Assembly: GCF_007858535.1 (NCBI RefSeq)
Contig: NZ_CP040174.1
Location: forward strand, 1,674,001-1,738,000
Origin: Arthrobacter sp. UKPF54-2
GTDB taxonomy: Bacteria > Actinomycetota > Actinomycetes > Actinomycetales > Micrococcaceae
Reading direction: 5' to 3'
DNA: 64,000 nucleotides
The translations under genes and the position numbers were made by a program. The first letter of the stretch is position 1, and each line of letters opens with the position of its first letter. The notes under the pieces were generated by a model. The model made no database searches and was not told the origin of the DNA. It saw only the letters and a list, made by a program, of their open reading frames with translations. Below, in pieces: positions 1-64,000 of the stretch.

Positions 1-783
1 CTGCTCGCTCCGGCACCAGGCCGGATCGGCAGCCTGCAGGGACGGACCAACGGTGGGCGAGCCGTAGACGACCGGCGGAGGGGTTGGCGATGGCGCGGGG
101 GCCGGCCGGGCCTGCGCCAGGCTGGCGGCGCGGGTGGCCGACCCGGACAGCGGCGCGGCGGCCACCAGCAGCATGGCGACGACGGCGGTGGCCGCCACGG
201 GGGCGCCCGCAGGGAGCCGGCGCGGTACGGCGTCGGGAACAGTGCCTTGCCCGTGCGGTGCGCGGCGGGCCACCCGAACCCAGGCGACGGCCGGGACCCA
301 GCCCCAGACAATGCCCCAGTAGCCGGCGGACAGCAGGGCGGTGCCTGCGGCGTCGAACAGCATCGCGGCACGTGGCGGCGGCCATTGCGCCAGGATGCTC
401 CCGGCGGACCAGAGCGCGCTGGTCAGGAACGACGCGAGCACCACACACAGCCACACGCTCATCAGATCGGCCCGAGAACCGGGCTGAGCACCGGGCCGGT
501 CCGCCGTCGCGCGGGGAACGGCAAAACGCAGCAGGAGCAACAGCACGCCCAGCAGCGTCAGGACCGAGAGCACGGGAATAGCCAGCGGCCACGGCATCAC
601 GGCGCGCCAGGCGGTCGCAACCACTGTTTCAGGAACCAACAGGCGCACCAGGGAGGCGGGCAGAACACTGAACCAGCTCAGCGCGGCGAAAAGTGCTCCG
701 CTGAGAAGCCACCCGATTCCCGCCGCGGCTGCCGCCGCTGTTGTTGCTGCGCTGCCTGACATTCCTCCGCTGCGTATCCCCAT
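1..783 (-). CDS. Partial multi-spanning membrane protein, 3' end beyond window
   Basis: An open frame runs on the minus strand from an ATG at 783 to the left edge without a stop (261 codons visible). The product has about five hydrophobic segments: around residues 15-45, 65-90, 110-130, 142-170 and 195-210. A Pro/Ala-rich stretch then begins an extracytoplasmic part. A second ATG 7 codons in, directly preceded by GGAGGA, could be the start, though the spacing is too short for a standard ribosome site. I recognise no family. The pattern of TM helices with a Pro-rich linker suggests a cell-surface or sensor-type membrane protein, but no function can be assigned. Confidence 0.7.
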   Translation of the reverse strand, partial: MGIRSGGMSGSAATTAAAAAAGIGWLLSGALFAALSWFSVLPASLVRLLVPETVVATAWRAVMPWPLAIPVLSVLTLLGVLLLLLRFAVPRATADRPGAQPGSRADLMSVWLCVVLASFLTSALWSAGSILAQWPPPRAAMLFDAAGTALLSAGYWGIVWGWVPAVAWVRVARRAPHGQGTVPDAVPRRLPAGAPVAATAVVAMLLVAAAPLSGSATRAASLAQARPAPAPSPTPPPVVYGSPTVGPSLQAADPAWCRSEQ

Positions 784-874
784 GCCCGCCAGCCTAGTTC
801 AGCCCGCGGACCTCGCCCGACGGCGGGCGGCGGCGCAGTGGCGCGGCCGCCCGGCACGGGTCCGGTGCCGCGGC

Positions 875-2146
875 TCAGGAGTGGCCGGTGTGGCTCCCGC
901 TGCCGTTGCCATTTCCATTCCCGTTGCCGTTGCCGGGGCTGCCCGGGTCGAGCACGCGGTACCGGACGAGCATGCCGGCGGTGATGTGGTCGTTGACGTG
1001 GCAGTGGAAGAGCCAGGTGCCCGGGTCGTCCGGGACCATGTCGGCGGTGACCATGGTGGCCGGGAGCAAACTCACGACGTCGGTGCGCATTCCCAGCGCG
1101 GTGACCGTGTTGCCGTGCCAGTGCGGGGTGTGCAAGTCCACTTCGGTGCCCATGCCCATCAGGTACCAGCGCACCCGTTCGCCCTTTTTCATGGTCAGGG
1201 CGTCCAATGGCAGGTTCCCGTACACGTAGCCGTTGACGCTGTGCATGAGGTTGCTCTCGATGAATTCCTCGTCTCCGGGGTTGACCGACCCGGGGTTCCC
1301 GGCGAAGCGCTGGATGTTGCGCTGCAGGTACGGGCTGGCGTTCTCATTGCTGACCTTGAACTGGACGAAGAATTCCCGGTCAACATCGTCCGGTGTGCCG
1401 TCGGCGCGGGCGGACCCGGCCTTGGTGATGACCATCGGACCCACCAGCCCGGCGTAGTCGTCGCCCACCTCGTCGGTGTGCGAGTGGTACATCCACATGA
1501 CCGAGCTGCCGTCCATCGGCCCGGGGCCGGCCCGCTCCGGGACCTGGTAGCTGTAGGTATAGACGCTCCCGGGCGGTACGGCGTCGTCGCCCTTCTGCGC
1601 GGGGCCGGTGCCGTCGTTGTAGGGGGCGCCCTCGTTGGCCTTGTCGTAGAACACGCCGTGCACGTGGACGGCGGCGGGACGGTCCAGGTTGTTCTTGAAC
1701 ACCACCTTGATGGTGTCCCCGACGACGGCGCGGATGACCGGGCCCAGCATGCCGAGGTGCTCGTCCGCGGCGCTGCGCGGCTTCAGCGTCCGGAAGGAGG
1801 AATCGGTGTACTCCCGGTAGAGGGATTTGATGTACGTGCTGCCGATGCGGTCGGGGCCCTGGCGGGTGAAGACCGCGGCCGTCTCGTCGAACGGCTCACC
1901 CGTGAGCTGGTTTGATCCGGTGGGTGCGTAGTTCCAGTCCGTCTCGTCCGCGCCGATGTAGTAGGTCCGCACCTGCGGGACGTATTTGCCCTTGGCCGCA
2001 AAGGTGTCCGACGCCGAGCCGATCAGGCCCGGAAGGAACGACAGCGCCGCAATCAGCGCCACCACCAGGGTCAGCAGGACCACCCGCGGCAAGGTCAGCA
2101 GGCTCCTGGCCTGCCGGGGTGCTGGTGCCGGAAAATTGCCGTCCAT
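875..2146 (-). CDS. Multicopper oxidase, membrane-anchored or secreted
   Basis: The 423-residue product oxidises a substrate (metal ion or phenol) with reduction of O2 to water if it acts like its family. All four copper-ligand motifs are visible: HVHG near residue 161, HSH near 221, HTPHWHG near 339 and HCHVNDHITAGM near 381, which holds the type 1 Cys and the axial Met. A hydrophobic segment at about 18-45 is a signal peptide or N-terminal anchor, so the enzyme acts outside the cytoplasm. The sequence around HVHG resembles ceruloplasmin/hephaestin-type oxidases. The C-terminus is a short Gly-Asn repeat ending SGSHTGHS. The start at 2146 is chosen because AGAAGG lies just upstream; the frame stays open further but that part is Arg-rich read-through. 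The substrate is not predictable. Confidence 0.88.
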   Translation of the reverse strand: MDGNFPAPAPRQARSLLTLPRVVLLTLVVALIAALSFLPGLIGSASDTFAAKGKYVPQVRTYYIGADETDWNYAPTGSNQLTGEPFDETAAVFTRQGPDRIGSTYIKSLYREYTDSSFRTLKPRSAADEHLGMLGPVIRAVVGDTIKVVFKNNLDRPAAVHVHGVFYDKANEGAPYNDGTGPAQKGDDAVPPGSVYTYSYQVPERAGPGPMDGSSVMWMYHSHTDEVGDDYAGLVGPMVITKAGSARADGTPDDVDREFFVQFKVSNENASPYLQRNIQRFAGNPGSVNPGDEEFIESNLMHSVNGYVYGNLPLDALTMKKGERVRWYLMGMGTEVDLHTPHWHGNTVTALGMRTDVVSLLPATMVTADMVPDDPGTWLFHCHVNDHITAGMLVRYRVLDPGSPGNGNGNGNGNGSGSHTGHS

Positions 2147-2277
2147 GGTGCGCCTTCTTTCGGTACGGGTGGGGCTCCAGTGACTTGCCGTCACACCCAG
2201 CCTAGAAAGGGCACGTTGGAATTTCCTTGGGCTCCGCGCGGGGCCTGCCGCTGCCCGGCCGCGGACCCGGCCGGCCC

Positions 2278-3735
2278 CTAGAAGCGGATGATTTCGGTCA
2301 GGTAGCCGTAGTACTTCGGCCCCGCCGGGCGCAGGGGGTCCCCGCCGAACCCGAAATCGTGGTGCCGCTTGTTGTACGACTCGGCGAGGTCGAGGAACTG
2401 CTCGCTGATGTCGGCGCCCGACCCGCGGCAGGCCTTTTCCTTGATGCACTGGGCCACCGCGCCGGCCACGGCGGGACTGGCGAAGCTGGTGCCGTGGTTG
2501 ACGCTGTAGCCGCCGGGGGCCGTGGACAGGATGCAGACGCCCGGCGCCGCGACGGTGTGCCGCTGGTCCTTGATGTTGACCGCGTAGTTCGAGAAGAACG
2601 CCGGCTGGTCGTCCCGCTGGCCGAGCGCGCTCCAGTCGTCACGGCCGCAGATGCTGGGGGCGAGCCCGTCCGGATGCCCGTCGAAATCCGCCATGGCCGT
2701 TGCCGTGACGACCTCCTGGTACGCCGCGGGAATTGTGCCGGCGATGTCGGAGGCGGCGTTTCCGGCCGCGACCGTGTACGCCACCCCGGACCGGACCGAG
2801 CGGCAGATCGCGTAGTGGATGGGATCCGTTCCCTTGCCGCAGTTGGGCGTGTTGGAACCGGGGCCGGCGATGCTGATGTTGGCGACGTCGATGTCGTTGT
2901 TCCGGTCCTTGTCCCGGCGGGTCGAAGTCACCCAGTCAATGGCGCAGATCAGGCTCGCCTCGGTGATGGCTCCTTGATCGGACACCACCCGGACGGACCA
3001 GAGCGGGGTTCCCGGCGCCGTGCCGATGATGCCGGCGCCGTCGTTGCGGGCCCCGATGACCCCGGCCACCGCCGTCCCGTGGCCCATCACGTCAACGGGA
3101 GTCACCTTGACCGGTTCGCCGCTGGTGCAGTCTACCCCGCCGCGCACGTTGAGGTCCGGGTGGCTGCCGTCAATGCCGCTGTCGATGACCGCCACGTTGA
3201 CGCCGGAACTGCCGTCGTCCTTGGAGGCCCGCTTATTGGCACCCTCCCGGGCATCGTCCAGGCTGCCGCCGATCCGCAGCCACCAGAACGGTGCCACCTC
3301 GGTGTTCGGCGCCTTGGGCTCCAGCGGCTTGTCGAAGTGCCGGCCGAGGGTGACGAAGTCGACGCTCGGGTCGGCGGCGAGGCTGCCGGCCTGGGCCGCC
3401 GTCAGGGCGACGGAGTACCCGCTCACCGCGTCCCGGTACACCTTGGACGCCGTGAAGCCGAACTTCCCCTGGTGGGCGGCGGCCACGGCCCCCGGGTCGC
3501 CGGCGGTGTCCTTAAGCACCACAATGTAGCTCTGGGCCGAGGAGGCGGCGGCGGGTGCGGCGGCCGCGATCCCGCCTCCAGCGGCCAGCGCGAGGGCGGC
3601 CGCGCCGGCCAGGACGCGCCGCGGGCGTGCGCCGTCGGGCGGGGGAGCGGCCGCGCCGGGCCGGGAGCGGTGCCAGCCCGTGGCCACGGATGTCTTCTGC
3701 ATGCGCGGGAAGATTTTGCGGACAGTGGTGAACAT
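2278..3735 (-). CDS. Secreted subtilisin-like serine protease (S8)
   Basis: A 485-residue preproprotein. Basic N-terminus and hydrophobic segment near 40-62 (APAAASSA) form a signal peptide. An inhibitor-I9-like propeptide (YIVVLKD) follows, then the S8 catalytic domain with Asp near 185 (VAVIDSGIDG), His near 219 (GHGTAVAG), the oxyanion Asn near 326 (AAGN) and Ser near 417 (GTSFASPAVAG). Several Cys residues could form disulfides outside the cell. The ATG at 3735 is preferred over a TTG 12 bases upstream because GGAGG lies 5 bases before it. It is expected to be an extracellular peptidase activated by propeptide removal. The gene lies 131 bp upstream of the multicopper oxidase on the same strand, so co-transcription is possible but not evident. 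Confidence 0.92.
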   Translation of the reverse strand: MFTTVRKIFPRMQKTSVATGWHRSRPGAAAPPPDGARPRRVLAGAAALALAAGGGIAAAAPAAASSAQSYIVVLKDTAGDPGAVAAAHQGKFGFTASKVYRDAVSGYSVALTAAQAGSLAADPSVDFVTLGRHFDKPLEPKAPNTEVAPFWWLRIGGSLDDAREGANKRASKDDGSSGVNVAVIDSGIDGSHPDLNVRGGVDCTSGEPVKVTPVDVMGHGTAVAGVIGARNDGAGIIGTAPGTPLWSVRVVSDQGAITEASLICAIDWVTSTRRDKDRNNDIDVANISIAGPGSNTPNCGKGTDPIHYAICRSVRSGVAYTVAAGNAASDIAGTIPAAYQEVVTATAMADFDGHPDGLAPSICGRDDWSALGQRDDQPAFFSNYAVNIKDQRHTVAAPGVCILSTAPGGYSVNHGTSFASPAVAGAVAQCIKEKACRGSGADISEQFLDLAESYNKRHHDFGFGGDPLRPAGPKYYGYLTEIIRF

Positions 3736-3854
3736 CGTGGCCTCCAATAAGCGTTGTCGCTTTCGAGTGCCCCCCGTCCATCATGGTAGGCCTGCGGCGC
3801 GGAAAAATCAGGGGGTAAATGGTAGCCGCGGCCTGGTGACGGACCGGCGGGCGG

Positions 3855-4826
3855 TTACGCCAGCGGCATTTCCAGGCAGCCGCCGGCCTCATCCCAGCTG
3901 CTCGCGGCGCCCAGGTCCGCGCACAGCCGCTGCATCCGCCCGGAGATACTCCGGGCACTGTGCCCTGCCAGCCTGGCCTGAAAGCCTGCGATGACCGTGG
4001 GAACCATGAGGAGCCGCCGCGGCGTCCCGCCGTCGGTCTCCAGCAGGAAAACAAAGGACCGGTCGTTGCGTTCCTCCGGGTCCACGGCATAGTCATCGAC
4101 GAAGTCCCCCGCGCCGTAGATCACCGGCCGGCCCCGGTAGACCTCGACCCCGCGGACAATGTGCGGCGAGTGCCCGAAGACGACGCCGGCGCCCGCCTCG
4201 ACCAGCCGCCGCGCCAGGGCCCGGTGCGCGGCCGGGGGCTCGGAACCCCAGTTCCCGCCCCAGTGTGCCGAGACGATGAGGAGCTGGACCCGGGAGGCGG
4301 TCCGCCGGACCAGTTCCAGGAGTTCCTCAACCCGCTCCCCGGCGGCCTCCGCCGGAACGTAGTGGACGCCTGGGGAGCCGGGCGCTTCCTCCCAGTCCGG
4401 CTGGTTGTCCGTGAAGGCCACGAATCCGACGGCGTCGGCCCCCACCCGGCGCACCGCCGGCCGCCGGGCCGTGTCCCGGTCCGGGCCGGCCCCGGCATGA
4501 AGGATCCCGTGCCGCTCCAGCACCGGCAGCATCTCCCGCAGCGCGTCCGGCCCGTAGTCGAGGACGTGGTTGTTGGCCAGGGAGACGACGTCGATCTGCG
4601 CCGCGACGAGGCTGCGCACGTTTTTGGCATCGGAGCGGAAGGTGAAGACCTTGCCCGGCTCGGGAGCGCCGCCGTCGGCGAGCACACACTCGAGGTTGGC
4701 GATTCGCAGGTCCGCCTGCCGGAGGACGGGCAGGGTGTCACCCCAGGGATACGCCGGGCCGGCGGTCTTCAGCCGCTCGTTCACCAGCCGGCCGAGCATA
4801 ACGTCGCCGACGAACGCGATCTGCAT
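3855..4826 (-). CDS. CapA/PgsA-type metallophosphoesterase
   Basis: A 323-residue protein of the CapA family (poly-gamma-glutamate synthesis type, calcineurin-like fold). It begins directly with the metal-binding motif FVGDVMLGR. Other family motifs are NLECVLADGG, SLANNHVLDYG, VSAHWGGNWG and GHSPHIVRGVEVYRG. No signal peptide is seen, unlike the membrane CapA of Bacillus capsule operons, and no capB/capC lies nearby. A role in polyglutamate synthesis is therefore not supported; a cytoplasmic phosphoesterase is as likely. The next gene downstream is the subtilisin protease. Confidence 0.85.
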   Translation of the reverse strand: MQIAFVGDVMLGRLVNERLKTAGPAYPWGDTLPVLRQADLRIANLECVLADGGAPEPGKVFTFRSDAKNVRSLVAAQIDVVSLANNHVLDYGPDALREMLPVLERHGILHAGAGPDRDTARRPAVRRVGADAVGFVAFTDNQPDWEEAPGSPGVHYVPAEAAGERVEELLELVRRTASRVQLLIVSAHWGGNWGSEPPAAHRALARRLVEAGAGVVFGHSPHIVRGVEVYRGRPVIYGAGDFVDDYAVDPEERNDRSFVFLLETDGGTPRRLLMVPTVIAGFQARLAGHSARSISGRMQRLCADLGAASSWDEAGGCLEMPLA

Positions 4827-4889
4827 GGCACCAGCATGGACCGCGCCGCCGCGCCGGGAAAGGGGACATGGCCGTCCCCTCAGCCGCCC

Positions 4890-6407
4890 TTAGCCGGGCG
4901 GCCTGCCGCCCAGGTTCCGGTACTTCTCGAGCCGGCGCGGCAAGAGGTTGCGGATGCCATCGGCTGCGACTAAGGAGAGTTCGTATTCGATGGCGGCGCC
5001 CATCCGCCGGCAGAAGGCCCGGGCCTCGGCGGCGGCGTCGGGGCGTTCGTCGACGATGTGGTCGATCAGGCCGTTGGCGTGCAGGGACGCCACGTTGACG
5101 CCCTGGGCCGCCGACATGGCCGGCGCGAACTCGGTGCTGCGGTGCACGATGGCGCTGGCACCCTCCGGCGGGAGCGGCGAGAGCCAGGCGTGCTGGGCGG
5201 CTATGGTCCGGTCGGCCGGAAGCAAGGCCAGGGCCCCGCCGCCGGCGCCCTGGCCCAGCAGGACCGACACAGACGGGGACTGCAGGCCGATCAGGTCATG
5301 CAGGGACCGCGCGATTTCACCTGCCAGTCCGCCCTCCTCGGCCTCCTGTGACAGTGCGGCCCCGCCGGTATCGATCACGGTCAGCAGCGGCAGTCCCAGT
5401 TCCTCGGCCAGCCGCATGCCGCGCCGTGCCTCGCGGAGCGAGGCCGGGCCCATGGCGGTTTGCCGGGCGGGCCGCGGCCGGGTGTGGCCGAGCACCACAC
5501 AGGATTTCCCGCCGAACCGGGCCAGCGCCAAAAGCAGCCCGGGGTCCTTCTCGCCCTGGCCCGTTCCGTTGAGCGGCAGGACGTCCCCGGCCCCGTGCGC
5601 AAGGAGCTGGCGGAGGTCCGGCCGCCGGGGATTGCGCGAGATCTCGATCGAGTCCCACGCCCCGGCGTCCGACGGCGCCACAGCCAGGGTCGGCGGCGGC
5701 GCCACCACGGCCGGGGCGCCGCCGGTGAGGATGTTCAGCGCCCGGTTGACGACGTCGGACAGCTGCTCCGGAGGCACCACCGCGTCCACGAGCCCCTTGT
5801 CGAAGAGGTTCTCCGCCACCTGGACGTTCTCCGGAAACGGCGTGCCGTGCAGCGCCTCGTAGACCCGCGGGCCGAGAAAGCCCAGGAGCGCGCCCGGCTC
5901 GGCGACGGTGATGTGCCCAAGGGAGCCCCACGATGCCATCACACCGCCCGTGGTGGGGTGCCGCAGGTACACAAGGTAGGGCAGTCCGGCCAGCCGGTGT
6001 GCCCGGACGGCGGCGGAGATCTTGACCATCGACAGGAACGCCAGAGTTCCCTCCTGCATCCGGGTGCCGCCCGAGGCGGGTCCGGCCAGCAGCGGCAGGC
6101 CCTCCGCGGTGGCACGTTCGACGGCGAGCACGATCCGTTGCGCCGCGGCGGCCCCGATCGACCCGGCGAGGAAACGGAACTCGCTGACGATCACGGCCAC
6201 CCGGCGCCCGCGGATCAGCCCCTCCCCGGTCAGCACGGACTCGTCCACGCCGGACCTGCTGCGGGCGGCGTCGAGCTCCGACCGGTAGGCGGGATCCGGG
6301 TCGGGGTCCGTGACCGGCCTGTCCCAGCTCCGGTAGGAGCCCGGGTCCAGCACCGTGGCGATCAGTTCGGTGGCATCAAGGTGCCGGACTTTTTGGTCCG
6401 TGGGCAT
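4890..6407 (-). CDS. Fused beta/alpha carboxyltransferase (acetyl-CoA carboxylase type)
   Basis: A 505-residue protein that joins an AccD-like half (SGGTRMQEGTLAFLSMVK, HPTTGGVMASWGSLG, FLGPRVYEAL) to an AccA-like half (LLTVIDTGGAALSQEAEEGG, QGAGGGALALLPADR, LSPLPPEGASAI). These domains transfer CO2 between carboxybiotin and an acyl-CoA, or in malonate decarboxylase (MdcD/MdcE) act without biotin. The N-terminal zinc finger of AccD is absent, and no biotin carboxylase or biotin carrier gene is in the window. The ATG lies 1 base after the stop of the CoA-transferase gene, so the two are translationally linked. Context suggests malonyl-CoA turnover rather than bulk fatty-acid synthesis, but this is inference. 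Confidence 0.85.
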   Translation of the reverse strand: MPTDQKVRHLDATELIATVLDPGSYRSWDRPVTDPDPDPAYRSELDAARSRSGVDESVLTGEGLIRGRRVAVIVSEFRFLAGSIGAAAAQRIVLAVERATAEGLPLLAGPASGGTRMQEGTLAFLSMVKISAAVRAHRLAGLPYLVYLRHPTTGGVMASWGSLGHITVAEPGALLGFLGPRVYEALHGTPFPENVQVAENLFDKGLVDAVVPPEQLSDVVNRALNILTGGAPAVVAPPPTLAVAPSDAGAWDSIEISRNPRRPDLRQLLAHGAGDVLPLNGTGQGEKDPGLLLALARFGGKSCVVLGHTRPRPARQTAMGPASLREARRGMRLAEELGLPLLTVIDTGGAALSQEAEEGGLAGEIARSLHDLIGLQSPSVSVLLGQGAGGGALALLPADRTIAAQHAWLSPLPPEGASAIVHRSTEFAPAMSAAQGVNVASLHANGLIDHIVDERPDAAAEARAFCRRMGAAIEYELSLVAADGIRNLLPRRLEKYRNLGGRPPG

Positions 6408-6408
6408 A

Positions 6409-7647
6409 TCAGCGACCCGCCCTGCCCGCGGTGCCCGCCACCCGTTCGTGGGTGGCGCTCTCCAGCCAGCGGCGGATCTGCTCCCCGTCCTGGTCCAGTA
6501 GGGGCGGCGCGCTGTGCGAGGTCAGCGTGGTCTCCGCGGCGTCGCCCGGGCTGAAGAACCGCAGCGGGGGACCGGGCAGGCTGATCGTCCCGAGGATCCG
6601 GTGCTCGACGTCGACCACCAGGCCCTGCGAGTGGACCTGTTCCCACGCGTAGACCTCGTCCAGGGTCCGGACCTTGCCCGCAGGGATGCCCGCCTCGTTG
6701 AGCTTGGCCAGCAGGGGCCCGGCCTCGTACCCGGCGAAGGCGTCCTCCACGGCCTCGATGACCTTTTCCCGGTTCCGCACCCGGTCCGCGTTGGTGGCGA
6801 ACTCCGGCACGGTGCCGTCAATGCCAAATGCGGCGGCGAAGGCGCTCCACAGCTTCTCGCTGCCGACGCTGATCTGCACGCTTCCCTGCCGGCAGTGGAA
6901 CAGCCCGTAAGGGGCGATGGACGGGTGGTGGTTGCCCTGGGCCTGCGGCACTTCGCCGGCCACGGTCTGCCGCGTGCCCTGGAACGCATGCACCCCGATC
7001 AGGGCGGAGAGCAGCGAGGTCCGGACAATCTGGCCCTTGCCGGTCCGTTCGCGCTGCAGCAGGGCGGCGAGGGTGCCGAACGCCCCGTACATCCCGGAGA
7101 GCAGGTCCGCGATCGGGACCCCCACCCGCTGCGGGTCGTGCGGGCCGGAACCGGTGAGGGACATCAGGCCGGCCTCGCCCTGCAGGATCTGGTCATAGCC
7201 GCTGCGCGAGGCCTCCGGACCGTCGTGCCCGAACCCGGTGATGGACAGGATCACGAGGGTCGGATTCAGCGCATGCATGTCCGCCGTCGAGAAACCGAGG
7301 CGGTCCAGCACCCCGGGGCGGAAGTTCTCCACCACAACGTCGGCCCGCTCAAGGAGTTCCCGTAGGACCTGCCGTCCGTCGTCGCCCTTGAGGTCCAGGG
7401 CGATCGACTCCTTGTTTCGGTTGCAGGACAGGAAGTACGTGGCCTGCGGATCGTCCTCGGGCCCCACGAACGGCGGTCCCCAGCCGCGGGTGTCATCCCC
7501 GCCTCCGGGGTTTTCGACCTTGATCACCCGGGCGCCGAGGTCCGCCAGCATCATGCCGGCGTGCGGTCCGGCCAGGGCGCGGCTGAGGTCCACCACGAGG
7601 TAGCCGGTGAGCGGGCCCTCGGTCGGGTGGTCGGAATCGTTGCTCAT
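6409..7647 (-). CDS. CaiB/BaiF class III CoA-transferase
   Basis: A 412-residue formyl-CoA-transferase-like enzyme that moves CoA between a carboxylic acid and an acyl-CoA. Family features are VVDLSRALAGPHAGMMLADLGARVIKVE at the N-terminus, NRNKESIALDLK, VVENFRPGVLDRLG, and the later Gly-rich GYDQILQGEAGLMSLTG. The expected catalytic Asp in this family lies in that GYDQ region. It is the middle gene of a transporter, CoA-transferase, carboxyltransferase string on one strand, 63 bp downstream of the carrier. The likely job is activation of the acid imported by the MatC-like carrier. Its substrate could be malonate, succinate or another dicarboxylate. Confidence 0.9.
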   Translation of the reverse strand: MSNDSDHPTEGPLTGYLVVDLSRALAGPHAGMMLADLGARVIKVENPGGGDDTRGWGPPFVGPEDDPQATYFLSCNRNKESIALDLKGDDGRQVLRELLERADVVVENFRPGVLDRLGFSTADMHALNPTLVILSITGFGHDGPEASRSGYDQILQGEAGLMSLTGSGPHDPQRVGVPIADLLSGMYGAFGTLAALLQRERTGKGQIVRTSLLSALIGVHAFQGTRQTVAGEVPQAQGNHHPSIAPYGLFHCRQGSVQISVGSEKLWSAFAAAFGIDGTVPEFATNADRVRNREKVIEAVEDAFAGYEAGPLLAKLNEAGIPAGKVRTLDEVYAWEQVHSQGLVVDVEHRILGTISLPGPPLRFFSPGDAAETTLTSHSAPPLLDQDGEQIRRWLESATHERVAGTAGRAGR

Positions 7648-7710
7648 GATTGATCCTTTGTTTGCAGTTCCTGCGGAGTGTCGGGGGCGGCGGCTGCCGG
7701 GCGTGGGCGG

Positions 7711-9102
7711 CTACATCCAGCCGGGGACCACCATCACCAGCCAGGCGACGGCCGGCCCGGCAGCGACGACGATGCCGCTGTAGGCGAGGATCTGCTTGTA
7801 GAACTTGTCCTTGTCCACGCCCTCCGGGGCGTTGGCGAGGACAAGGGCGCCGTTGGTGGAGAAGGGCGAGACGTCCACGATCGTGGAGGAAACGGCGAGG
7901 GCGGCGATGACGCCCACGGCGCCGATTTCGCCACTGGCCAGGAACGGAACCGCCAGCGGGATGAGGGCGGCGAGGATGGCGGTGGAGGAAGCGAAGGCGG
8001 AGACAATGCCGCCGATGTAGCAGATCAGCAGGGCCGCCAGCAGGGGCATCCCGAGCTGGGCGACGCCGCTGGAAACGAACTTGATGGTGCCGGCCTCCTC
8101 CAGGACCCCGACGAAGGTCAACATGCCGCAAATGAGCAGGACCGTGGACCAGCTGATCTTGTTCACGGCCCCCTTCTGCGCCTCGGGGGAGACAAGGGCC
8201 AGAATGATCGCGACGGTGATGGAGACGAATCCGACGTCGACCTTGAACCCGAGCGAGATGACGGCCAGTGCAATCAGGCCCAGGACGGTGACCAGCTGCG
8301 GTACTGTCGCCCGGGCGCCCCCGGAGGTGGCGGCGCCGTCGGCGGTGGAAGATTCCGCGGAGCTGCCCTTGGCAGACACGCTGGCGGGGGAGATGTCCGA
8401 ACCGGACCCCTGCAGGGTGACGCCGGCCGCCCGGGCGCCGACGCTGACCTTCATGCGCTTCTCGGCCGCCTGTTCGATGAACTGGCCGGTCCTGGAGGAG
8501 AGCAGTTTGTTGCCGCCGAGGACGATGAACAGCACAAGCGCCACGACCAGGTTGAAGAAGAAGCTGGCCAGGAAGATGGCCATCGGGCTGGCGGCGAGTT
8601 CCGTCTTGGCGATGATGCCGTTGACGGTGACGCCGTAGACCGCGATCGGGGAGAAACCGCCCGCCTGCGCCCCGTGGATCACCATCATGCCCATCATGAG
8701 CGGGTTGATCTTGTGCTTCGCGGCAAAACTCAATGCGATCGGCGCGATGATGGCGACGGCGGCCGGGGACAGGGCGCCGACGGCGGTGATGAGCGCGGTA
8801 ATCGCGAACATGACCCACGGAATGAGGGCGACTTTGCTGCCCACCATCCGCACGGCGCCCCGGACCAGAAGGTCGATGGTGCCGTTGTTCTGCGCGATCG
8901 CGAAGAGGTATGTCACCCCGACGATCGTCAGGAACAGGCCACCGGGGAAGTTGGACAGGATCTCGGTGGTGGACATTCCGAGGAAGACCGAGCCAAGCAG
9001 GAATGCACCGACAAACGCCAGGGCACCCATGTTGAGGGGCAGCACCGTGGCCAGCAGGAACATCACCGCCAAAATGATGATGGAAAGCACGGGAGCGGAC
9101 AT
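7711..9102 (-). CDS. MatC-like dicarboxylate carrier
   Basis: A 463-residue integral membrane protein with about 12 hydrophobic segments and a hydrophilic central loop near 215-255 rich in Ser and Ala. The N-terminal half (LSIIILAVMFLLATVLPLN, PGGLFLTIVGVTYLFAIAQ, HGAQAGGFSPIAVYG) matches the MatC/malonate-carrier type within the SLC13/ArsB superfamily. It should import a C3-C4 dicarboxylate using a cation gradient. The start at 9102 has GGAGGA 8 bases upstream. It is the first gene of the minus-strand operon and divergent from a GntR/FCD regulator, the usual arrangement of matC and matR in rhizobia. Confidence 0.82.
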   Translation of the reverse strand: MSAPVLSIIILAVMFLLATVLPLNMGALAFVGAFLLGSVFLGMSTTEILSNFPGGLFLTIVGVTYLFAIAQNNGTIDLLVRGAVRMVGSKVALIPWVMFAITALITAVGALSPAAVAIIAPIALSFAAKHKINPLMMGMMVIHGAQAGGFSPIAVYGVTVNGIIAKTELAASPMAIFLASFFFNLVVALVLFIVLGGNKLLSSRTGQFIEQAAEKRMKVSVGARAAGVTLQGSGSDISPASVSAKGSSAESSTADGAATSGGARATVPQLVTVLGLIALAVISLGFKVDVGFVSITVAIILALVSPEAQKGAVNKISWSTVLLICGMLTFVGVLEEAGTIKFVSSGVAQLGMPLLAALLICYIGGIVSAFASSTAILAALIPLAVPFLASGEIGAVGVIAALAVSSTIVDVSPFSTNGALVLANAPEGVDKDKFYKQILAYSGIVVAAGPAVAWLVMVVPGWM

Positions 9103-9232
9103 CTTTGTTCCTCCGGGGTAAGTGTGACGGGGATTACAGGACTACTGGCCTAGCCTCTTAGACAGTAGATGAGTTTGTCAATACTCCTCCGGGGTAAGAT
9201 GACGTCAGCGCTACGTCGAAGAGGAAACGAAA
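9103..9232. promoter_or_regulatory. Divergent promoter region of carrier operon and GntR regulator
   Basis: On the minus strand a consensus TTGACA (9180 to 9175) faces the carrier operon; the best -10 is weak (TAAGAG, 15 bases on). Overlapping it is an imperfect dyad, TTAGACA (9158-9164) with TGTCAAT (9176-9182). A separate dyad CTACTG/CAGTAG lies at 9142-9147 and 9163-9168. Both are candidate operators for the divergent FCD regulator. A 13-base direct repeat CCTCCGGGGTAAG occurs at 9110-9122 (covering the carrier's ribosome site on the other strand) and 9186-9198. No binding is demonstrated. Confidence 0.4.
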
Positions 9233-9934
9233 ATGGCGAAGAAATCCGAGGGTCCCGAGATTTCCCGCGTGTCCAGGCCGCGGCTCTATGAGCAGCTCGT
9301 GGCTCAGCTCCTGGACTTCATCGCGGCGGCCGAGCTGGGTCCCGGCGACCTCCTGCCGGCCGAACGGGACCTGGCCGAACGGCTGGGTGTCTCGCGCGCC
9401 ACCCTGGCGCAGGCGCTCGTGGCGCTGGAGGTGCTGGGGGTCATCGACGTCCAGCACGGCACCGGCGCCGTGCTGGTCTACCGCCCCAACGTGCCGGCGG
9501 TCATCAAGGGGCTGCGGGAACACCGCAGCAGGCTTCCGGAGATCGTCGAGGCCCGCAGTACCCTCGAGGTCAAGCTCGCCGAACTGGCCGCCGCCCGGCG
9601 GACCGACCAGGACATGCGGGCCATTGACGCCGCGATCGACGCCATGGCCGAGGAGGTCGCCGCCGGCTCCAAGGGGGCGCGCGGCGACGAACTATTCCAC
9701 CAGGCGGTCACGGCCGCCGCCCACTCCGCGGTATTGGGCCAGCTGATGGCGTTCATCGCGGAAATGATCCTGGAGACGCGGCTGGAGTCCCTGGGCCAGC
9801 CGGGGCGTCCTGAGCAGTCCATCGCCTCGCACCGGAAGATCGCCGACGCCATCCGGGCGCAGGACGCCAAGGGTGCCGCCGCGGCCATGATGGCCCACAT
9901 CGACATGGTGTCCGACGTCGAACTTCTCAAGTAG
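9233..9934 (+). CDS. GntR/FadR-type transcriptional regulator (FCD domain)
   Basis: A 233-residue regulator. A winged helix spans about residues 14-80 (LYEQLVAQLLDFI, AERDLAERLGVSRATLAQAL, DVQHGTGAVLVYRP), and an all-helical FCD ligand domain follows from about 95 (EIVEARSTLEVKLAELAA to DAKGAAAAMMAHI). FCD domains usually bind a metal-coordinated organic acid. AGAGGAA lies just before the ATG. It is divergent from the carrier/CoA-transferase/carboxyltransferase operon and probably controls it in response to the substrate or its CoA ester, as MatR does for malonate genes. Confidence 0.9.
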   Translation: MAKKSEGPEISRVSRPRLYEQLVAQLLDFIAAAELGPGDLLPAERDLAERLGVSRATLAQALVALEVLGVIDVQHGTGAVLVYRPNVPAVIKGLREHRSRLPEIVEARSTLEVKLAELAAARRTDQDMRAIDAAIDAMAEEVAAGSKGARGDELFHQAVTAAAHSAVLGQLMAFIAEMILETRLESLGQPGRPEQSIASHRKIADAIRAQDAKGAAAAMMAHIDMVSDVELLK

Positions 9935-9954
9935 CCGGCGCCGGACTGCCGGGC

Positions 9955-10206
9955 TTAGCCGTTGTAGCCCTCCACCTGCGTGACGGGACGCGCCTGGGCG
10001 TCGTCAGGATTCTCGCCGTATTGCTTCTTGGCCCGTCGCTGCCGCAGCAGGTCCCAGCACTGGTCCAGGTTCTCCTCGAGCTGGCGGAGCCGGAGCCGGT
10101 CCGGGACGTGGTCATGGTCGGCACTTGCGGACTCTGCCCGTTCCCGGAGCTCTCGTTCCTCCTCCACCAGCGAGGTGATGCGCTGGAGGATGTCCTGTTC
10201 GTCCAT
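9955..10206 (-). CDS. DUF2630-type small protein
   Basis: An 83-residue hydrophilic protein matching the DUF2630 family in length and pattern (DEQDILQRITSLVEEERELR at the start, DRLRLRQLEENLDQCWDLLRQRRAKK in the middle). It is strongly helical, charged and probably a coiled-coil hairpin in the cytoplasm. The function of the family is unknown. It stands alone, convergent with the GntR regulator. Confidence 0.8.
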   Translation of the reverse strand: MDEQDILQRITSLVEEERELRERAESASADHDHVPDRLRLRQLEENLDQCWDLLRQRRAKKQYGENPDDAQARPVTQVEGYNG

Positions 10207-10272
10207 GGTGTCCTACTTCCTGCATTCCTGACGTGTTGGGTATCCGCCAGCGTAATCACGGCCGTCACGGCT

Positions 10273-10331
10273 GGCCAGAGGCCGGCAGGAGGACCCGCCC
10301 CGCGGCGGTCCCTCCGGCCGGCCCCCTGGCC
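10273..10331 (-). terminator. Possible stem-loop terminator of the chaplin-like gene
   Basis: A long imperfect GC-rich inverted repeat follows the stop of the chaplin-like gene on the minus strand, with arms beginning GGCCAGAGGCCGG and ending CCCCCTGGCC. There is no T-tract. Confidence 0.35.
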
Positions 10332-10339
10332 GCACGGGC

Positions 10340-11218
10340 CTAGGCGGTCCGGCGCCGCAGCTTCAGCAGCGCACCTCCGCACAGGAAGGCCAGGGCGGCG
10401 AGGCTTGCCCCGTTCTGCCCTCCCGGTGCGGTGATGCCTGCTCCCGGGCCCGTGAGCGGCGCGGCGTGGCCGGCGGGGACGAAACCGACGCTTTGTGCGG
10501 TGCACTGCGCCCCGGCGGCCTTGCCGGCGCCTGATGCGCCGCCCGAGGCGCCGCCGCCGGAGCGGCTGCCGGGCGGGGTGGCCGCGCCGTCAGTCCCGGG
10601 TTCCGCCGGGACTCCGGCGGTGGCGGCGGAATCGCCGAGCAGCCCGATCGACGTCGCCCCGAGCGTCACCGGTGCGGTGGCGGGGGCCGTGACCTGGGTG
10701 CCGGAGGCGGTGCCGGCGTCGCCGGAGGTGGTGTTCCCGCCGGTGCCGTTGGAGGGGGCCGGGGTGGTGGTTCCGTCGCTCCCGCCGGCGCTCTCCCCGG
10801 TGGTGCCGCTGGAGTCCCCGGCCGGTGCCCCGCCGGCGCTTCCGCCGGTGGCGGCGGAGTCGCCGAGCAGCCCGATCGACGTCGCCCCGAGCGTCACCGG
10901 TGCGGTGACAGGGGCGGTGACCTGGGTGCCGGAGGCGGTGCCGTCGTCGCCGGAGGTGGTGTTACCGCCGGTGCTGCTGGATGCCGGGGCGGTGGTGCCG
11001 TTGCTCCCGCCGGTGATGGCGGCGGAATCGCCGAGCAGCCCGATCGACGTCGCCCCGAGCGTCACCGGTGCGGTGACAGGGGCGATGACCTGGGTGCCGG
11101 AGGCGAGGCTGTCATTGCCGGACGTGGTATCCGCCGCATAGGCGACCGACGTTCCGAGGGCCAGCAATCCGCCGGCAAAGAGGGTGCCAAGCAGCCCTCT
11201 GCGCACGTTTGCATGCAT
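10340..11218 (-). CDS. Chaplin-like repeat surface protein lacking the chaplin cysteines
   Basis: A 292-residue exported protein. A signal peptide (residues 1-23, ending AYAA) is followed by three near-identical units of about 38 core residues, SGTQV.APVTAPVTLGATSIGLLGDSA, separated by Ser/Gly/Thr/Pro-rich linkers. Position for position the unit resembles the Streptomyces chaplin domain (GNQ..VPV..PVNVCGN..VIGL), but both Cys positions are replaced. The C-terminus has a hydrophobic stretch and the tail KLRRRTA, as in wall-sorting signals, with no clear LPXTG. It is probably a surface-active or wall protein. ATG 11218 is chosen because GGAGAG precedes it and it leads straight into the signal peptide. 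I infer the chaplin relation from the pattern only. Confidence 0.75.
   Translation of the reverse strand: MHANVRRGLLGTLFAGGLLALGTSVAYAADTTSGNDSLASGTQVIAPVTAPVTLGATSIGLLGDSAAITGGSNGTTAPASSSTGGNTTSGDDGTASGTQVTAPVTAPVTLGATSIGLLGDSAATGGSAGGAPAGDSSGTTGESAGGSDGTTTPAPSNGTGGNTTSGDAGTASGTQVTAPATAPVTLGATSIGLLGDSAATAGVPAEPGTDGAATPPGSRSGGGASGGASGAGKAAGAQCTAQSVGFVPAGHAAPLTGPGAGITAPGGQNGASLAALAFLCGGALLKLRRRTA
10623..10741 (-). repeat. Chaplin-like repeat unit, copy 3
   Basis: The C-terminal copy of a roughly 119-base coding repeat, nearly identical in DNA to the copies at 10851-10971 and 11019-11137. The core GAGCAGCCCGATCGACGTC (plus strand) is the same in all three. Confidence 0.9.
10851..10971 (-). repeat. 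Chaplin-like repeat unit, copy 2
   Basis: The middle copy. DNA identity with copies 1 and 3 is near complete over the core, which points to recent tandem duplication or gene conversion. Confidence 0.9.
11019..11137 (-). repeat. Chaplin-like repeat unit, copy 1
   Basis: The N-terminal copy, directly after the signal peptide. It differs slightly at its start (NDSLASGTQVIAPV) from the other two. Confidence 0.9.
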
Positions 11219-11280
11219 GATGAACTCTCCTGAAGGTGTTGGTGTGGCGGGCATCCAGGAAGGAAGCCCGATTGGCCGCG

Positions 11281-11305
11281 GCCCGCCCGTTTCGGGCAGG
11301 CGGGC
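11281..11305 (-). terminator. Stem-loop after secreted Ala/Pro-rich protein gene
   Basis: GCCCGCC (11281-11287) pairs with GGCGGGC (11299-11305) just after the stop at 11311 in the minus direction. There is no T-run, so termination strength is uncertain. Confidence 0.4.
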
Positions 11306-11310
11306 ACCAA

Positions 11311-12207
11311 CTAGTCGGGAGAGGAGCCGGGGTCGAAGGACACCGGGTCGGGGGCGGCAGTGAGCGGGTTGCGGGCGTTGCCCGTCCCCGACGGCGGCCG
11401 AAGTTTGAAGGCCATGGTCTCGGCCGCAGCGCCTGCTCCCGGACCGGGCGCAGGCTGGCTGCTCCCCGCAGCGGATCCCGGAATGCCGGGAACCGTGGCC
11501 GGGGCTTCACCGGGGCGGGGGTGGTGCTCCGCCGGCCCCGCCGCCTCGCTTGGGCTTGTGCCGGCAAGGTCCGAGGGGCGGTGCGGAGCCCGGGGCTGCG
11601 CGGTGGCGGCAGGCGGCACAGCGCGCCCCGCCGCAGCAGAATCCGAATCAGCCCGGGCCGGGCTAGAGCTCGCGGCCCCGCCGGGATCTGTTGCGGGCAC
11701 TGCGGGAGCGGGTGCGGCGGGCAGGATTGCCGGTGCCGTTGGCAACGGCACACGGCCGGTCAGCACGACGTCGAGCGGGTCCAGCCCGCGTGCCGACGCG
11801 GGCACGAGCCCGGCAAGAATGGGGCTGGCCGTCTGGATTACTCCTGAAACCGTGCCGTTCACGAGCTCAACGGCAGGGGAGGCCAGCTCCGTCAGTGCAC
11901 TCGACGGAACCACCGTTCCGGCCGGGATTGCGGCGCCCGCCAGCTCAACGGCGCCCGGGAGGATGCTCAAAACCGGGGACAACAGCCCAGAGCTGTCGCC
12001 CCCGGAACTTGGTGGCGTGGACACGGCCGGCGCGGCGGCAGCGGAGAGCGCCGGGCCCGGCCTTCCGGAGACTTCGTCGTTTGGCGCGCCGGTCGCCGCA
12101 CCCGCGCTTGTCGCGGAAAGAGTTAGCCACACTGCGGCCGCGGCGCCGGCCAGCAGCACGGGTCGCAGCAGGCGCGAGGCGCGTCCGGAATGTCGTTCGT
12201 TCTTCAC
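11311..12207 (-). CDS. Secreted Ala/Pro/Ser-rich protein of unknown function
   Basis: A 298-residue protein starting at GTG 12207 (GGGGGT 8 bases upstream). Basic residues and the hydrophobic run LLAGAAAAVWLTLS form a signal peptide ending near SAGA. A middle region (about 65-150) has alternating small and hydrophobic residues (LLSPVLSILPGAVELAG, SPAVELVNGTVSGVI). The rest is low-complexity Pro/Ala/Ser. No catalytic motif is seen. It lies upstream of the chaplin-like gene on the same strand, so the pair may form a surface layer; this is inferred from location and composition. I do not recognise the family. Confidence 0.65.
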   Translation of the reverse strand: MKNERHSGRASRLLRPVLLAGAAAAVWLTLSATSAGAATGAPNDEVSGRPGPALSAAAAPAVSTPPSSGGDSSGLLSPVLSILPGAVELAGAAIPAGTVVPSSALTELASPAVELVNGTVSGVIQTASPILAGLVPASARGLDPLDVVLTGRVPLPTAPAILPAAPAPAVPATDPGGAASSSPARADSDSAAAGRAVPPAATAQPRAPHRPSDLAGTSPSEAAGPAEHHPRPGEAPATVPGIPGSAAGSSQPAPGPGAGAAAETMAFKLRPPSGTGNARNPLTAAPDPVSFDPGSSPD

Positions 12208-12442
12208 GTGCAACACCCCCAGGTGCGGCGCAGTAATCGAGACGAAAAGTTCGGCAACTTCCGTCACCGTAGCCACACCCGAAACCTGAAGTCCAGAGTT
12301 GCAGCGAGAATTTCCCAATATGATCAGCTTGCTTATTATTTTCCGTCTTCCTAAAGTTGAAGGGGTAAGGCAACCAAAAACCCCGCGTGGGACTTGCCCG
12401 GCCCGACGGCCGACACCCCCTCGCGCTGGCCAAGGAGGACAC

Positions 12443-13009
12443 ATGTCGGAGCACACCATTGCAGGCAAAAAGGTCGCGTTTCTGCTGACGGACGGCGTCG
12501 AACAGATCGAGCTGACCAGCCCGTGGGACGCCGTCAAGGAAGCCGGTGGCGAACCCACCCTGGTGGCGCCCAAGGACGGAAAATTGCAGGGCTACGACGG
12601 CACCGAAAAGGGCGAGACGTTCGACGTCGACCTCGCCGTGGACCAAGCCCGCGCCTCCGACTTCGACGCCCTGGTGATCCCCGGCGGCGTCGTCAACGCC
12701 GACCATCTCCGGGTCCACAAGGGTGCCCAGGACTTCGTCCGTGGGTTCTTCGAACAGCACAAGCCGGTGGCCTCGATCTGCCACGGACCCTGGCTGCTGA
12801 TCGACGCCGGCGTCGTCAGCGGGCGGAACGTGACCTCGTACCACACGCTGCAGACCGACCTGAAGAACGCGGGCGCCAACTGGAGCGACGAGGAAGTGGT
12901 GGTGGACCAAGGACTCGTGACCAGCCGGAACCCGCACGACCTGCCCGCGTTCAACAGCAAGCTGCTGGAGGAAATCGCCGAAGGCGAGCACGCCGGCCAG
13001 ACCGCCTAG
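12443..13009 (+). CDS. DJ-1/PfpI family protein (stress protein 18 type)
   Basis: A 188-residue class I glutamine-amidotransferase-like protein. The nucleophile elbow VASICHGPW carries the conserved Cys, and LLTDGVEQIELTSPWDAV and ALVIPGGVVNADHLR are further family marks. Members act as deglycases, chaperones or peptidases; the exact activity cannot be read here. ATG 12443 is chosen because GGAGG lies 4 bases upstream; the longer open frame has no such site. It is probably stress-related and cytoplasmic. Confidence 0.9.
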   Translation: MSEHTIAGKKVAFLLTDGVEQIELTSPWDAVKEAGGEPTLVAPKDGKLQGYDGTEKGETFDVDLAVDQARASDFDALVIPGGVVNADHLRVHKGAQDFVRGFFEQHKPVASICHGPWLLIDAGVVSGRNVTSYHTLQTDLKNAGANWSDEEVVVDQGLVTSRNPHDLPAFNSKLLEEIAEGEHAGQTA

Positions 13010-13178
13010 GCGGGACGCCGGCCGTCGGGATCCGCCGGCACCGGGCTGGGTTGTCCGTGCCGGAGCCGGGCCTATGAACTGTGCCCGATTTCCGGCAGGA
13101 TATGCCCTGTAAGCCGCGCCGGAGCGGCGGCTGACGCCTGCCTGCTCCCCCGCCACCAGCCATCAAGGAGTCCCGGCT

Positions 13179-13592
13179 ATGACGACGCTCAATCCCTACC
13201 TTGGCTTCCGCGACACCGCGAAGGATGCCATGACCTTCTACCAGTCCGTGTTCGGCGGGGAGCTGAACATGAGCACCTTCGCCGAATTCCAGGCGAGTGA
13301 GGACCCCGCCGAGCAGGACAAGATCATGCACGCCATGCTGACCAGCGACAAGGGGATGGTGCTGATGGGGGCCGACACGCCCAACAGCATGGACTACACC
13401 CCCGGCAACAACTTCTCGGTCTCCCTCAGCGGCACCGACGAGGCCGAGCTGCGCGGCTACTGGGACAAACTGTCCGACGGCGGAACGGTCAGCATGCCGC
13501 TGGAGAAGGCCCCCTGGGGCGACACCTTCGGCATGTGCAAGGACAAGTTCGGCGTGGACTGGCTCGTCAACATCGCGCCGGCCGCCGGCTAG
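13179..13592 (+). CDS. PhnB-like VOC-fold protein
   Basis: A 137-residue protein of the PhnB/3-demethylubiquinone-methyltransferase-like VOC group. The opening NPYLGFRDTAKDAMTFYQSV and closing WGDTFGMCKDKFGVDWLVN are typical. Proteins of this group are mostly uncharacterised despite the methyltransferase name. It stands alone with a GGAG ribosome site (AAGGAGTC) upstream. Confidence 0.88.
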   Translation: MTTLNPYLGFRDTAKDAMTFYQSVFGGELNMSTFAEFQASEDPAEQDKIMHAMLTSDKGMVLMGADTPNSMDYTPGNNFSVSLSGTDEAELRGYWDKLSDGGTVSMPLEKAPWGDTFGMCKDKFGVDWLVNIAPAAG

Positions 13593-13600
13593 CGGGAAGC

Positions 13601-13639
13601 CGCCGGCCGGGCACCCCGCGGCAGGGTGCCCGGCCGGCG
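13601..13639. terminator. Strong stem-loop between convergent genes
   Basis: A perfect 16-base inverted repeat (CGCCGGCCGGGCACCC and its complement) with a 7-base loop lies between the VOC gene and the small gene opposite. It probably terminates both. Confidence 0.65.
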
Positions 13640-13651
13640 TCGCGCCCTGGC

Positions 13652-13924
13652 TCAGTCGGGGCTGGTGTCCGTGGTGAGGCCACGGTCATCCGCCGTCTTT
13701 TCATCCTGTTCCTCGGCCGGTCCGGGCACTTTGTTCGCGTCGCCTGCGCCGGGGGCGTGGCCTTCCGCGCCGCCCGACGGTCCGCCCGACGTCGGCGCCG
13801 CAGCGCCCGTGGTGCCGGTGCCGCTCGCACTGCTAGCGCTGCCGGGGTCGCGGGGAACGGGCGTCCCGTCCTCTGCCACCCCGTCGCTGACGATGTCTCC
13901 CGGGTCGGCGGGTGTGCTGCTCAT
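13652..13924 (-). CDS. Small acidic low-complexity protein
   Basis: A 90-residue hydrophilic protein (start ATG 13924, GGGAGG upstream) rich in Gly, Ser, Thr, Asp and Pro, without hydrophobic segments. It is probably intrinsically disordered. No family is recognised. The good ribosome site and downstream terminator favour a real gene, but composition alone could mislead. Confidence 0.5.
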   Translation of the reverse strand: MSSTPADPGDIVSDGVAEDGTPVPRDPGSASSASGTGTTGAAAPTSGGPSGGAEGHAPGAGDANKVPGPAEEQDEKTADDRGLTTDTSPD

Positions 13925-14043
13925 GCGTGCCTCCCATGCTGGCCTGCGGGACGTGCGCCCCGAATGTTCCACCCAAGGTACAGCGGGCCCGGACCGGCGT
14001 ACAGGCCGCCGCGTCCCTGCCGCCGCTTCGGGCGCGGGCTGTC

Positions 14044-14056
14044 AGTATGCTTACTA
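14044..14056. promoter_or_regulatory. AGTATRCTTACTA element upstream of hydrolase pair
   Basis: AGTATGCTTACTA lies 39 bases before the ATG at 14095. It matches 12 of 13 bases of AGTATACTTACTA at 41659-41671, which sits 38 bases before another start. It could be a promoter or operator shared by the two genes. Confidence 0.4.
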
Positions 14057-14094
14057 GACGCTGATCCGTGGCGTCGAACAGAAACGAGACCACC

Positions 14095-14892
14095 ATGAGC
14101 AGGCCCGTGCGCATCGAGGTCGAGGCCGCAGGACACCTCGGCCACGTCTTCGCCTCCCGGCGGCCGGCCGGCACGGCAGGGGAAGCCGCCGTCGTGCTGA
14201 TCCACGGGATCGGCGCCTCGCACCGATACCTGCAGAGGCTCCACGGGCTGCTTGCAGAATCGGTGGACACCTTCTCGATCGACCTGCCGGGCTTCGGCGC
14301 CACCCCCAGGCCGTCACACACACTCAGCGTGGCGGAGCACGCCACCTATATCCTCGGGGCCCTCGAGCAGTTGGGCGTGACGGAGTTCGTGGTGGTTGGC
14401 CACTCGATGGGCACCCAGTTCGCGGTCGAAGCGGCGCGGCAGCAGCCCTCGCGGATCCCGCACGTGGTGCTGATGGGTCCGGTGGTCAACGACCGGCGGC
14501 GCACCGTGGCGCAACAGGCCCTGGCGCTCGGCCGCGACTGCCTGTTCTTCGAGAGCCCGTCCTCCAACGCGCTTGTCTTCACCGACTACCTCCGCTGCGG
14601 ACCAAACTGGTACCTCAAAAACCTGCGGGTCATGATGGACTACCCGATCGAGGAGAAGATTGCAGGCGTCACCGCACCGGTACTCGTGATCCGCGGCGCG
14701 AACGACCCGGTAGCGCCGGCGGACTGGTGCCGCCGGCTCGCCGCCCGCGCAGCCTCCGCAACGTTCCTCGAAATCGAGGGAACCGGGCATGTGGTCCAGC
14801 ACAACCGGGCCGTCCAGGTGGCCGACTCCATCCTCGGCTTCACCGGCGCCGCGGCTTCCGGAAACGAAACGGCCCAGGGGTCTACCGCGTGA
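14095..14892 (+). CDS. Alpha/beta-fold hydrolase
   Basis: A 265-residue hydrolase. HGIGAS forms the oxyanion region, GHSMGTQ carries the nucleophile Ser, the late Asp is in IRGANDPVAP and the His in GTGHVVQHN. The substrate is unknown (ester, epoxide or similar). The ATG at 14095 is used; an earlier GTG at 14068 is in frame but has no better ribosome site. Its last 4 bases overlap the GTG of the next hydrolase gene, so the two are translationally coupled. Confidence 0.88.
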   Translation: MSRPVRIEVEAAGHLGHVFASRRPAGTAGEAAVVLIHGIGASHRYLQRLHGLLAESVDTFSIDLPGFGATPRPSHTLSVAEHATYILGALEQLGVTEFVVVGHSMGTQFAVEAARQQPSRIPHVVLMGPVVNDRRRTVAQQALALGRDCLFFESPSSNALVFTDYLRCGPNWYLKNLRVMMDYPIEEKIAGVTAPVLVIRGANDPVAPADWCRRLAARAASATFLEIEGTGHVVQHNRAVQVADSILGFTGAAASGNETAQGSTA

Positions 14893-15611
14893 GTTCGGTG
14901 CTCCGGCTCGCCGGCTGGTGGGCCCGGGACTACGCCTACGCCGCCGGCCGGCAGCTGCGCAGTGCGTTATCCCGGGTGGGCCCCGAGGAGTTCCTCAGCG
15001 GCGCGGGCCGGCCCGTGGTGGTGATCCCCGGCATCTTCGAGGACTGGCGCTTTATGCTGCCGCTGATCCGGGAGCTGCACGGAGCCGGGCATCCGGTGCA
15101 TGTGGTGACGGTGCTCCAGCGCAACCGGCTTGCCGTCCCGAAAGCGGCGGCCCTGATTGCCGGCTACCTCGGGGATCGGGACCTGCGGGACACCCTGATC
15201 GTCGCCCACAGCAAGGGCGGACTGATCGGCAAATACGTGATGATGTCGCTGGATCCGGAGCAGCGGGTCACTCGGATGGTCGCGGTCGGGTCCCCGTTTT
15301 CGGGCTCGCGTTACGCGGGCTACATGCTGCTGCCGAGCCTGCGGGCTCTGTCCCCGCGCAGCGCGGTCACCGTCCAGCTCTCCCGCGAACAACGCGTCAA
15401 CGAGCGGATCACCTCCGTCTACGGGCTCTTCGACCCGCACATCCCGGAGGGCAGTGTGCTCCCCGGTGCCCGGAACGTACTGCTGGACACGGGCGGCCAC
15501 TTCCGGATTCTCGCCCATGAGGTCACCATCAGGACGGTCCTGGCGGAGGCGGCGGCGCCGCCGGCGCCCCGGGTGGCTGCAACGCCAAAGGCCCGCGGCC
15601 CGGAGGGCTAA
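14889..15611 (+). CDS. Lipase-like alpha/beta hydrolase
   Basis: A 240-residue hydrolase, start GTG 14889 overlapping the previous stop (GTGA). VVVIPGIFEDWRFMLPL and IVAHSKGGLIGKYVMM match bacterial triacylglycerol-lipase-type proteins with Ser in AHSKG. A final His is likely in DTGGHFRIL. No signal peptide is clear. It is coupled with the upstream hydrolase, so the two probably act on related lipid or ester substrates. Its stop overlaps the stop of the opposite ANTAR gene. Confidence 0.82.
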   Translation: MSSVLRLAGWWARDYAYAAGRQLRSALSRVGPEEFLSGAGRPVVVIPGIFEDWRFMLPLIRELHGAGHPVHVVTVLQRNRLAVPKAAALIAGYLGDRDLRDTLIVAHSKGGLIGKYVMMSLDPEQRVTRMVAVGSPFSGSRYAGYMLLPSLRALSPRSAVTVQLSREQRVNERITSVYGLFDPHIPEGSVLPGARNVLLDTGGHFRILAHEVTIRTVLAEAAAPPAPRVAATPKARGPEG

Positions 15612-16342
15612 TCCTCGAAGTGGGTCCTCGCCGGACCGTGGCCCATGGCGTCAACGATTGCCGCGGCGACGGTGTGCAGCTTGACGTTGCGGGTGCTGGA
15701 CGCCGTCTTGAGCAGCTCGAACGCCTCGGCCTGGCTGCACCGGTTCTGCGCCATGATGATGCCGATCGCGACGTCGATCGCCGTGCGGGTCTCCAGCGTC
15801 GCCTTGAGGTTGACCGCCGTTTCGCTGAAGTGCGCGAACCGCACGGCCAGCCCGAGTGCCATGGTCGTCTGGCTCACGAAGATGCTGGCCAGCTGCTGGG
15901 CCCTTTCGTCGAAGCGGTGCGGCCGGTGCGAATACAGATTGAGGGCTGCCCGGGTTTCGCCGTCGAGCAGGAAGGGGACGGCGAGGATGGAGCGCATGCC
16001 GTGCTCCCGGACCCTGGCCGCGCACTGGGGCCAACGCGAGTCACCGTCCAGGTCGGCAATGTGCACCGTGACCTGTTCCCGGGATGCCGTCACGCAGGGG
16101 CCGTCGCCGAAGCCGTACTGGATCTCGTCCATGGCCTGTGCGGCGGCGCTGCTGCTGGCGACGGTGGCCGCCTTGCGCTGCCGGAGCAGGGTGATCCCAC
16201 ACAGGATTTCATCGCCGGGCTCGGACAGGCTGCGCGCCGAAACCCTGGCTAACTCGCCGAGGAATTCCTCCACGTCGGCGCTGTTCAACACAAGCTGATG
16301 CAGGTGCTGGTTGATCGATGTTGCGGTTGACTCGCTTACCAC
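15608..16342 (-). CDS. GAF-ANTAR RNA-binding regulator
   Basis: A 244-residue protein. An N-terminal GAF domain (about 20-165, with CGITLLRQRKAATVASSS and GDGPCVTA) senses a small molecule or redox state. A C-terminal ANTAR domain (about 180-235, TRTAIDVAIGIIMAQNRCSQ and AFELLKTASSTRNVKLH) binds paired hairpins in nascent RNA to prevent termination. The GTG start at 16342 follows AAGGA closely, so the start is not certain. Such stand-alone GAF-ANTAR proteins are common in Actinobacteria. Its RNA targets are unknown. Confidence 0.88.
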   Translation of the reverse strand: MVSESTATSINQHLHQLVLNSADVEEFLGELARVSARSLSEPGDEILCGITLLRQRKAATVASSSAAAQAMDEIQYGFGDGPCVTASREQVTVHIADLDGDSRWPQCAARVREHGMRSILAVPFLLDGETRAALNLYSHRPHRFDERAQQLASIFVSQTTMALGLAVRFAHFSETAVNLKATLETRTAIDVAIGIIMAQNRCSQAEAFELLKTASSTRNVKLHTVAAAIVDAMGHGPARTHFED

Positions 16343-16598
16343 TATTCCTTGATGCCGTTTCGCTCGAACCGAATCGAACCGGCCAGGCGCGGTGCACCAC
16401 AGCAAGGAAGGAGGGCAGTGGTAGCGGCAGCGTAGCCGGATCGAATAACTATCCAACGGCCTTCTGCTAAACCGTACCAAAAAGAGATTATATACAGGAC
16501 TTTGCCGGCGTTTCATCTGCCCTTCACCCGGCCAAATGACTCCCGGCCGCCGCCGACGTAGGCTTAGCCGTACCTCGAGGTATCCGGACGGAATCTGC

Positions 16599-19346
16599 AT
16601 GCCACAGCTCGAAACCCGGGAGGCCGCCTCCCCGCCCCTGACCATCGCCGACGCCGCTCAGACCGACGCGGCCAGGGTGCTTGCCCGCCTGGGGTCGGGC
16701 GCGCGCGGGCTGGACCACGCCGAAGCGGCGGAGCGGCTTGCGGTGCTGGGGCCGAACGCGGTCCGCACCCACGAGGCAAGCGGCTGGTCCGTGCTGGGCA
16801 GGCAGTTCCGCAGCCCCATCCTGATCCTGCTGCTCGTCACCGCCGGGCTCTCGCTCTTCCTCGGGGATGCCACCAACTCGATCGTGATCGGGGTCATCCT
16901 GCTCGTCAGCGTGGGCCTGGGCTTCAGCAACGAATTCCGGGCCGAACGGGCGGCCGAGGCCCTGCATTCGCGGGTCACGCACACCGCCGTCGTGCTCCGG
17001 GACGGGACCGCCCGCGAGGTGAACGTCACCGCCCTGGTGCCCGGCGACGTCGTGCAGCTGGGGCTCGGAGCCATCATCCCGGCGGACCTGCGGCTGCTGG
17101 CCGTCAAGGACCTGCTCTGCGACGAGAGCATCCTGACGGGGGAGTCGCTGCCGGTCGGCAAGGATCCCGCCCCGGTGGCCGGCGGGGTCGCACTGGGCGA
17201 CCTGACATCGTGCCTGTTCATGGGCACCGTGATCCAGTCCGGCGGCTGCACCGGGGTGGTGGTGGCAACCGGGGCCCGGGCGGAATTCGGCCGGATCGCA
17301 CTGGGCCTGGGCGAGCGGCAGCCGCAGACCGAGTTCCAGCTCGGGCTCAAGCGCTTCTCCTTCCTGCTGCTGCAGGTCGCCATCGGGCTGACCTCGCTCA
17401 TCTTCATCGCGAACCTGCTGCTCCAGCGCCCGGTGATCGAATCCCTGCTGTTCTCCCTGGCCATCGCCGTGGGGATCACCCCGCAGCTCCTGCCCGCCGT
17501 CGTCAGCACCAGCCTCGCCACGGGCACCCGGCAGCTGGCCAAACGCAGGGTGCTGGTCAAACGCCTGGTCTGCATCGAGGACCTCGGCGACATGGACATT
17601 CTGGTCACGGACAAGACCGGGACCCTGACGGAGGGCCGGATCAGCTTCACCGCGGCCCTACCGGTGGCCGGCGGCGTGTCAGCGGAGCAGCTGTTCACCC
17701 TCGGGCTGCTCGCCACCGAGGCGGACTACGCGGAGGCGAAGCGTTCCGTGATCGGGCAGAACCCGCTGGACGCCGCACTCTGGGAGTCCCCGCAGGCCGC
17801 GGCCTTCGAACCCGCCCGCTTCGAACGGCTCGACGTGATCGATTTCGACCACCAGCGCCGGCGGACCAGCGTGCTGGTCCGCGACGCCGGCGGCCCCGCC
17901 CGGATCATCACCAAGGGCTCGCCGGAGGACGTGCTGGCCCTGTGTGGCGCCACGCCGGCCGCGGTGCAGGCCCTGCTGGATGAACAGTTCGACGCCGGCT
18001 CCCGGGTTGTGGCGGTGGCGACCAGGGACGCGGCCGGGCTGGAGGACATGTCACAGGCCGACGAAAAGGATCTGGCCCTGGCCGGGTTCCTGGTCTTCCT
18101 CGACAAGCCCAAGGCCAATGCGCGGGAGTCCCTGGACCGGCTCGAGGCGCTGGGCATCACGGTCAAGATCGCCACCGGGGACAACGCCAAGGTGGCGGAG
18201 CGGGTCTGCGACGAGCTCGGGGTGCTCTCCGGCGGGACCATCACCGGCGCCGAGGCGGAGGCCATGTCCGATCCGGAGCTCAGCGCCGCCGCCCGCGAGG
18301 CCAGCATCTTCGCCCGCGTCTCGCCGGAGCAGAAGGCCCGGATCATCCGGCTGCTGCGCCAGAGCGGCGGAGCCGTCGGGTTCATGGGCGACGGCGTGAA
18401 CGATGCGCTCGCGCTGCACCAGGCGGACATCGGCATCTCCGTGGACAGCGCTACGGACGTCGCCAAGGACGCCGCCGACGTCGTGCTCCTCGACAAGGAC
18501 CTCGGCGTGCTGGCCGACGGCGTGATGGAGGGCCGGCGGATCTTCGCCAACACGATCAAGTACGTGCTGATGGGCACCTCCAGCAACTTCGGCAACATGT
18601 TCAGCGCGGCGACGGCGTCCGTGGTGCTCAGCTTCCTGCCGATGTTGCCCGGCCAGATCCTGCTCAACAACCTGCTCTACGACACCGGCCAGTTGGCCAT
18701 CCCCGGCGACCGGGTGGACAAGGAACAGCTGCTGGCCCCGGCCCACTGGAACATCGCCTTCATCCGGCGCTTCATGTTTCTCTTTGGCCCCATCAGCTCC
18801 GTCTTCGACTTCGCGACGTTCGCCTTGATGCTGTTCGTCTTCGACGCTGTCCCGGGGGAGTTCCGGGCCGGCTGGTTCATCGAGTCCATCGCCACCCAGA
18901 CGCTGATCATCTTCGCGATCCGGACCCGCCGGGTCCCCTTCCTCCGCAGCCGCCCCTCGCTCGGACTCCTGTGCGCCTCGCTGGGCGTGGTGGCCCTGGG
19001 GGTGTTCCTGCCGCTGTCCCCGCTCGCCGGTGTGCTGGGCTTCGATCCGTTGCCGGTGCCCTTCTTCCTGGCTCTGCTGGGCATGACCGTGGTGTACCTG
19101 GTGCTGGTGGAGATTGCCAAGCAGTGGTTCTTCTCCCGTGCCGCCCAGCAGCCCGCGGTGCCTGTACTGCCGCGGGTCCGCCGCCGGGGCAAGGACCACC
19201 ACGTGGCCCGGCGCGCGGCACGCTTCAGTACGACGAACGCCGCCACGGCGCACGCCCGCCGGGCACCGTTGGCGCCCCGCCGGGGCAGGCCGGGCCGGGG
19301 CAAGCGAAACCGGGTACAAGGGCCCTCACATCCACGGAACTCCTGA
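16599..19346 (+). CDS. mgtA: Magnesium-transporting P-type ATPase, MgtA type
   Basis: A 915-residue P-type ATPase of the P3B class that moves Mg2+ inward at the cost of ATP. Seen are the actuator motif LTGES, the phosphorylated Asp near residue 338 (TDKTGTLTEG), KGSPEDVL in the nucleotide domain and the hinge GDGVNDALAL. The C-terminal membrane part with NNLLYDTGQLAIPGDRVDK is diagnostic of MgtA/MgtB. A basic C-terminal extension of about 50 residues is unusual. The ATG at 16599 has GGACGG upstream. No mgtC lies nearby, and no obvious Mg2+ leader could be identified in the 256 bases upstream. Confidence 0.92.
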   Translation: MPQLETREAASPPLTIADAAQTDAARVLARLGSGARGLDHAEAAERLAVLGPNAVRTHEASGWSVLGRQFRSPILILLLVTAGLSLFLGDATNSIVIGVILLVSVGLGFSNEFRAERAAEALHSRVTHTAVVLRDGTAREVNVTALVPGDVVQLGLGAIIPADLRLLAVKDLLCDESILTGESLPVGKDPAPVAGGVALGDLTSCLFMGTVIQSGGCTGVVVATGARAEFGRIALGLGERQPQTEFQLGLKRFSFLLLQVAIGLTSLIFIANLLLQRPVIESLLFSLAIAVGITPQLLPAVVSTSLATGTRQLAKRRVLVKRLVCIEDLGDMDILVTDKTGTLTEGRISFTAALPVAGGVSAEQLFTLGLLATEADYAEAKRSVIGQNPLDAALWESPQAAAFEPARFERLDVIDFDHQRRRTSVLVRDAGGPARIITKGSPEDVLALCGATPAAVQALLDEQFDAGSRVVAVATRDAAGLEDMSQADEKDLALAGFLVFLDKPKANARESLDRLEALGITVKIATGDNAKVAERVCDELGVLSGGTITGAEAEAMSDPELSAAAREASIFARVSPEQKARIIRLLRQSGGAVGFMGDGVNDALALHQADIGISVDSATDVAKDAADVVLLDKDLGVLADGVMEGRRIFANTIKYVLMGTSSNFGNMFSAATASVVLSFLPMLPGQILLNNLLYDTGQLAIPGDRVDKEQLLAPAHWNIAFIRRFMFLFGPISSVFDFATFALMLFVFDAVPGEFRAGWFIESIATQTLIIFAIRTRRVPFLRSRPSLGLLCASLGVVALGVFLPLSPLAGVLGFDPLPVPFFLALLGMTVVYLVLVEIAKQWFFSRAAQQPAVPVLPRVRRRGKDHHVARRAARFSTTNAATAHARRAPLAPRRGRPGRGKRNRVQGPSHPRNS

Positions 19347-19479
19347 CAGATAGTGGGAGAAAGCGGCCGACCGCTCCGATGCCCATGCTGCTCCGGTGTC
19401 CAGCCTCCTCCGATGCCCAGCCCGCGGAGCACATCACCCCAGGGCCCGTCGGCCGGCGCCCGATTGGAAAGCCAAGACG

Positions 19480-20826
19480 ATGAGCATTTTTGAAGACAGG
19501 GTCGACGCCGGGCGGCAGCTGGGGCGGCGTTTGGCGGACCTTCGCGGCAAGGACATCGTGGTCCTTGGCCTTCCGCGCGGCGGGGTACCGGTGGCGTTCG
19601 AGGTTGCCGCCGCGCTGGATGCGCCCCTGGACGTGATCGTCGTGCGCAAGCTCGGACTGCCGTACCAGCCCGAGCTCGCCATGGGGGCGATCGGCGAGGG
19701 CGGCGCCCGGGTTTTGGAGGAGCATGTGCTGGCCCAGGCCCGGGTCAGTGACGCGGAACTGCAGGCCGCCGAAGACCACGAGCGGGCCGTGCTCGAAAAC
19801 CGGGTGGCACGGTTCCGGAAGGGCCGCACCCGCCAGGACCTGACCGGGCGCATCGCCGTGATCGTCGACGACGGCATCGCCACCGGCTCCACCGCCCGGG
19901 TGGCCTGCCGGATTGCCCGCAAACTGGGGGCCGCGAGGGTCATCCTGGCGGTGCCGGTTGCCCCGGCCGACACCCTCGCAAGCCTGAGCGAACCCGACGA
20001 GGTGGTCTGCCTGGCCACGCCCCGGCAGTTTTCCGCCGTCGGCTACCACTACCGAGACTTCTCACCCACCGAGGACGACGAGGTGATCCAGTTGCTCGAC
20101 GCCGCCGCCCGGCGGCTGCTGGATTCGCCGCCGGCCGGGGCCACTGCGGTCACCGAGGACCCCGCGGAGTTCGATGAAGAGGTGGAGATTCCGTCCCGGG
20201 GAGTCCGGCTGCAGGGCCAGCTGCACCTTCCGGTGCCGGCCCGGGCCGTGGTGCTTTTTGCCCACGGGAGCGGCAGCAGCAGGCACAGCCCGCGGAACCG
20301 GTTTGTGGCCAGCGTCCTGCAGCGCGCCGGCCTGGGCACCCTGCTGCTGGACCTGCTCACGCCGGCGGAGGAGCGCAACCGCGCCAACGTCTTCGACATC
20401 GAGCTGCTGGCCCGCCGGCTGTCCTCGGCCACCGACTGGCTGGCCACCCGCACGGACACCGCATCATGCGCGATCGGCTACTTCGGCGCGAGCACCGGGG
20501 CGGGGGCCGCGCTGTGGTCCGCGTCCGAACCCTCCGCCCGGGCGTCCGCCGTGGTCTCCCGCGGCGGACGCCCAGACCTGGCCGGTCCGCGGCTCTCCGC
20601 CGTGCGGGCGCCGACGCTGCTGATCGTGGGCAGCTTCGACTACGAGGTGCTGGAGCTGAACCGCAAGGCCAAGGCCATGATGCGGTGCCCCAACCAGCTG
20701 GCCGTGGTCCAGGGCGCCACCCACCTGTTCGAGGAGCCCGGGACGCTGGCCGCGGCGGCCATCCTGGCCCGGGACTGGTTTGCGAAGTACCTGCTGCCCG
20801 AGACCGAACCGCCCCGCAAGGAGTGA
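19480..20826 (+). CDS. Phosphoribosyltransferase-dienelactone hydrolase fusion
   Basis: A 448-residue two-domain protein. Residues 1-210 form a PRTase-like domain with the PRPP loop IVDDGIATGST and the N-terminal LGLPRGGVPVAFEVA. Residues about 225-440 form an alpha/beta hydrolase of the dienelactone hydrolase type (FAHGSGSSRHSPRNRFVA, IGYFGASTGAGAALW with the Ser nucleophile, VGSFDYEVLELN and GATHLFEE). Proteins with this fusion occur in many bacteria but have no assigned reaction. The start at 19480 follows GGAAAG weakly. It is followed at 2 bases by the DUF302 gene. Confidence 0.88.
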   Translation: MSIFEDRVDAGRQLGRRLADLRGKDIVVLGLPRGGVPVAFEVAAALDAPLDVIVVRKLGLPYQPELAMGAIGEGGARVLEEHVLAQARVSDAELQAAEDHERAVLENRVARFRKGRTRQDLTGRIAVIVDDGIATGSTARVACRIARKLGAARVILAVPVAPADTLASLSEPDEVVCLATPRQFSAVGYHYRDFSPTEDDEVIQLLDAAARRLLDSPPAGATAVTEDPAEFDEEVEIPSRGVRLQGQLHLPVPARAVVLFAHGSGSSRHSPRNRFVASVLQRAGLGTLLLDLLTPAEERNRANVFDIELLARRLSSATDWLATRTDTASCAIGYFGASTGAGAALWSASEPSARASAVVSRGGRPDLAGPRLSAVRAPTLLIVGSFDYEVLELNRKAKAMMRCPNQLAVVQGATHLFEEPGTLAAAAILARDWFAKYLLPETEPPRKE

Positions 20827-20828
20827 CC

Positions 20829-21242
20829 ATGAACTACACCTACACCGTTGCCGTGCCGCTCAGCTGGGCGGACGCCGTCGAGAAGACCCGCACCGCGCTG
20901 GCGGGCCAGGGCTTCGGGATCCTCTCCGAAATCAACGTCCGCAACACCTTTGCGGCCCAGCTCGGCGAGGAGGCGGCGCAGGCCCTGGGCGACTACGTGA
21001 TCCTGGGGGCCTGCAACCCGCAGCTGGCGAGCCGGGCCCTGGCGGCCGAACCGGAAATGGGGGCCCTGCTGCCGTGCAACGTGGTGGTCCGGCGGGCTCC
21101 GGGGGCGGCGGAGACGACGGTGGACGTGATCGACCCGCAGACCATGGTGCAGCTCAGCGGCAGCCCGGCGGTCCGTGAGGTGGCGGACGACGCCGGCACC
21201 CGGCTCCGCGCCGTCGTGGCCCAGCTGGCGGGGGACACGTAG
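20829..21242 (+). CDS. DUF302 family protein
   Basis: A 137-residue protein. VEKTRTALAGQGFGILSEIN, LGDYVILGACNPQLASRAL and PCNVVVRRAP are typical of DUF302. The function is unknown; homologues often lie beside metal or sulfur-stress genes. AAGGAG overlapping the preceding stop provides its ribosome site, so it is co-translated with the fusion protein. Confidence 0.9.
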   Translation: MNYTYTVAVPLSWADAVEKTRTALAGQGFGILSEINVRNTFAAQLGEEAAQALGDYVILGACNPQLASRALAAEPEMGALLPCNVVVRRAPGAAETTVDVIDPQTMVQLSGSPAVREVADDAGTRLRAVVAQLAGDT

Positions 21243-21258
21243 GGAGCGCTGCTTGATT

Positions 21259-21948
21259 CTAGGTGCCGTGCACCTTGCGCGCGCCGCCCCGGCGGGCGCG
21301 GTAGGCATAGACCAGCAGGGCGATCCCGGCCACGATCATGCCGGCAGGGACGGCGAAGTCCAGGGCAATGAGCGCCGCCGTGGCCTGCAGGGCGAAAATT
21401 GCGCCGAGCACGCCGAGGGCTGCGGCTGGAATCAACGGCCACTTCATCCGGCCCTGGTGCTCTGAAGGCCCGTCGGACAGCCGCACCCGGACCAGGGACA
21501 GCAGGCCGAACGTGGCTGCCAGGCCCAGGAACAGGACGGCGGCGACGGCGGTGCCGGGCAGCCCCGGCGGGAGGGCCACAATGACTGCCAGCGTCAACAT
21601 CACCCCGCACGGGATCAGGGCCCACCAGTTGCCCCGTTCGCGCAGGTAGACCGCGGCGAATCCGGCCGCCATAAAGAGGAAGAGGTAGGACCCGCCGCCG
21701 TCGCCGGGGGAGAGCTGCGTGGCGGTGATGACCGCGGCCAGGCCCAGGAACACCGAGCCCGGGATGGCCGCCCACCAGTTCTCCCGGCTTCGGACGAACA
21801 GGGACACGAACACCAGCCCCACCGCGGTGAAAATCAGCGGCGGCAGGAACGCGGCGATCTTGAAGACGCCGAGCAGGTCCAGCAGCAACAGGCCGCCGAC
21901 CGTCATCAGGACAATGCCCGCGACAATACTTGTCTTTGCCGATTTCAC
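21259..21948 (-). CDS. Multi-spanning membrane protein, unknown
   Basis: A 229-residue protein with about eight short hydrophobic segments, two of them containing RENWWAAIPGSVFLG and RGNWWALIPCGVML, an internal duplication around a conserved NWWA.IP. The C-terminal tail is basic (ARRGGARKVHGT). GTG 21948 has GGGAGG upstream. It resembles DUF5668/LiaF-type small membrane modules only in general shape. No function is assigned. Confidence 0.75.
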   Translation of the reverse strand: MKSAKTSIVAGIVLMTVGGLLLLDLLGVFKIAAFLPPLIFTAVGLVFVSLFVRSRENWWAAIPGSVFLGLAAVITATQLSPGDGGGSYLFLFMAAGFAAVYLRERGNWWALIPCGVMLTLAVIVALPPGLPGTAVAAVLFLGLAATFGLLSLVRVRLSDGPSEHQGRMKWPLIPAAALGVLGAIFALQATAALIALDFAVPAGMIVAGIALLVYAYRARRGGARKVHGT

Positions 21949-22044
21949 CGTTGGCCTCCCGGAATCCGGCGGGCGGCCTCGCCGCTCGGTTATTTCAGGC
22001 TATGACGCCCCGGGGAGCCGCCGTAGGGCACAAAGCCCCCGCCC

Positions 22045-22794
22045 TCAGCGCCCCCGGCGACGACGGCTGCGGGGGCGGCGGCGCTCGACTCGGGCGCGGA
22101 TGCCCAGCAGCATCCGGCGCTCCATCAGGAACTGCAACGGCTCAAGCACCACCCGCAGCGGGATGCCCAGCGGCAGCGGCGAGTAGTCATAGCGCGTCCT
22201 CGCCAGCAGCCGGGTGCTGCGGGCGCCGAGGGGCTGCAGGACAAACGTCCAGCCGGCTTCCAGGCGGGGACCGCTCACGCGCCGTCCGTCCCAGGCGCCA
22301 TCCCCGGCAGGCTGCCCGGTGCGCGGGTCCAGGGTTCCGCCGAGGGCCAGCACCCTCTCGGGTTCAAGCCGCCGGACCGGAATGCCGCCGCTGGCGGAGA
22401 ACGGGATGATGTCGCCGACGGCAAGCTGCTGGAACTCCGGGAGGATCCGGTCGGCGCTGTGCATGCCGAGGCCGGCCGCATTCTCCAGGGCGTCGTAGCT
22501 GTACATCCCGCCGCGACCGGCACCGAGCTGGACCAGCCACGGCCACACGGCCGCCGGCGGGGCGGCGATGCTCACGGCCCGCGTGCTCTGCAGCCGGGGC
22601 GTCGGAACCAGTTCATCGCCCGCCAGCGGGCCCGCGGCTTCCTGTGCGGTCGCGCCCCAGTTCAGCAGGCGCGGCCGGACGGCGAGGACGTAGCCCGCGG
22701 CCGCAGCCGCGGCGCCAAGGGCTGCCAGCGGGCCTTTCCATCCGGCCGGTCGCTGCGCGCGGGGCGCGGCGCGGCCGATCCGGCCTGAGCTCAT
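22045..22794 (-). CDS. SRPBCC-like membrane-anchored protein
   Basis: A 249-residue protein with one N-terminal TM helix (about 19-42) and a soluble part that opens TRAVSIAAPPAAVWPWLVQLG, the usual entry to a START/SRPBCC lipid- or ligand-binding fold. GGMYSYDALENAAGLGMHSA is a feature of this actinobacterial subgroup. The C-terminus is very Arg-rich. Its ATG overlaps the stop of the upstream universal stress protein (ATGA), so the two are coupled. The ligand is unknown. Confidence 0.78.
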   Translation of the reverse strand: MSSGRIGRAAPRAQRPAGWKGPLAALGAAAAAAGYVLAVRPRLLNWGATAQEAAGPLAGDELVPTPRLQSTRAVSIAAPPAAVWPWLVQLGAGRGGMYSYDALENAAGLGMHSADRILPEFQQLAVGDIIPFSASGGIPVRRLEPERVLALGGTLDPRTGQPAGDGAWDGRRVSGPRLEAGWTFVLQPLGARSTRLLARTRYDYSPLPLGIPLRVVLEPLQFLMERRMLLGIRARVERRRPRSRRRRGR

Positions 22795-23255
22795 TCGCCC
22801 GGCTGGCCGTCGCGGGAATCCTGGCCGACCACCAGCACCGGGCAGTGGGCGTGGGCCGCGCAGGCGCCGCTGACCGAACCCATAACCTGGGCGAGGAAGC
22901 CGCCCTGTCCGCGCCGGCCGACCACCAGCAGCTGGGCATCCTTGCTCTCTTCGATCAGCACCTTGGCCGGCGGTCCGAATTTGACCTGGCGGGTGAGCCG
23001 CTCCGGGCGTGCGTCCCCGAAGGCCCGTTCCAGGGACTGCTCCACGAGGCGCTTCGCGGTTTCCTCAAGCTCTTCGGTGGAGGCGGTGCGCTCCTCCGGC
23101 AGGTGGGATGCGAGGAAAAGATCCGAGGTGCCCAGGCACGTGATGACCTCCAGCGGGGCGTTCAGGCTGGAGGCCATGCGCCCGGCGAACCGGAGCGCCG
23201 TCGTCGAAAATTCCGAGCCGTCCACGCCCACGACTACCCGCTGATCTCCGCTCAT
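22791..23255 (-). CDS. Universal stress protein (UspA family)
   Basis: A 154-residue single-domain Usp. VVVGVDGSEFSTTALRFAG at the start and LLVVGRRGQGGF..VMGSVSGACAAHAHCPVLVV at the end give the ATP-binding motif GxxGxGG plus a Ser. It probably binds ATP and is induced in dormancy or stress in this group of bacteria. ATG 23255 is preferred to a GTG 3 codons upstream. It overlaps the downstream SRPBCC-like gene by 4 bases. Confidence 0.92.
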   Translation of the reverse strand: MSGDQRVVVGVDGSEFSTTALRFAGRMASSLNAPLEVITCLGTSDLFLASHLPEERTASTEELEETAKRLVEQSLERAFGDARPERLTRQVKFGPPAKVLIEESKDAQLLVVGRRGQGGFLAQVMGSVSGACAAHAHCPVLVVGQDSRDGQPGE

Positions 23256-23406
23256 GGCTTCCACCTTTCCGGGTCGCCCCGGCAGTGCCTAGGGCCAAAG
23301 GTCACCGCGGCCCGGGGCGGGTGCTCGGGCCGCCTGGGGTGCACCGCGGCCGCCCGCCGTTCTAGGCTGGGGGGAGCGCAGCCAACCGACCACCGAGGAG
23401 ACCCTG

Positions 23407-24279
23407 ATGAAAATTGCAGTGACCGGAGGAAGCGGAAAACTCGGCAGGAACGTGGTCCGCAGGCTCGGTGACGACGGCCACGAGGTCATCAACCTGGACC
23501 AAGCGGGGGAGCGGGGTCCCGGATTCACCCGGGTGGACCTGCGCGACTACGGCCAGGTGCTGGATGTCATCCTGGGCCTGGACGACCGGCACGCCGGGTT
23601 CGACGCGATCGTGCACCTGGCGGCCATCCCGGCGCCCGGCCTCGCCCCGGACGCGGCGACGTTCGAGAACAATATGCAGGCCACCTACAACGTCTTCCAG
23701 GCAGCACGGCGTGCCGGCATCAAGAAGATCGTCTACGCCTCCAGCGAGACGGTGCTGGGCCTGCCGTTCGACGTCGACCCGCCCTACCTCCCGGTGGACG
23801 AGGAGTATCCTGCCCGCCCGGAGAGCACCTACTCGCTGGTCAAGCACCTGGAGGAGCAGATGGCCATCCAGCTGACCCGCTGGGACCCGGCACTGAGCAT
23901 CACTGGGCTGCGCTTCTCCAACGTGATGGATCCGGTGGACTACGAGGAATTCCCGTCCTTCGACGCCGACGCCCGGCTGCGCAAATGGAACCTCTGGGGC
24001 TACATCGACGGCCGGGACGGCGCGCAGGCCGTGGCCCGGGCGCTGGCCTACACCGAACCCGGGTTCGAGGCGTTCATCATCGCGAACGCGGACACCGTGA
24101 TGAGCCGGCCCAGCAGCGAGCTGGCCGCCGAGGTGTTCCCGAACGTCACGGTGGTCAGGGAACTCGGCGAGCACGAGACGCTGCTCTCGATCGAGAAGGC
24201 CAAGCGGCTCCTCGGCTACGCCCCGGAGCACAGCTGGCGCAACTACCACTCGCTGCGCACCACCCCCACCGAGGACTGA
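23407..24279 (+). CDS. Extended SDR (NAD-dependent epimerase/dehydratase family)
   Basis: A 290-residue Rossmann enzyme. TGGSGKLGRNV binds NAD(P), HLAAIPAPG is the conserved helix, ASSETV and YSLVK give the Ser-Tyr-Lys triad. The C-terminus (KRLLGYAPEHSWRNY) is of sugar-epimerase type. Its place beside a FadR regulator and a sugar-acid operon suggests it oxidises or epimerises a sugar that feeds galactonate or mannonate, for example an aldose or uronate dehydrogenase. The exact reaction cannot be told. GAGGAG precedes the ATG. Confidence 0.88.
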   Translation: MKIAVTGGSGKLGRNVVRRLGDDGHEVINLDQAGERGPGFTRVDLRDYGQVLDVILGLDDRHAGFDAIVHLAAIPAPGLAPDAATFENNMQATYNVFQAARRAGIKKIVYASSETVLGLPFDVDPPYLPVDEEYPARPESTYSLVKHLEEQMAIQLTRWDPALSITGLRFSNVMDPVDYEEFPSFDADARLRKWNLWGYIDGRDGAQAVARALAYTEPGFEAFIIANADTVMSRPSSELAAEVFPNVTVVRELGEHETLLSIEKAKRLLGYAPEHSWRNYHSLRTTPTED

Positions 24280-24317
24280 CCGCAGACGCCACCTGACCCC
24301 GCGCTGCGCTTGGAGGG

Positions 24318-25058
24318 TCAGGTGGCGGCGCGGTCGGGGTGGTGGCTGGACCAGATGTCGCCGATCTCCTCGGTGGACTGCTCCACGATCCTGCGCATGG
24401 CCGCGTGGGCGGCGTCCATCTCGCCGCGCTGGATGGCGCTGGCCACGTCCACGTGCAGCTGGAGTGCCTCATGCTGCGGCAGGTGGGGCATCAGCCCGTG
24501 CTCCGTCCGGCCGGTGAGGACCTCGGCGACGAGGTTGTGCAGCTGGGAAAACATCGGGTTGCCGGAGGCCCGGAGCACGGCGGCGTGGAACGTGATGTCC
24601 AGCCGCAGGAACTCGTCCTGGTCGCCGCGCTGGCCCGCCGCCCAGAGCCGCGCGGCCTGCGCGACGAGGTCGCTGCCGGTGTCCCAGGAGGCCCGCTCGG
24701 CGGCCAGCCGGGCGGCCTGCGGTTCGATTGCGCCGCGCAGTTCGTTCAGGGCGCGCAGCTGGTCGACCCGCCGGGACGAGGCCAGCCGCCAGCGGATCAC
24801 CTGCGGGTCGTAGAGGTTCCAGGACTCCTCCGGCTGCACCACGGTGCCGAGCCGGCGCCGGGATTCCAGCATGCCCATGGAGGCGAGCACCCGGGTTGCC
24901 TCCCGCACCACGGAACGGGACACGCTGTGCTGGGCCTCCAGCTCGTCCAGGCGGAGGATCGAGTGCGGCGCCAGGCTCCCCTCGGCAATGGCGAGCCCCA
25001 GGGTCTGGACGAGCACGGAGTGCAGGTCAGCTGAAGACTCCGCCTTTGGGGTTTGCAT
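24318..25058 (-). CDS. FadR-type GntR regulator of the sugar-acid operon
   Basis: A 246-residue regulator with an N-terminal winged helix (about 12-78; LDELEAQHSVSRSVVREATR) and an FCD domain (ALNELRGAIEPQAARLAAER, FHAAVLRASGNPMF, EALQLHVDVASAI). It is divergent from the ABC importer and galactonate genes, the position of DgoR. It is likely a repressor released by galactonate or a related sugar acid, by analogy with E. coli DgoR. Confidence 0.9.
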   Translation of the reverse strand: MQTPKAESSADLHSVLVQTLGLAIAEGSLAPHSILRLDELEAQHSVSRSVVREATRVLASMGMLESRRRLGTVVQPEESWNLYDPQVIRWRLASSRRVDQLRALNELRGAIEPQAARLAAERASWDTGSDLVAQAARLWAAGQRGDQDEFLRLDITFHAAVLRASGNPMFSQLHNLVAEVLTGRTEHGLMPHLPQHEALQLHVDVASAIQRGEMDAAHAAMRRIVEQSTEEIGDIWSSHHPDRAAT

Positions 25059-25087
25059 GAATAAATCATACGGGTGGGCGCAAGGGG

Positions 25088-25117
25088 TTGTTTAAGTCTG
25101 CTTTATTTCTCTAAGAT
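25088..25117 (+). promoter_or_regulatory. Candidate promoter of the sugar-acid operon
   Basis: TTGTTT (25088-25093) and TAAGAT (25112-25117) are 18 bases apart. An 8-base palindrome GATGCATC at 25138-25145 lies downstream and could be an operator for the divergent FadR-type regulator. Confidence 0.45.
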
Positions 25118-25192
25118 CGCTCCAGAGCAGATGTAAAGATGCATCCGCGGGCGGCTGGAGCTCGATCCGGCCCTGAAGACAAGGGAGTCGTA

Positions 25193-26488
25193 ATGAAGCG
25201 GCGTTCAATTGTGAAGTACGCGGCCGTGGCCGCGGCGCTGTCGCTCGGCCTGACCGCCTGCGGCGGCGGCAGCGGCAGCGGCGATGCCAAGGCCGCCGGC
25301 ACGGTGCGGGTCACGCTGGCCAACCACGTGTGGACCGAGGGCATCAAGGCAGCCATTCCGGAATTCGAAAAGGCCAGCGGCCTCAAGGTCGAGCTCACCC
25401 AGCTCGGCGAAGACCAGCTCTCGGACCAGTACAACGTCAAGCTCAACGCCGGCAGCGACGAAATCGACGTCATGATGTACCGCCCGCTCCAGGAAGGCAA
25501 GGCGTTCGCGAAGAACGGCTACCTCGCCGACCTGACCTCCAAGGTCTCCTCCGACGCGACGTGGGACTGGAAGGACTACCAGGAGGGCCCCGTCAAGGCC
25601 ACCACCGTGGACGGCAAGGTGGTCGGCGTTCCGATCATCACCGAACGCGAAGTGCTCTACTACCGCAAGGACCTGCTGCAGGCCGCCGGCGTCGCGGTCC
25701 CCAAGACCATGGACGAGCTGCAGGCCGCCGCGAAGAAGGTCTCCGAAACCACTCCGGATACCGCCGGCTTCGTGGCCCGCACCGGCAAGTCCGCCGCGGT
25801 CACCCAGTTCTCCAGCTTCCTTTACAGCTTCGGCGGCGACTTCACCGACGCCAGCGGCAAGTCCGCCGTCGGCAGCGACGCCGCGAAGAAGGCCTACTCC
25901 TTCTACGGCGGCCTGATCAAGAACTACGGCCCGAAGAACGTCAGCACCGACATGAGCTGGCCTGAGGCGATGGCCATCTTCACCCAGGGCAAGGCCGCCT
26001 TCTACACCGAGGCCGACTCGCTCTACAAGAACGCCACCGATCCGGCCAAGTCCAAGGTCGCGGACAAGGTCGGTTTCGCCGCCCTGCCCGCCGGCCCGGC
26101 CGGTTCCAAGCCGTACAACATCCCGTCCTGGGGCCTTGCGGTCAACCAGGCCTCCGGCAATCAGGACAACGCCTGGAAGTTCATCCAGTGGGCTACCAGC
26201 AAGGAACGCACCCTGGAGGCACAGAAGGCCGGCGTCCCCGGCCCGCGCGCCTCGGTCTGGGCTGATCCGGCCGGAACTTCCACCTACCCGAAGGACCTGG
26301 CCGAGGCCATTGCCGCCAGCGCCAAGGTCGGCGTGGGCCACGACCGTCCCGAGGTTGTCACCGTGGGCAAGGCCCGCGAAATCGTCGGTGCCCCGATCGT
26401 TGCCACCATCACCGGCGCCGATTCCTCGGCCGCGGCCGACACGGCCCACGACGCCTTCCAGAAGTTCCTGGACAGCGAAAAGAAGTAG
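25193..26488 (+). CDS. ABC sugar importer, substrate-binding lipoprotein
   Basis: A 431-residue family 1 solute-binding protein. The signal peptide ends in the lipobox LTAC (Cys near 22), so it is lipid-anchored outside the membrane. AGTVRVTLANHVWTEGI opens the mature domain; WGLAVNQASGNQDNAWKFI and TSKERTLEAQKAGVPGPR are typical. AAGGGAG precedes the ATG at 25193. It starts the operon with two permeases and sugar-acid enzymes, so its ligand is probably a sugar acid or an oligosaccharide yielding one. The 165 bases to the permease gene hold a GC-rich spacer with no gene seen. Confidence 0.93.
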   Translation: MKRRSIVKYAAVAAALSLGLTACGGGSGSGDAKAAGTVRVTLANHVWTEGIKAAIPEFEKASGLKVELTQLGEDQLSDQYNVKLNAGSDEIDVMMYRPLQEGKAFAKNGYLADLTSKVSSDATWDWKDYQEGPVKATTVDGKVVGVPIITEREVLYYRKDLLQAAGVAVPKTMDELQAAAKKVSETTPDTAGFVARTGKSAAVTQFSSFLYSFGGDFTDASGKSAVGSDAAKKAYSFYGGLIKNYGPKNVSTDMSWPEAMAIFTQGKAAFYTEADSLYKNATDPAKSKVADKVGFAALPAGPAGSKPYNIPSWGLAVNQASGNQDNAWKFIQWATSKERTLEAQKAGVPGPRASVWADPAGTSTYPKDLAEAIAASAKVGVGHDRPEVVTVGKAREIVGAPIVATITGADSSAAADTAHDAFQKFLDSEKK

Positions 26489-26653
26489 CGCCCCCGGCGG
26501 TCCGCGCCGGGCGCCGGGCAGCCGGTGCCTAGTGCCCAATGCCGGACGCCCAACGCGAACCGCCCTCGCACACCGCCGCGGCGGGACGGCTGCCAAGCCG
26601 CCGTCCCGCCGCGGCCATGCTCTGAACTTCACCCCCGACTCCTTAGGTGAACC

Positions 26654-27631
26654 ATGTCTGTTCTGAACACTTCCCGCGGCGAGACCGCCCGTGACACCGC
26701 CCCCGGTGCCGGCCGCAGCCCGGCCCGCACGCCCGGTCCGCGGGAGAACTTCTCCGCCTGGGCCAACCGGCACCGCAAGTGGCTCTTCGCCGCACCGGCG
26801 ATGATCTTCGTCGGCGTGCTGATCGTTTTCCCGCTCGCGTGGACGCTCTACCTGAGCCTCACCGACTCGCAGGGTTCGGTCCGCGCCGCCTCCCAGTTCG
26901 TCGGCCTCGAGAACTACCTCACGGTGCTCTCCGACGTCGAACGGTTCTGGCCCGCCGTCGGCCGCACGCTCAGCTTCACCGGCGTCGCACTGGCCTGCGA
27001 AGTTGTTCTGGGCATGGGCATCGCCCTGCTGCTGTGGCGGCCCTTCCGCGGCGAAAAATGGGTGCGCGTCGCCATCCTGCTGCCGCTGGTTGCCACCCCC
27101 GTGGCCGTCGGCATGATGTGGCGGCTGATCTTCGACCCCAACATCGGCTTCGTCAACCAGCTCCTCGGCATGATCGGCATCCCCCCGCAACCGTGGCTCT
27201 CCGGCCAGGACACCGCCCTGGGCACCACGATCTTTATGGACATCTGGCAATGGACCCCCATGGTGGTCCTGATCCTGCTCGCCGGCCTGACCTCGCTCTC
27301 CGAGGAACCGGACGAGGCCGCCCGGATGGACGGCGCGAACGCCTTCCAGCGCTTCTTCTTCATCACCCTGCCGCTCATGATGCCGACCGTGATCGTCGCC
27401 GTCCTGCTGCGCGGCATCGACGCCCTGAAGACCTTCGACATCCTCTACGCCACCAAGGGCAAGGGCGGCGGGTCCTTCCACGAGGTGGAGACCCTCAACG
27501 TCTACGCCTACGGCCTGAGCTTCGACTACAACCAGTACGGGCTCTCCTCCGCGGTGCTGATCCTGTTCTTCATGATCATCATCGGCACCATGTGGCTGCT
27601 GACCATGCGCAAGAAAGCGGTAAGCAAATGA
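26654..27631 (+). CDS. ABC sugar importer permease, MalF type
   Basis: A 325-residue permease with six TM helices after a long hydrophilic N-terminus. The EAA loop contacting the ATPase reads DEAARMDGANAFQRFFFITLPLM, split here as EPDEAARMDGA and FITLPLM. The first periplasmic segment GLENYLTVL is standard. Its stop overlaps the ATG of the second permease (ATGA). No ATP-binding subunit is encoded in the operon; a shared MsiK-like ATPase is expected. Confidence 0.93.
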   Translation: MSVLNTSRGETARDTAPGAGRSPARTPGPRENFSAWANRHRKWLFAAPAMIFVGVLIVFPLAWTLYLSLTDSQGSVRAASQFVGLENYLTVLSDVERFWPAVGRTLSFTGVALACEVVLGMGIALLLWRPFRGEKWVRVAILLPLVATPVAVGMMWRLIFDPNIGFVNQLLGMIGIPPQPWLSGQDTALGTTIFMDIWQWTPMVVLILLAGLTSLSEEPDEAARMDGANAFQRFFFITLPLMMPTVIVAVLLRGIDALKTFDILYATKGKGGGSFHEVETLNVYAYGLSFDYNQYGLSSAVLILFFMIIIGTMWLLTMRKKAVSK

Positions 27632-28515
27632 CCGTCCTGAACCAGACCACCGACAACACCACGGCCGCCCGGACCGCCCCGGCCCCCCGCCGCCGCAAGC
27701 CGCTGGCCACCCGCGCGTACAAGGTCTTCCGGGTTGTTGCCCTGGTCGCCGTCGTGCTGTTCCTGATCGCCCCGCTGTTCTGGATGCTGCTGGCCTCCTT
27801 CAAGACGAACGTGGACATCTACGACACGGCCAAGTCCTTCGTCTTCACCCCCACCGGCGAGAACTACGCCAACGTGCTGCAGCGCAACAACTACTTCGTG
27901 TTCATCTTCAACAGCTTCTGGGTGGCGTTCGTCTCCACCGCGCTGTCCCTGGTCCTCGGCGTGCCGGCGGCCTACGCGATGAGCCGCTTCACCATGCACC
28001 GCTCGGCGCTGGTGGTCCTGATGGCCCGCGTCATCCCCGGCGTCTCGCTGCTGGTGCCCTGGTACTACGTCTTCTCCAACCTGAAGATGGTGGGCGGCTT
28101 CGAGGTCCTCATCCTGAGCCACATGTTCGTCGCGCTGCCGCTGATCGTCTACATCATGATGAGCTACTTCGACTCGCTGCCGCTGGAGCTGGAGGAATCG
28201 GCGCAGGTGGACGGGCTCACCCCGATCGGCGCGTTCCGGCGCATCACGCTGCCGCTGTCCGTCTCCGGCATCGCCACCGCCGGCATCCTGTCCTTCATCT
28301 TCTCCTGGAACAACTTCATGTTCGCCCTGGTGCTCTCCGGCTCGAAAACCAAGACCCTTCCCGTGGCGATCTTCGACTTCGTCTCCTACGCCAGCATCGA
28401 CTGGGGCGGGCTGATGGCCGCCGCCACCGTGGTCACCATCCCGATCATGATCATTGCGCTCTTCACGCAGAAGTACATCGTCTCCGGCCTCACCGCCGGC
28501 GCGACCAAGGGCTAG
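27628..28515 (+). CDS. ABC sugar importer permease, MalG type
   Basis: A 295-residue permease with six TM helices. The EAA loop is ELEESAQVDGLTPIGAFRR, and the C-terminus KYIVSGLTAGATKG is the usual MalG-type end. It pairs with the upstream permease, coupled through a 4-base overlap. The galactonate dehydratase gene begins 7 bases after its stop. Confidence 0.93.
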   Translation: MTVLNQTTDNTTAARTAPAPRRRKPLATRAYKVFRVVALVAVVLFLIAPLFWMLLASFKTNVDIYDTAKSFVFTPTGENYANVLQRNNYFVFIFNSFWVAFVSTALSLVLGVPAAYAMSRFTMHRSALVVLMARVIPGVSLLVPWYYVFSNLKMVGGFEVLILSHMFVALPLIVYIMMSYFDSLPLELEESAQVDGLTPIGAFRRITLPLSVSGIATAGILSFIFSWNNFMFALVLSGSKTKTLPVAIFDFVSYASIDWGGLMAAATVVTIPIMIIALFTQKYIVSGLTAGATKG

Positions 28516-28522
28516 GCCACCG

Positions 28523-29671
28523 ATGACACGCATCAGCAGGATCGAAACTTTCCTCGTCGCACCGCGCTGGCTCTTCGTCCGGATCGAAACCGAGAGCGGG
28601 ATCGTCGGCTGGGGCGAAGCCAGCTGTGAGGGCCGCAGCGAAACGGTCCGCACCGCCGTCGACCAGCTCTCCGAACTGCTGATCGGCAACGACGCGCTCC
28701 GCATCGAGGACCACTGGCAGGTCATGACCAAGGGCTCCTTCTACCGCGGCGGCCCCATCCTGGCCAGCGCCGTCTCCGGACTTGACCAGGCCCTCTGGGA
28801 CATCGCCGGCAAGCACTTCAACACCCCCGTGCACCAGCTCCTGGGCGGCCACGTCCGCGACCGGATCCGGATGTACGGCTGGGTGGGCGGGGACGAGCCC
28901 AACGAGGTGGCGGACCAGATCAGCGCCCAGCTGGAGGTGGGGCTCACCGCCGTAAAGATGAACGCCAGCGGCCGGATGAGCCCCGTCGCCACGGTCGCCG
29001 AGCTCGACGGCGTCGTCCGGCGGGTCGCGGCCGCCCGTGAGGTGCTCGGGGACCACCGCGACGTCGCCGTCGACTTCCACGGCCGCTTCAGCCTGGCCAA
29101 CGCCCGGCGGGTAGCGCCGCTGCTGGAACCGTACCGGCCGTTCTTCCTCGAAGAACCCGTGGTCCCGGAAAACACGCACCTGCTGCACGAATTCACCTCC
29201 GCCACCACGACGCCGGTCTCCACCGGCGAGCGGCTCTACAGCCGGCAGGAATTCCTGCCCGCGCTGCAGGCCGGAATCGCCGTAGCCCAGCCGGACCTCT
29301 CACACGCCGGCGGCATCACCGAGGTCCGCAAGATCGCCTCCCTCGCCGAAATCTACGAGGTCCAGCTGGCCCCGCACTGCCCGCTGGGACCGCTGGCCCT
29401 CGCCGCCTGCCTGCAGGTGGGCTTCGCCACCCCCAACTTCCTGATCCAGGAACAAAGCATCGGCATCCACTACAACCAGGGAGCCGAGGTGCTGGACTAC
29501 GTGGTGGACAAAACCCCGTTGAAATTCGTCGACGGGCACATCGAGCGGCTCACCGGCCCAGGCCTCGGCATCGAGATCGACGAGGCCGTGGTCCGGGCCG
29601 CGGACAAGCGCGGCCACGCGTGGCGCGGACCCGTCTGGCGCCACCCCGACGGCGCCTTCGCAGAATGGTGA
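28523..29671 (+). CDS. dgoD: D-galactonate dehydratase
   Basis: A 382-residue enolase-superfamily enzyme, the same length as E. coli DgoD and very similar through its full length (RGGPILASAVSGLDQALWDI, LSHAGGITEVRKIA, LAPHCPLGPLALAACL, SIGHYN-like IGIHYNQGAEVLD). It converts D-galactonate to 2-dehydro-3-deoxy-D-galactonate using Mg2+. Metal and base residues are visible in VDFHGR, FLEEPVVPE, STGERL, and the catalytic His in APHCPLG. It sits between the importer and the aldolase, which explains the operon's role. The stop is 5 bases before the chosen aldolase start. Confidence 0.93.
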   Translation: MTRISRIETFLVAPRWLFVRIETESGIVGWGEASCEGRSETVRTAVDQLSELLIGNDALRIEDHWQVMTKGSFYRGGPILASAVSGLDQALWDIAGKHFNTPVHQLLGGHVRDRIRMYGWVGGDEPNEVADQISAQLEVGLTAVKMNASGRMSPVATVAELDGVVRRVAAAREVLGDHRDVAVDFHGRFSLANARRVAPLLEPYRPFFLEEPVVPENTHLLHEFTSATTTPVSTGERLYSRQEFLPALQAGIAVAQPDLSHAGGITEVRKIASLAEIYEVQLAPHCPLGPLALAACLQVGFATPNFLIQEQSIGIHYNQGAEVLDYVVDKTPLKFVDGHIERLTGPGLGIEIDEAVVRAADKRGHAWRGPVWRHPDGAFAEW

Positions 29672-29676
29672 ACAAC

Positions 29677-30351
29677 ATGGCATCCGAGCCCACCCCCGAG
29701 CACCTGCTCGCCGGGATCCGCGAGACGCGCCTCGTGGCGATCGTGCGTGGCACCGACGGCGGAGCCGCCGCCAGGGCCGCCCTCGCGGCCATGGAGGAAG
29801 GTTTCCGCTACGTCGAAATCGCCCTGACCACCCCGGACGCGCTTGCCGCCATTCGCACGGTCCGCGCCGCCGCCCCAGCAGGCTGCTTCGTCGGAGCCGG
29901 CACCGTCCTCACCGCCGCGGACGTGGCGGAGGTGGCCGAGGCCGGCGGCCAGTTCATGGTGACGCCGTCGCTGGCGAGCTCCATCCAGGAATCCGCCCGC
30001 CTCGGCATCCCCGTCCTGGCCGGCGCGCTGACCCCCAGCGAGGCCTACGAGGCGATGAACCGCGGCGCCACCGCGGTGAAGCTCTTCCCCGCCTCGATCG
30101 GCGGCCCCGGCTACCTCAAGGCACTCCGCGACCCCTTCCCCGGCATCCCGTTCATCGCGGTGGGCGGCGTCGGGCTGGACCAGGCCGCCGGATACTGGGA
30201 CGCCGGCGCGGTCGCCGTCGGACTCGGCGGCCCGCTGTTCGGCGACGCCGGCTCGGGCGGCGACCTTGCCCCGGTGCGCGAGCGGGCCCGGGCGTTCGTT
30301 GGCCTGGCCGCCGGCTACGGCCGGGACAGCGCCGCGGAGCCTGCGCGGTGA
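29677..30351 (+). CDS. KDPG/KDPGal aldolase
   Basis: A 224-residue class I aldolase of the Eda/DgoA family that splits 2-dehydro-3-deoxy-6-phosphogalactonate (or -gluconate) to pyruvate and glyceraldehyde 3-phosphate. Visible are EIALTTPDALAAI with the catalytic Glu, VGAGTVLT, MVTPSLAS and KLFPASIGGPGYLKAL with the Schiff-base Lys. The start at 29677 is preferred because GGTGA precedes it; an in-frame ATG at 29665 overlaps dgoD. The stop overlaps the GTG of the kinase gene. Confidence 0.9.
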   Translation: MASEPTPEHLLAGIRETRLVAIVRGTDGGAAARAALAAMEEGFRYVEIALTTPDALAAIRTVRAAAPAGCFVGAGTVLTAADVAEVAEAGGQFMVTPSLASSIQESARLGIPVLAGALTPSEAYEAMNRGATAVKLFPASIGGPGYLKALRDPFPGIPFIAVGGVGLDQAAGYWDAGAVAVGLGGPLFGDAGSGGDLAPVRERARAFVGLAAGYGRDSAAEPAR

Positions 30352-31319
30352 GCGTCGACGTGCTCACGCTCGGCGAGTCGATGGTCTCGCTGCGTTCGGC
30401 GGGGCCGCTGTCCGCCGGCGGCAGCCTGGCCATGCACGTGGCCGGGGCGGAGTCTAACGTCGCCGTCGGCGTCGCCCGGCTGGGGCACAGCGTGGCGTGG
30501 GCCGGCGTCGTCGGCGCGGACCCGCACGGCGAATTCATCCTGCGGCAGCTGCGGAGCGAGGGCCTCGCGGTGCACCACCGGGTGGATGCCGCCCGCGCCA
30601 CCGGGGTGATGTTCCTGGAGCGGCGCACCGCGGACATCAGCCGCGCCTACTACTACCGCGCCGGGTCAGCGGGCTCCACGATCAGCCGCGGGGACGTGGA
30701 CCGGGCCTTCGCCGCAGGCCCCCGGGTCCTGCACCTGACCGGCATCACCGCCGCCCTCAGCCCCGAAGCCCGCCGCGCCGTCGAATACGCCGCCGCACGC
30801 GGCGCCGCCGAAGGGCTGGTGGTCTCCCTCGACGTCAACTACCGCAGCAAACTGTGGTCCCGCGACGAGGCTCGCGCCGTCCTCACCCCCCTCGCCCGGC
30901 ACGCCACCGTCCTGGTGGCCTCCGACGACGAACTCGGCCTCGTCGCCGACGGCGGCGCCGCCGTCGGCGCGGACCCGGACGCAGCCGAACTGGCCATGGC
31001 CGCCGAGCTGCTGGACCGCGGCGTGCGGGAAGTGGTGGTCAAGCGCGGCGCCGCCGGCGCCGGCGTGCACACCGCCGCAGGCCGCCTTGAAGCCCCCGCC
31101 GTCCCCGTGACCTGCATCGACACCGTCGGGGCCGGGGACGCCTTCACCGCCGGCTACTTGTCGGCCCTGCTCGACGGCGGGGACGTCGCCGAGCGCCTGC
31201 GCCGAGGCACCCTCGCCGGCGCCTTCGCGGTCAGCACCGCCGGTGACTGCGAGGGCCTGCCCAGCGCCGCGGAACTGGCGCTGCTTGGCACCGCCCCGGA
31301 CGGCAGCACCCAACGCTAA
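30348..31319 (+). CDS. PfkB-family 2-keto-3-deoxy sugar-acid kinase
   Basis: A 323-residue ribokinase-like enzyme starting at GTG in a GTGA overlap with the aldolase. [14 protein letters not shown] and [13 protein letters not shown] (anion hole and catalytic Asp) are seen, and [13 protein letters not shown] is typical of KDG kinases. E. coli DgoK belongs to a different fold, so this is a KdgK-type replacement. It phosphorylates the dehydratase products at C6 to feed the aldolase. It could use both the galacto and gluco epimers, which would serve both dehydratases of the operon. Confidence 0.88.
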
Positions 31320-31369
31320 CCCCAACCCCTGGACCCCCTCCCGACCGACACCGAAAGCCTGGACCCGCC

Positions 31370-32599
31370 GTGAAAATTATTGCCGCCGACGTTTTTGTCA
31401 CCAGCCCCTCCCGGAACTTCGTTACCCTGCGGATCACGACTGAGGACGGTGTCACCGGGATCGGTGACGCGACGCTGAATGGCCGTGAGCTGGCCGTCGC
31501 CGCGTACCTCAAGGAGCACGTCGCTCAGCTGCTGATCGGCAAGGACCCGCACCGGATCGAGGACACCTGGCAGTTCCTCTACCGCTCCGCGTACTGGCGC
31601 CGCGGACCCGTCACCATGGCCGCGATCGCCGCCGTCGACATGGCCCTGTGGGACATCAAGGGCAAGCTGGCCGGGATGCCGGTGTACCAGCTCCTGGGCG
31701 GGGCCTCCCGGAACGGACTGCGCGCCTACGGTCACGCCTCCGGCTCGGACCTGGAGTCCCTGTTCGACTCGGTGCGCGAGCACCTGGCGCTGGGCTACAA
31801 GTCGATCCGCATCCAGACCGCGGTGCCCGGCATCAAGGCCGTCTACGGGGTCGCGGCCCAGGCGCAGGCCTCCGGCGAACGGTACGACTACGAACCGGCC
31901 GGGCGCGGCGCGTTCCCGCAGGAAGAGGACTGGGACACCCGGGCCTACCTGCGGCACCTGCCCACCGTGTTCGAGGCCGTGCGCAACGAGTTCGGCCCCG
32001 AGCTGCCGCTGCTGCACGACGGGCACCACCGGATGACGCCGATCCAGGCCGCGAAGCTGGGCAAGGCGCTGGAGCCCTACGACCTGTTCTGGCTGGAGGA
32101 CTGCACCCCGGCGGAGAACCAGGAGGCGCTGCGCCTGGTCCGGCAGCACACCACCACCCCGCTGGCGATCGGTGAAATCTTCAACACCGTCTACGACTTC
32201 CAGGCCCTGATCAAGGAACAGCTGATCGACTACGTCCGGGCCGCCTCCACGCACTTCGGCGGGATCAGCCCGCTGAAGAAAGTCATGGACTACGCCGCGC
32301 AATACCAGATCAAGTCCGGCTTCCACGGCCCCACCGACATCTCCCCGGTCGGGTTCGCCGCGCAGCTGCACGTGGGCCTGGCGATCCACAACTACGGGAT
32401 CCAGGAGTACATGCAGCACTCGGATGCGACCAACGATGTCTTCGAGCAGTCCATGACCTTCGTGGACGGCTACCTGCACCCGGGCGAGACGCCCGGCATC
32501 GGCGTCGAATTCAACGAGGAAGCCGCTGCCGCGTACCCCTACCAGCAGGCCTACCTGCCGTACAACCGGCTCGTCGACGGCACCGTTCACGACTGGTGA
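31370..32599 (+). CDS. manD: Mannonate/gluconate dehydratase, ManD/RspA type
   Basis: A 409-residue enolase-superfamily enzyme. ManD marks are the long Arg/Tyr loop ([20 protein letters not shown]), [25 protein letters not shown] and [18 protein letters not shown]. It dehydrates D-mannonate, and in some members D-gluconate, to 2-keto-3-deoxygluconate. The GTG start follows a 50-base gap from the kinase. It extends the operon to a second sugar acid sharing the kinase and aldolase. Some ManD family members have very low activity, so the physiological substrate is uncertain. Confidence 0.88.
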
Positions 32600-32731
32600 C
32601 GGGCTGAGGCCGGGCGGCCGCTTAAGCACAACGGTCCCCGGCGGCGATTCGATGCTCAGCCGCCCGGGACCTGGCTTGTGGGACCCGGAGCCGGACGGCC
32701 CGGGGGTGCGTCCCGCCCCGGTGGAGGTGCC

Positions 32732-32941
32732 CTAGTGGACGAGTTCCCGGGTCATCCCGAAGGGAACCTGGTCCGAGAGCGCGGCCGTGTAGTGGCCGGG
32801 CTTAAGGCGCGTCAGCAGGATGCCGTGGGTGCCCGTGAGCATCGCGAGGCGCTGCAGCCCCAGGACCGCGTCGTTGAGCCGGTCGTCAAGCAGCCGGCGG
32901 CTGTCGACCTGGATATCAATGCACTCGCTTGCTGTCGTCAT
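32732..32941 (-). CDS. Small conserved-looking hypothetical protein
   Basis: A 69-residue protein starting at ATG 32941 (AGGA 12 bases upstream). It is soluble, with a charged helix (DSRRLLDDRLNDAVLGLQRL) and a possible beta end (GILLTRLKPGHYTAAL). No family is recognised. It lies between the operon end and the HEAT-repeat gene. Confidence 0.55.
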   Translation of the reverse strand: MTTASECIDIQVDSRRLLDDRLNDAVLGLQRLAMLTGTHGILLTRLKPGHYTAALSDQVPFGMTRELVH

Positions 32942-33102
32942 CGCACAGTCTTTCCTGGAGGTGGTCGCCCTAATGGCCAACGGCTGAAGCGAGAGTAACG
33001 TCTGATTTAAATGTGAGTCAACTCACCACGCGGGGAGCTGGCGGACGGTGTTGATCCGGGCCGGCCGGCGCGCCACGAGCGGGCGCCTCGGCATGAGGCG
33101 TC

Positions 33103-34200
33103 CTACGTCACCACCGTGAACCGGGCCTCCGGATGGCGCACCCCGTTGACCTGCGGCTGCAGGGCGTGATCGCCGGCGTGGTGGACCCGGGTGGTCATCT
33201 GGCGGAAGGCGTGGCGCTTCGTAAAGGTCCTCGATTCGCCCGGCCCGAGCACGGCCGTTCCGAGCTTGAACACCTTTTCCGCCAGGACGCCGCTGGCCTT
33301 CGCGTAGTGCACAACGTAGTCGACGGCGATGCGGGCCTCCTCCGGTCCGGTGTTGGCGACATCGAATGCGAACCCGAGTTCCCCGGGAAGCTCGACGACG
33401 CTGCGGTCAAGCCGGGGCGGCGTCACCGCGAGCGGAGCCGGCGGGAACCCCAGCAGCTCCAGCGCCCCAGGGTGGGCCTTCTTGATCAGGGTCCGCAGGC
33501 CGTGCCGCACCACCCGGGCCGTGTTGGCGTCCGGGGCAGCCATCCAGCGGGCGGCGGTGGCCACCACGGCGTCCGGAGCGTGCCGGGCCAGATCGTTCAG
33601 GTGGTTCGCGACGGACCGCCGGACATCCTCGACCGGGTCGCGGTACAGGGCGTCGAGGATCGGCAGGGTTGCCGCGGGGCGGGCCGTGAGTTCGGGGACC
33701 CGGATGGCCCACGGCAGGTAGGCCCTCGTGCCCTCGCTGGCCAGTCGGCGGACGTGCCAGTCCGGATGGGAGGTCCAGCCCTGGATAACGTCCAGAGCGC
33801 CGTCCAGGTCCGCGGCGAGGAGCCGCCGGATCGCGAATTCCCCGGTCAGCCGGGGAGTCAGCTCGGCGAGCAGCGCCAGGCAGTCCGTGAAATCGCCCGG
33901 ATGCGATCCCGCGAGCGCGCGGCTGACCGCCGACTCGCTGACGGGCCAGATCATCCAGCCGGTAAAGCCCGGGTCCGTCAGTGCCCGGCGGAAGAGGGAC
34001 GCCGCCTCGGCGTAGCCGCCGGGGAGATCGGCGAGGATGGCGCGGCTAAGGAGGTCGGTGCGTTCCCGCAGGCTCCGTGCCTCAAGGAGCCCGGCCGTTG
34101 CGGCGAGCTGGGGCAAACGGAGGCCGGGGGATGCCGCGGCCAGGATGTGCTCCAGCGTGGCCACGACACCCGGGTTGATCAGTTCATTCATCACGCCCAT
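33103..34200 (-). CDS. AlkD-like HEAT-repeat protein
   Basis: A 365-residue protein of helical repeats (LPWAIRVPELTARPAATLPI, RDPVEDVRRSVANHLNDLAR, ARVVRHGLRTLIKKAHPGAL) as in the DNA alkylation repair AlkC/AlkD group. The last 110 residues are beta-rich and could be a separate domain, as found in AlkC-type proteins. It probably recognises damaged DNA, but the excision residues cannot be confirmed by eye. The start could be ATG 34200 or ATG 34191. Confidence 0.72.
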   Translation of the reverse strand: MGVMNELINPGVVATLEHILAAASPGLRLPQLAATAGLLEARSLRERTDLLSRAILADLPGGYAEAASLFRRALTDPGFTGWMIWPVSESAVSRALAGSHPGDFTDCLALLAELTPRLTGEFAIRRLLAADLDGALDVIQGWTSHPDWHVRRLASEGTRAYLPWAIRVPELTARPAATLPILDALYRDPVEDVRRSVANHLNDLARHAPDAVVATAARWMAAPDANTARVVRHGLRTLIKKAHPGALELLGFPPAPLAVTPPRLDRSVVELPGELGFAFDVANTGPEEARIAVDYVVHYAKASGVLAEKVFKLGTAVLGPGESRTFTKRHAFRQMTTRVHHAGDHALQPQVNGVRHPEARFTVVT

Positions 34201-34281
34201 TGCCTAAGGCTACCGGCGGGAGGCCGCGCGGTCGCGGGCGGGCCCACAGCGCCCAACGCGCCGGCCGAGACGGAACCGGGA

Positions 34282-34293
34282 TATTCTGCACGA
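34282..34293 (+). promoter_or_regulatory. -10 box for a probable leaderless mRNA
   Basis: TATTCT at 34282-34287 lies 5 bases before ATG 34293, so transcription would start at or next to the start codon. No Shine-Dalgarno sequence is seen. Leaderless messages are common in this phylum. Confidence 0.4.
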
Positions 34294-35114
34294 TGGGAAT
34301 GTCAACACACGGCTCAAAGGCGGATGCGGGAATGGCAGAGCAAGAAACCGGGAAATCGTCCGGCTGGTGGCGGGTCTTCCACGACAAGTTCGTGGTGGAG
34401 GAACGCTACATGGATGCGGATGCGCGGAGAAACCTCTACCGCACCGCCGTCGGACTTATGGTCGCCGGTGCCGTGTTGTTCACCTTCATCCTGGTCAGCG
34501 TCCTGCAGCACGGCGGAATCAGCGCGGTGGATGAGCCGGTGCGTTCCTGGCTGGTGACGCTGCGCGGGGAGCCCGCCACAACCATCATGATCATCCTGGC
34601 CATCGTTTTCGGACCCATCGGGCTGCCCATCATCATCCTGGTGGTCACCGTGGCCTGGGGCCTGCTGGCCAAACACGCCTGGCGGCCGATGGTACTGGCC
34701 GGCGCCATGCTGACCGGGGTCATTCTGGCGCAGCTGATCGGCCGGACGGTGGGACGGCAGCGGCCGCCCGTGGACCTGATGCTTTTCGGGGCCGACTCCA
34801 CGTTCTCGTTCCCCTCCGGGCATGTCCTGGGCGCGTGCGACTTCCTGCTCGTCACAACGTTCCTGGTCTTCTCCCGCCGCCAGAACCCCAAGGCCGCCGT
34901 CGCGGGCTTCGCTGTGGCCGGCGTCGGCATCTTTTTCGCCGCCGTCAGCCGGCTGTACCTGGGCTACCACTGGACCACCGACGCCCTTGCCTCGCTGTCC
35001 ATCTCGTTCGTGATCCTGGGCGCCGTGATCCTGCTGGACACCTGGCGGACGGCCCGGATCCCGGGGGAGCCCGTCACCGGCGAACTCTCCAAGCCGGAGA
35101 CCGGCGCCGACTAG
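34293..35114 (+). CDS. PAP2-family membrane phosphatase
   Basis: A 273-residue membrane protein with about six TM helices. The acid phosphatase motifs are GRTVGRQRPP, FSFPSGHVLG and SRLYLGYHWTTDAL. It probably dephosphorylates a lipid phosphate such as phosphatidate or undecaprenyl pyrophosphate at the outer face of the membrane. The start is uncertain: ATG 34293 (leaderless), ATG 34299 and ATG 34332 are possible. Confidence 0.88.
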   Translation: MGMSTHGSKADAGMAEQETGKSSGWWRVFHDKFVVEERYMDADARRNLYRTAVGLMVAGAVLFTFILVSVLQHGGISAVDEPVRSWLVTLRGEPATTIMIILAIVFGPIGLPIIILVVTVAWGLLAKHAWRPMVLAGAMLTGVILAQLIGRTVGRQRPPVDLMLFGADSTFSFPSGHVLGACDFLLVTTFLVFSRRQNPKAAVAGFAVAGVGIFFAAVSRLYLGYHWTTDALASLSISFVILGAVILLDTWRTARIPGEPVTGELSKPETGAD

Positions 35115-35127
35115 GCGGGCAGGGACT

Positions 35128-35158
35128 GCGGGGCGCGCTGCCGGTCAGCGCGCCCCGC
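35128..35158. terminator. Stem-loop between convergent PAP2 and MerR genes
   Basis: A perfect 13-base inverted repeat (GCGGGGCGCGCTG and complement) with a 5-base loop spans the end of the regulator gene. It probably serves both directions. Confidence 0.5.
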
Positions 35159-35432
35159 GGCGTTTAAGTTCCGCACGCAGCCGGGCGTTGGCCGTCTCCA
35201 GCTCCAGCACCTTGGCCACGCCGGCCAGGTTCAGGCCCTCCTCCAGCAGTTCGCCGATCCGGCGCAGCACCGCCAAATCCGTGTCGCTGTACTGCCTGGT
35301 GCCGCCCGCCGTCCGGTCCGGCGTCAGCAGGCCCTTCCGTTCATACAGCCGGATGTTCTGCTGCCCTGTCCCCACCAGCTGTGCCACCACTGAGATCGCA
35401 TACACGCCGACGTCGGGCCCCCGTTCCGCCAT
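35145..35432 (-). CDS. MerR-family, HspR-like repressor
   Basis: A 95-residue protein: a MerR winged helix (VYAISVVAQLVGTGQQNIRLYERKG, split here by VAQLVGTGQQNIRLYERKG, then GGTRQYSDTDLAVLRRI) and a short helical tail. No effector domain remains, as in HspR. It is divergent from an hsp20 gene, so it is probably the heat-shock repressor for it. GGAGG lies upstream of the ATG. The next genes on the plus strand, hsp20 and a J-domain gene, would be its targets. Confidence 0.85.
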   Translation of the reverse strand: MAERGPDVGVYAISVVAQLVGTGQQNIRLYERKGLLTPDRTAGGTRQYSDTDLAVLRRIGELLEEGLNLAGVAKVLELETANARLRAELKRRGAR

Positions 35433-35467
35433 GACCTCGCCTCCTTCATCCCTCGGGAGATTTCCCC

Positions 35468-35496
35468 TTGCAGTAGTCTCGCACTAGTGCTATAAA
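35468..35496 (+). promoter_or_regulatory. hsp20 promoter with palindromic operator
   Basis: TTGCAG (35468-35473) and TATAAA (35491-35496) are exactly 17 bases apart. The perfect 10-base palindrome GCACTAGTGC (35481-35490) fills the spacer next to the -10 box. It is the best candidate site for the divergent HspR-like protein, though it is not the classical CTTGAGT-N7-ACTCAAG element. Confidence 0.55.
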
Positions 35497-35578
35497 AAAT
35501 CTATATCCACTACCACAGATAATTGCGGGCTGGATACGAACAGGAATTGGACTCTCTTTGATGAAGGAGTGGTAAGTG

Positions 35579-36004
35579 ATGTTGATGCGTACCGACCCGT
35601 TCCGCGAACTGGACCGGCTGACGCAGCAGGTGTTTGGAACGACGGCCCGCCCGGCCGCCATGCCGATGGACGCATGGCAGGAGGACGGCGAGTTTGTGGT
35701 TGCGTTCGACCTTCCCGGCGTCAACGTTGACTCGGTGGATCTCGACATCGAGCGCAACGTCCTCACGGTGAAGGCCGAGAGGCGCGACCCGACGCAGCCC
35801 AACGTCGAACTGCTGGCCTCCGAGCGGCCCCGCGGGGTGTTCAGCCGCCAGCTGATCCTGGGCGACAGCCTCGACCTGGACCACGTCAAGGCCCACTACG
35901 CCGACGGCGTCCTGACCCTCCGCATCCCCGTGGCGGAGAAGGCCAAGCCGCGGAAGATCGAAATCACCCACACGCAGGACAAGCTGCAGGAGATCGGGAA
36001 GTAA
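35579..36004 (+). CDS. Hsp20/alpha-crystallin small heat-shock protein
   Basis: A 141-residue chaperone of the Hsp18 type. The alpha-crystallin domain runs from about 35 to 130 ([51 protein letters not shown], with GVLTLRIP the conserved beta strand). It holds unfolded proteins in large oligomers. ATG 35579 is chosen, with AAGGAG 9 bases upstream; a GTG 3 bases earlier is less likely. Expression is likely controlled by the divergent MerR protein through the palindrome in its promoter. Confidence 0.93.
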
Positions 36005-36061
36005 CCCCGGCCCCGGCCCCGCGGCCGGGGCATTCGGGGACCAGAGTCCGGGAAGCAGAGC

Positions 36062-36099
36062 GCGGGGATCAGGCCCGTCCGGGCCGGCCTGATCCCCGC
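36062..36099 (+). terminator. Hairpin between hsp20 and J-domain gene
   Basis: GCGGGGATCAGGC pairs with its complement across a 12-base loop, 58 bases after the hsp20 stop. There is no T-run, so it may be an attenuator or an mRNA-processing/stability element rather than a full stop. Confidence 0.45.
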
Positions 36100-36123
36100 C
36101 GGATCGCTGGAGGGGGTGGAACG

Positions 36124-36492
36124 ATGAACCGTGACCCGCGTGGGTTCTACGCCGCCCTGCAGGTGGCGCCGGACGCCACGCCGGCGGAGATCCAGCGCTC
36201 TTTCCGTGCGCTCATGCGGCTCCGGCACCCGGATCGGGAGGCAGCCGCCGCCCCAGCCGTTGCCGGCGCCGAGCCCGGCGCCGCGGACCGGGCCGCGGAC
36301 GAGGTGCGGCTCATCCTGGAGTCGTTCGCCGTCCTGAGGAATCCGGCGTCGCGAGCGGAGTATGACCCCGCCGTACGGTCCCCGGCCGCCGGGCCCGCGG
36401 CGGCCGAAGGCCGCAGTATCCCGGTCCGGCACCACCGGGACCGGGAACCGGTGCTGCGGGTGACCCCGGTGCGGTGGGAGCGTCCGGAATGA
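36124..36492 (+). CDS. J-domain (DnaJ-like) co-chaperone
   Basis: A 122-residue protein with an N-terminal J-domain (about 7-80): FYAALQVAPDATPAEIQRSF, then the HPD tripeptide in LRHPDRE that activates Hsp70. An Ala/Gly insertion separates helix II from the last helix (LILESFAVLRNPASRAEYDP). The tail is Pro/Arg-rich without a zinc finger. GGAGGGGG precedes the ATG. It follows hsp20, which suggests a small heat-shock operon. Confidence 0.85.
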   Translation: MNRDPRGFYAALQVAPDATPAEIQRSFRALMRLRHPDREAAAAPAVAGAEPGAADRAADEVRLILESFAVLRNPASRAEYDPAVRSPAAGPAAAEGRSIPVRHHRDREPVLRVTPVRWERPE

Positions 36493-36556
36493 CCGCGGCG
36501 CCGGGACTCCCGGCCCGCTTTGCCAGGCAAGGAAGTCCAAGAAAAGGAGTACGGCC

Positions 36557-36946
36557 ATGAGCGCATGGCGGCGTTACGATTCGCACCTGATGCCGGCCTT
36601 TCACGAACGCTTCGAGGAGCGGTGGGGCGAGGGAACGGCACCGTTCCTTGACCCGGAGGCCCACGAATTGCCCCTCCCGCGTGCGCAGTGGATCAACGTG
36701 GACACCGGGGCGGCGCTGGCAGTGGTGCCCATCTGGTCCGCCGAGGACAGCCAGCAGCGTTCCTTCGGGGTGTTCTATTTGCCACCAGCCGGGGACATCT
36801 GGGTCCTCAGGCCCGGTTTCACCGGCTACCTCGAGCCGGCCGCGGACGAGGCGGAACAGCTGCTGAGCCTGCGCAATGACGCCTTCAAGAAGGCCGTGGC
36901 GCATGCCAAGGAGTTCCTCCTGGGCCCGGAGGCCTCCACGTACTGA
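36557..36946 (+). CDS. Hypothetical protein
   Basis: A 129-residue soluble protein with a strong ribosome site (AAAAGGAG). WINVDTGAALAVVPIWSAED and SFGVFYLPPAGDIWVLRPG look like a beta-rich fold with a helical end. No family is recognised. It may belong to the heat-shock group by position only. Confidence 0.65.
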   Translation: MSAWRRYDSHLMPAFHERFEERWGEGTAPFLDPEAHELPLPRAQWINVDTGAALAVVPIWSAEDSQQRSFGVFYLPPAGDIWVLRPGFTGYLEPAADEAEQLLSLRNDAFKKAVAHAKEFLLGPEASTY

Positions 36947-37056
36947 GCCGGCGGCCCTGGTGGGCCGGGGGCGCGCTGGGGCCCGGTTGTGGCGCGGGCA
37001 CCTGCCGGGGCCTAAAATCAATCAACCACCAGCGCAACTGCATAGGGGATCCGCCA

Positions 37057-38652
37057 ATGAACGCTTCCGCCCACGATCTGGCAGCCCTGCTGCCGCCCGG
37101 ATTCACCATGGGCGTGGCGACCGCCGCTTTCCAGATCGAGGGGGCGCTGGACGAGGACGGGCGGGGACCCTCGGGCTGGGACATGTTTGCCGCCCGGCCC
37201 GGCACGATCGTTGATGACCACAGCCCCGCGATGGCCTGCGACCACTACCACCGGATGCCCGAAGACGTGGCGCTGATGAAGGAAATGGGCATCGATTCGT
37301 ACCGGTTCTCGCTGTCCTGGCCGCGGATCCAGCCCGGCGGCAGCGGCCCGGTCAACCCCAAGGGGCTGGACTTCTACGACCGGCTGATCGACCTGCTGCT
37401 GGCCAACGGGATCTCGCCGATGGCCACGCTCTACCACTGGGACACCCCGCTGGAACTGGACGAGGCCGGCGGCTGGATGAACCGGGACACCGCCTACCGG
37501 CTCGGGGAATTCGCCGCGATCGCCGCCGCGGCCTACGGCGACCGGGTGACGCGCTGGGTGACCATCAACGAACCCGCCACGGTGAGTGCCAACGGCTACA
37601 TGCTGGGCGTGCACTCCCCGGGGGAAACCCATATGCTCAAGGCGCTTCCCAGTGTCCACCACCAGCTGCTGGGCCATGGGCTCGCGATGCAGGCGCTGCG
37701 GGCGGCCAAGGTGCCCGGCGACATCGGCCTCACCAACGTCTATTCGCCCATGGTCCCGGCGTCCATCAACCCGCTGGACAAGGTCAGTGCCGGGCTGATG
37801 GACATGGCCCAAAACCGCCTGTACGCGGACCCGGTGCTGCTGGGCAAGTACCCGGACGCGATCAGGGCGGCCACGTTCTTCTCCTCCTTCAGCCCCTCCA
37901 GCGAGGACATGGAGCTGATCTCGCAGCCGCTGGACTTCTATGGGCTGAACTACTACATGCCCACCCGGGTGGCGGCCGGCCCGGGTGAGGGCACCGTACC
38001 CAAGGGCATGGCCGAGGCCATGGGCAACGACCTGAACGGCGACGGCGGCGCGACCCCGTTCCACGTCCAGAGTTTCCCGGACACCGAGATCACCGCCTAC
38101 GGCTGGCCGATCAGGCCGGACTACATGGCCGTGGCGCTCGCGGAAATGGCCGAGCGTTACCCGGAACTGCCGCCGGTCTACATTACCGAGGGCGGCGCGA
38201 GCTTCGAGGACCTGGAGATCCACGACGCCGAGGGGCGGCTGATCGTCCCCGACGAGCGCCGCGTCCGGTATCTCGCCGAGCACATCGGCGCCGCCATCGA
38301 GGCGACGTCGCCCGGCGGCGCCGCCGAATCGATTGAGCTGCGCGGCTACTACGTGTGGTCGCTGCTGGACAACTTCGAATGGTCCGCGGGCTATAAGCAG
38401 CAGTTCGGCCTGATCCATGTGGACCGGGACACCATGGCCCGCACCCCGAAGGCTTCCTTCTACTGGATCCGGGAGCTCATGGCGGCCCGGAACCGCGCCG
38501 CCGGCGCAACCGGTGCCAACACGGCCGACGCGGGCGCAGCCGCAGCCAACACGGCCGGTGCCAACACCGCCGACGCCAACACGCCAGCCGCCGGCACGCC
38601 AGCCGCGGACTCGCCGGCGCCGGCCGCGGGTGCGCCCGCGGCCGGGGGCTAA
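37057..38652 (+). CDS. Beta-glucosidase, glycoside hydrolase family 1
   Basis: A 531-residue enzyme with a GH1 barrel (residues 10-475). GVATAAFQIEGALDEDGRGP is the N-terminal signature; the acid/base Glu is in TINEPATVSANGY; the nucleophile Glu is in YITEGGASF, where the usual TENG reads TEGG. YVWSLLDNFEWSAGYKQQFG binds the substrate. A tail of about 50 residues after the catalytic domain consists of Ala/Asn/Thr/Asp/Pro repeats, unusual for this family. It releases terminal beta-glucose or a related sugar in the cytoplasm. Its stop overlaps the stop of the opposite gene. Confidence 0.92.
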   Translation: MNASAHDLAALLPPGFTMGVATAAFQIEGALDEDGRGPSGWDMFAARPGTIVDDHSPAMACDHYHRMPEDVALMKEMGIDSYRFSLSWPRIQPGGSGPVNPKGLDFYDRLIDLLLANGISPMATLYHWDTPLELDEAGGWMNRDTAYRLGEFAAIAAAAYGDRVTRWVTINEPATVSANGYMLGVHSPGETHMLKALPSVHHQLLGHGLAMQALRAAKVPGDIGLTNVYSPMVPASINPLDKVSAGLMDMAQNRLYADPVLLGKYPDAIRAATFFSSFSPSSEDMELISQPLDFYGLNYYMPTRVAAGPGEGTVPKGMAEAMGNDLNGDGGATPFHVQSFPDTEITAYGWPIRPDYMAVALAEMAERYPELPPVYITEGGASFEDLEIHDAEGRLIVPDERRVRYLAEHIGAAIEATSPGGAAESIELRGYYVWSLLDNFEWSAGYKQQFGLIHVDRDTMARTPKASFYWIRELMAARNRAAGATGANTADAGAAAANTAGANTADANTPAAGTPAADSPAPAAGAPAAGG

Positions 38653-39734
38653 AGGAGGTCCAGCTCCTGCAGGCGCTTGGCCATGCCGGCGCCGTCGGGG
38701 GAGTAGACCCAGGGCACGTTCGAGCCGGTGTGGTCGCCGGTTTCGGAGTGTCCGCCGGCCAGCACGGCCTCGCCGGTCGAGAGCTGGCGGATGCCGATCG
38801 CGGCCACCCGGTCGCCGTGGGCCTGGGCGAACTGCGAATAGATCGCCTCGTCGTGCTGGCCGTTGTCGCCGAAGAGGAGCCAGCGCATGTTGGGGAACTC
38901 CTTGGCCAGCAGCTCCAGATTGCGGCGCTTGTGGTCCTGGCCGCTGCGGAACCAGCGGTCGTGGGTCAGGCCCCAGTCGGTCAGCAGCAGGGTGCCGGGC
39001 GGGTACATGTTGCGGGTGATGAAGCGGGCCAGCGTCGGCGCGGCGTTCCACGGCCCGGTGGACAGGTAGATCACCGGCGCCTCGGGGTGTTCCACCAGCA
39101 GCCGGTCCATCAGCACGGCCATCCCCGGCGTCGCCATCCGGGCCCGCTCATTGAGCACAAAGGTGTTCCACAGAGCCAGGAAGGGCCGGGGGAGGGCCGT
39201 CACCATGATGGTGTCGTCAATGTCCGAGACGATGCCCAGCGTGGTGTCCGGGGCGATCACGTAGATTTTCGCTTCCGCGGGCTCGGTGCCCTCGGCGCGA
39301 AGCACGGCGGTGTGCCAGCCCGGCGTCAGCTGGACCGGGACCACGGTGTCCACAATGCCGCCGCGGTCGGCGTTCACGCGGGTGGTGGTGCCGCCGATCT
39401 CGATGTCCACCTCGACGAACTGGATCGGGACGGACGTGAAGGCACGCCAGCCGCGGATGTTCTGGTTGCCGTTTTGTGCCGCCTGCTCGGCCCGGCTGCC
39501 GGGGGTCGGTTTGCTGGTGAGCACCACGCGGCCCAGGATCCGGACCCACTCGGTGGAACCGTAGCCCTGGTAGGCGATGGTTTGCGGGCTGAACTTCCAG
39601 CGCCGGGCGGCCTTGAGGCGGAGGTGGTTGACCGTGTCCGAGACGAGGTGGGCCAGCCGGAAGGCCTGGCTGCCCTGGACCCTGTTGTCCGAGTCCTTCT
39701 TAGCCTGGGGTGGTTCCTGCGACGCCATTTCCAT
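38649..39734 (-). CDS. App1-type phosphatidate phosphatase (DUF2183)
   Basis: A 361-residue protein. The DxDxT phosphatase motif is in GIVSDIDDTIMVTALP; STGPWNAAPTLARFI, LLTDWGLT and FGDNGQHDEAIYS are further App1 motifs. The N-terminal 170 residues include a beta-sandwich-like part. By analogy with yeast App1 it may remove phosphate from phosphatidate, though bacterial members are little studied. Start ATG 39734 has GGAGAG upstream; ATG 39728 is close. Confidence 0.85.
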   Translation of the reverse strand: MEMASQEPPQAKKDSDNRVQGSQAFRLAHLVSDTVNHLRLKAARRWKFSPQTIAYQGYGSTEWVRILGRVVLTSKPTPGSRAEQAAQNGNQNIRGWRAFTSVPIQFVEVDIEIGGTTTRVNADRGGIVDTVVPVQLTPGWHTAVLRAEGTEPAEAKIYVIAPDTTLGIVSDIDDTIMVTALPRPFLALWNTFVLNERARMATPGMAVLMDRLLVEHPEAPVIYLSTGPWNAAPTLARFITRNMYPPGTLLLTDWGLTHDRWFRSGQDHKRRNLELLAKEFPNMRWLLFGDNGQHDEAIYSQFAQAHGDRVAAIGIRQLSTGEAVLAGGHSETGDHTGSNVPWVYSPDGAGMAKRLQELDLL

Positions 39735-39867
39735 AGCTCCACTCTCCCACAGCGGTCCGCCGGGCCGGCGATTACGTCGGCGGTTCACGGGCCGTTCAGC
39801 CGCGGGCGCAGCCCGGCGTAACGCGGAATCCCCGTCCGGCGTCGGGCCGTGCGGCACTGTAAGACCC

Positions 39868-41631
39868 ATGGCACGCATCGAGGATTACGCTATGGTCGGC
39901 GACCTGCACACCGCCGCATTGATCAGCACGGAAGGCTCCATCGACTGGCTGTGCCTGCCGCGCTTCGATTCGCCGGCGTGCTTTAACGCCCTGCTGGACA
40001 GCCCCAAGGCGGGCCGCTGGCTGCTCGCCCCCGCGGCCGGCGGCGAATGCACCCGGCGGCGCTACCGCAAGAACACCCTGATCCTTGAAACCGAGTGGGA
40101 AACCCCGGAAGGCAAGGTCAAGGTCATCGACTTCATGTCGCCCCGCGACGGCGCAGCGGACATCGTGCGGATCGTGGTGGGGGTCCGCGGGTCGGTGCGG
40201 ATGCGCGGCGAACTGGCCCTCCGGTTCGACTACGGCCACATCGTCCCCTGGGTCCGCCATGACGAGCACGGCATCCACGCCGTCGCCGGCCCCGACGCCG
40301 CCTACCTGGTGACCGAGGCGCCCCTTCGCGGTGAGCACATGCAGACCGCCAGCGACTTCACCATCAAGGCAGGGCAGCGGGTCCCCTTTGTCCTGACCTG
40401 GGCGCCCAGCCACCTCGGCCGCCCGCGGACGGTGGATCCGGAGGCGGTCTTGGAAGCCACCGAGTCGTTCTGGCTGCAGTGGGCGGCAAAGTGCCAGGTC
40501 ACCGGCCCGTACCGCGATGCCGTGCTGCGCTCGCTGATCACCCTCAAGGCGCTGACCTTCGCCCCCACCGGCGGCATCGTGGCGGCCGTGACCACCTCGC
40601 TGCCGGAGGAACTTGGCGGGGAACGGAACTGGGATTACCGCTACTGCTGGCTCAGGGACGCGACCCTGACGCTCCAGGCCCTGCTCGCCTCCGGATACTC
40701 CGAGGAAGCCGCGGCGTGGCGGAACTGGCTGCTGCGGGCGGTGGCCGGGGATCCTGCCGACCTTCAGATCATGTACGGGCTGCACGGGGAGCGAAGGCTG
40801 CCGGAAATGACGCTGGACTGGCTGGCCGGCTACGAGGGATCAAAGCCGGTGCGGATCGGCAACGGCGCCGCCGGGCAGCTGCAGCTGGACGTCTGGGGCG
40901 AAGTCCTGGACTGCCTCGCCCTGACCCGGACCTCGCTGCTGCAGGACGGGGATGACTCCTGGGACGTGCAGGTGGCGCTGATGGAGCACCTGGAGTCCGC
41001 CTGGGACCGTCCGGACAACGGACTCTGGGAAATGCGCGGGCCGCGCCGCCATTTCACCCACTCCAAGGTGATGGCCTGGGTGGCGGCGGACCGGATGGTC
41101 AAGGGCGTCCGGGATTTCGGCCTCCCCGGGCCGGCGGACCGCTGGGAAACGCTCCGCGACACCATCCACGCCGACGTTATGGCCAAGGGATTCGACGCCA
41201 AACGCAACACCTTCGTGCAGTCCTACGGCCGGCCCGAACTGGACGCCAGCCTGCTGCTGATCCCGCACGTGGGTTTCCTGCCCCCGGACGATCCACGGGT
41301 GCTCGGCACCATCGACGCCGTGCAGCGGGAGCTCACTCACGACGGCTTCCTGCTGCGCTACCGGCAGGAGCAGAGCGACGACGGCGTCCCGGGCGGGGAG
41401 GGCGTTTTCCTCGCCTGCTCCTTCTGGCTCGTCGATGCCCTGATCGGCGCCGGCCGGCGTCGGGAAGCCAAGGAACTGTTCGAACGGCTGCTGGCGTTGC
41501 GCAACGACGTCGGGCTCCTCAGTGAGGAGTGGGACGTAGCCGCCGCGCGGCAGCTGGGCAACACACCCCAGGCCTTCAGCCACTTCGCGCTGGTCCGGAG
41601 CGCCCTGCAGCTGCAGGCGGACGGCCGCTGA
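39868..41631 (+). CDS. Glycoside hydrolase family 15 (trehalase/glucoamylase type)
   Basis: A 587-residue cytosolic enzyme. MARIEDYAMVGDLHTAALIS and GSIDWLCLPRFDSPACF are typical of actinobacterial GH15 proteins, some of which are trehalases. The catalytic acid is expected in NWDYRYCWLRDATLTLQALL; the second Glu is in the late LSEEWDVAAARQLGNTPQAFSH, shown in part as LSEEWD. It hydrolyses alpha-glucosidic bonds, either trehalose or maltodextrins. No clear ribosome site is seen. Confidence 0.9.
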   Translation: MARIEDYAMVGDLHTAALISTEGSIDWLCLPRFDSPACFNALLDSPKAGRWLLAPAAGGECTRRRYRKNTLILETEWETPEGKVKVIDFMSPRDGAADIVRIVVGVRGSVRMRGELALRFDYGHIVPWVRHDEHGIHAVAGPDAAYLVTEAPLRGEHMQTASDFTIKAGQRVPFVLTWAPSHLGRPRTVDPEAVLEATESFWLQWAAKCQVTGPYRDAVLRSLITLKALTFAPTGGIVAAVTTSLPEELGGERNWDYRYCWLRDATLTLQALLASGYSEEAAAWRNWLLRAVAGDPADLQIMYGLHGERRLPEMTLDWLAGYEGSKPVRIGNGAAGQLQLDVWGEVLDCLALTRTSLLQDGDDSWDVQVALMEHLESAWDRPDNGLWEMRGPRRHFTHSKVMAWVAADRMVKGVRDFGLPGPADRWETLRDTIHADVMAKGFDAKRNTFVQSYGRPELDASLLLIPHVGFLPPDDPRVLGTIDAVQRELTHDGFLLRYRQEQSDDGVPGGEGVFLACSFWLVDALIGAGRRREAKELFERLLALRNDVGLLSEEWDVAAARQLGNTPQAFSHFALVRSALQLQADGR

Positions 41632-41656
41632 GGCGGGCTTTTCTCCAGAGCTTAGA

Positions 41657-41671
41657 TAAGTATACTTACTA
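41657..41671. promoter_or_regulatory. TAAGTATACTTA palindrome upstream of DUF1508 gene
   Basis: A perfect 12-base palindrome (41657-41668) within AGTATACTTACTA (41659-41671), 38 bases before ATG 41709. A near copy stands at the same distance before the hydrolase gene at 14095. Confidence 0.5.
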
Positions 41672-41708
41672 ATATCCCCGGTGGGGTGAGGATGGTAAGG
41701 AGAAGGCA

Positions 41709-42011
41709 ATGGCTGGATATTTCGAACTCGTGGATGCGCCCGACGGCGGCTACCGGATTCGGATGATGGACGCTGCGGGCGCCCTGATGGCCGTCTCCGT
41801 CACCTTCCCCACCAAGCGGGCGGCGGTCGCAGGCATCGCCCAGGCACGGGAGATTGCCGGCACCGGCCTGGTCCGGGACCGCAGCGGCGACGGCCAGTCC
41901 GCCGTGATGGCCTCGGTGGCCAAGCGCCGGACCGGCGGCGGCACGGGGCGCGGCTCCTCGCTCTCGGGCGGCACCCTCGCGGCCACGAAGCGCACCCGTG
42001 CCCACCACTGA
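41709..42011 (+). CDS. DUF1508/YegP-type protein
   Basis: A 100-residue protein. YFELVDAPDGGYRIRMMDAAG and ALMAVSVTFPTKRAAVAGI fit one DUF1508 repeat (E. coli YegP has two). The C-terminus is basic and Gly/Ser-rich. AAGGAGAAGGCA precedes the ATG. The function of the family is unknown. The HAD gene starts inside its last 14 bases. Confidence 0.75.
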   Translation: MAGYFELVDAPDGGYRIRMMDAAGALMAVSVTFPTKRAAVAGIAQAREIAGTGLVRDRSGDGQSAVMASVAKRRTGGGTGRGSSLSGGTLAATKRTRAHH

Positions 42012-42708
42012 GCCGGCCGCCCCCGCCCGGCGCCGGGGCGCGGTCCTCTTCGACGTCGACGGGACGCTGATCGACTCCTCCTACCTCCACACCCTCGCCT
42101 GGTGGCAGGCCTTCCGGCAGGCGGGCTACGACGTGCCGATGGCTGGCATTCACCGGTCGGTGGGCATGGGCGGGGACCGGATCCTCGACCGCCTGCTGCC
42201 GGCGGACCGCGACACCGACGCCGATGCGGACATCCTGACCTCCCAGGCCGCCGTGTTCTCCACGTTTTGGCCGGCCCTCCGCCGGCTCGACGGCGCCCGC
42301 GCGCTGCTGGCGCAATGCCACGACAGCGGCCTCGCCGTCGCGCTCGCCTCCTCGGCCCGGGACCGCGACCTGGAGATACTGCGCGCCGTGATCGACGCCG
42401 ACGCGTACATCCATGCCGCCACGAGCTCGGCCGACGCGAAGGAGAGCAAACCGGCGCCGGACATCCTCGCCGCCGCGCTGGACGCCGTGGGCGTGGCCGC
42501 CGAAAACGCGGTCTACGTCGGCGACGCCGTCTGGGACATCTACGCTGCCGGCGCCCTCGGCATTCCCGCCATCGGCCTCACCTGCGGCGGAACCGGCGAA
42601 GCCGAGCTCCGCGAAGCCGGTGCCGTGGAGGTCTACGAGAGCCCGCGGGCACTGCTGGACAACCTGGCCGGCAGCGCCATCGGCGCCCTCGCCTCGCGCG
42701 TCCGCTGA
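41998..42708 (+). CDS. HAD-family hydrolase (phosphatase/phosphoglucomutase-like)
   Basis: A 236-residue HAD protein with the nucleophile Asp in LFDVDGTLIDSSY, a helical cap (HTLAWWQAFRQAGYDVP), Thr/Ser motif II in VALASSARD, Lys in ESKPAPDI and motif III in YVGDAVWDIYAA. It is of the beta-phosphoglucomutase or phosphoglycolate-phosphatase subgroup; the substrate cannot be fixed. The GTG start overlaps the DUF1508 gene by 14 bases. Confidence 0.88.
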   Translation: MPTTEPAAPARRRGAVLFDVDGTLIDSSYLHTLAWWQAFRQAGYDVPMAGIHRSVGMGGDRILDRLLPADRDTDADADILTSQAAVFSTFWPALRRLDGARALLAQCHDSGLAVALASSARDRDLEILRAVIDADAYIHAATSSADAKESKPAPDILAAALDAVGVAAENAVYVGDAVWDIYAAGALGIPAIGLTCGGTGEAELREAGAVEVYESPRALLDNLAGSAIGALASRVR

Positions 42709-42724
42709 CCTGCCGACGCCGGGC

Positions 42725-43657
42725 TCAGGAGGACGAGGGAAACTTCGCCCAGAGCTTGAGGAAGGCCCGCTCCGCGGCGGCCGCCAGGGCTTCTTCCTTG
42801 GCGTGCAGGCGGCCGTAGCTGAATCCGTTCTCCCCGCTGCGCAGTGCCCGGCCGCCCAGCTCGGCCAGCCGCGCCCGGGCCACGACGCTGTCCTGGTGCA
42901 GTCCGAGGAGCTGCTGGATCCTACGCGCGGAATTTGCCGTCCGCTTGGCGCGACGGAGCCGGTTCCGGGCTTTCTTTCCGGCTTTCTTTCCTGTGCCGCT
43001 GCCGCCGGGCTCGTTCGGCAGCGAGGCCGCCAGCTCCGCCGAGTACCGCAGGCGCTTGGCGGCCTTGCGGACCTCGTGCAGGCCGGCGTCCCGGGTGTCT
43101 TCGCCGTCGTCGGAGCGCGGGGTGAGGCGATTGACGGCGCGCCGCAGCCTGCGCTCGTCCCGGGCCATGAGCTTGCCGATCCCCGGCCCGGGCGCCGCGG
43201 CCGCCGCCGGCGACTGCGGCGCGCCGGCCAGGAACTGCTCCAAAGCGGCCAGCAGCAGGTCATAGCGCTCGCTCGCGAGGGCCTCGATGGCTGCCAGGAA
43301 TCCGGCGGCGGCCAGGGCGTCGAGCTCCTCGTCGATCCGGGTGGCCGCGGGGCCAAAGCGCAACGCTTCGGGTTCCCGGGCGAGCAAGGAGTCGAGCCGT
43401 TCGTGGACCACTCCGGGATCGCGGGCCGCCCCCAGCAGTCCGGAGAGCCAGCGCAGTTCATCGCGGAGGGGGTCCACGGCGCCTTCGTCGAACAGCGGCC
43501 GGCCCGAGGCCAGCAAGGAGCGGAGGCGGCGGGCCGCCACGCGCATCTGGTGGACATCTTCGGGCTGCTCCGCCAGCACGCCCGGCGCACGACGGCGCAG
43601 TTCGGTGAGCTGCGCTCGAAGATAGGCCAGCAAGGCTTCGCCCGCGGTGGTTGCCAC
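42725..43657 (-). CDS. CHAD-domain protein
   Basis: A 310-residue alpha-helical protein rich in Arg, His and Lys. DVHQMRVAARRLRSLLASGR and HEVRKAAKRLRYSAEL are the two conserved CHAD halves that bind polyphosphate. It lacks a CYTH domain. A Lys/Arg stretch (KKAGKKARNRLRRAKR) could be a loop inserted between helices. It starts at GTG 43657. It probably associates with polyphosphate granules. Confidence 0.88.
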   Translation of the reverse strand: MATTAGEALLAYLRAQLTELRRRAPGVLAEQPEDVHQMRVAARRLRSLLASGRPLFDEGAVDPLRDELRWLSGLLGAARDPGVVHERLDSLLAREPEALRFGPAATRIDEELDALAAAGFLAAIEALASERYDLLLAALEQFLAGAPQSPAAAAAPGPGIGKLMARDERRLRRAVNRLTPRSDDGEDTRDAGLHEVRKAAKRLRYSAELAASLPNEPGGSGTGKKAGKKARNRLRRAKRTANSARRIQQLLGLHQDSVVARARLAELGGRALRSGENGFSYGRLHAKEEALAAAAERAFLKLWAKFPSSS

Positions 43658-43805
43658 GCTTTACTGTACGTCCTGGCCGCAGGCCCCGGCAGTGGACCGG
43701 GAAGGCATTTCGCGGCAATGTTTGTGCCGGGCACTGCCGTGAAGTGCCATCTCGGCATAGGCTGTCCGGGACCGGATTCCAGCCCGCCACTCTAGGGAGC
43801 TCCTC

Positions 43806-44567
43806 ATGACACGCCAGCACCACCTCGGCCGGGTCGCCGTCGTCACCGGGGCCGGCTCCGGAATCGGGCGGGCCGTGGCGCGGCTGATGCTCGCCGAAGG
43901 CTACCGCGTGGTGCTGGCCGGACGCCGGGAGGCGGCCCTGCTGGAGACCGGCGCAGGCCACGCGCAGGCGCTCGCCGTTCCCTGCGACGTCACCCGGGCC
44001 GACGACGTCGAACGGCTCTTCGCGGTGGTCCTCGAACAGTGGGGGCGGGTTGACGTGCTGTTCAACAACGCCGGCGTCTTTGGCCCCGCCGCCGCGGTGG
44101 ACGAGATCAGCGTGGCCGACTGGGACGCCACGGTGGCGGTGAACCTGACCGGCTCCCTGCTCTGCGCCGCCGCCGCCGTCCGGGCCATGAAGGCGCAGTC
44201 GCCGCAGGGCGGCCGGATCATCAACAACGGTTCCATCGCCGCGCACTCGCCCCGGCCCCGAACCGTCGCCTACACGGTCACCAAACACGCGATTACCGGT
44301 CTGACCAAGAGCATTGACCTCGACGGCCGCGGCTTCGGCATCAGCTGCGGCCAGATCGACATCGGCAACACCGCCACGGAGCTGATGGATGAGATCGGCG
44401 TCGGTGATGGAGCGCTGCAGGCCGACGGCAGCCGCCGGGTGGAGCCGACGTTCCCGGTTGAGGACGCCGCCCGCGCGGTGCTCCTGATGGCGGACATGCC
44501 CGCGTCGGCGAATGTGGGCTCGATGGTGATCACCGCCGCCGGCATGCCGTTCATCGGCCGCGGCTGA
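43806..44567 (+). CDS. Short-chain dehydrogenase/reductase
   Basis: A 253-residue classical [15 protein letters not shown] binds the cofactor, NNAGVFGP is conserved, and the catalytic Ser and Tyr-Lys lie in [13 protein letters not shown] and YTVTKHAI. The substrate is unknown. It stands alone and is convergent with the sterol-carrier gene. Confidence 0.92.
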
Positions 44568-44569
44568 GG

Positions 44570-44603
44570 CCCTAAAGCGGCAGCAGCCCTAGAGCGGCAG
44601 CAA
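44570..44603. repeat. 17-base tandem duplication at a gene end
   Basis: CCCTAAAGCGGCAGCAG (44570-44586) is followed by CCCTAGAGCGGCAGCAA (44587-44603). The second copy holds the last codons and stop of the sterol-carrier gene; the first repeats the same codons and a stop after it. Confidence 0.8.
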
Positions 44604-45014
44604 CCCGGACAGGTCGGCCCGCAGCCCGGAGGCGGCCACCGTGCCGGCGTCGACCGCGTCCGCCCAGCTCAGCCGGCCGGTCACCATCGCCAGCCACGTG
44701 GCGGCGTCGCACTCGATGACATTCGGGGGAGTGCCCCGGGTGTGCCGCGGGCCCTCCACACACTGGGTGACGCCGAACGGCGGGACGCGGACCTCCACCG
44801 AGTTGCCCGGTGCCCGGGCGGTGACTTCCTCCAACGTGTAGCGCACCGCCGTCGCGATCGTGGTACGGGAGACCGCCGGTCCTTCCGCCGCGGGTCCTTC
44901 CGACCCTGGCCCTTCCGACGCCGGCGCATCCGCCGCCGGCGCATGGGCGTCGCGCCAGGCGGCCAAGGCCGCGCGGCCCTCGTCCACGGGAATCCGTCGC
45001 CGCTGAACTGCCAC
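44589..45014 (-). CDS. Sterol-carrier-like (SCP2-type) protein
   Basis: A 141-residue protein of the actinobacterial sterol-carrier family, as judged by AVRYTLEEVTARAPGNSVEV, VRVPPFGVTQCVEG and the closing ATWLAMVTGRLSWADAVDAG. This fold binds lipids, but the bacterial role is unknown. A Pro/Glu/Ala insertion lies near residue 30. GTG 45014 is 4 bases after the asparaginase stop, so the two are one operon. Confidence 0.8.
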   Translation of the reverse strand: MAVQRRRIPVDEGRAALAAWRDAHAPAADAPASEGPGSEGPAAEGPAVSRTTIATAVRYTLEEVTARAPGNSVEVRVPPFGVTQCVEGPRHTRGTPPNVIECDAATWLAMVTGRLSWADAVDAGTVAASGLRADLSGLLPL

Positions 45015-45018
45015 GGGC

Positions 45019-46035
45019 CTAGTCCAGCAGCGCCGAGACGGCGTGGCCGAGGCGGATCTTGCCGACCGGCCGGCCCCCGCCGAGCACCGGGTCCACAACC
45101 TTTTCCAGCACGCTGGAGACCTCGGGAATCTCGACGGCGCCCGCGGCGGCCAGCAGGGTCAGGCCCACCAGGGTGGTGGCGCGGATGTTGCCGTCGAGGA
45201 CCTTGATCGCCACCGAGACGCCCTGCGGGGTGGCCATGACCAGCACGCCCTCGGCGCCGATCTTGGCGATGATCCCCAGCTCGTCCATCACAATCGTGTT
45301 GGCCTGCCCCCGGCCCTGCACGGCCCACGGGTAGTCCAGCATGGAGGTGGCGATCGTGGCGGCGCGGGCGTTGGAGTTGTTGTCCCCGGGGGCCTTGGCC
45401 AGGCGGGAGAAGGCACGGGCGAGCCCGGTGAGGGACACCGCCGCCACCGGGGCGCCGCAGCCGTCGATGCCCAGGTGGGCGATGCGCTCGCCGCAGTACT
45501 CCTCAATCACGGAGCGGATGCGCTGCTGCAGGGGGTGGTTCGGTTCGAGGTAGCTGTGCGTGTCCCAGCCGTTTTCCGTGCAGGCCCAGAGGAACGCCGC
45601 GTGCTTCCCCGAGCAGTTGAACGCGAGCTTGGACTTCCCGCGTTCCGTCTGGACCAGCCAGGTCCGGGCCGTCTCGTCCTCGGGCCACGCCGCGGGGCAC
45701 TGGAGCTGGGCCTCCTTCACGCCGGCGGCCTTCAGCATGCCCTCGACCACGTCCATGTGGTCAAGGGACCCGACGTGGCTTCCGCACGCAATCGCCACCT
45801 GCGCGCCGCGCAGCGGGACGCCGGACTGCATGGATGCAAGGGCCTGCAGCGGCTTGAGCGTGGACCGGGCGTAGATCGGGGTGGTGATGTCGCCGAGTTC
45901 GGTGACGACCTTGCCGTCCGCGGACAGCACGACGGCGGAGCCGATGTGCCGGGACTCGATGAAACCGCTGCGTTCAACGACTGCCAGTTCGACGGCGGAC
46001 TCAACAGTGAAGGTGGCATGCGGGTTCGAGGGCAT
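45019..46035 (-). CDS. L-asparaginase II (class 3, ReAV type)
   Basis: A 338-residue enzyme of the Rhizobium AnsA/ReAV family, unrelated to E. coli asparaginases. YARSTLKPLQAL has a SxxK motif, NCSGKHAAFL the second Ser-Lys pair, and GIDGCGAPVAA the Cys near the zinc site known for this family. It converts L-asparagine to aspartate and ammonia in the cytoplasm. It is the first gene of a two-gene operon with the sterol-carrier-like gene. Confidence 0.9.
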   Translation of the reverse strand: MPSNPHATFTVESAVELAVVERSGFIESRHIGSAVVLSADGKVVTELGDITTPIYARSTLKPLQALASMQSGVPLRGAQVAIACGSHVGSLDHMDVVEGMLKAAGVKEAQLQCPAAWPEDETARTWLVQTERGKSKLAFNCSGKHAAFLWACTENGWDTHSYLEPNHPLQQRIRSVIEEYCGERIAHLGIDGCGAPVAAVSLTGLARAFSRLAKAPGDNNSNARAATIATSMLDYPWAVQGRGQANTIVMDELGIIAKIGAEGVLVMATPQGVSVAIKVLDGNIRATTLVGLTLLAAAGAVEIPEVSSVLEKVVDPVLGGGRPVGKIRLGHAVSALLD

Positions 46036-46071
46036 GCAGCAATTCTATGGTGCGATCCCGGCCCAGCCCGG

Positions 46072-47691
46072 TTACTCCACGGTGACCATCACGGACTGCC
46101 AGCCGGAGGCGCCGTCGGGCACAGGATCGGCGCGCTTGTCCGTTTGCACCTCGCCGGTGCCGTCGGTGGCGCGAGCCTTGATGTAATGCGGCCCCGGGGT
46201 GGCCTCCCAGTCGAAGGACCACTGCCGCCAGGTCACCACGGAGGCCTCGGCCGAGAGCACCGCCTCGGTCCACGGGCCGTTGTCGATCTGGACCTCCACC
46301 CTGGTGATGCCGCGGGTCTGGGCCCAGGCCGTGCCGCCGATCGCAACCTTCCCGGCGGGGACCTTGGCGAAGGACTTGGGAACCTCCACCCGGGCCATGG
46401 TCTTGATCGGGCCGCGCTCGGACCAGCCGCGCTGCGTCCAGTAGGCCTTGTTGTCTGCGAACCGGGTCACCTCGAGATCCACCACCCACTTGGTGGCCGA
46501 GACGAAGCCGTACAGGCCGGGGACCACCATCCGCACCGGGTAGCCGTGCTCCAGCGGCAGGGCCTCGCCGTTCATGCCGATCGCCAGCATCGCGTCCCGG
46601 TCATCCTGCAGGACCTCCAGCGGCGTGGAAGCGCTGAAACCGTCGACCGAGGTGGAGAGCACCATGTCCGCGCCCGCCTTGGGCCGGGCCAGCTTGAGGG
46701 CGTCGCGGATGGGCATGCCCAGCCATTTTGCGTTGCCGGCCAGGTTCCCGCCCACCGGGTTGGAGACGCAGGTCAGCGTGACGTGGGATTCGATCAGCTG
46801 CGCATCGAGCAGGTCCTGGAAGCTGAGCCGCACCTCCTGTTCGACCATGCCGTGGATCCGCAGCTCCCAGTCCTGGGCGTTGATTTCCGGCACGCTGAGG
46901 GCGGTGTCGATCCGGTAGAAATCCTTGTTCGGGGTTAGCCAGGGGGTGACGCCGGGGGCCTTGGACTGGACGCCGGCGGGCACCGCGGCCGCGGCCCTGG
47001 CCGGGGCGGGCAGCCTGAGGGCTTCCCGGGCCTGCGCCACATTGCTGCGGGCGGCGCTCAGGAGCCGCCCGCCCGTGGCCGCGACGGCAGCCGCCACGGC
47101 GGTGATGCCGGTGGCGGTGAAGAACGTACGGCGGCTGGTGGCCGGCCGGTCCGGCTCCTTGGCGCCAAGGTCCGAGGCCACCTCCGGCCATTCCCGCATC
47201 CGCCACAGCTTGCCGATCAGGAACCGGAGTACCACCAGTCCGGCGACGGTTCCGATCAGCGAAGGAACGGCGTCCAGGGGCTTCACACTGGCCCGGGTCA
47301 CCACACTGGCCACGATCACCGTGCCCAGCAGCAGGACACCGGCTACACCCAGGGTCCATTTGCGGAAGGCGACGATGCCGAGCACACACGCCAGAACCAG
47401 GATGGTCAGGCCCATGCCCACGAAAAGGGCGGCCTTGTCATTCGTGCCGAACGTGGCGATGGCAAAGTCCTTCATCCACGGCGGGGTGAAGTCGATGAAA
47501 GTTGAGCCCAGCGCGATCAGGGGCGTGGCACGGGCCGTGAAGAACGCCCCGATCAGCTCCGCGACGGCCAGCACGACGCCGGCCGCGACCACCCCGGCCA
47601 GCGCTGCGAGCGCGGTGGGCCCGGACAGCAGCTTGGGCCGCTTCCTGGATTGCGGAGTCGTGCCGGGCTTCGGGGTGCTGGGCGTTGTCAT
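46072..47691 (-). CDS. Membrane-anchored molybdopterin oxidoreductase (sulfite-oxidase fold)
   Basis: A 539-residue protein. Residues about 20-190 contain four to five TM helices; an RR motif with a hydrophobic stretch (TSRRTFFTATGITAVAA) follows near residue 200, a Tat-like export signal inside the protein. The Moco domain has the molybdenum-ligating Cys in TLTCVSNPVGGNLAG and PVRMVVPGLYGFVSATKWV; a C-terminal dimerisation Ig-like domain ends the protein. It should transfer an oxygen atom or hydride outside the membrane. The start at ATG 47691 has no good ribosome site. Confidence 0.9.
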   Translation of the reverse strand: MTTPSTPKPGTTPQSRKRPKLLSGPTALAALAGVVAAGVVLAVAELIGAFFTARATPLIALGSTFIDFTPPWMKDFAIATFGTNDKAALFVGMGLTILVLACVLGIVAFRKWTLGVAGVLLLGTVIVASVVTRASVKPLDAVPSLIGTVAGLVVLRFLIGKLWRMREWPEVASDLGAKEPDRPATSRRTFFTATGITAVAAAVAATGGRLLSAARSNVAQAREALRLPAPARAAAAVPAGVQSKAPGVTPWLTPNKDFYRIDTALSVPEINAQDWELRIHGMVEQEVRLSFQDLLDAQLIESHVTLTCVSNPVGGNLAGNAKWLGMPIRDALKLARPKAGADMVLSTSVDGFSASTPLEVLQDDRDAMLAIGMNGEALPLEHGYPVRMVVPGLYGFVSATKWVVDLEVTRFADNKAYWTQRGWSERGPIKTMARVEVPKSFAKVPAGKVAIGGTAWAQTRGITRVEVQIDNGPWTEAVLSAEASVVTWRQWSFDWEATPGPHYIKARATDGTGEVQTDKRADPVPDGASGWQSVMVTVE

Positions 47692-47781
47692 ACAGGGTGT
47701 TCGGAGCGGCGCGGCCCGCGGATTGACCTGCCGGGGTGCGAAGCGGGCAGGCCCGGCTGCCGTTCCGCCCTGGGCGGCGCG

Positions 47782-48219
47782 GGGCATGCCCTTCCCTGGG
47801 CGTGAGGGATGGACATATGCGGATTATGTTCAGTGGGAACGGCCGAGAACGGGCATGTGCGTTGGCTGGCCCGGGGGTTGGCGCGTCCGCGTTGGCCGGT
47901 CCGGGGCTTGGCGCGGGGCATGTCCTTCCCTGGGTGTGAGGGATCGGCATGCCCTTCCCGGGGCGTGAGGGATGGACATATGCGGATTATGTTCAGTGGG
48001 CGCGGCCAAGAACGGGCATGTGCGTTGGCTGGCCCGGGGTTGGCGCGTCCGCGTTGGCCGGTCCGGGGCTCGGCGCGGGGCATGTCCATCCGTGGGCGTG
48101 AGGAGTGGACATATGCGGATTATGTCCAGTGGCTGCGGCGTGGAACGGGCATGTCCTGTGGAACCTGGGCCCGAAGGATGGGTATGCGCGTCAGACCGGT
48201 ATGTGGGACGGGCATGTCC
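47782..48219. repeat. Intergenic tandem repeat with GGGCATGYCC cores
   Basis: This fills most of the 583-base gap between the oxidoreductase and purD, both of which start next to it. Three units carry the block GGACATATGCGGATTATGT (at 47811, 47974 and a variant at 48107), spaced 163 and 133 bases. The extra 30 bases come from a local duplication around 47916-47975. Core 10-mers GGGCATGYCC or close variants lie at 47782, 47916, 47945, 48078, 48147 and 48210, with GGGCATGTGC at 47851 and 48014. The frames open through it change between units, so it is not read as coding. Confidence 0.85.
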
Positions 48220-48261
48220 AGCAGGGCGGTCACAGCTTAGGAGCCGGCCGGGTCCACAACG

Positions 48262-48278
48262 TACCCTTGGGAACTGTG
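48262..48278 (+). promoter_or_regulatory. -10 box just upstream of purD
   Basis: TACCCT at 48262-48267 is 8 bases before the GTG start at 48276. No Shine-Dalgarno is seen, so the mRNA may be leaderless. Confidence 0.35.
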
Positions 48279-49604
48279 AAGGTACTTGTCATCGGCCCCG
48301 GCGGCCGCGAACACGCCATTGTCCGGTCCCTGCTCGCCGACCCGAATGTTTCCGAGGTCCACGCGGCCCCGGGCAACGCCGGCATCGGCAAGCTGGTCCC
48401 CACCCACGCCATCGACGCGAACGACCCCGACGCCGTCGCCGCCCTGGCCACCAGGCTCGCCGTCGACCTCGTGGTGGTGGGACCCGAGGCGCCGCTCGCC
48501 GCCGGTGTCTCGGACGCGGTCCGCGACGCCGGAATCCCGGTGTTCGGTCCCAGCAAGGCCGCCGCCCAGCTCGAAGCCTCCAAGGCCTTCGCCAAGGAAG
48601 TCATGGCCGAGGCCGGCGTGCCCACCGCCATGGCCCGGGTGGCGTCCAACGCGGCGGAAGCCGCCGACGCGCTCGACACCTTCGGCGCACCGTACGTTGT
48701 GAAGGATGACGGGCTCGCCGCCGGCAAGGGCGTTGTGGTCACCAAGGACCGCGACGAGGCCCTGGCGCACGCGCAGAGCTGCTTCGACGCCGGCGGCACC
48801 GTGGTGATCGAGGAATTCCTCGACGGCCCGGAGGTCTCCGTCTTCGTCCTGTGCGACGGCAGCACCACCGTGGCGCTGTCCCCGGCGCAGGATTTCAAGC
48901 GCATCTTCGACAACGACGAGGGCCCCAACACCGGCGGCATGGGCGCCTACACCCCGCTGGACTGGGCCCCCGAAGGCCTGGTCCAGGAGGTCATCGACCG
49001 GGTCGCGCAGCCCACCGTCAACCAGATGGCGCACCGCGGCACCCCGTTCGTCGGCGTGCTGTTCGTCGGCCTTGCCCTGACGTCCCGCGGCACCCGCGTG
49101 ATCGAGTTCAACGTCCGCTTCGGCGACCCGGAAACCCAGGCCGTCCTGGCCCGGCTGAAGACGCCCCTCGGCGGCCTGCTGATGGCCGCCGCGAAGGGCG
49201 AACTGGACAAGGTCCAGCCGCTGCGCTGGTCCAAGGAGTCGGCGGTCGCCGTCGTCGTCGCCGCCGAAAACTATCCGGGGACGCCCCGGACTGGGGACCG
49301 GATCCGCGGCCTGAAGAAGGTCGAAGCCATTGAGGGCGTGCATGTCATCCATGCCGGCACCAAACTCGACGACGAGGGCAAAGTCGTCTCCGCAGGCGGC
49401 CGCGTCCTCGCCGTCGTGGCGCTCGGGACCGACCTCGTGGAGGCACGGGAGCGCGCGTACGACGGCGTCGAACTGGTCCAGCTCGACGGCGGCCAGTTCC
49501 GCACCGACATCGGCGGCAAGGCCGCGCGCGGCGAAATCAAGGTGACGGCGCCCGGCACGGCCTCCGCCGTTGCCGCAGCTGCGGCCGCGAAAGCGAAGGC
49601 CTGA
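48276..49604 (+). CDS. purD: Phosphoribosylamine-glycine ligase
   Basis: A 442-residue ATP-grasp enzyme of de novo purine synthesis: phosphoribosylamine + glycine + ATP gives GAR. VLVIGPGGREHAIVRSL, VVVGPEAPLAAG, VKDDGLAAGKGVVV, the GARS signature PNTGGMGAYTP and RFGDPETQAVL are all present, with a usual length. The GTG at 48276 begins exactly at the family's N-terminus; the frame is open further upstream through the repeats, but that is not protein-like. It forms an operon with purC, 2 bases apart. The C-terminal Ala/Lys tail is short. Confidence 0.96.
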   Translation: MKVLVIGPGGREHAIVRSLLADPNVSEVHAAPGNAGIGKLVPTHAIDANDPDAVAALATRLAVDLVVVGPEAPLAAGVSDAVRDAGIPVFGPSKAAAQLEASKAFAKEVMAEAGVPTAMARVASNAAEAADALDTFGAPYVVKDDGLAAGKGVVVTKDRDEALAHAQSCFDAGGTVVIEEFLDGPEVSVFVLCDGSTTVALSPAQDFKRIFDNDEGPNTGGMGAYTPLDWAPEGLVQEVIDRVAQPTVNQMAHRGTPFVGVLFVGLALTSRGTRVIEFNVRFGDPETQAVLARLKTPLGGLLMAAAKGELDKVQPLRWSKESAVAVVVAAENYPGTPRTGDRIRGLKKVEAIEGVHVIHAGTKLDDEGKVVSAGGRVLAVVALGTDLVEARERAYDGVELVQLDGGQFRTDIGGKAARGEIKVTAPGTASAVAAAAAAKAKA

Positions 49605-49606
49605 CC

Positions 49607-50554
49607 ATGAACGCCACTGACTCCTCCCTGCCCGCGGGCGGCCTCGACACCGTGACGCTGGAGCTGCCCGGCTGGACGCACGTCTACTCCGGAAAGGTCC
49701 GCGACCTCTACATCCCGGCGGACCCCTCCATCACGGAGCGCTTCGGCCACGAGTGCGTCCTGGTGGTGGCCAGCGACCGCATCAGCGCCTATGACCATGT
49801 CCTCGCCAGCGAGATCCCGGACAAGGGGCGCATCCTCACCCAGCTGAGCCTGTGGTGGTTCGAGCAGCTCGGCGTGGAGCACCACGTGCTCGCAGCCACG
49901 GTCGACGGCGGCGTCCCCGCCGCCGTGGAGGGCCGCGCCATGATCTGCAAGAAGCTCGAGATGTTCCCGGTGGAATGCATCGCCCGCGGCTACCTGACCG
50001 GGTCCGGGCTGGCCGAATACCGGGAATCCGGCACCGTCTGCAGCATCCCGCTGCCGCCGGGCCTGGTGGACGGGTCCCGGCTCGCCGAGGCCATCTTCAC
50101 CCCCTCGGCCAAGGCCGAGGTGGGGGAACACGACGAGAACATCACCTTCGAGGACGTCGTGGAGCTGGTGGGCGAGGACGTCGCCGGCCGGCTCCGTGAG
50201 CTGACCCTGGAGATCTACACCAAGGCCGAGGAAATCGCCGGGACCCGCGGCATCATCCTGGCCGACACCAAGGTGGAGTTCGGCATCGACACCGCCAGCG
50301 GCGTCATCACCCTCGGCGACGAGGTCCTGACCCCGGACTCCTCCCGCTTCTGGGACGCAAGCACCTACGCTCCGGGCAAGGCGCAGCCGTCCTACGACAA
50401 GCAGTACGTGCGCGACTGGCTGACCTCTGCGGAGTCGGGCTGGGACAAGGCCTCCGACACGCCGCCGCCGGCACTGCCGGCCGACGTCGTCGCCCGCACC
50501 CGCAGCCGCTACGTGGAGGCTTTCGAGCTGCTTACCGGGCGGTCCTTCGCCTGA
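49607..50554 (+). CDS. purC: SAICAR synthase (phosphoribosylaminoimidazole-succinocarboxamide synthase)
   Basis: A 315-residue enzyme that joins CAIR and aspartate with ATP in purine synthesis. YSGKVRDLYIPAD, LVVASDRISAYDHVL, FPVECIARGYLTGSGLAEY and LADTKVEFGID are signature motifs. It is of the longer type seen in Actinobacteria and yeast. It follows purD in the same operon. The convergent HTH-TPR gene ends 15 bases beyond its stop. Confidence 0.96.
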   Translation: MNATDSSLPAGGLDTVTLELPGWTHVYSGKVRDLYIPADPSITERFGHECVLVVASDRISAYDHVLASEIPDKGRILTQLSLWWFEQLGVEHHVLAATVDGGVPAAVEGRAMICKKLEMFPVECIARGYLTGSGLAEYRESGTVCSIPLPPGLVDGSRLAEAIFTPSAKAEVGEHDENITFEDVVELVGEDVAGRLRELTLEIYTKAEEIAGTRGIILADTKVEFGIDTASGVITLGDEVLTPDSSRFWDASTYAPGKAQPSYDKQYVRDWLTSAESGWDKASDTPPPALPADVVARTRSRYVEAFELLTGRSFA

Positions 50555-50569
50555 GGCGGGTGCTGCGGG

Positions 50570-51832
50570 TCAGGTGCCGGCGGCGGCCGCGGCGCGGCGC
50601 TGGGCCAGCCGGATCTCGAGCACGGCGTCCATGGCCTGCTGGACCCGGTCGGAGGCGCCGGCCGCGCTGAACTCCTTCTGGGCTTCCTCCAGGTACACGA
50701 GGGCCTCCTCGGCTTCGCCGGCGGCCTTGAGTGCCTTGCCCAGCAGGAGCGAGACCTCGCCCGCGGTGTGCTTGGCCAACACGTCCCGCTCCGCGTGGAT
50801 CTCGCGCAGCTTCTGCACGGCGCCCACGATGTCGCCCGTGAGGTAGAGCCAGCGCGCCCGGATGAAGGCAACTTCGAGGTGGTCCGTTTTGTTGCCGCCC
50901 ACAATTGAGAGGGCCAGTTCGGCGCGTTCGATCGCGGACAGGGTTTCCGGTTCGACGATCCCGGAGGAGAGGCGTACTGCGGCGGAGGCCTTGTTGAACC
51001 TGGCCCAGAGGTCGATGTCGTTCGCGGGGGAGAGCAGCTTGGCGGCTTTCTCGTGGTACTTGATGCCCTCGGGGTAGTCGTGGCGCATAAAGGCGACGTT
51101 GCCCACCACCCAGGCCACCTCTCCGGCCAGCTGGGACATGGACTGCTCATCCATCTGCTCGTTCATGTCCTGGCAATACTTCCAGGCCTCGTCCAGACGG
51201 CCGCTTTCGGCCAGGGCGCCGATCAGCGCGCGCAGGGCGCCGATGATCAGGGTGGAGCCCTTGGGCAGCTGTGAGCAGAGCCGCACCGCCTCCTCGGCCT
51301 GTTCCACCGCCGTGGTCAGCTGGCCCTGGCCCTGGGCGGCGGCGGCAAGCATCTGCCGGGCCCGCACCCCGAGACCGGCCGACTCGGCGGCCATCGGATG
51401 GTCCAGCAGGCGCTGCACGATCGCCTTGCAGTCGGCCCACATGCCCTGCTTGATCATGCATTCGGCCTGCATGTAGGTCATGTTCCACCAGGCGCTGGTG
51501 TTCTTGGCTTCCAAGGCGATCTGGGCGGCAGCCGCGGCGTGTACCGCCGCCAGCGGGTAGTCCCGGAGGTCCCAGGCCTGGCGGGCGTACAGGCCGGCCA
51601 GTACGTACTCGGCGTCGCTCACGGAAACCGGCTGGCTCCACGCTTCGAGGGCTTTGGGAGCCAGCTCGAGTCGGCGGGCGAGTTCCTCGATGACATCCGC
51701 GGTAGGTTCCCGGCGGCCCGTTTCGAGCAGCGAGATGTAGCTCGGCGAGTAGAGATCCTTCCCCAGCTCGGCCTGCGTGAGCCCACGCTCCAGCCGTTCC
51801 GCGCGGAGTTTCTCCCCGAATCCGTTCCCCAC
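50570..51832 (-). CDS. XRE-type HTH regulator with TPR sensor domain (RRNPP-like)
   Basis: A 420-residue protein. An XRE helix-turn-helix covers about residues 4-60 (FGEKLRAERLERGLTQAELG, SPSYISLLETGRREPTADVI). The rest, from about 75, is helical repeats of TPR type (AWWNMTYMQAECMIKQGMWA, DLWARFNKASAAVRLSSGIV, VSLLLGKALKAAGEAEEALV), ending in an Ala/Arg tail. This is the design of PlcR, NprR, Rgg and PrgX, whose TPR part binds a small imported peptide. The GTG at 51832 has GAGG 8 bases upstream; a GTG 3 codons earlier overlaps that site. It is divergent from the VGNWPDPM peptide gene, its likely partner. Peptide binding is inference. Confidence 0.82.
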   Translation of the reverse strand: MGNGFGEKLRAERLERGLTQAELGKDLYSPSYISLLETGRREPTADVIEELARRLELAPKALEAWSQPVSVSDAEYVLAGLYARQAWDLRDYPLAAVHAAAAAQIALEAKNTSAWWNMTYMQAECMIKQGMWADCKAIVQRLLDHPMAAESAGLGVRARQMLAAAAQGQGQLTTAVEQAEEAVRLCSQLPKGSTLIIGALRALIGALAESGRLDEAWKYCQDMNEQMDEQSMSQLAGEVAWVVGNVAFMRHDYPEGIKYHEKAAKLLSPANDIDLWARFNKASAAVRLSSGIVEPETLSAIERAELALSIVGGNKTDHLEVAFIRARWLYLTGDIVGAVQKLREIHAERDVLAKHTAGEVSLLLGKALKAAGEAEEALVYLEEAQKEFSAAGASDRVQQAMDAVLEIRLAQRRAAAAAGT

Positions 51833-51871
51833 GGATACCACCTCATTCCGGACACTTCATGTACTAAATGC

Positions 51872-51911
51872 TTGACACTCTCTGTGGAAAACATTTTACA
51901 ATGTATGTCAA
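51872..51911. promoter_or_regulatory. Overlapping divergent promoters with palindromic operator
   Basis: On the plus strand TTGACA (51872-51877) is followed by TTTACA (51895-51900, 17 bases) or TACAAT (51897-51902, 19 bases), giving a strong promoter for the peptide gene. On the minus strand another TTGACA (51911-51906) faces the regulator gene. The palindrome ACATT-TTAC-AATGT (51891-51904) lies on the plus -10 box. A related sequence, CATTTAGTACATG, occurs on the minus strand at 51870-51858. These are candidate sites for the HTH-TPR protein. Confidence 0.6.
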
Positions 51912-51962
51912 CAAGGGCAGTGCTGACTTGGTAACGACTCCGACTCAAAATTGAGGAACTCT

Positions 51963-52181
51963 ATGTTGAAGAAGATTGCAGCCGGCGCGGTTCTCGCGGG
52001 CGCCCTGGCTTTCTCCGCAGCGGCTCCGGCCGTTCTGTCCGCAGGTTCCATCGCCGATACCACCAACATCACCGCCGTTGGCAACTGGCCGGACCCCATG
52101 CGTACGGCCACGGCCGTGGGCAACTGGCCCGACCCGATGACCTACTCCACGAACGTGGGCAACTGGCCCGACCCGATGTAA
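51963..52181 (+). CDS. Secreted repeat-peptide precursor (putative pheromone), VGNWPDPM x3
   Basis: A 72-residue preprotein. Residues 1-26 form a Sec signal peptide (MLKKIAAGAVLAGALAFSAA, then a likely cut after APA). After a short linker come three exact copies of VGNWPDPM, at residues 39-46, 52-59 and 65-72, spaced by 13 residues; the last Met is the C-terminus. The variable linkers are RTATA and TYSTN. GAGGAA lies 4 bases before the ATG. A strong promoter and an intrinsic terminator frame the gene. Repeated identical short peptides behind a signal sequence, next to an HTH-TPR regulator, point to a processed signalling peptide. I know of no described family; a small structural or toxin peptide is the alternative. 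Confidence 0.85.
   Translation: MLKKIAAGAVLAGALAFSAAAPAVLSAGSIADTTNITAVGNWPDPMRTATAVGNWPDPMTYSTNVGNWPDPM
52077..52178 (+). repeat. Three 24-base repeats encoding VGNWPDPM
   Basis: Copies lie at 52077-52100, 52116-52139 and 52155-52178, spaced 39 bases. Copies 2 and 3 are identical in DNA (GTGGGCAACTGGCCCGACCC, then GATG). Copy 1 differs only at synonymous positions, so the peptide is conserved while the DNA has drifted. Confidence 0.95.
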
Positions 52182-52196
52182 CCAGACGCTCGAAGG

Positions 52197-52238
52197 ACAG
52201 CCCCGGCAACGCCACTAGGTGTCCCGGGGCTGTTTTTT
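52197..52238 (+). terminator. Rho-independent terminator of peptide gene
   Basis: A perfect 10-base stem (ACAGCCCCGG and complement) with a 17-base loop, followed by TTTTTT, 16 bases after the stop codon. It is the clearest intrinsic terminator in the window. Confidence 0.85.
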
Positions 52239-52255
52239 ATCTCATCCCCGTCGAC

Positions 52256-52303
52256 TGCTCCGTCATGGCCGTTTTAAGCGGTCAAAACGGCAGTTACGGA
52301 GCA
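52256..52303. repeat. Imperfect inverted repeat between peptide gene and IS
   Basis: Arms TGCTCCGTCATGGCCGTTTT (52256-52275) and AAAACGGCAGTTACGGAGCA (52284-52303) pair over 8 and 7 bases at their ends with a mismatched centre. No gene is seen here. It could be a small palindromic intergenic element. Confidence 0.6.
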
Positions 52304-52327
52304 AGCGAGGGGTTTATGGCGACGGCG

Positions 52328-52335
52328 GCGACCTG
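52328..52335. repeat. Left target-site duplication of the IS
   Basis: GCGACCTG directly before the left inverted repeat equals 53626-53633 after the right one. Confidence 0.85.
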
Positions 52336-53625
52336 GGGTTATAGGACAAAATGTGTGTCTGCGTGAGGCCTGCTTCCTAGTGCCGGGGCGGTAATGCGGG
52401 GTTTGCTATGCCCTGAGACTCGTAGTTGTGGCTGGTGCTGGGAATTCCTCGCGTTGTGTGCTCTGTGGTTCTGGACTCAAGCGGAACGGTAAGACCTCCG
52501 CCGGGCGGACCCGGTGGAGATGTACGGGGTGCGGTGCGAGCAGCACCAGGACCCGGCCCGATGTGGAACGCCGGGCCCAACTGGGCGCCTTTCTCGGCTG
52601 GCTCATGGGCAAGAGCTCCCAGGTCGAGTGTGTCCGGGAAGGCGCCGACCGGTCCTTCCGCCGCCGGACGGGCTGGTGCTGGAATATCGCCCCACAGATT
52701 CCCGTCACCGGCGAGGTCCACGACCAGATCCAGGTCGACGGGATTTACGTCGGCTCGTGGTGCTGCCTGATCGCGGTCGCCGGCGATTACGTCCTCGGGT
52801 GGCAATGGTGCGACACCGAGAAAAAGGCTGCGTGGGCGGCCCTGCTGGCAAGGTTCCCCGCGCCCACGGTCGTGATCACCGACGGCGGCGCCGGGATTGC
52901 CGCCGCCCTGTCTGAATGCTGGTCCGAGACCGCGGTCCAGCGCTGCCAGGTGCACGTCCAACGCAACGTCCGCACCTACCTGACCGGCCGGCCCAGAACC
53001 GAGGCCGGCAAAGCGCTCCTGCGCCTTGGCCGTGCCCTGACCAGAATCACCACGGCGACCGAAGCCGCGGCCTGGCTCGGAGGCCTGAACGACTGGTATC
53101 AGGACCACGGGCACCTCGTCCGGGCCAGGACCTACCGCAACGGCACCGCCCTCGTGCCGGGATGGGTGCGGGCAAACCAAAGCTGGTGGTTCACCCACGA
53201 CCGGCTGCGCAAGGCCTACCGGCTCCTCGAACGCCTCAGCCGGGCCGGGACTCTCTTCACGTACCTGCGTGCCGAACACGCCGGGCTCAACATTGCACCC
53301 ACAACCAACCGAATCGAAGGCGGCACGAACGCCCAGCTCCGTCTAATCCTCCGGGCCCACCGCGGGATGAGCGAAGAGCACCAAAAGCGCGCCATCGAGT
53401 GGTACCTCTACCTCCACAGCGAAAACCCGCTACCGCCGGCCGAGCTGATCGCGGCGCACCACTACGAGCTCCCGCGGCCGAAGCGAACGGTGATCACGGA
53501 CGGTACTCCGGGCCCGGAACGTTATAGCGCCGGTCTCAGCGCCGAAGAAGGCCTCTGGGCCAGAAAAGGCTGGGCAGGACGCACCTAACACGCCCGAAAA
53601 AGACACACATTTTGTCCTATAACCC
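52336..53625 (+). mobile_element. IS256-family (IS1249-type) insertion sequence, intact
   Basis: A 1,290-base element with perfect 25-base terminal inverted repeats (52336-52360 and 53601-53625; outer end GGGTTATAGGACAAAATG). It carries one transposase gene and is flanked by an 8-base direct repeat GCGACCTG, the size expected for this family. The perfect ends and target repeat suggest recent insertion. It landed in non-coding DNA between the peptide gene and tRNA-Pro, so no gene appears broken. Confidence 0.93.
52428..53588 (+). CDS. IS1249-type transposase
   Basis: A 386-residue transposase. A zinc ribbon at the N-terminus (CVLCGSGLKRNG and CTGCGAS) is followed by a DDE domain: Asp in IQVDGIYVG, Asp in VITDGGAGIAAAL, and Glu in NRIEGGTNAQLR. 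RCQVHVQRNVRTYLTGRP is the usual spacer region motif. The start is GTG 52428. It is full length and uninterrupted, so the element is probably active. Confidence 0.92.
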   Translation: MAGAGNSSRCVLCGSGLKRNGKTSAGRTRWRCTGCGASSTRTRPDVERRAQLGAFLGWLMGKSSQVECVREGADRSFRRRTGWCWNIAPQIPVTGEVHDQIQVDGIYVGSWCCLIAVAGDYVLGWQWCDTEKKAAWAALLARFPAPTVVITDGGAGIAAALSECWSETAVQRCQVHVQRNVRTYLTGRPRTEAGKALLRLGRALTRITTATEAAAWLGGLNDWYQDHGHLVRARTYRNGTALVPGWVRANQSWWFTHDRLRKAYRLLERLSRAGTLFTYLRAEHAGLNIAPTTNRIEGGTNAQLRLILRAHRGMSEEHQKRAIEWYLYLHSENPLPPAELIAAHHYELPRPKRTVITDGTPGPERYSAGLSAEEGLWARKGWAGRT

Positions 53626-53633
53626 GCGACCTG
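53626..53633. repeat. Right target-site duplication of the IS
   Basis: GCGACCTG directly after the right inverted repeat, identical to 52328-52335. Confidence 0.85.
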
Positions 53634-53651
53634 GGGCCCGCTGTGAAAACA

Positions 53652-53683
53652 AAAGAGGGCCTTCCGAATGGAAGACCCTCTTT
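53652..53683 (-). terminator. Terminator of tRNA-Pro
   Basis: A 14-base stem with one G-U-type mismatch (AAAGAGGGTCTTCC in the minus direction) and an ATTC loop, followed on the minus strand by TTTTGTTTTC. It lies directly after the tRNA 3' end. Confidence 0.8.
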
Positions 53684-53686
53684 GAC

Positions 53687-53763
53687 TGGTCGGGATGACA
53701 GGATTTGAACCTGCGACCTCGTCGTCCCGAACGACGCGCGCTACCAAGCTGCGCCACATCCCG
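53687..53763 (-). tRNA. tRNA-Pro (CGG anticodon)
   Basis: A 77-base cloverleaf with encoded CCA. The acceptor stem is CGGGATG/CATCCCG, the anticodon loop TTCGGGA gives anticodon CGG, and the T-loop GTTCAAATC is standard. It reads proline codon CCG. Confidence 0.95.
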
Positions 53764-53856
53764 ATCCGTTACTTCAAAAGCAACTTCACAAGAGTATCCG
53801 ATCCGGCCCCCGGATGCGAAATCGGAGCCGTCACAGGGAGGGCGGGCGCCGCCGGG

Positions 53857-55698
53857 TCAGACCAGCGAGTCCTTCCACGCCCCGTGCAGCTTGGCGAAGC
53901 GTCCGCCGCCGCCGATCAGCTCCGCTGGCGTGCCGTCCTCGACCACGCGGCCGTCGTGGACCACCAGCACCCGGTCCGCGGTCTCCACGGTGGAGAGCCG
54001 GTGCGCGATGATCAGCGCCGTGCGGCCGGCCCCGCCGGAGCCGGCTGAGCCGACTACCCGCAGCAGGCTCGCCAGGCCGGCCTGGACCAGGCGTTCGGAC
54101 GGGATGTCCAGCGAGGACGTGGCCTCGTCCAGGATCAGCACCGCGGGCCGGGCCAGGAACGCCCGGGCGAAGCTGATCAGCTGGCGCTGGCCGGCCGAGA
54201 CCCGCCCGCCGCGCTTGTTCACGTCGGTGTCGTACCCGTCCGGCAGCGCCATGATGAACTCGTGGGCGCCCACGGCCTTCGCCGCGTCCTCGATTTCCTG
54301 ACGGGACGCCTCCGGCCGGCCGAGGGCGATATTGTCCGCCACGGATCCGCTGAACAGGAACGCCTCCTGGGTGACCATCACCACGTTCCGGCGCAGGTCC
54401 GACGTCGTGAGCTGGCGCAGGTCCACGCCGTCGAGCGTGAGCGAACCGGAGGAGACGTCGTAGAAGCGCGCAATCAGCTTGGCGAGGGTCGACTTGCCGG
54501 CGCCGGTCTGGCCCACAAGGGCGACCGTCTGGCCGGCCGGGATGTGCAGGTCCAGGGCGGGGATGACCACTGGGCCGTCGCCGTAGCGGAACTCGACGTT
54601 CTCGAAGTCGATGCGGCCCTCCGCCGCCGGCAGCGCCACCGGGTTCTGCGGCGGACGGACCGTGGGCACCTCCTCAAGCAGCCCGGAGACCTTTTCCAGC
54701 GCCGCCTGCGCGCTCTGGAAGGAGTTGTAGAACATGGCCATCTGGTCGACGGGCTGGAAGAAGCGCTTGGCCGAGAGGATCAGGGCCAGCAGCACGCCCA
54801 CGGCGAGTTCACCGGAGAGTACCCGGAAGCCGCCCGAGAGCAGGACGACGGCGACGCAGACGTTACCGATCAGCACCAGGCCGGGCTGGAGGACACCGTT
54901 GAGGTTGATCGACCGGACCGTGACCTTGCGGTAGTCCTCGGAGAGTTCGGCATAGCGCTGGGCGTTCTGGCGCTCCTTGCGGAAGGCCTTGACGGCGCGG
55001 ATGCCGGTCATCGTCTCGACGAAGTGCACGATCAGCCGGGCCGAGACGACCCGGGATTCACGGAACGCGATCTCGGAGTGCTTCTGGTACCAGCGGGCCA
55101 GGAAGTACATCGGCACGCCGGCCGCGAGCACCAGCAGCCCGCTGCGCCAGTCGAGGGCGAACACCGTGACGGCGGTGAAGACCATAAACAGCAGCCCGGA
55201 GGCGAGCGAGCTGACGCCGGAGTCGAGCAGTTCCCGCAGCGCCTCAAGGTCCGAGGTCTGCCGGGCGATGATGCGGCCCGAGGTGTATTTCTCGTGGAAC
55301 TCCAGGCTCAGCCGCTGGGTCTGGCGGAAGACGCGCACCCGCAGGTCCAGCAGCATCGCCTGGCTCAGCCGCGCCGTCGAGGTCACGTAGAGGGCCGTGA
55401 GGCCCGCGGTCGCGACGGCCGCGGCGAGGTACGCGGCGCCGGCGAGCATCAGCGGGAGGTTGTCGCCGGAGCGGAGGGCCGGCAGGGCGTGGTCGATGCC
55501 GAACGCGATCAGCGCCGGGCCGGCCACGCGGGCAGCCTGGGACAGCACGACGGCGGCGATGGTCAGCCAGAAGCGCCGGCGGACCGGCCGGATCAGTGAG
55601 CCGAGCAGGGCCAGGGAGCGGCGTCGGACGGCCCTGCTGTCGGACTTGGACAGGTGCGCGTTGTCCTCGTTGGCGGTACCAAAGGTGGCCGTGCTCAT
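53857..55698 (-). CDS. ABC exporter half-transporter B (canonical ATPase site Glu)
   Basis: A 613-residue fused six-TM and ATPase protein. Walker A is [12 protein letters not shown], Walker [13 protein letters not shown] with the catalytic Glu, and the switch His is in [10 protein letters not shown]. Its signature motif is changed (RVSAGQRQ in place of LSGGQ). It starts inside the stop of the upstream half-transporter (ATGA overlap), so the two form a heterodimer. It probably exports drugs, lipids or peptides. Confidence 0.93.
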
Positions 55699-57518
55699 CG
55701 GGACACCTCCTCGGCCTCGAGGGCGGACAGTTCAGAGTCCAGATCCCGCGGTTCCGGGTCCAGGCTGGCGATCACGTAGCGGTAGTGGCTGTTCTCCGCC
55801 AGCAGTTCCGTGTGGGTGCCGACGGCGGCGATCCGGCCGTCCTCCAGCAGGGCCACCCGGTCGGCCAGGGCCACGGTGGAGGGGCGGTGGGCCACGATCA
55901 GGGTGGTGGTGTCCGCGAGCACGACACGCAGCCGGGCCTCGACGAGCTCCTCGGTGTTGACGTCCAGGGCCGAGAGCGGATCGTCCAGCACCAGCACCAG
56001 CACCTTCGGCTTGGCGGCGACGGCCCGGGCCAGGGCGATCCGCTGACGCTGCCCGCCGGACAGGCTCAGGCCCTCCTCGCCGATGAGCGTGTCCAGGCCC
56101 TCGGGCAGGGAGTAGGCGAAGTGCGCCTGAGCGGTGTCCAGCGCCTCGGCCAGGATTTCTTCCCGGCGCTCCGGAGACTCCTGGCCCTGTACTCCGAGCA
56201 GCACGTTGTCCCGCACGGAACTGGAAAAGAGGGTGGTGTCCTCGAAGGCCACCGAGACGATGGTACGCAGTTCCTCGACGCTGAACTCGCGCAGGTCCAC
56301 GCCGTCGATCGTCACGGAGCCCGCCGTGACCTCGAACAGGCGCGGCACCAGCTGCAGCAGGGCGCTTTTGCCGCTGCCGGTGATGCCCACCAGGGCCATC
56401 GTCTCGCCCGGCCGGATGTCCAGGCAGATGTCCTTGAGGACCGGCTTCTCCGGCGCGTCCTCGAAGGCGAAGGTGGCGTTGTGGAAGCCCAGGGCGCCCC
56501 TGAGCTCGGCCGGGCGGCGCGGCTCGTCCGGGCTGGTGATGGTGTTGACGGCGTCCATCACCTCGAAATGCCGGTCCACCGCGGTCTTGGCGGTCAGCGC
56601 CATGGCCAGCAGCATGCCGCAGAACTCCACCGGAGCGGCGATCACGGCGGCGGTGGCGAAGAACGCCACGAGCGAGCCGATGCTCAGCTGGCCGCCGGCG
56701 GCCAGCATGATGCCGACGACGAGCCCGGCGCCCAGGGCCAGCTCAGGCAGCAGGGTGACGACGAGGCTGAAGGCGGCGAGGTGCCTGGCCTTCACAATCT
56801 CGGTCTGGCGCAGTTCCTCGGCCTGTTCGTTGAAGTTCTCCAGCGCCTCGCGGCTGCGGCCGAAGGCCTTGAGCACGCGGATGCCGTGGACGGACTCCTC
56901 GACCGTGGTGGCGAGGTCGCCGGCCTGGTCCTGGCTGCGGCGGGCCACTTTGCTGAACCGGGTGCGGAAGCGGAAGCCGTAGATCATGATTGGCACGGCG
57001 GCGGCCAGAAAGATCAGCGCGAGCTGCCAGCTCATGGCAAACATCACGACGACGCCGATCACCACCGTGAGGGTGGTGACCACCAGCATGATCGCACCGA
57101 AGGCCATCCAGCGCCGGAGGAAGTTCAGGTCCGTCATGGCGCGGGAGAGCAGCTGGCCCGAGCCCCAGCGGTCGTGGAAGGACACGGCGAGGTCCTGGAG
57201 GTGGTCGTAGAGCGAGACCCGCATCCGGGTTTCCACCGTGGTGGCCGGGTTGATCACGAACTGGCGGCGCAACGCCACCAGCCCGGCTTCGGCGATGCCC
57301 AGGACGAGAATCACGGCGGAGGCGATCCAGACGGCCTGGCTGCTGCCGCCTGGCTGCAGCCAGTCGTTGATGAGCACCCGCAGCACCTGGGGGATGGCGA
57401 GGGCGACGAGGCTGGCCATCAGGGCAGAGACCAGGCCCAGGACAAGCCGCGGCATGATCGGCCTGACGTGCGGATAGAGACGACTGATTGACGAGAAAAA
57501 CGGTGTCTGCTTGGCCAT
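55695..57518 (-). CDS. ABC exporter half-transporter A (degenerate ATPase site)
   Basis: A 607-residue fused six-TM and ATPase protein. Walker A is [13 protein letters not shown] and the signature is a normal [16 protein letters not shown]. Walker B reads [12 protein letters not shown], with Asp in place of the catalytic Glu. Together with the changed signature of its partner this makes one ATP site degenerate and one normal, as in TM287/288 or BmrCD exporters. The 683-base region upstream holds a repeat array rather than a recognisable regulator. Confidence 0.93.
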
Positions 57519-57687
57519 GCCTGCTTCTTAACTGCGACTGCGAAATGAATTACGCAACTGGATGTAGTTTCCTATAGCAACTACCCTAGGCCATCCCGTG
57601 ACCGGGTTCACAGGATATCGGCCCGTACCGCAAACTGGCGCAGTAATTATGTTCCGTAATGTCAGTGCGGGGAGGGGCTTGCCAGCA

Positions 57688-58128
57688 GGACATGCCCATC
57701 GTCCGGCGTGCCGGCGGGACATGCCCATGCCAGCGCGGCGCGGTGGGGCATGCCCATCGCCCGGGCAGCGCGGTGGGACATGCCCATCGTCCGGCGTGCC
57801 GGCGGGACATGCCCATCGCCCGGGCAGCGCGGTGGGACATGCCTATTGTTGGGTCCCTCAAGGTTCGGACATGCCCGTTCCGCGGCCGCCCAGTTGAGCA
57901 TGCTCATTCGTCGCTACAGGGCTAGACCGACATGTCCATCCTTGGACGCCGGGGATGGGCAAAATGCCGTTATGTCCATCGCTGGGCGTGAAGACCGGGC
58001 ATGTCCGGTGGAGCGTGGGTCTTTGACCGGGCATGTCCGTTGCTGGGCGTGAAAGCTGGGCATGCCCGTTGGAACCTTGGCCTCGGGCATCTGCGGTGTA
58101 GACGCAGGTACGGGGGATGGGCATGTCC
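57688..58128. repeat. Regular array of GGRCATGYCC cores
   Basis: It fills most of the 683-base gap upstream of the ABC operon. Cores lie at 57688, 57717, 57746, 57776, 57805, 57835, 57867, 57928, 57997, 58029, 58058 and 58119. The first six are 29 or 30 bases apart; the spacers are of a few types that recur (ATCGTCCGGCGTGCCGGCG twice, ATCGCCCGGGCAGCGCGGTG twice). In the second half the core is mostly GGGCATGYCC with blocks such as TGCTGGGCGTGAA also seen at 47.8-48.1 kb. Unit lengths break any reading frame, so it is not coding. Confidence 0.9.
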
Positions 58129-58202
58129 CTCCGAAGCTGGCGCAATGTCCCCCGCATCCGGCCAAGGTGCACCGGGGGAGATCCGGGTAGGGTAGCGCCG
58201 GG

Positions 58203-59150
58203 TCAGCTCCGGGCGGTCAGGGTGAGCAGCACGGCCTCGGGCTTGCAGGCGATCCGTACGGGGGCGAAGCGCGAGGTGCCAATGCCGCCGGAGACGTTCA
58301 CCGGCGTCGTGCGGCCTTTGCTTTCCCAGTCGTGCAGGCCCTTGGCCCGCCAGGTGGGCAGGTCGCAGTTGGACACCAGGGCACCGTAGCCGGGGACGCA
58401 GATCTGCCCGCCGTGGGTGTGCCCGGCCAGCAGCAGATCTGCGGAATCCTCGGTGAAGTGGTCCAGCACGCGCTGGTAGGGGGCGTGCACAACGGCCACC
58501 CGCAGGTGCGGCTTGGCATCCTGGCCCCTGGTGCCGCGGGGCCAGCCGGCGTACCGCTCCAGGCGCAGGTGCGGATCATCCACGCCTGAGAAGTCCATCC
58601 GCAATCCGCCGATCACCAGCGACTGGCAGCGGTTGGTCAGGTCCACCCAGCCGGCCATCCCAAAGCCCGCCTTCAGCCTCGGCCAGTCCAGCTCCACGGG
58701 TTTCTTCGGCCGGCTGGAGGGTCCCCGGAGGTAGGCGGCCGGGTTCTTGAAGCCGGGCGCGTAGTAGTCGTTGGAGCCGGGAACAAAAACGCCGGGGAAC
58801 TCCATCAGCGGCCGCAGGGCCTCCAGCACCGGCCCCACCGCCTGGGGGTGGCTGAGATTGTCCCCGGTGTTGACCACCAGGTCGGGTTTGAGTCCGGCGA
58901 GGGACCCGAGCCAAGCGGCCTTGCGGCGCTGGCCGGGCACGAAGTGGATGTCGCTCAGGTGCAGCACCCGCAGCGGCCCGAAACCAGGCGGCAGGATCGG
59001 GAGGGTTTCCTCCCGCAGCACGAACTGGTTCTTCTCCCACAGCCCGTAGCCGGCCGCGGCGGTGCCTGCGGCAGCTCCGACGACGGCGGTCACGGCAAAG
59101 CCGCGCCCGATGCTCCGGGCGCGGCTAGCCAGGGTGCTGGCGGTGGCCAT
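58203..59150 (-). CDS. Membrane-anchored metallophosphoesterase (YaeI-like)
   Basis: A 315-residue calcineurin-like protein with an N-terminal TM helix (about 15-38). Metal sites are LHLSDIHFVPGQ, NTGDNLSH, PGSNDYYAPG, VVHAPYQR and LAGHTHGGQI. It acts on a phosphoester, perhaps lipid-linked, outside or at the membrane. Its ATG is 2 bases after the stop of the PBP gene, so both are probably one operon. It contains no signal for secretion beyond the anchor. Confidence 0.9.
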   Translation of the reverse strand: MATASTLASRARSIGRGFAVTAVVGAAAGTAAAGYGLWEKNQFVLREETLPILPPGFGPLRVLHLSDIHFVPGQRRKAAWLGSLAGLKPDLVVNTGDNLSHPQAVGPVLEALRPLMEFPGVFVPGSNDYYAPGFKNPAAYLRGPSSRPKKPVELDWPRLKAGFGMAGWVDLTNRCQSLVIGGLRMDFSGVDDPHLRLERYAGWPRGTRGQDAKPHLRVAVVHAPYQRVLDHFTEDSADLLLAGHTHGGQICVPGYGALVSNCDLPTWRAKGLHDWESKGRTTPVNVSGGIGTSRFAPVRIACKPEAVLLTLTARS

Positions 59151-59152
59151 GG

Positions 59153-61495
59153 CTAGGGCTTCTGCCCCGGGGGCGTCGGCGGAGCGTTGCCGGGCGGTGC
59201 CGGTGCAGGTGCCGGGCTGCTCGGCGCAGGGCTGTCGGTGGGCGCCGGTGCCTGGGTGGGCGCCGTCGATGGCTTCGGGGCTGCCGGGGCCGGAGCCGGG
59301 GCGGTGACCGGGCCGGAGACCATGTTCGAGGGCGGGGCCGGGAACGGATCGGTACCGTACGCCGGGGCTACTTGGGCCATGAAGTTCGAGAACTGCGGGC
59401 CGGCGATCATGTAGCCGTCGATCCCCTTGTAGAACTGGCCGTTGATGGTGATGTTCTGGCCGGGGCGCCGCTGGTCAAGCAAAGCGTCGCCGAACCAGGA
59501 CGCCGTGGCCAGGCCCCGGGTGTGGCCGACCACCCAGGTGGACCCGTTGTTGTTGGAGGTACCGGTCTTCGCCGCGATCGGGAAGTTGGTCCGGGTGGAG
59601 ATCCGCGGTTTGATCAGCGCGCCCGAGCCCCGGTTCAGGACCTCCTGCAGCGCGTAGTTGACGCCCCGGGCGACCTCGGGCTTGATGGCGTCCCGGCAGT
59701 TGGTGGCCTGGGCCGGCAACTGGGCGCCGTTCTGGTCAGTGACCGAGGTGATGGCGATCGGCTCGCAGTACTTGCCGTCGTTGGCGAAGGTCGCAAACGC
59801 GCTGGCCATGGACAGCGGCGAGGTCTGGGTGGACCCCAGCAGGTTCGCGGTGGTGAACATGTTGATCTTCGGGTTCGCCTCGAGGATCTTGCCGTCCTTG
59901 TCCACTTCAGGCAGTCCGGAGTGCAGGCCGACGGAGTCAACGATTTTCTGGATGCCGCAGAAGTCCAGCTGGGCCGCGGAGGCGAAAGTGATGGTGTTAA
60001 TGGAGTTGTAGAGGCCCTCAAGAACGGTCAGGGGCCGGTACCAGGTCTCCTCGGCGTTCTGCAGGTCGTCCGCCGCGCCGAGGTCCTTTTCGGCGGTGTT
60101 GTAGGCGCCGGTGGTCACACCGCACGAGTTCCTCCACTTGAAGTTCAGCGGGTACTTCCGCACGGCGCCGTTGAGCACCTGGTTCATCGACTTGCCCTCA
60201 TTGAGCCACTCGGCAAACGTGAAGGGTTTCATGGTCGAGCCCGGCTGCGCGCCGCCGAGGCCGTTGAGGTCGTTGCCCTTCTCATCGAGTTTGTCGACGT
60301 TGAAGTTCAGGTTCGTGTCGAACTTTCCCTCGGCGGGGAACCACACGGTGTTTTGGGCCATGTTGATGATCTTGCCGGTGCCGGGCTGGACCGAGACCAG
60401 GGAGGCGCCCCATTTGTCCGGGTTCGCGCCGGCCGAGGCGTCCACCTGGGCCTGGGCGACGGCCTGGGCGTTGGGGTCCAGCGTGGTCTTGATGGTCAGG
60501 CCGCCGCGGAAGATCTTCCGGTTGCGGGCGTCGGCGTCGGCGCCGTAGGCAGGGTTGTTGAGCAGCAGGTGCAGCACGTAGTCACAGAAGTACGGCGCCG
60601 TGGAGGCGTACGCGCAGCCCTGCTTGGCCTGGGTGACCTTGGTTTCCACCGGGGTGGCAACGGCGGCGTCGTACTCCGCCTGCTTGATCTTGTCCTGCGT
60701 CAGCATCGCCTTCAGCACCAGGTCCCGGCGCACCTTGGCGTTGTCCGGGTGGGTGATCGGGTCATAGAAGGACGGGCTGTTCACCAGGCCGGCCAGCAGC
60801 GCGGCCTGCGGCAGGGTCAGGTCCTTGGCGGAGGTGCTGAAGAAGAACTTCGAAGCAGCCTCAATGCCGTAAGCGTCGCGGTTGAAGAAGACAATGTTCA
60901 GGTAGCCCTCGAGGATCTGCTCCTTGGTGAACTTCTTCTCCAGGGCGATGGCGAGCTTCATCTCGCGGAGCTTGTCCCCGACGCCCTTGTTGACGCCGTT
61001 GAGTAGGACCTGATCGCCCTTGCCCTCGGATTCCAGCGAGGAGTTGATGACGTTGTTGACATACTGCTGCGTGATGGTCGACGCGCCCTGCTTGCTGCCG
61101 CGGGCGGTGCTGACCAGCGCGCGCAGGATGCCGGTGGTGTCCACGCCGCCATGTACGTAGAAGCGGCTGTCCTCGATGGCGACCACCGCGTCCTTGATGT
61201 ACGGCGACATCTTGTCCAGCGACACCCGGGTCCGGTTCTCGGAGAAGAGGCTGGCGATCACGCTGCCGTCGGCAGCGAGGATGTTGGTGGACTGGCTCGG
61301 GGGATCGACCTGGAGCTCGGCCGGGAGGGTCTCAAAGAACTTGATCGAGCCGCTGGCGGTGTTGCCGGAGAGGGCGGCCGCCGGGACCAGCAGCCCCGCC
61401 ACGAGCACACCACAAATGGCGCTCACGCCCAGGAAAAGAATGATCTTTCCGAGGGTGGTGGCCGTGTCGAATAAAGGGTTCTTACCAGTCGCCAT
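59153..61495 (-). CDS. Class A penicillin-binding protein (transglycosylase/transpeptidase)
   Basis: A 780-residue PBP1-type enzyme of peptidoglycan synthesis. One TM helix (about 18-42), a GT51 domain (VAIEDSRFYVHGGVD, KQGASTITQQYVNN, EGYLNIVFFNRDAYG) and a transpeptidase domain with SxxK (GSTMKPF), SxN (YNSINT) and KTG (AKTGTSNN) follow in order. A tail of about 60 residues is Pro/Ala/Thr-rich. Beta-lactams should bind the SxxK Ser. ATG 61495 is preferred to a GTG 3 codons upstream. Confidence 0.95.
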   Translation of the reverse strand: MATGKNPLFDTATTLGKIILFLGVSAICGVLVAGLLVPAAALSGNTASGSIKFFETLPAELQVDPPSQSTNILAADGSVIASLFSENRTRVSLDKMSPYIKDAVVAIEDSRFYVHGGVDTTGILRALVSTARGSKQGASTITQQYVNNVINSSLESEGKGDQVLLNGVNKGVGDKLREMKLAIALEKKFTKEQILEGYLNIVFFNRDAYGIEAASKFFFSTSAKDLTLPQAALLAGLVNSPSFYDPITHPDNAKVRRDLVLKAMLTQDKIKQAEYDAAVATPVETKVTQAKQGCAYASTAPYFCDYVLHLLLNNPAYGADADARNRKIFRGGLTIKTTLDPNAQAVAQAQVDASAGANPDKWGASLVSVQPGTGKIINMAQNTVWFPAEGKFDTNLNFNVDKLDEKGNDLNGLGGAQPGSTMKPFTFAEWLNEGKSMNQVLNGAVRKYPLNFKWRNSCGVTTGAYNTAEKDLGAADDLQNAEETWYRPLTVLEGLYNSINTITFASAAQLDFCGIQKIVDSVGLHSGLPEVDKDGKILEANPKINMFTTANLLGSTQTSPLSMASAFATFANDGKYCEPIAITSVTDQNGAQLPAQATNCRDAIKPEVARGVNYALQEVLNRGSGALIKPRISTRTNFPIAAKTGTSNNNGSTWVVGHTRGLATASWFGDALLDQRRPGQNITINGQFYKGIDGYMIAGPQFSNFMAQVAPAYGTDPFPAPPSNMVSGPVTAPAPAPAAPKPSTAPTQAPAPTDSPAPSSPAPAPAPPGNAPPTPPGQKP

Positions 61496-61532
61496 GTTTT
61501 CCACTTTACCGGCAAGGACTAGGCTTTACTTC

Positions 61533-61688
61533 ATGACCAAATGGGAGTACGCCACGATTCCGCTCATTATTCACGCGACCAAGCAGATCCTGGATCAGTG
61601 GGGTGACGACGGCTGGGAGCTTGTCCAGGTTGTTCCGGGCCCCGATGGAAACGGCCTGGTTGCCTACTTGAAGCGGGAGAAGCCGTAG
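61533..61688 (+). CDS. DUF4177-type small protein
   Basis: A 51-residue protein. WEYATIPLIIHATKQILDQW and GDDGWELVQVVPG fit DUF4177, which is widespread and of unknown function. The ATG at 61533 lacks a ribosome site; TAGGCT at 61520-61525 could give a leaderless mRNA. The RidA gene follows after 2 bases. Confidence 0.82.
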   Translation: MTKWEYATIPLIIHATKQILDQWGDDGWELVQVVPGPDGNGLVAYLKREKP

Positions 61689-61690
61689 CC

Positions 61691-62281
61691 ATGAGCACCC
61701 CTGAAGCGGCCGCCCCGGCCGCCGGCGCACGTTCCACAAACAGCAGTGCAACAGCCCCGGCCGGCACCGAAAACGCCGCGGGCACCGGCGCGTCGTCCGC
61801 CGTCGAACAGCGGCTCGCCGAGCTGGGCCTAACGCTTCCCGCCGTGGCCGCTCCGGTGGCCGCCTACGTCCCCGCGGTCATCTCCGGCAACCATGTCTAC
61901 ACCTCGGGCCAGCTGCCGTTCATCGACGGCAAACTCGAAGCCACCGGCAAGGTCTCCTCCGGGACCGAAGGCACCTCGGACGAACCGACCGTGTCCCCGG
62001 AGGCGGCCAAGCGCTACGCCGAGGTCTGCGCCGTCAACGCCCTGGCGGCGGTGAAAAGCGTGATCGGCGACCTCGACCGCATCACGCGGATCGTCAAAGT
62101 GGTTGGCTTCGTCTCCTCCGACCCCTCCTTCACCGGCCAGCCCGGTGTCATCAACGGCGCGTCCGAGCTGCTGGGCAAGGTCCTCGGCGGCGCCGGCCAG
62201 CACGCCCGTTCCGCCGTCGGCGTTGCCGTTCTGCCGCTCGACTCGCCGGTCGAGGTCGAGCTGATCGCCGAATTCGCCTAG
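61691..62281 (+). CDS. RidA (YjgF/YER057c/UK114) family protein
   Basis: A 196-residue protein with an Ala/Ser-rich N-terminal extension of about 40 residues before the RidA domain (LGLTLPAVAAPVAAYVPAV, HVYTSGQLPF, RITRIVKVVGFVSS, ARSAVGVAVLPLDSPVEVEL). RidA proteins hydrolyse reactive enamines/imines from amino acid metabolism; the Arg that defines the active form is in ARSAVG. It sits in an operon with DUF4177 and NUDIX genes. Confidence 0.9.
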   Translation: MSTPEAAAPAAGARSTNSSATAPAGTENAAGTGASSAVEQRLAELGLTLPAVAAPVAAYVPAVISGNHVYTSGQLPFIDGKLEATGKVSSGTEGTSDEPTVSPEAAKRYAEVCAVNALAAVKSVIGDLDRITRIVKVVGFVSSDPSFTGQPGVINGASELLGKVLGGAGQHARSAVGVAVLPLDSPVEVELIAEFA

Positions 62282-62298
62282 AAGCCCGGACGTCTCCC

Positions 62299-63210
62299 TT
62301 GCCGCACCTAGCACGACGCCTGTTCGTCCTCCCCCCGGATCTTGAGGGGGCAGCCCGCAGCTGGCTTGAACACGGCGAACGGACCCCCCGCGCGCCCCGC
62401 TACGCCTCCTCCGTGGTCCTGCTCAGGGACTCGCCCACCGGCCTGGAGACGTGGCTGGGGTACCGGCCCGGTTCCTCGCCGCTGGGCGTGCTCGCCTTTC
62501 CGGGCGGCTCGCTGGAAGCCTCCGACGACGACGCCGTCGGCTGGCTCGGGCCCCCGCCTCAGTTCTGGGCCGAGAAGATGGGCACGCCCGACGTCGGGCT
62601 GGCCCGCCGCCACGTGGTGGGTGCGATCCGGGAGCTGTTTGAGGAGACCGGGATCCTGCTGGCCGGCCCGGACCTGTCCACCACGGTGGAGGGGACGTCC
62701 TCGGCCGAGTGGATGCGCGCCCGGGAAGCCGTGGCCGATCAGGAGAAATCCTTCACCGACGTGCTGGTCAAGCGCGGACTTTCGCTGCGGACCGACCTGT
62801 TGAAACCGCTGGTCAACTGGCTCAGCCCGGACTTCTCGCACCGCCGCTTCAATACCCGGTACTTCGCCGCGACCGTCCCGATGAACCAGCAGCCCTCGCT
62901 CCTGGCCAGCAAGGGCGTGTGGGGGCGCTGGGTCTGCGTCCGCAAGGTCATCGCCGAACGGGACACCACCGCCCTCGGCGACGAGGTAGGCCAGCCGAAC
63001 ACCGTGGGCCTGAAGCTCGGCCAGCTCCTGGTGCCGGGTTCGGAGATCATGCTGGAGAAGATGGCGGCGGCGAACGGCTGCATCGCTTACCTCAGCTACA
63101 AGCGCACGGCACACGCCTACCAGCCGATCCTGGTCGAGGAGGACGGCCAGCTGATGCTGGAGGTCGAGGCGGCCAAGACCGTCGCCGGCGAGCCGCAGCG
63201 CGAACGCTAG
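62299..63210 (+). CDS. NUDIX hydrolase
   Basis: A 303-residue protein. The NUDIX box is interrupted by an insertion: GGSLEASDDDAVGWLG at one end and AIRELFEETGILL at the other, as in the human NUDT19-type group which hydrolyses acyl-CoA or ADP-sugars. RHVVGAIRELFEETG provides the metal-binding Glu residues. TTG 62299 is the only start that fits. It follows ridA by 17 bases. Confidence 0.85.
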   Translation: MPHLARRLFVLPPDLEGAARSWLEHGERTPRAPRYASSVVLLRDSPTGLETWLGYRPGSSPLGVLAFPGGSLEASDDDAVGWLGPPPQFWAEKMGTPDVGLARRHVVGAIRELFEETGILLAGPDLSTTVEGTSSAEWMRAREAVADQEKSFTDVLVKRGLSLRTDLLKPLVNWLSPDFSHRRFNTRYFAATVPMNQQPSLLASKGVWGRWVCVRKVIAERDTTALGDEVGQPNTVGLKLGQLLVPGSEIMLEKMAAANGCIAYLSYKRTAHAYQPILVEEDGQLMLEVEAAKTVAGEPQRER

Positions 63211-63242
63211 CAACTCCTCCGGCGCGGGCGCCCCGGTACCCG

Positions 63243-63318
63243 ACCCGAAAAGCGACATCCTCCGCGTGCTCGCTCGTTCCTCGCTTAGACGCACGCTTCC
63301 GGATGCCACTTTCCGGGT
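63243..63318. repeat. Imperfect long inverted repeat after NUDIX gene
   Basis: ACCCGAAAAGCGACATCC (63243-63260) with its continuation to 63268 pairs with 63292-63318 over about 26 bases with several mismatches. The loop is CT-rich. It does not look coding and may be a palindromic intergenic element or processing site. Confidence 0.55.
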
Positions 63319-63327
63319 CTTTACACA

Positions 63328-63364
63328 CGAAGGGCCGGCCCGTTTCAAACGGGCCGGCCCTTCG
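63328..63364. terminator. Bidirectional stem-loop between convergent genes
   Basis: A 37-base perfect inverted repeat centred on C63346 (outer end CGAAGGGCCGGCCCGTTT). It lies between the NUDIX and Crp genes and would terminate both. Confidence 0.7.
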
Positions 63365-63394
63365 CATATGTTCTTCGGCGATGTTTCCTGCGGT

Positions 63395-64000
63395 TTAGCG
63401 GGAGCGCTGGCGCAGGCGCTGCATGTCGAGGATGACGACGGCGCGGGCTTCGAGGCGCAGCCAGCCGCGCTGGACGAATTCGGCGAGGGCCTTGTTGACG
63501 GTCTCGCGGGAAGCGCCGACCAGCTGGGCCAGCTCTTCCTGGGTGAGCTCGTGCGCCACCAGGACGCCGTCGGTCGCGGGACGGCCGAAGCGGTCTGCCA
63601 GGTCCAGCAGTGCCTTGGCGACGCGGCCCGGGACGTCGGAGAAGACGAGGTCGGAGAGGGAATCGTTGGTGCGGCGCAGGCGGCGGGCCAGGGCCTGCAG
63701 CAGCTGGGCAGAGACCTCCGGGCGGGTGCGCAGCAGGGCGTTGAGGCTCTCGTTCTTCAGCCCGGCCAGGCGGGTTTCGGAGACGGCCGTGGCCGTGGCG
63801 GTGCGGGGGCTCGGGTCAAACAGCGCCATTTCGCCAAACAGTTCACCCGGGCCGAGGATGGCGAGGAGGGACTCGCGGCCGTCGGGGGAGGTGCGGCCGA
63901 GCTTTACCTTGCCGGAGACGATGAAGTAGAGCTGGTCACCCTGGTCGCCTTCCCGGAAAACCGAGGCTCCGCGAGAGAGGTCCACCTCGGTGAGTTCGTC
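63395..64000 (-). CDS. Crp/Fnr-family regulator, 5' end beyond window
   Basis: At least 202 residues are visible; the frame is open to the right edge (DELTEVDLSRGASVF), so the start lies outside. The cyclic-nucleotide domain has the phosphate-binding loop GELFGEMALFDPSPRTATATA with Glu, Arg and Thr as in CRP. The winged helix has LTQEELAQLVGASRETVNKAL. It is very like GlxR/Crp of Actinobacteria, a cAMP-binding global regulator of carbon and energy genes. Confidence 0.93.
   Translation of the reverse strand, partial: DELTEVDLSRGASVFREGDQGDQLYFIVSGKVKLGRTSPDGRESLLAILGPGELFGEMALFDPSPRTATATAVSETRLAGLKNESLNALLRTRPEVSAQLLQALARRLRRTNDSLSDLVFSDVPGRVAKALLDLADRFGRPATDGVLVAHELTQEELAQLVGASRETVNKALAEFVQRGWLRLEARAVVILDMQRLRQRSR

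Follow-up and report, generated by a model that had tools for sequence, protein, structure and literature searches.

A repeat peptide precursor beside a divergent XRE-TPR regulator: a probable RRNPP-like pheromone system of Arthrobacter, with bare peptide copies apparently carried by phages

The window, the whole stretch of 64,000 nt analyzed here, comes from the 3.5-Mb genome of Arthrobacter sp. UKPF54-2. The locus consists of two divergent genes separated by 121 bp. On the forward strand, an ORF of 72 aa (51963–52181) starts at the ATG at 51963 and stops at the TAA at 52179–52181. It carries a Sec-type signal sequence and three copies of VGNWPDPM (52077–52100, 52116–52139 and 52155–52178), and is proposed to encode a pheromone precursor. 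The copies are repeated with a period of 39 nt (13 aa), and the third is C-terminal, with the TAA directly after it. Re-reading of the coordinates confirmed the preliminary description, which had reported a 72-residue preprotein with three exact copies, 13 residues apart, the last at the C-terminus.

Copies 2 and 3 were identical in DNA. Copy 1 differed from them at three third-codon positions (GTT/GTG, CCG/CCC and CCC/CCG), all synonymous, as had also been reported. The signal sequence was called as a Sec export signal by a home-made score of charge and hydrophobicity (mean hydropathy 2.19 over 12 residues). A Phr N-terminal model gave 13.8 bits with the precursor, below the 25-bit cut-off. 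When the whole genome was scanned for the NWPDPM DNA pattern, this locus alone was found, with three matches, and the reversed control gave none.

The other gene, on the reverse strand (50570–51841), encodes an XRE-type HTH and TPR regulator of 423 aa from a GTG start, which we propose as the pheromone receptor. Its HTH exceeded the Pfam gathering score (HTH_31, 45 bits versus 27). The TPR matches fell just under the cut-offs (TPR_12, 26.0 versus 30.1; TPR_6, 24.1 versus 26.3; TPR_14, 23.0 versus 23.5). The TPR_12 match had an E value of 1e-5, and a relative (L110) passed this cut-off at 36.9. In a profile search of the PDB, PlcR (E 1.3e-8) and ComR (4e-6) were matched over HTH residues only, and no sequence link to the founding RRNPPA families was found outside the HTH; both statements hold for the best 60 of 144 matches. 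The regulator had been assigned to the PlcR/NprR/Rgg plan from the sequence. This assignment stood for the HTH, which passed its cut-off; the TPR part stayed just below, and the likeness to PlcR and ComR was confined to the HTH.

The pair was followed through related genomes. Among 198 genomes from the genus, 197 had a match to the regulator and 160 the GNWPDPM DNA pattern, the latter with zero for the reversed control in every row. For 30 of the 38 genomes that lacked the exact pattern, the locus was read; of the other eight, one had no regulator, two had a split regulator and five were outside the sample. All 30 loci contained a precursor, and in all 30 the peptide was changed, in all copies together: 22 had GNWPDPA, six GNWPDPV, one GIWPDPM and one GNWPNPM. 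A search of related genomes for conserved repeat peptides beside orthologous regulators had been proposed as a check, and such peptides were found (197/198, 160/198 and 30/30).

A divergent precursor was detected at 82 of 83 regulator loci by script, and at the 83rd (L031) by eye. This set included 16 loci found through the motif itself and 30 picked because the exact motif was missing, and some genomes were represented twice. Apart from the 16, all 67 loci had entered the set through the regulator rather than the motif, and every one of them had a precursor (66 by script, L031 by eye). A VGNWPDPM repeat precursor beside this regulator is not a product of chance.

Beyond the genus, the pattern was found in 36 of 295 genomes of a family-level sample, confined to two of 32 genera. 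The close regulator family was sparse at the phylum level (nine of 346 genomes at E ≤1e-25, the source genome included). A search with the regulator gave records of Arthrobacter, Pseudarthrobacter and Paenarthrobacter as named relatives (best 80 of 139 matches). A database search with ten precursors gave at least 474 relatives, and the 120 that were listed were annotated, for example, as hypothetical or low-complexity proteins.

Among 77 distinct precursors, the number of copies was one (in one precursor), two (39), three (26), four (9) or five (2), and 73 of the 77 ended exactly at the motif. The linkers differed in sequence and could be as short as two residues or longer than 20. The shortest precursor among the relatives had 46 aa (L025), and the longest about 90 aa, counted from an M[L/F/I/V]KK start.

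Codon differences between copies within a precursor were counted for 191 pairs in the 77 precursors. All 383 differences were synonymous, and none was non-synonymous. In a representative 21-mer, 11 of the possible single changes are synonymous and 52 are not. The counts cover copies matching G[NI]WP[DN]P[MAV] and leave outside three degenerate copies, which occurred in three of the 77 precursors (GNWADQL in L034 and L065, GNLPDPM in L087). The repeat copies are under strong amino-acid constraint, and the selection on the peptide that had been suggested from the synonymous differences of copy 1 was borne out by this count. A degenerate copy (GNSPDSV) was also seen in L088, which is not one of the 77.

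Two motif forms were mixed in two of the 120 listed database relatives. When the peptide forms were mapped on a 77-row tree of the receptor, six changes were required. The A form required three gains or losses, two of which were forced by well-supported branches. Together with the concerted copies, these changes indicated that the peptide evolves, usually with all copies together. H203 in the receptor goes with the A-form peptide (22 of 22), yet it is present in five of 47 M-form receptors too, and no link is claimed.

The intergenic region was read by eye and by script. On the forward strand, TTGACA (51872–51877) is the proposed −35 of the peptide promoter and also the left arm of an inverted repeat, TTGACA-N28-TGTCAA, of which TGTCAA at 51906–51911 is the right arm. 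The proposed −10 is TACAAT (51897–51902). A conserved core, TGTGGAAAACATTTTACAATG (51883–51903), lies between and over the hexamers and is the proposed operator, with one per genome where found. A likely ribosome binding site, GAGG, follows at 51953–51956. The promoter had been placed at 51.87–51.96 kb; the location stood, with the elements occupying the left part of that stretch (51872–51911).

This layout was genus-wide: TTGACA, 19 bp, TACAAT, the core TGTGGAAAA(C/T)ATTTTACAATG, and the TGTCAA arm. The spacer between −35 and −10 was 19 bp in each of the 74 loci, out of 77, that were parsed by script, and the −10 was TACAAT in 72 of these and TACTTG in two. The core, with up to three mismatches, had a single match in each of 58 genomes among the 61 scanned, and adjoined the regulator wherever coordinates were compared. 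A search of the 61 genomes for a regulon by this core gave one site per genome only, so that no wider regulon is visible. The layout fits a self-controlled promoter with a candidate regulator site in an over-long spacer.

Downstream, a hairpin running into a T run (52192–52238, forward strand; −32.6 kcal/mol for the folded stretch) begins 11 nt past the precursor stop and is a probable intrinsic terminator. This suggested that the precursor is a one-gene transcript. By a crude test, a terminator of this kind was detected in only 24 of 77 relatives. A promoter and terminator scan tool, which allows spacers of 16–18 and loops of 3–8, reported neither element.

The receptor paralogues have variant peptides of their own. 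In the same genome, a TPR-only paralogue of 357 aa, about 42% identical over residues 79–405, adjoins its own Sec-type preprotein ending in VDWWPNSLRK (DWWPN). Counterparts of this paralogue elsewhere lie beside peptides that end in or hold IGWWPN, VGWWPH, VNWWPN, VNWWPD, VNNWPG or VGYWPF; for one counterpart (L107), no signal-peptide ORF was found under the upstream filter. HTH-TPR proteins of another genus (L043 and L111), 37–39% identical, adjoin a fivefold repeat of AVGNWPDR, with FYSVTP after four of the copies. Those of another family (L047 and L110), 26–27% identical, lie beside three copies of VGGSWPT. More distant regulators were accompanied by tiny preproteins of 28–30 aa ending in SFPGP, SFPWGGT, GYPWPK or GFPWPK, or by preproteins of a CC class (e.g. 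GATGCCRTMV and GPGPACCTT).

Among 35 regulators that were paralogous or more distant, 25 had a signal-peptide micro-ORF within 500 bp upstream and one had such an ORF within 500 bp downstream. Shuffled upstream regions contained such a micro-ORF in 18 of 700 cases. The filter used a threshold of 1.9 in the home-made score and allowed both strands. It gave no such ORF for the other ten regulators, among them L111, whose five-repeat precursor it missed. The set of 35 included the GNWPDPM-bearing L040 of a sister genus and paralogues from the same genus; matches to the HTH only (L056, L058 and L059) were excluded, and places that occurred twice were counted once.

Copies lacking a signal sequence were also found. 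Some bacterial genomes have further copies of this type, such as MSSIGNWPDPM and MYSIGNWPDPM, and in two cases (L126 and L115) the GNWPDPM and GWWP types are together in one small ORF. The surroundings of such orphan copies gave no known family: Rfam at gathering scores matched none of 14 orphan loci, and Pfam gave nothing above its cut-offs for five orphan-locus proteins, of which that of L117 lay on the strand opposite to the orphan. A stretch that appeared conserved at the orphan loci was identified by eye as the terminal part of the preceding gene together with a stem.

In a viral collection, the GNWPDPM pattern matched ten stretches, versus one for the reversed pattern. Seven of the ten contained possible micro-ORFs of 10–12 codons ending at the motif. 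Five of these putative micro-ORFs (L132, L133, L135, L138 and L139) read MRIGNWPDPM, with AGGAG 4–6 nt before the start in all five. The other two (L134 and L140) read MMSTIGNWPDPM or MSTIGNWPDPM, with AGGAG 11–14 nt away. Several are near-copies of one another, so that they represent about four lineages. In an eighth stretch (L141) the motif ends a hydrophobic ORF of 53 codons. The remaining two were set aside, L137 as a chance match (antisense within a long phage ORF) and L136 as weak (a GTG start, and a frame that continues to GGDDA).

Weak DNA matches (E 0.8 to 10) led to the Arthrobacter phages Talia1610, Mimi and Racecar, which are related and 192–194 kb in size, and these were then read. 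Each has an unannotated putative micro-ORF with a GTG start, MKRIGNWPDPM, and AGGAG eight bases upstream. In whole-genome scans of eight named phages, the pattern was present in these three and absent from the other five. Among 50,697 phage records, no homologue of the window regulator was found except for one HTH match of 60 residues, and 17 partial phage stretches gave no receptor homologue.

Other patterns were less productive. IGWWPN was dropped as unspecific in viral contigs: it matched at least 120 stretches, and among 80 examined, 25 had the motif within a short frame or close to the end of one, with a mean G+C of 41%. In the same contigs, GNWPDPA plus stop gave a single match, which reads TGG instead of the stop, GNWPDPV plus stop gave none, and one further micro-ORF pattern gave none. 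Three weak plasmid matches, in Azospirillum, were taken as chance.

Phages thus appear to carry bare copies of the peptide. Together with the conserved pair of precursor and likely receptor, this suggests an overlooked bacterial language which phages have learned to speak. Bare copies are most easily explained if the ligand acts inside the cell, as would be predicted for an RRNPP-like receptor and not for a toxin that acts outside.

We interpret the two genes, their conservation together, the constrained peptide, its variants beside the paralogues and the conserved promoter as an RRNPP-like peptide pheromone system, formed by the VGNWPDPM precursor and the divergent XRE-TPR receptor. We hold this reading with high confidence. 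By analogy, the 72-aa precursor would be exported via Sec. The signal peptide would be removed, and proteases outside the cell would trim the remainder to [V/I]GNWPDPM or GNWPDPM, yielding several ligands per precursor. The peptide would re-enter through an oligopeptide permease, for which five SBP_bac_5 proteins in the genome provide a possible import route, and would then be bound by the divergent XRE regulator in its TPR groove. This regulator is expected to sit on the conserved 40-bp element that contains the peptide promoter, and we therefore propose that it acts first of all on the peptide gene. Because the 19-bp spacer is over-long, ligand-dependent activation is somewhat likelier than simple repression. 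Leaderless peptide from phages or from some chromosomal loci might load the receptor from inside, with no need for a quorum.

A wider reading is that the GxWP, FPWPK and CC classes belong to one undescribed RRNPP-like language of actinobacteria, and that several phage lineages encode the finished pheromone as a leaderless micro-ORF of 10–12 residues. Its product would switch the host receptor within the infected cell and thereby signal a false quorum. Some chromosomes would do likewise through leaderless loci, a few of them with GNWPDPM and GWWP. We favor this wider reading with modest confidence.

Other explanations were weighed against the pheromone. SecM, MifM and VemP are translational arrest or secretion-monitor peptides, and the leading rival holds that ribosomes likewise stall at the C-terminal WPDPM, which would control a gene downstream. 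A signal sequence together with a conserved C-terminus at the stop, as in 73 of the 77 precursors, would suit such a role, and the leaderless phage micro-ORFs end at the motif too. On the other hand, the strong hairpin and T run after the stop in the window suggested that no gene is coupled downstream, although the crude test detected such a terminator in only 24 of 77 relatives. Stalling has no need for the two to five copies of 76 of the 77 precursors, and the motif differs with the receptor paralogue. We consider arrest quite unlikely.

The bare ORFs of 10–12 residues in phages, which have no export signal, speak against a secreted antimicrobial or toxin peptide for which the XRE-TPR protein would be no more than a local regulator. 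So does a motif that is nearly invariant across the genus and joined by linkers that change freely. The precursor is small, of Sec type and adjacent to a regulator, as such a peptide might be, but in the ORF list of the window its immediate neighbors include no obvious gene for modification, immunity or transport; two ABC-type ORFs are found at a greater distance, from 53857. This reading appears very unlikely. Finally, the repeats might be a DNA-level element or a low-complexity repeat with no peptide function, in keeping with their tandem arrangement and with the low-complexity names of some relatives in the databases. This is already contradicted by the codon-level constraint (383 synonymous versus 0 non-synonymous differences between copies), and the concerted change of M to A or V in all copies also argues against it. 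Its probability is close to negligible.

Peptide quorum sensing through cytoplasmic TPR receptors has been treated as a trait of Firmicutes, and the pair described here is conserved in Arthrobacter, Pseudarthrobacter and Paenarthrobacter. With the paired paralogues and the relatives in other families, the social behavior of a common group of soil bacteria becomes testable with one synthetic peptide of eight residues. A literature search, with preprints on bioRxiv outside its scope, found in the passages it returned neither an actinobacterial RRNPP system nor a description of this one, in agreement with the preliminary description, which had recognized no described counterpart. Actinobacterial signals are typically small molecules according to passages of a 2023 survey (PMC10075063). 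The passages seen of a 2016 review of actinobacteria name cyclic or modified peptides and gamma-butyrolactones and contain no TPR-receptor system (PMC4748050). We would file the present system as one that probably works like RRNPP, in a new phylum, and leave common descent apart.

Rap is a receptor without an HTH, and in this respect resembles the TPR-only paralogue class found here. In the parts seen of one report, Phr105 and Phr3T of Bacillus phages have tandem identical pheromone copies, up to eight being reported (PMC11343458). The present system is like Rap-Phr, as described there, in its exported propeptide with identical internal and C-terminal copies and in a putative intracellular TPR receptor, and differs in that Rap-Phr belongs to Bacillota and its phages have the pair of receptor and propeptide (PMC11343458), whereas here the peptide is bare and leaderless and no receptor was found in the phage stretches. 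As passages of the 2023 survey describe them, RRNPPA systems have a propeptide of 10–100 aa with a Sec signal and an adjacent gene for a receptor of 250–500 aa with TPRs (PMC10075063). In the present locus the propeptide length lies in that range, a Sec signal is called by the home-made score, the receptor has 423 aa (the paralogue 357 aa) and the genes are adjacent. PlcR-PapR, NprR-NprX and Rgg-SHP, as the passages portray them, have a TPR receptor of 250–500 aa adjoining a small exported propeptide (PMC9765709, PMC10075063), an arrangement to which the present pair, with its putative TPRs, is similar. Among solved chains, PlcR and ComR have an HTH similar to that of the window regulator, judged from the best 60 of 144 matches. 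In the portion seen of a Firmicutes survey, RRNPPA genes occur in several genera, all but one in Bacilli, and the pheromone of Bacillales lies downstream of the receptor (PMC9765709). Unlike PlcR-PapR, NprR-NprX and Rgg-SHP, the present genes are actinobacterial and divergent, and the precursors have one to five copies in the loci read.

On the phage side, arbitrium (AimR-AimP) has both receptor and peptide borne by the phage. The phage records differ from this, since one HTH match of 60 residues was the only trace of the regulator in 50,697 of them. Paratox, a prophage protein that, in the passages seen, inhibits the RRNPP receptor ComR in Streptococcus, is alike in being a phage-borne product that acts on a peptide-pheromone circuit of the host, and differs in being a protein inhibitor, whereas the phage ORF here would be the pheromone itself. 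If true, phages that encode the bare peptide alone would represent a new way to manipulate host signaling. The enterococcal plasmid pheromone mimics iCF10 and iAD1, and AimP, are also mobile-element peptides that address peptide-sensing circuits. The present peptides differ from these in that their core matches the host peptide exactly and is encoded without an export signal.

A receptor paralogue that has only the TPR part, without HTH, is encoded in the same genome (G000:C1:500202-501275, equivalent to 3203-4276 on the minus strand of the fetched stretch L092). It is adjoined by a Sec-type preprotein on the plus strand (L092:4439-4627), whose C-terminus is VDWWPNSLRK. Where the database relatives carried names, these were hypothetical or TPR repeat protein (among the best 120 of 367).

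The exact peptide GNWPDPM was kept in 121 of the 123 genomes having at least two matches to the receptor, the XRE-TPR regulator. In another 39 genomes GNWPDPM was present together with a single match. Among the 38 genomes of the genus without the exact peptide, 35 gave a single receptor match; of the rest, two had a split regulator and one had no regulator. This suggested that the TPR-only paralogue may be absent from these 35 one-match genomes. The changed peptides fell in one region of the tree, and the loss of the paralogue may therefore have been a single event.

Downstream of the pheromone gene lies a putative transposase-like ORF (window 52428-53588), which we take to be such from its sequence. 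Elsewhere in the window, the ORF list showed a repeated stretch with overlapping ORFs at 47800-48240, upstream of a purD-like gene.

GNWPDPM was also found in chromosomal small ORFs without a signal sequence (L112, L115, L116, L117, L118, L123, L124 and L126). By eye, a frame ending in a DPGSSPD-like tail was followed at these loci by a hairpin and then the small ORF. The GNWPDPM ORFs of L113 and L125 were leaderless or single-copy, and the genes near them presumably resemble PRC-barrel proteins.

In eight other stretches (L051, L052, L053, L055, L057, L060, L061 and L131), XRE-TPR regulators were adjoined by very small preproteins of the Sec type that carry a CC motif, in the forms GCCR, GCCK, ACCTT and ACCAP. 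These preproteins are a second peptide class.
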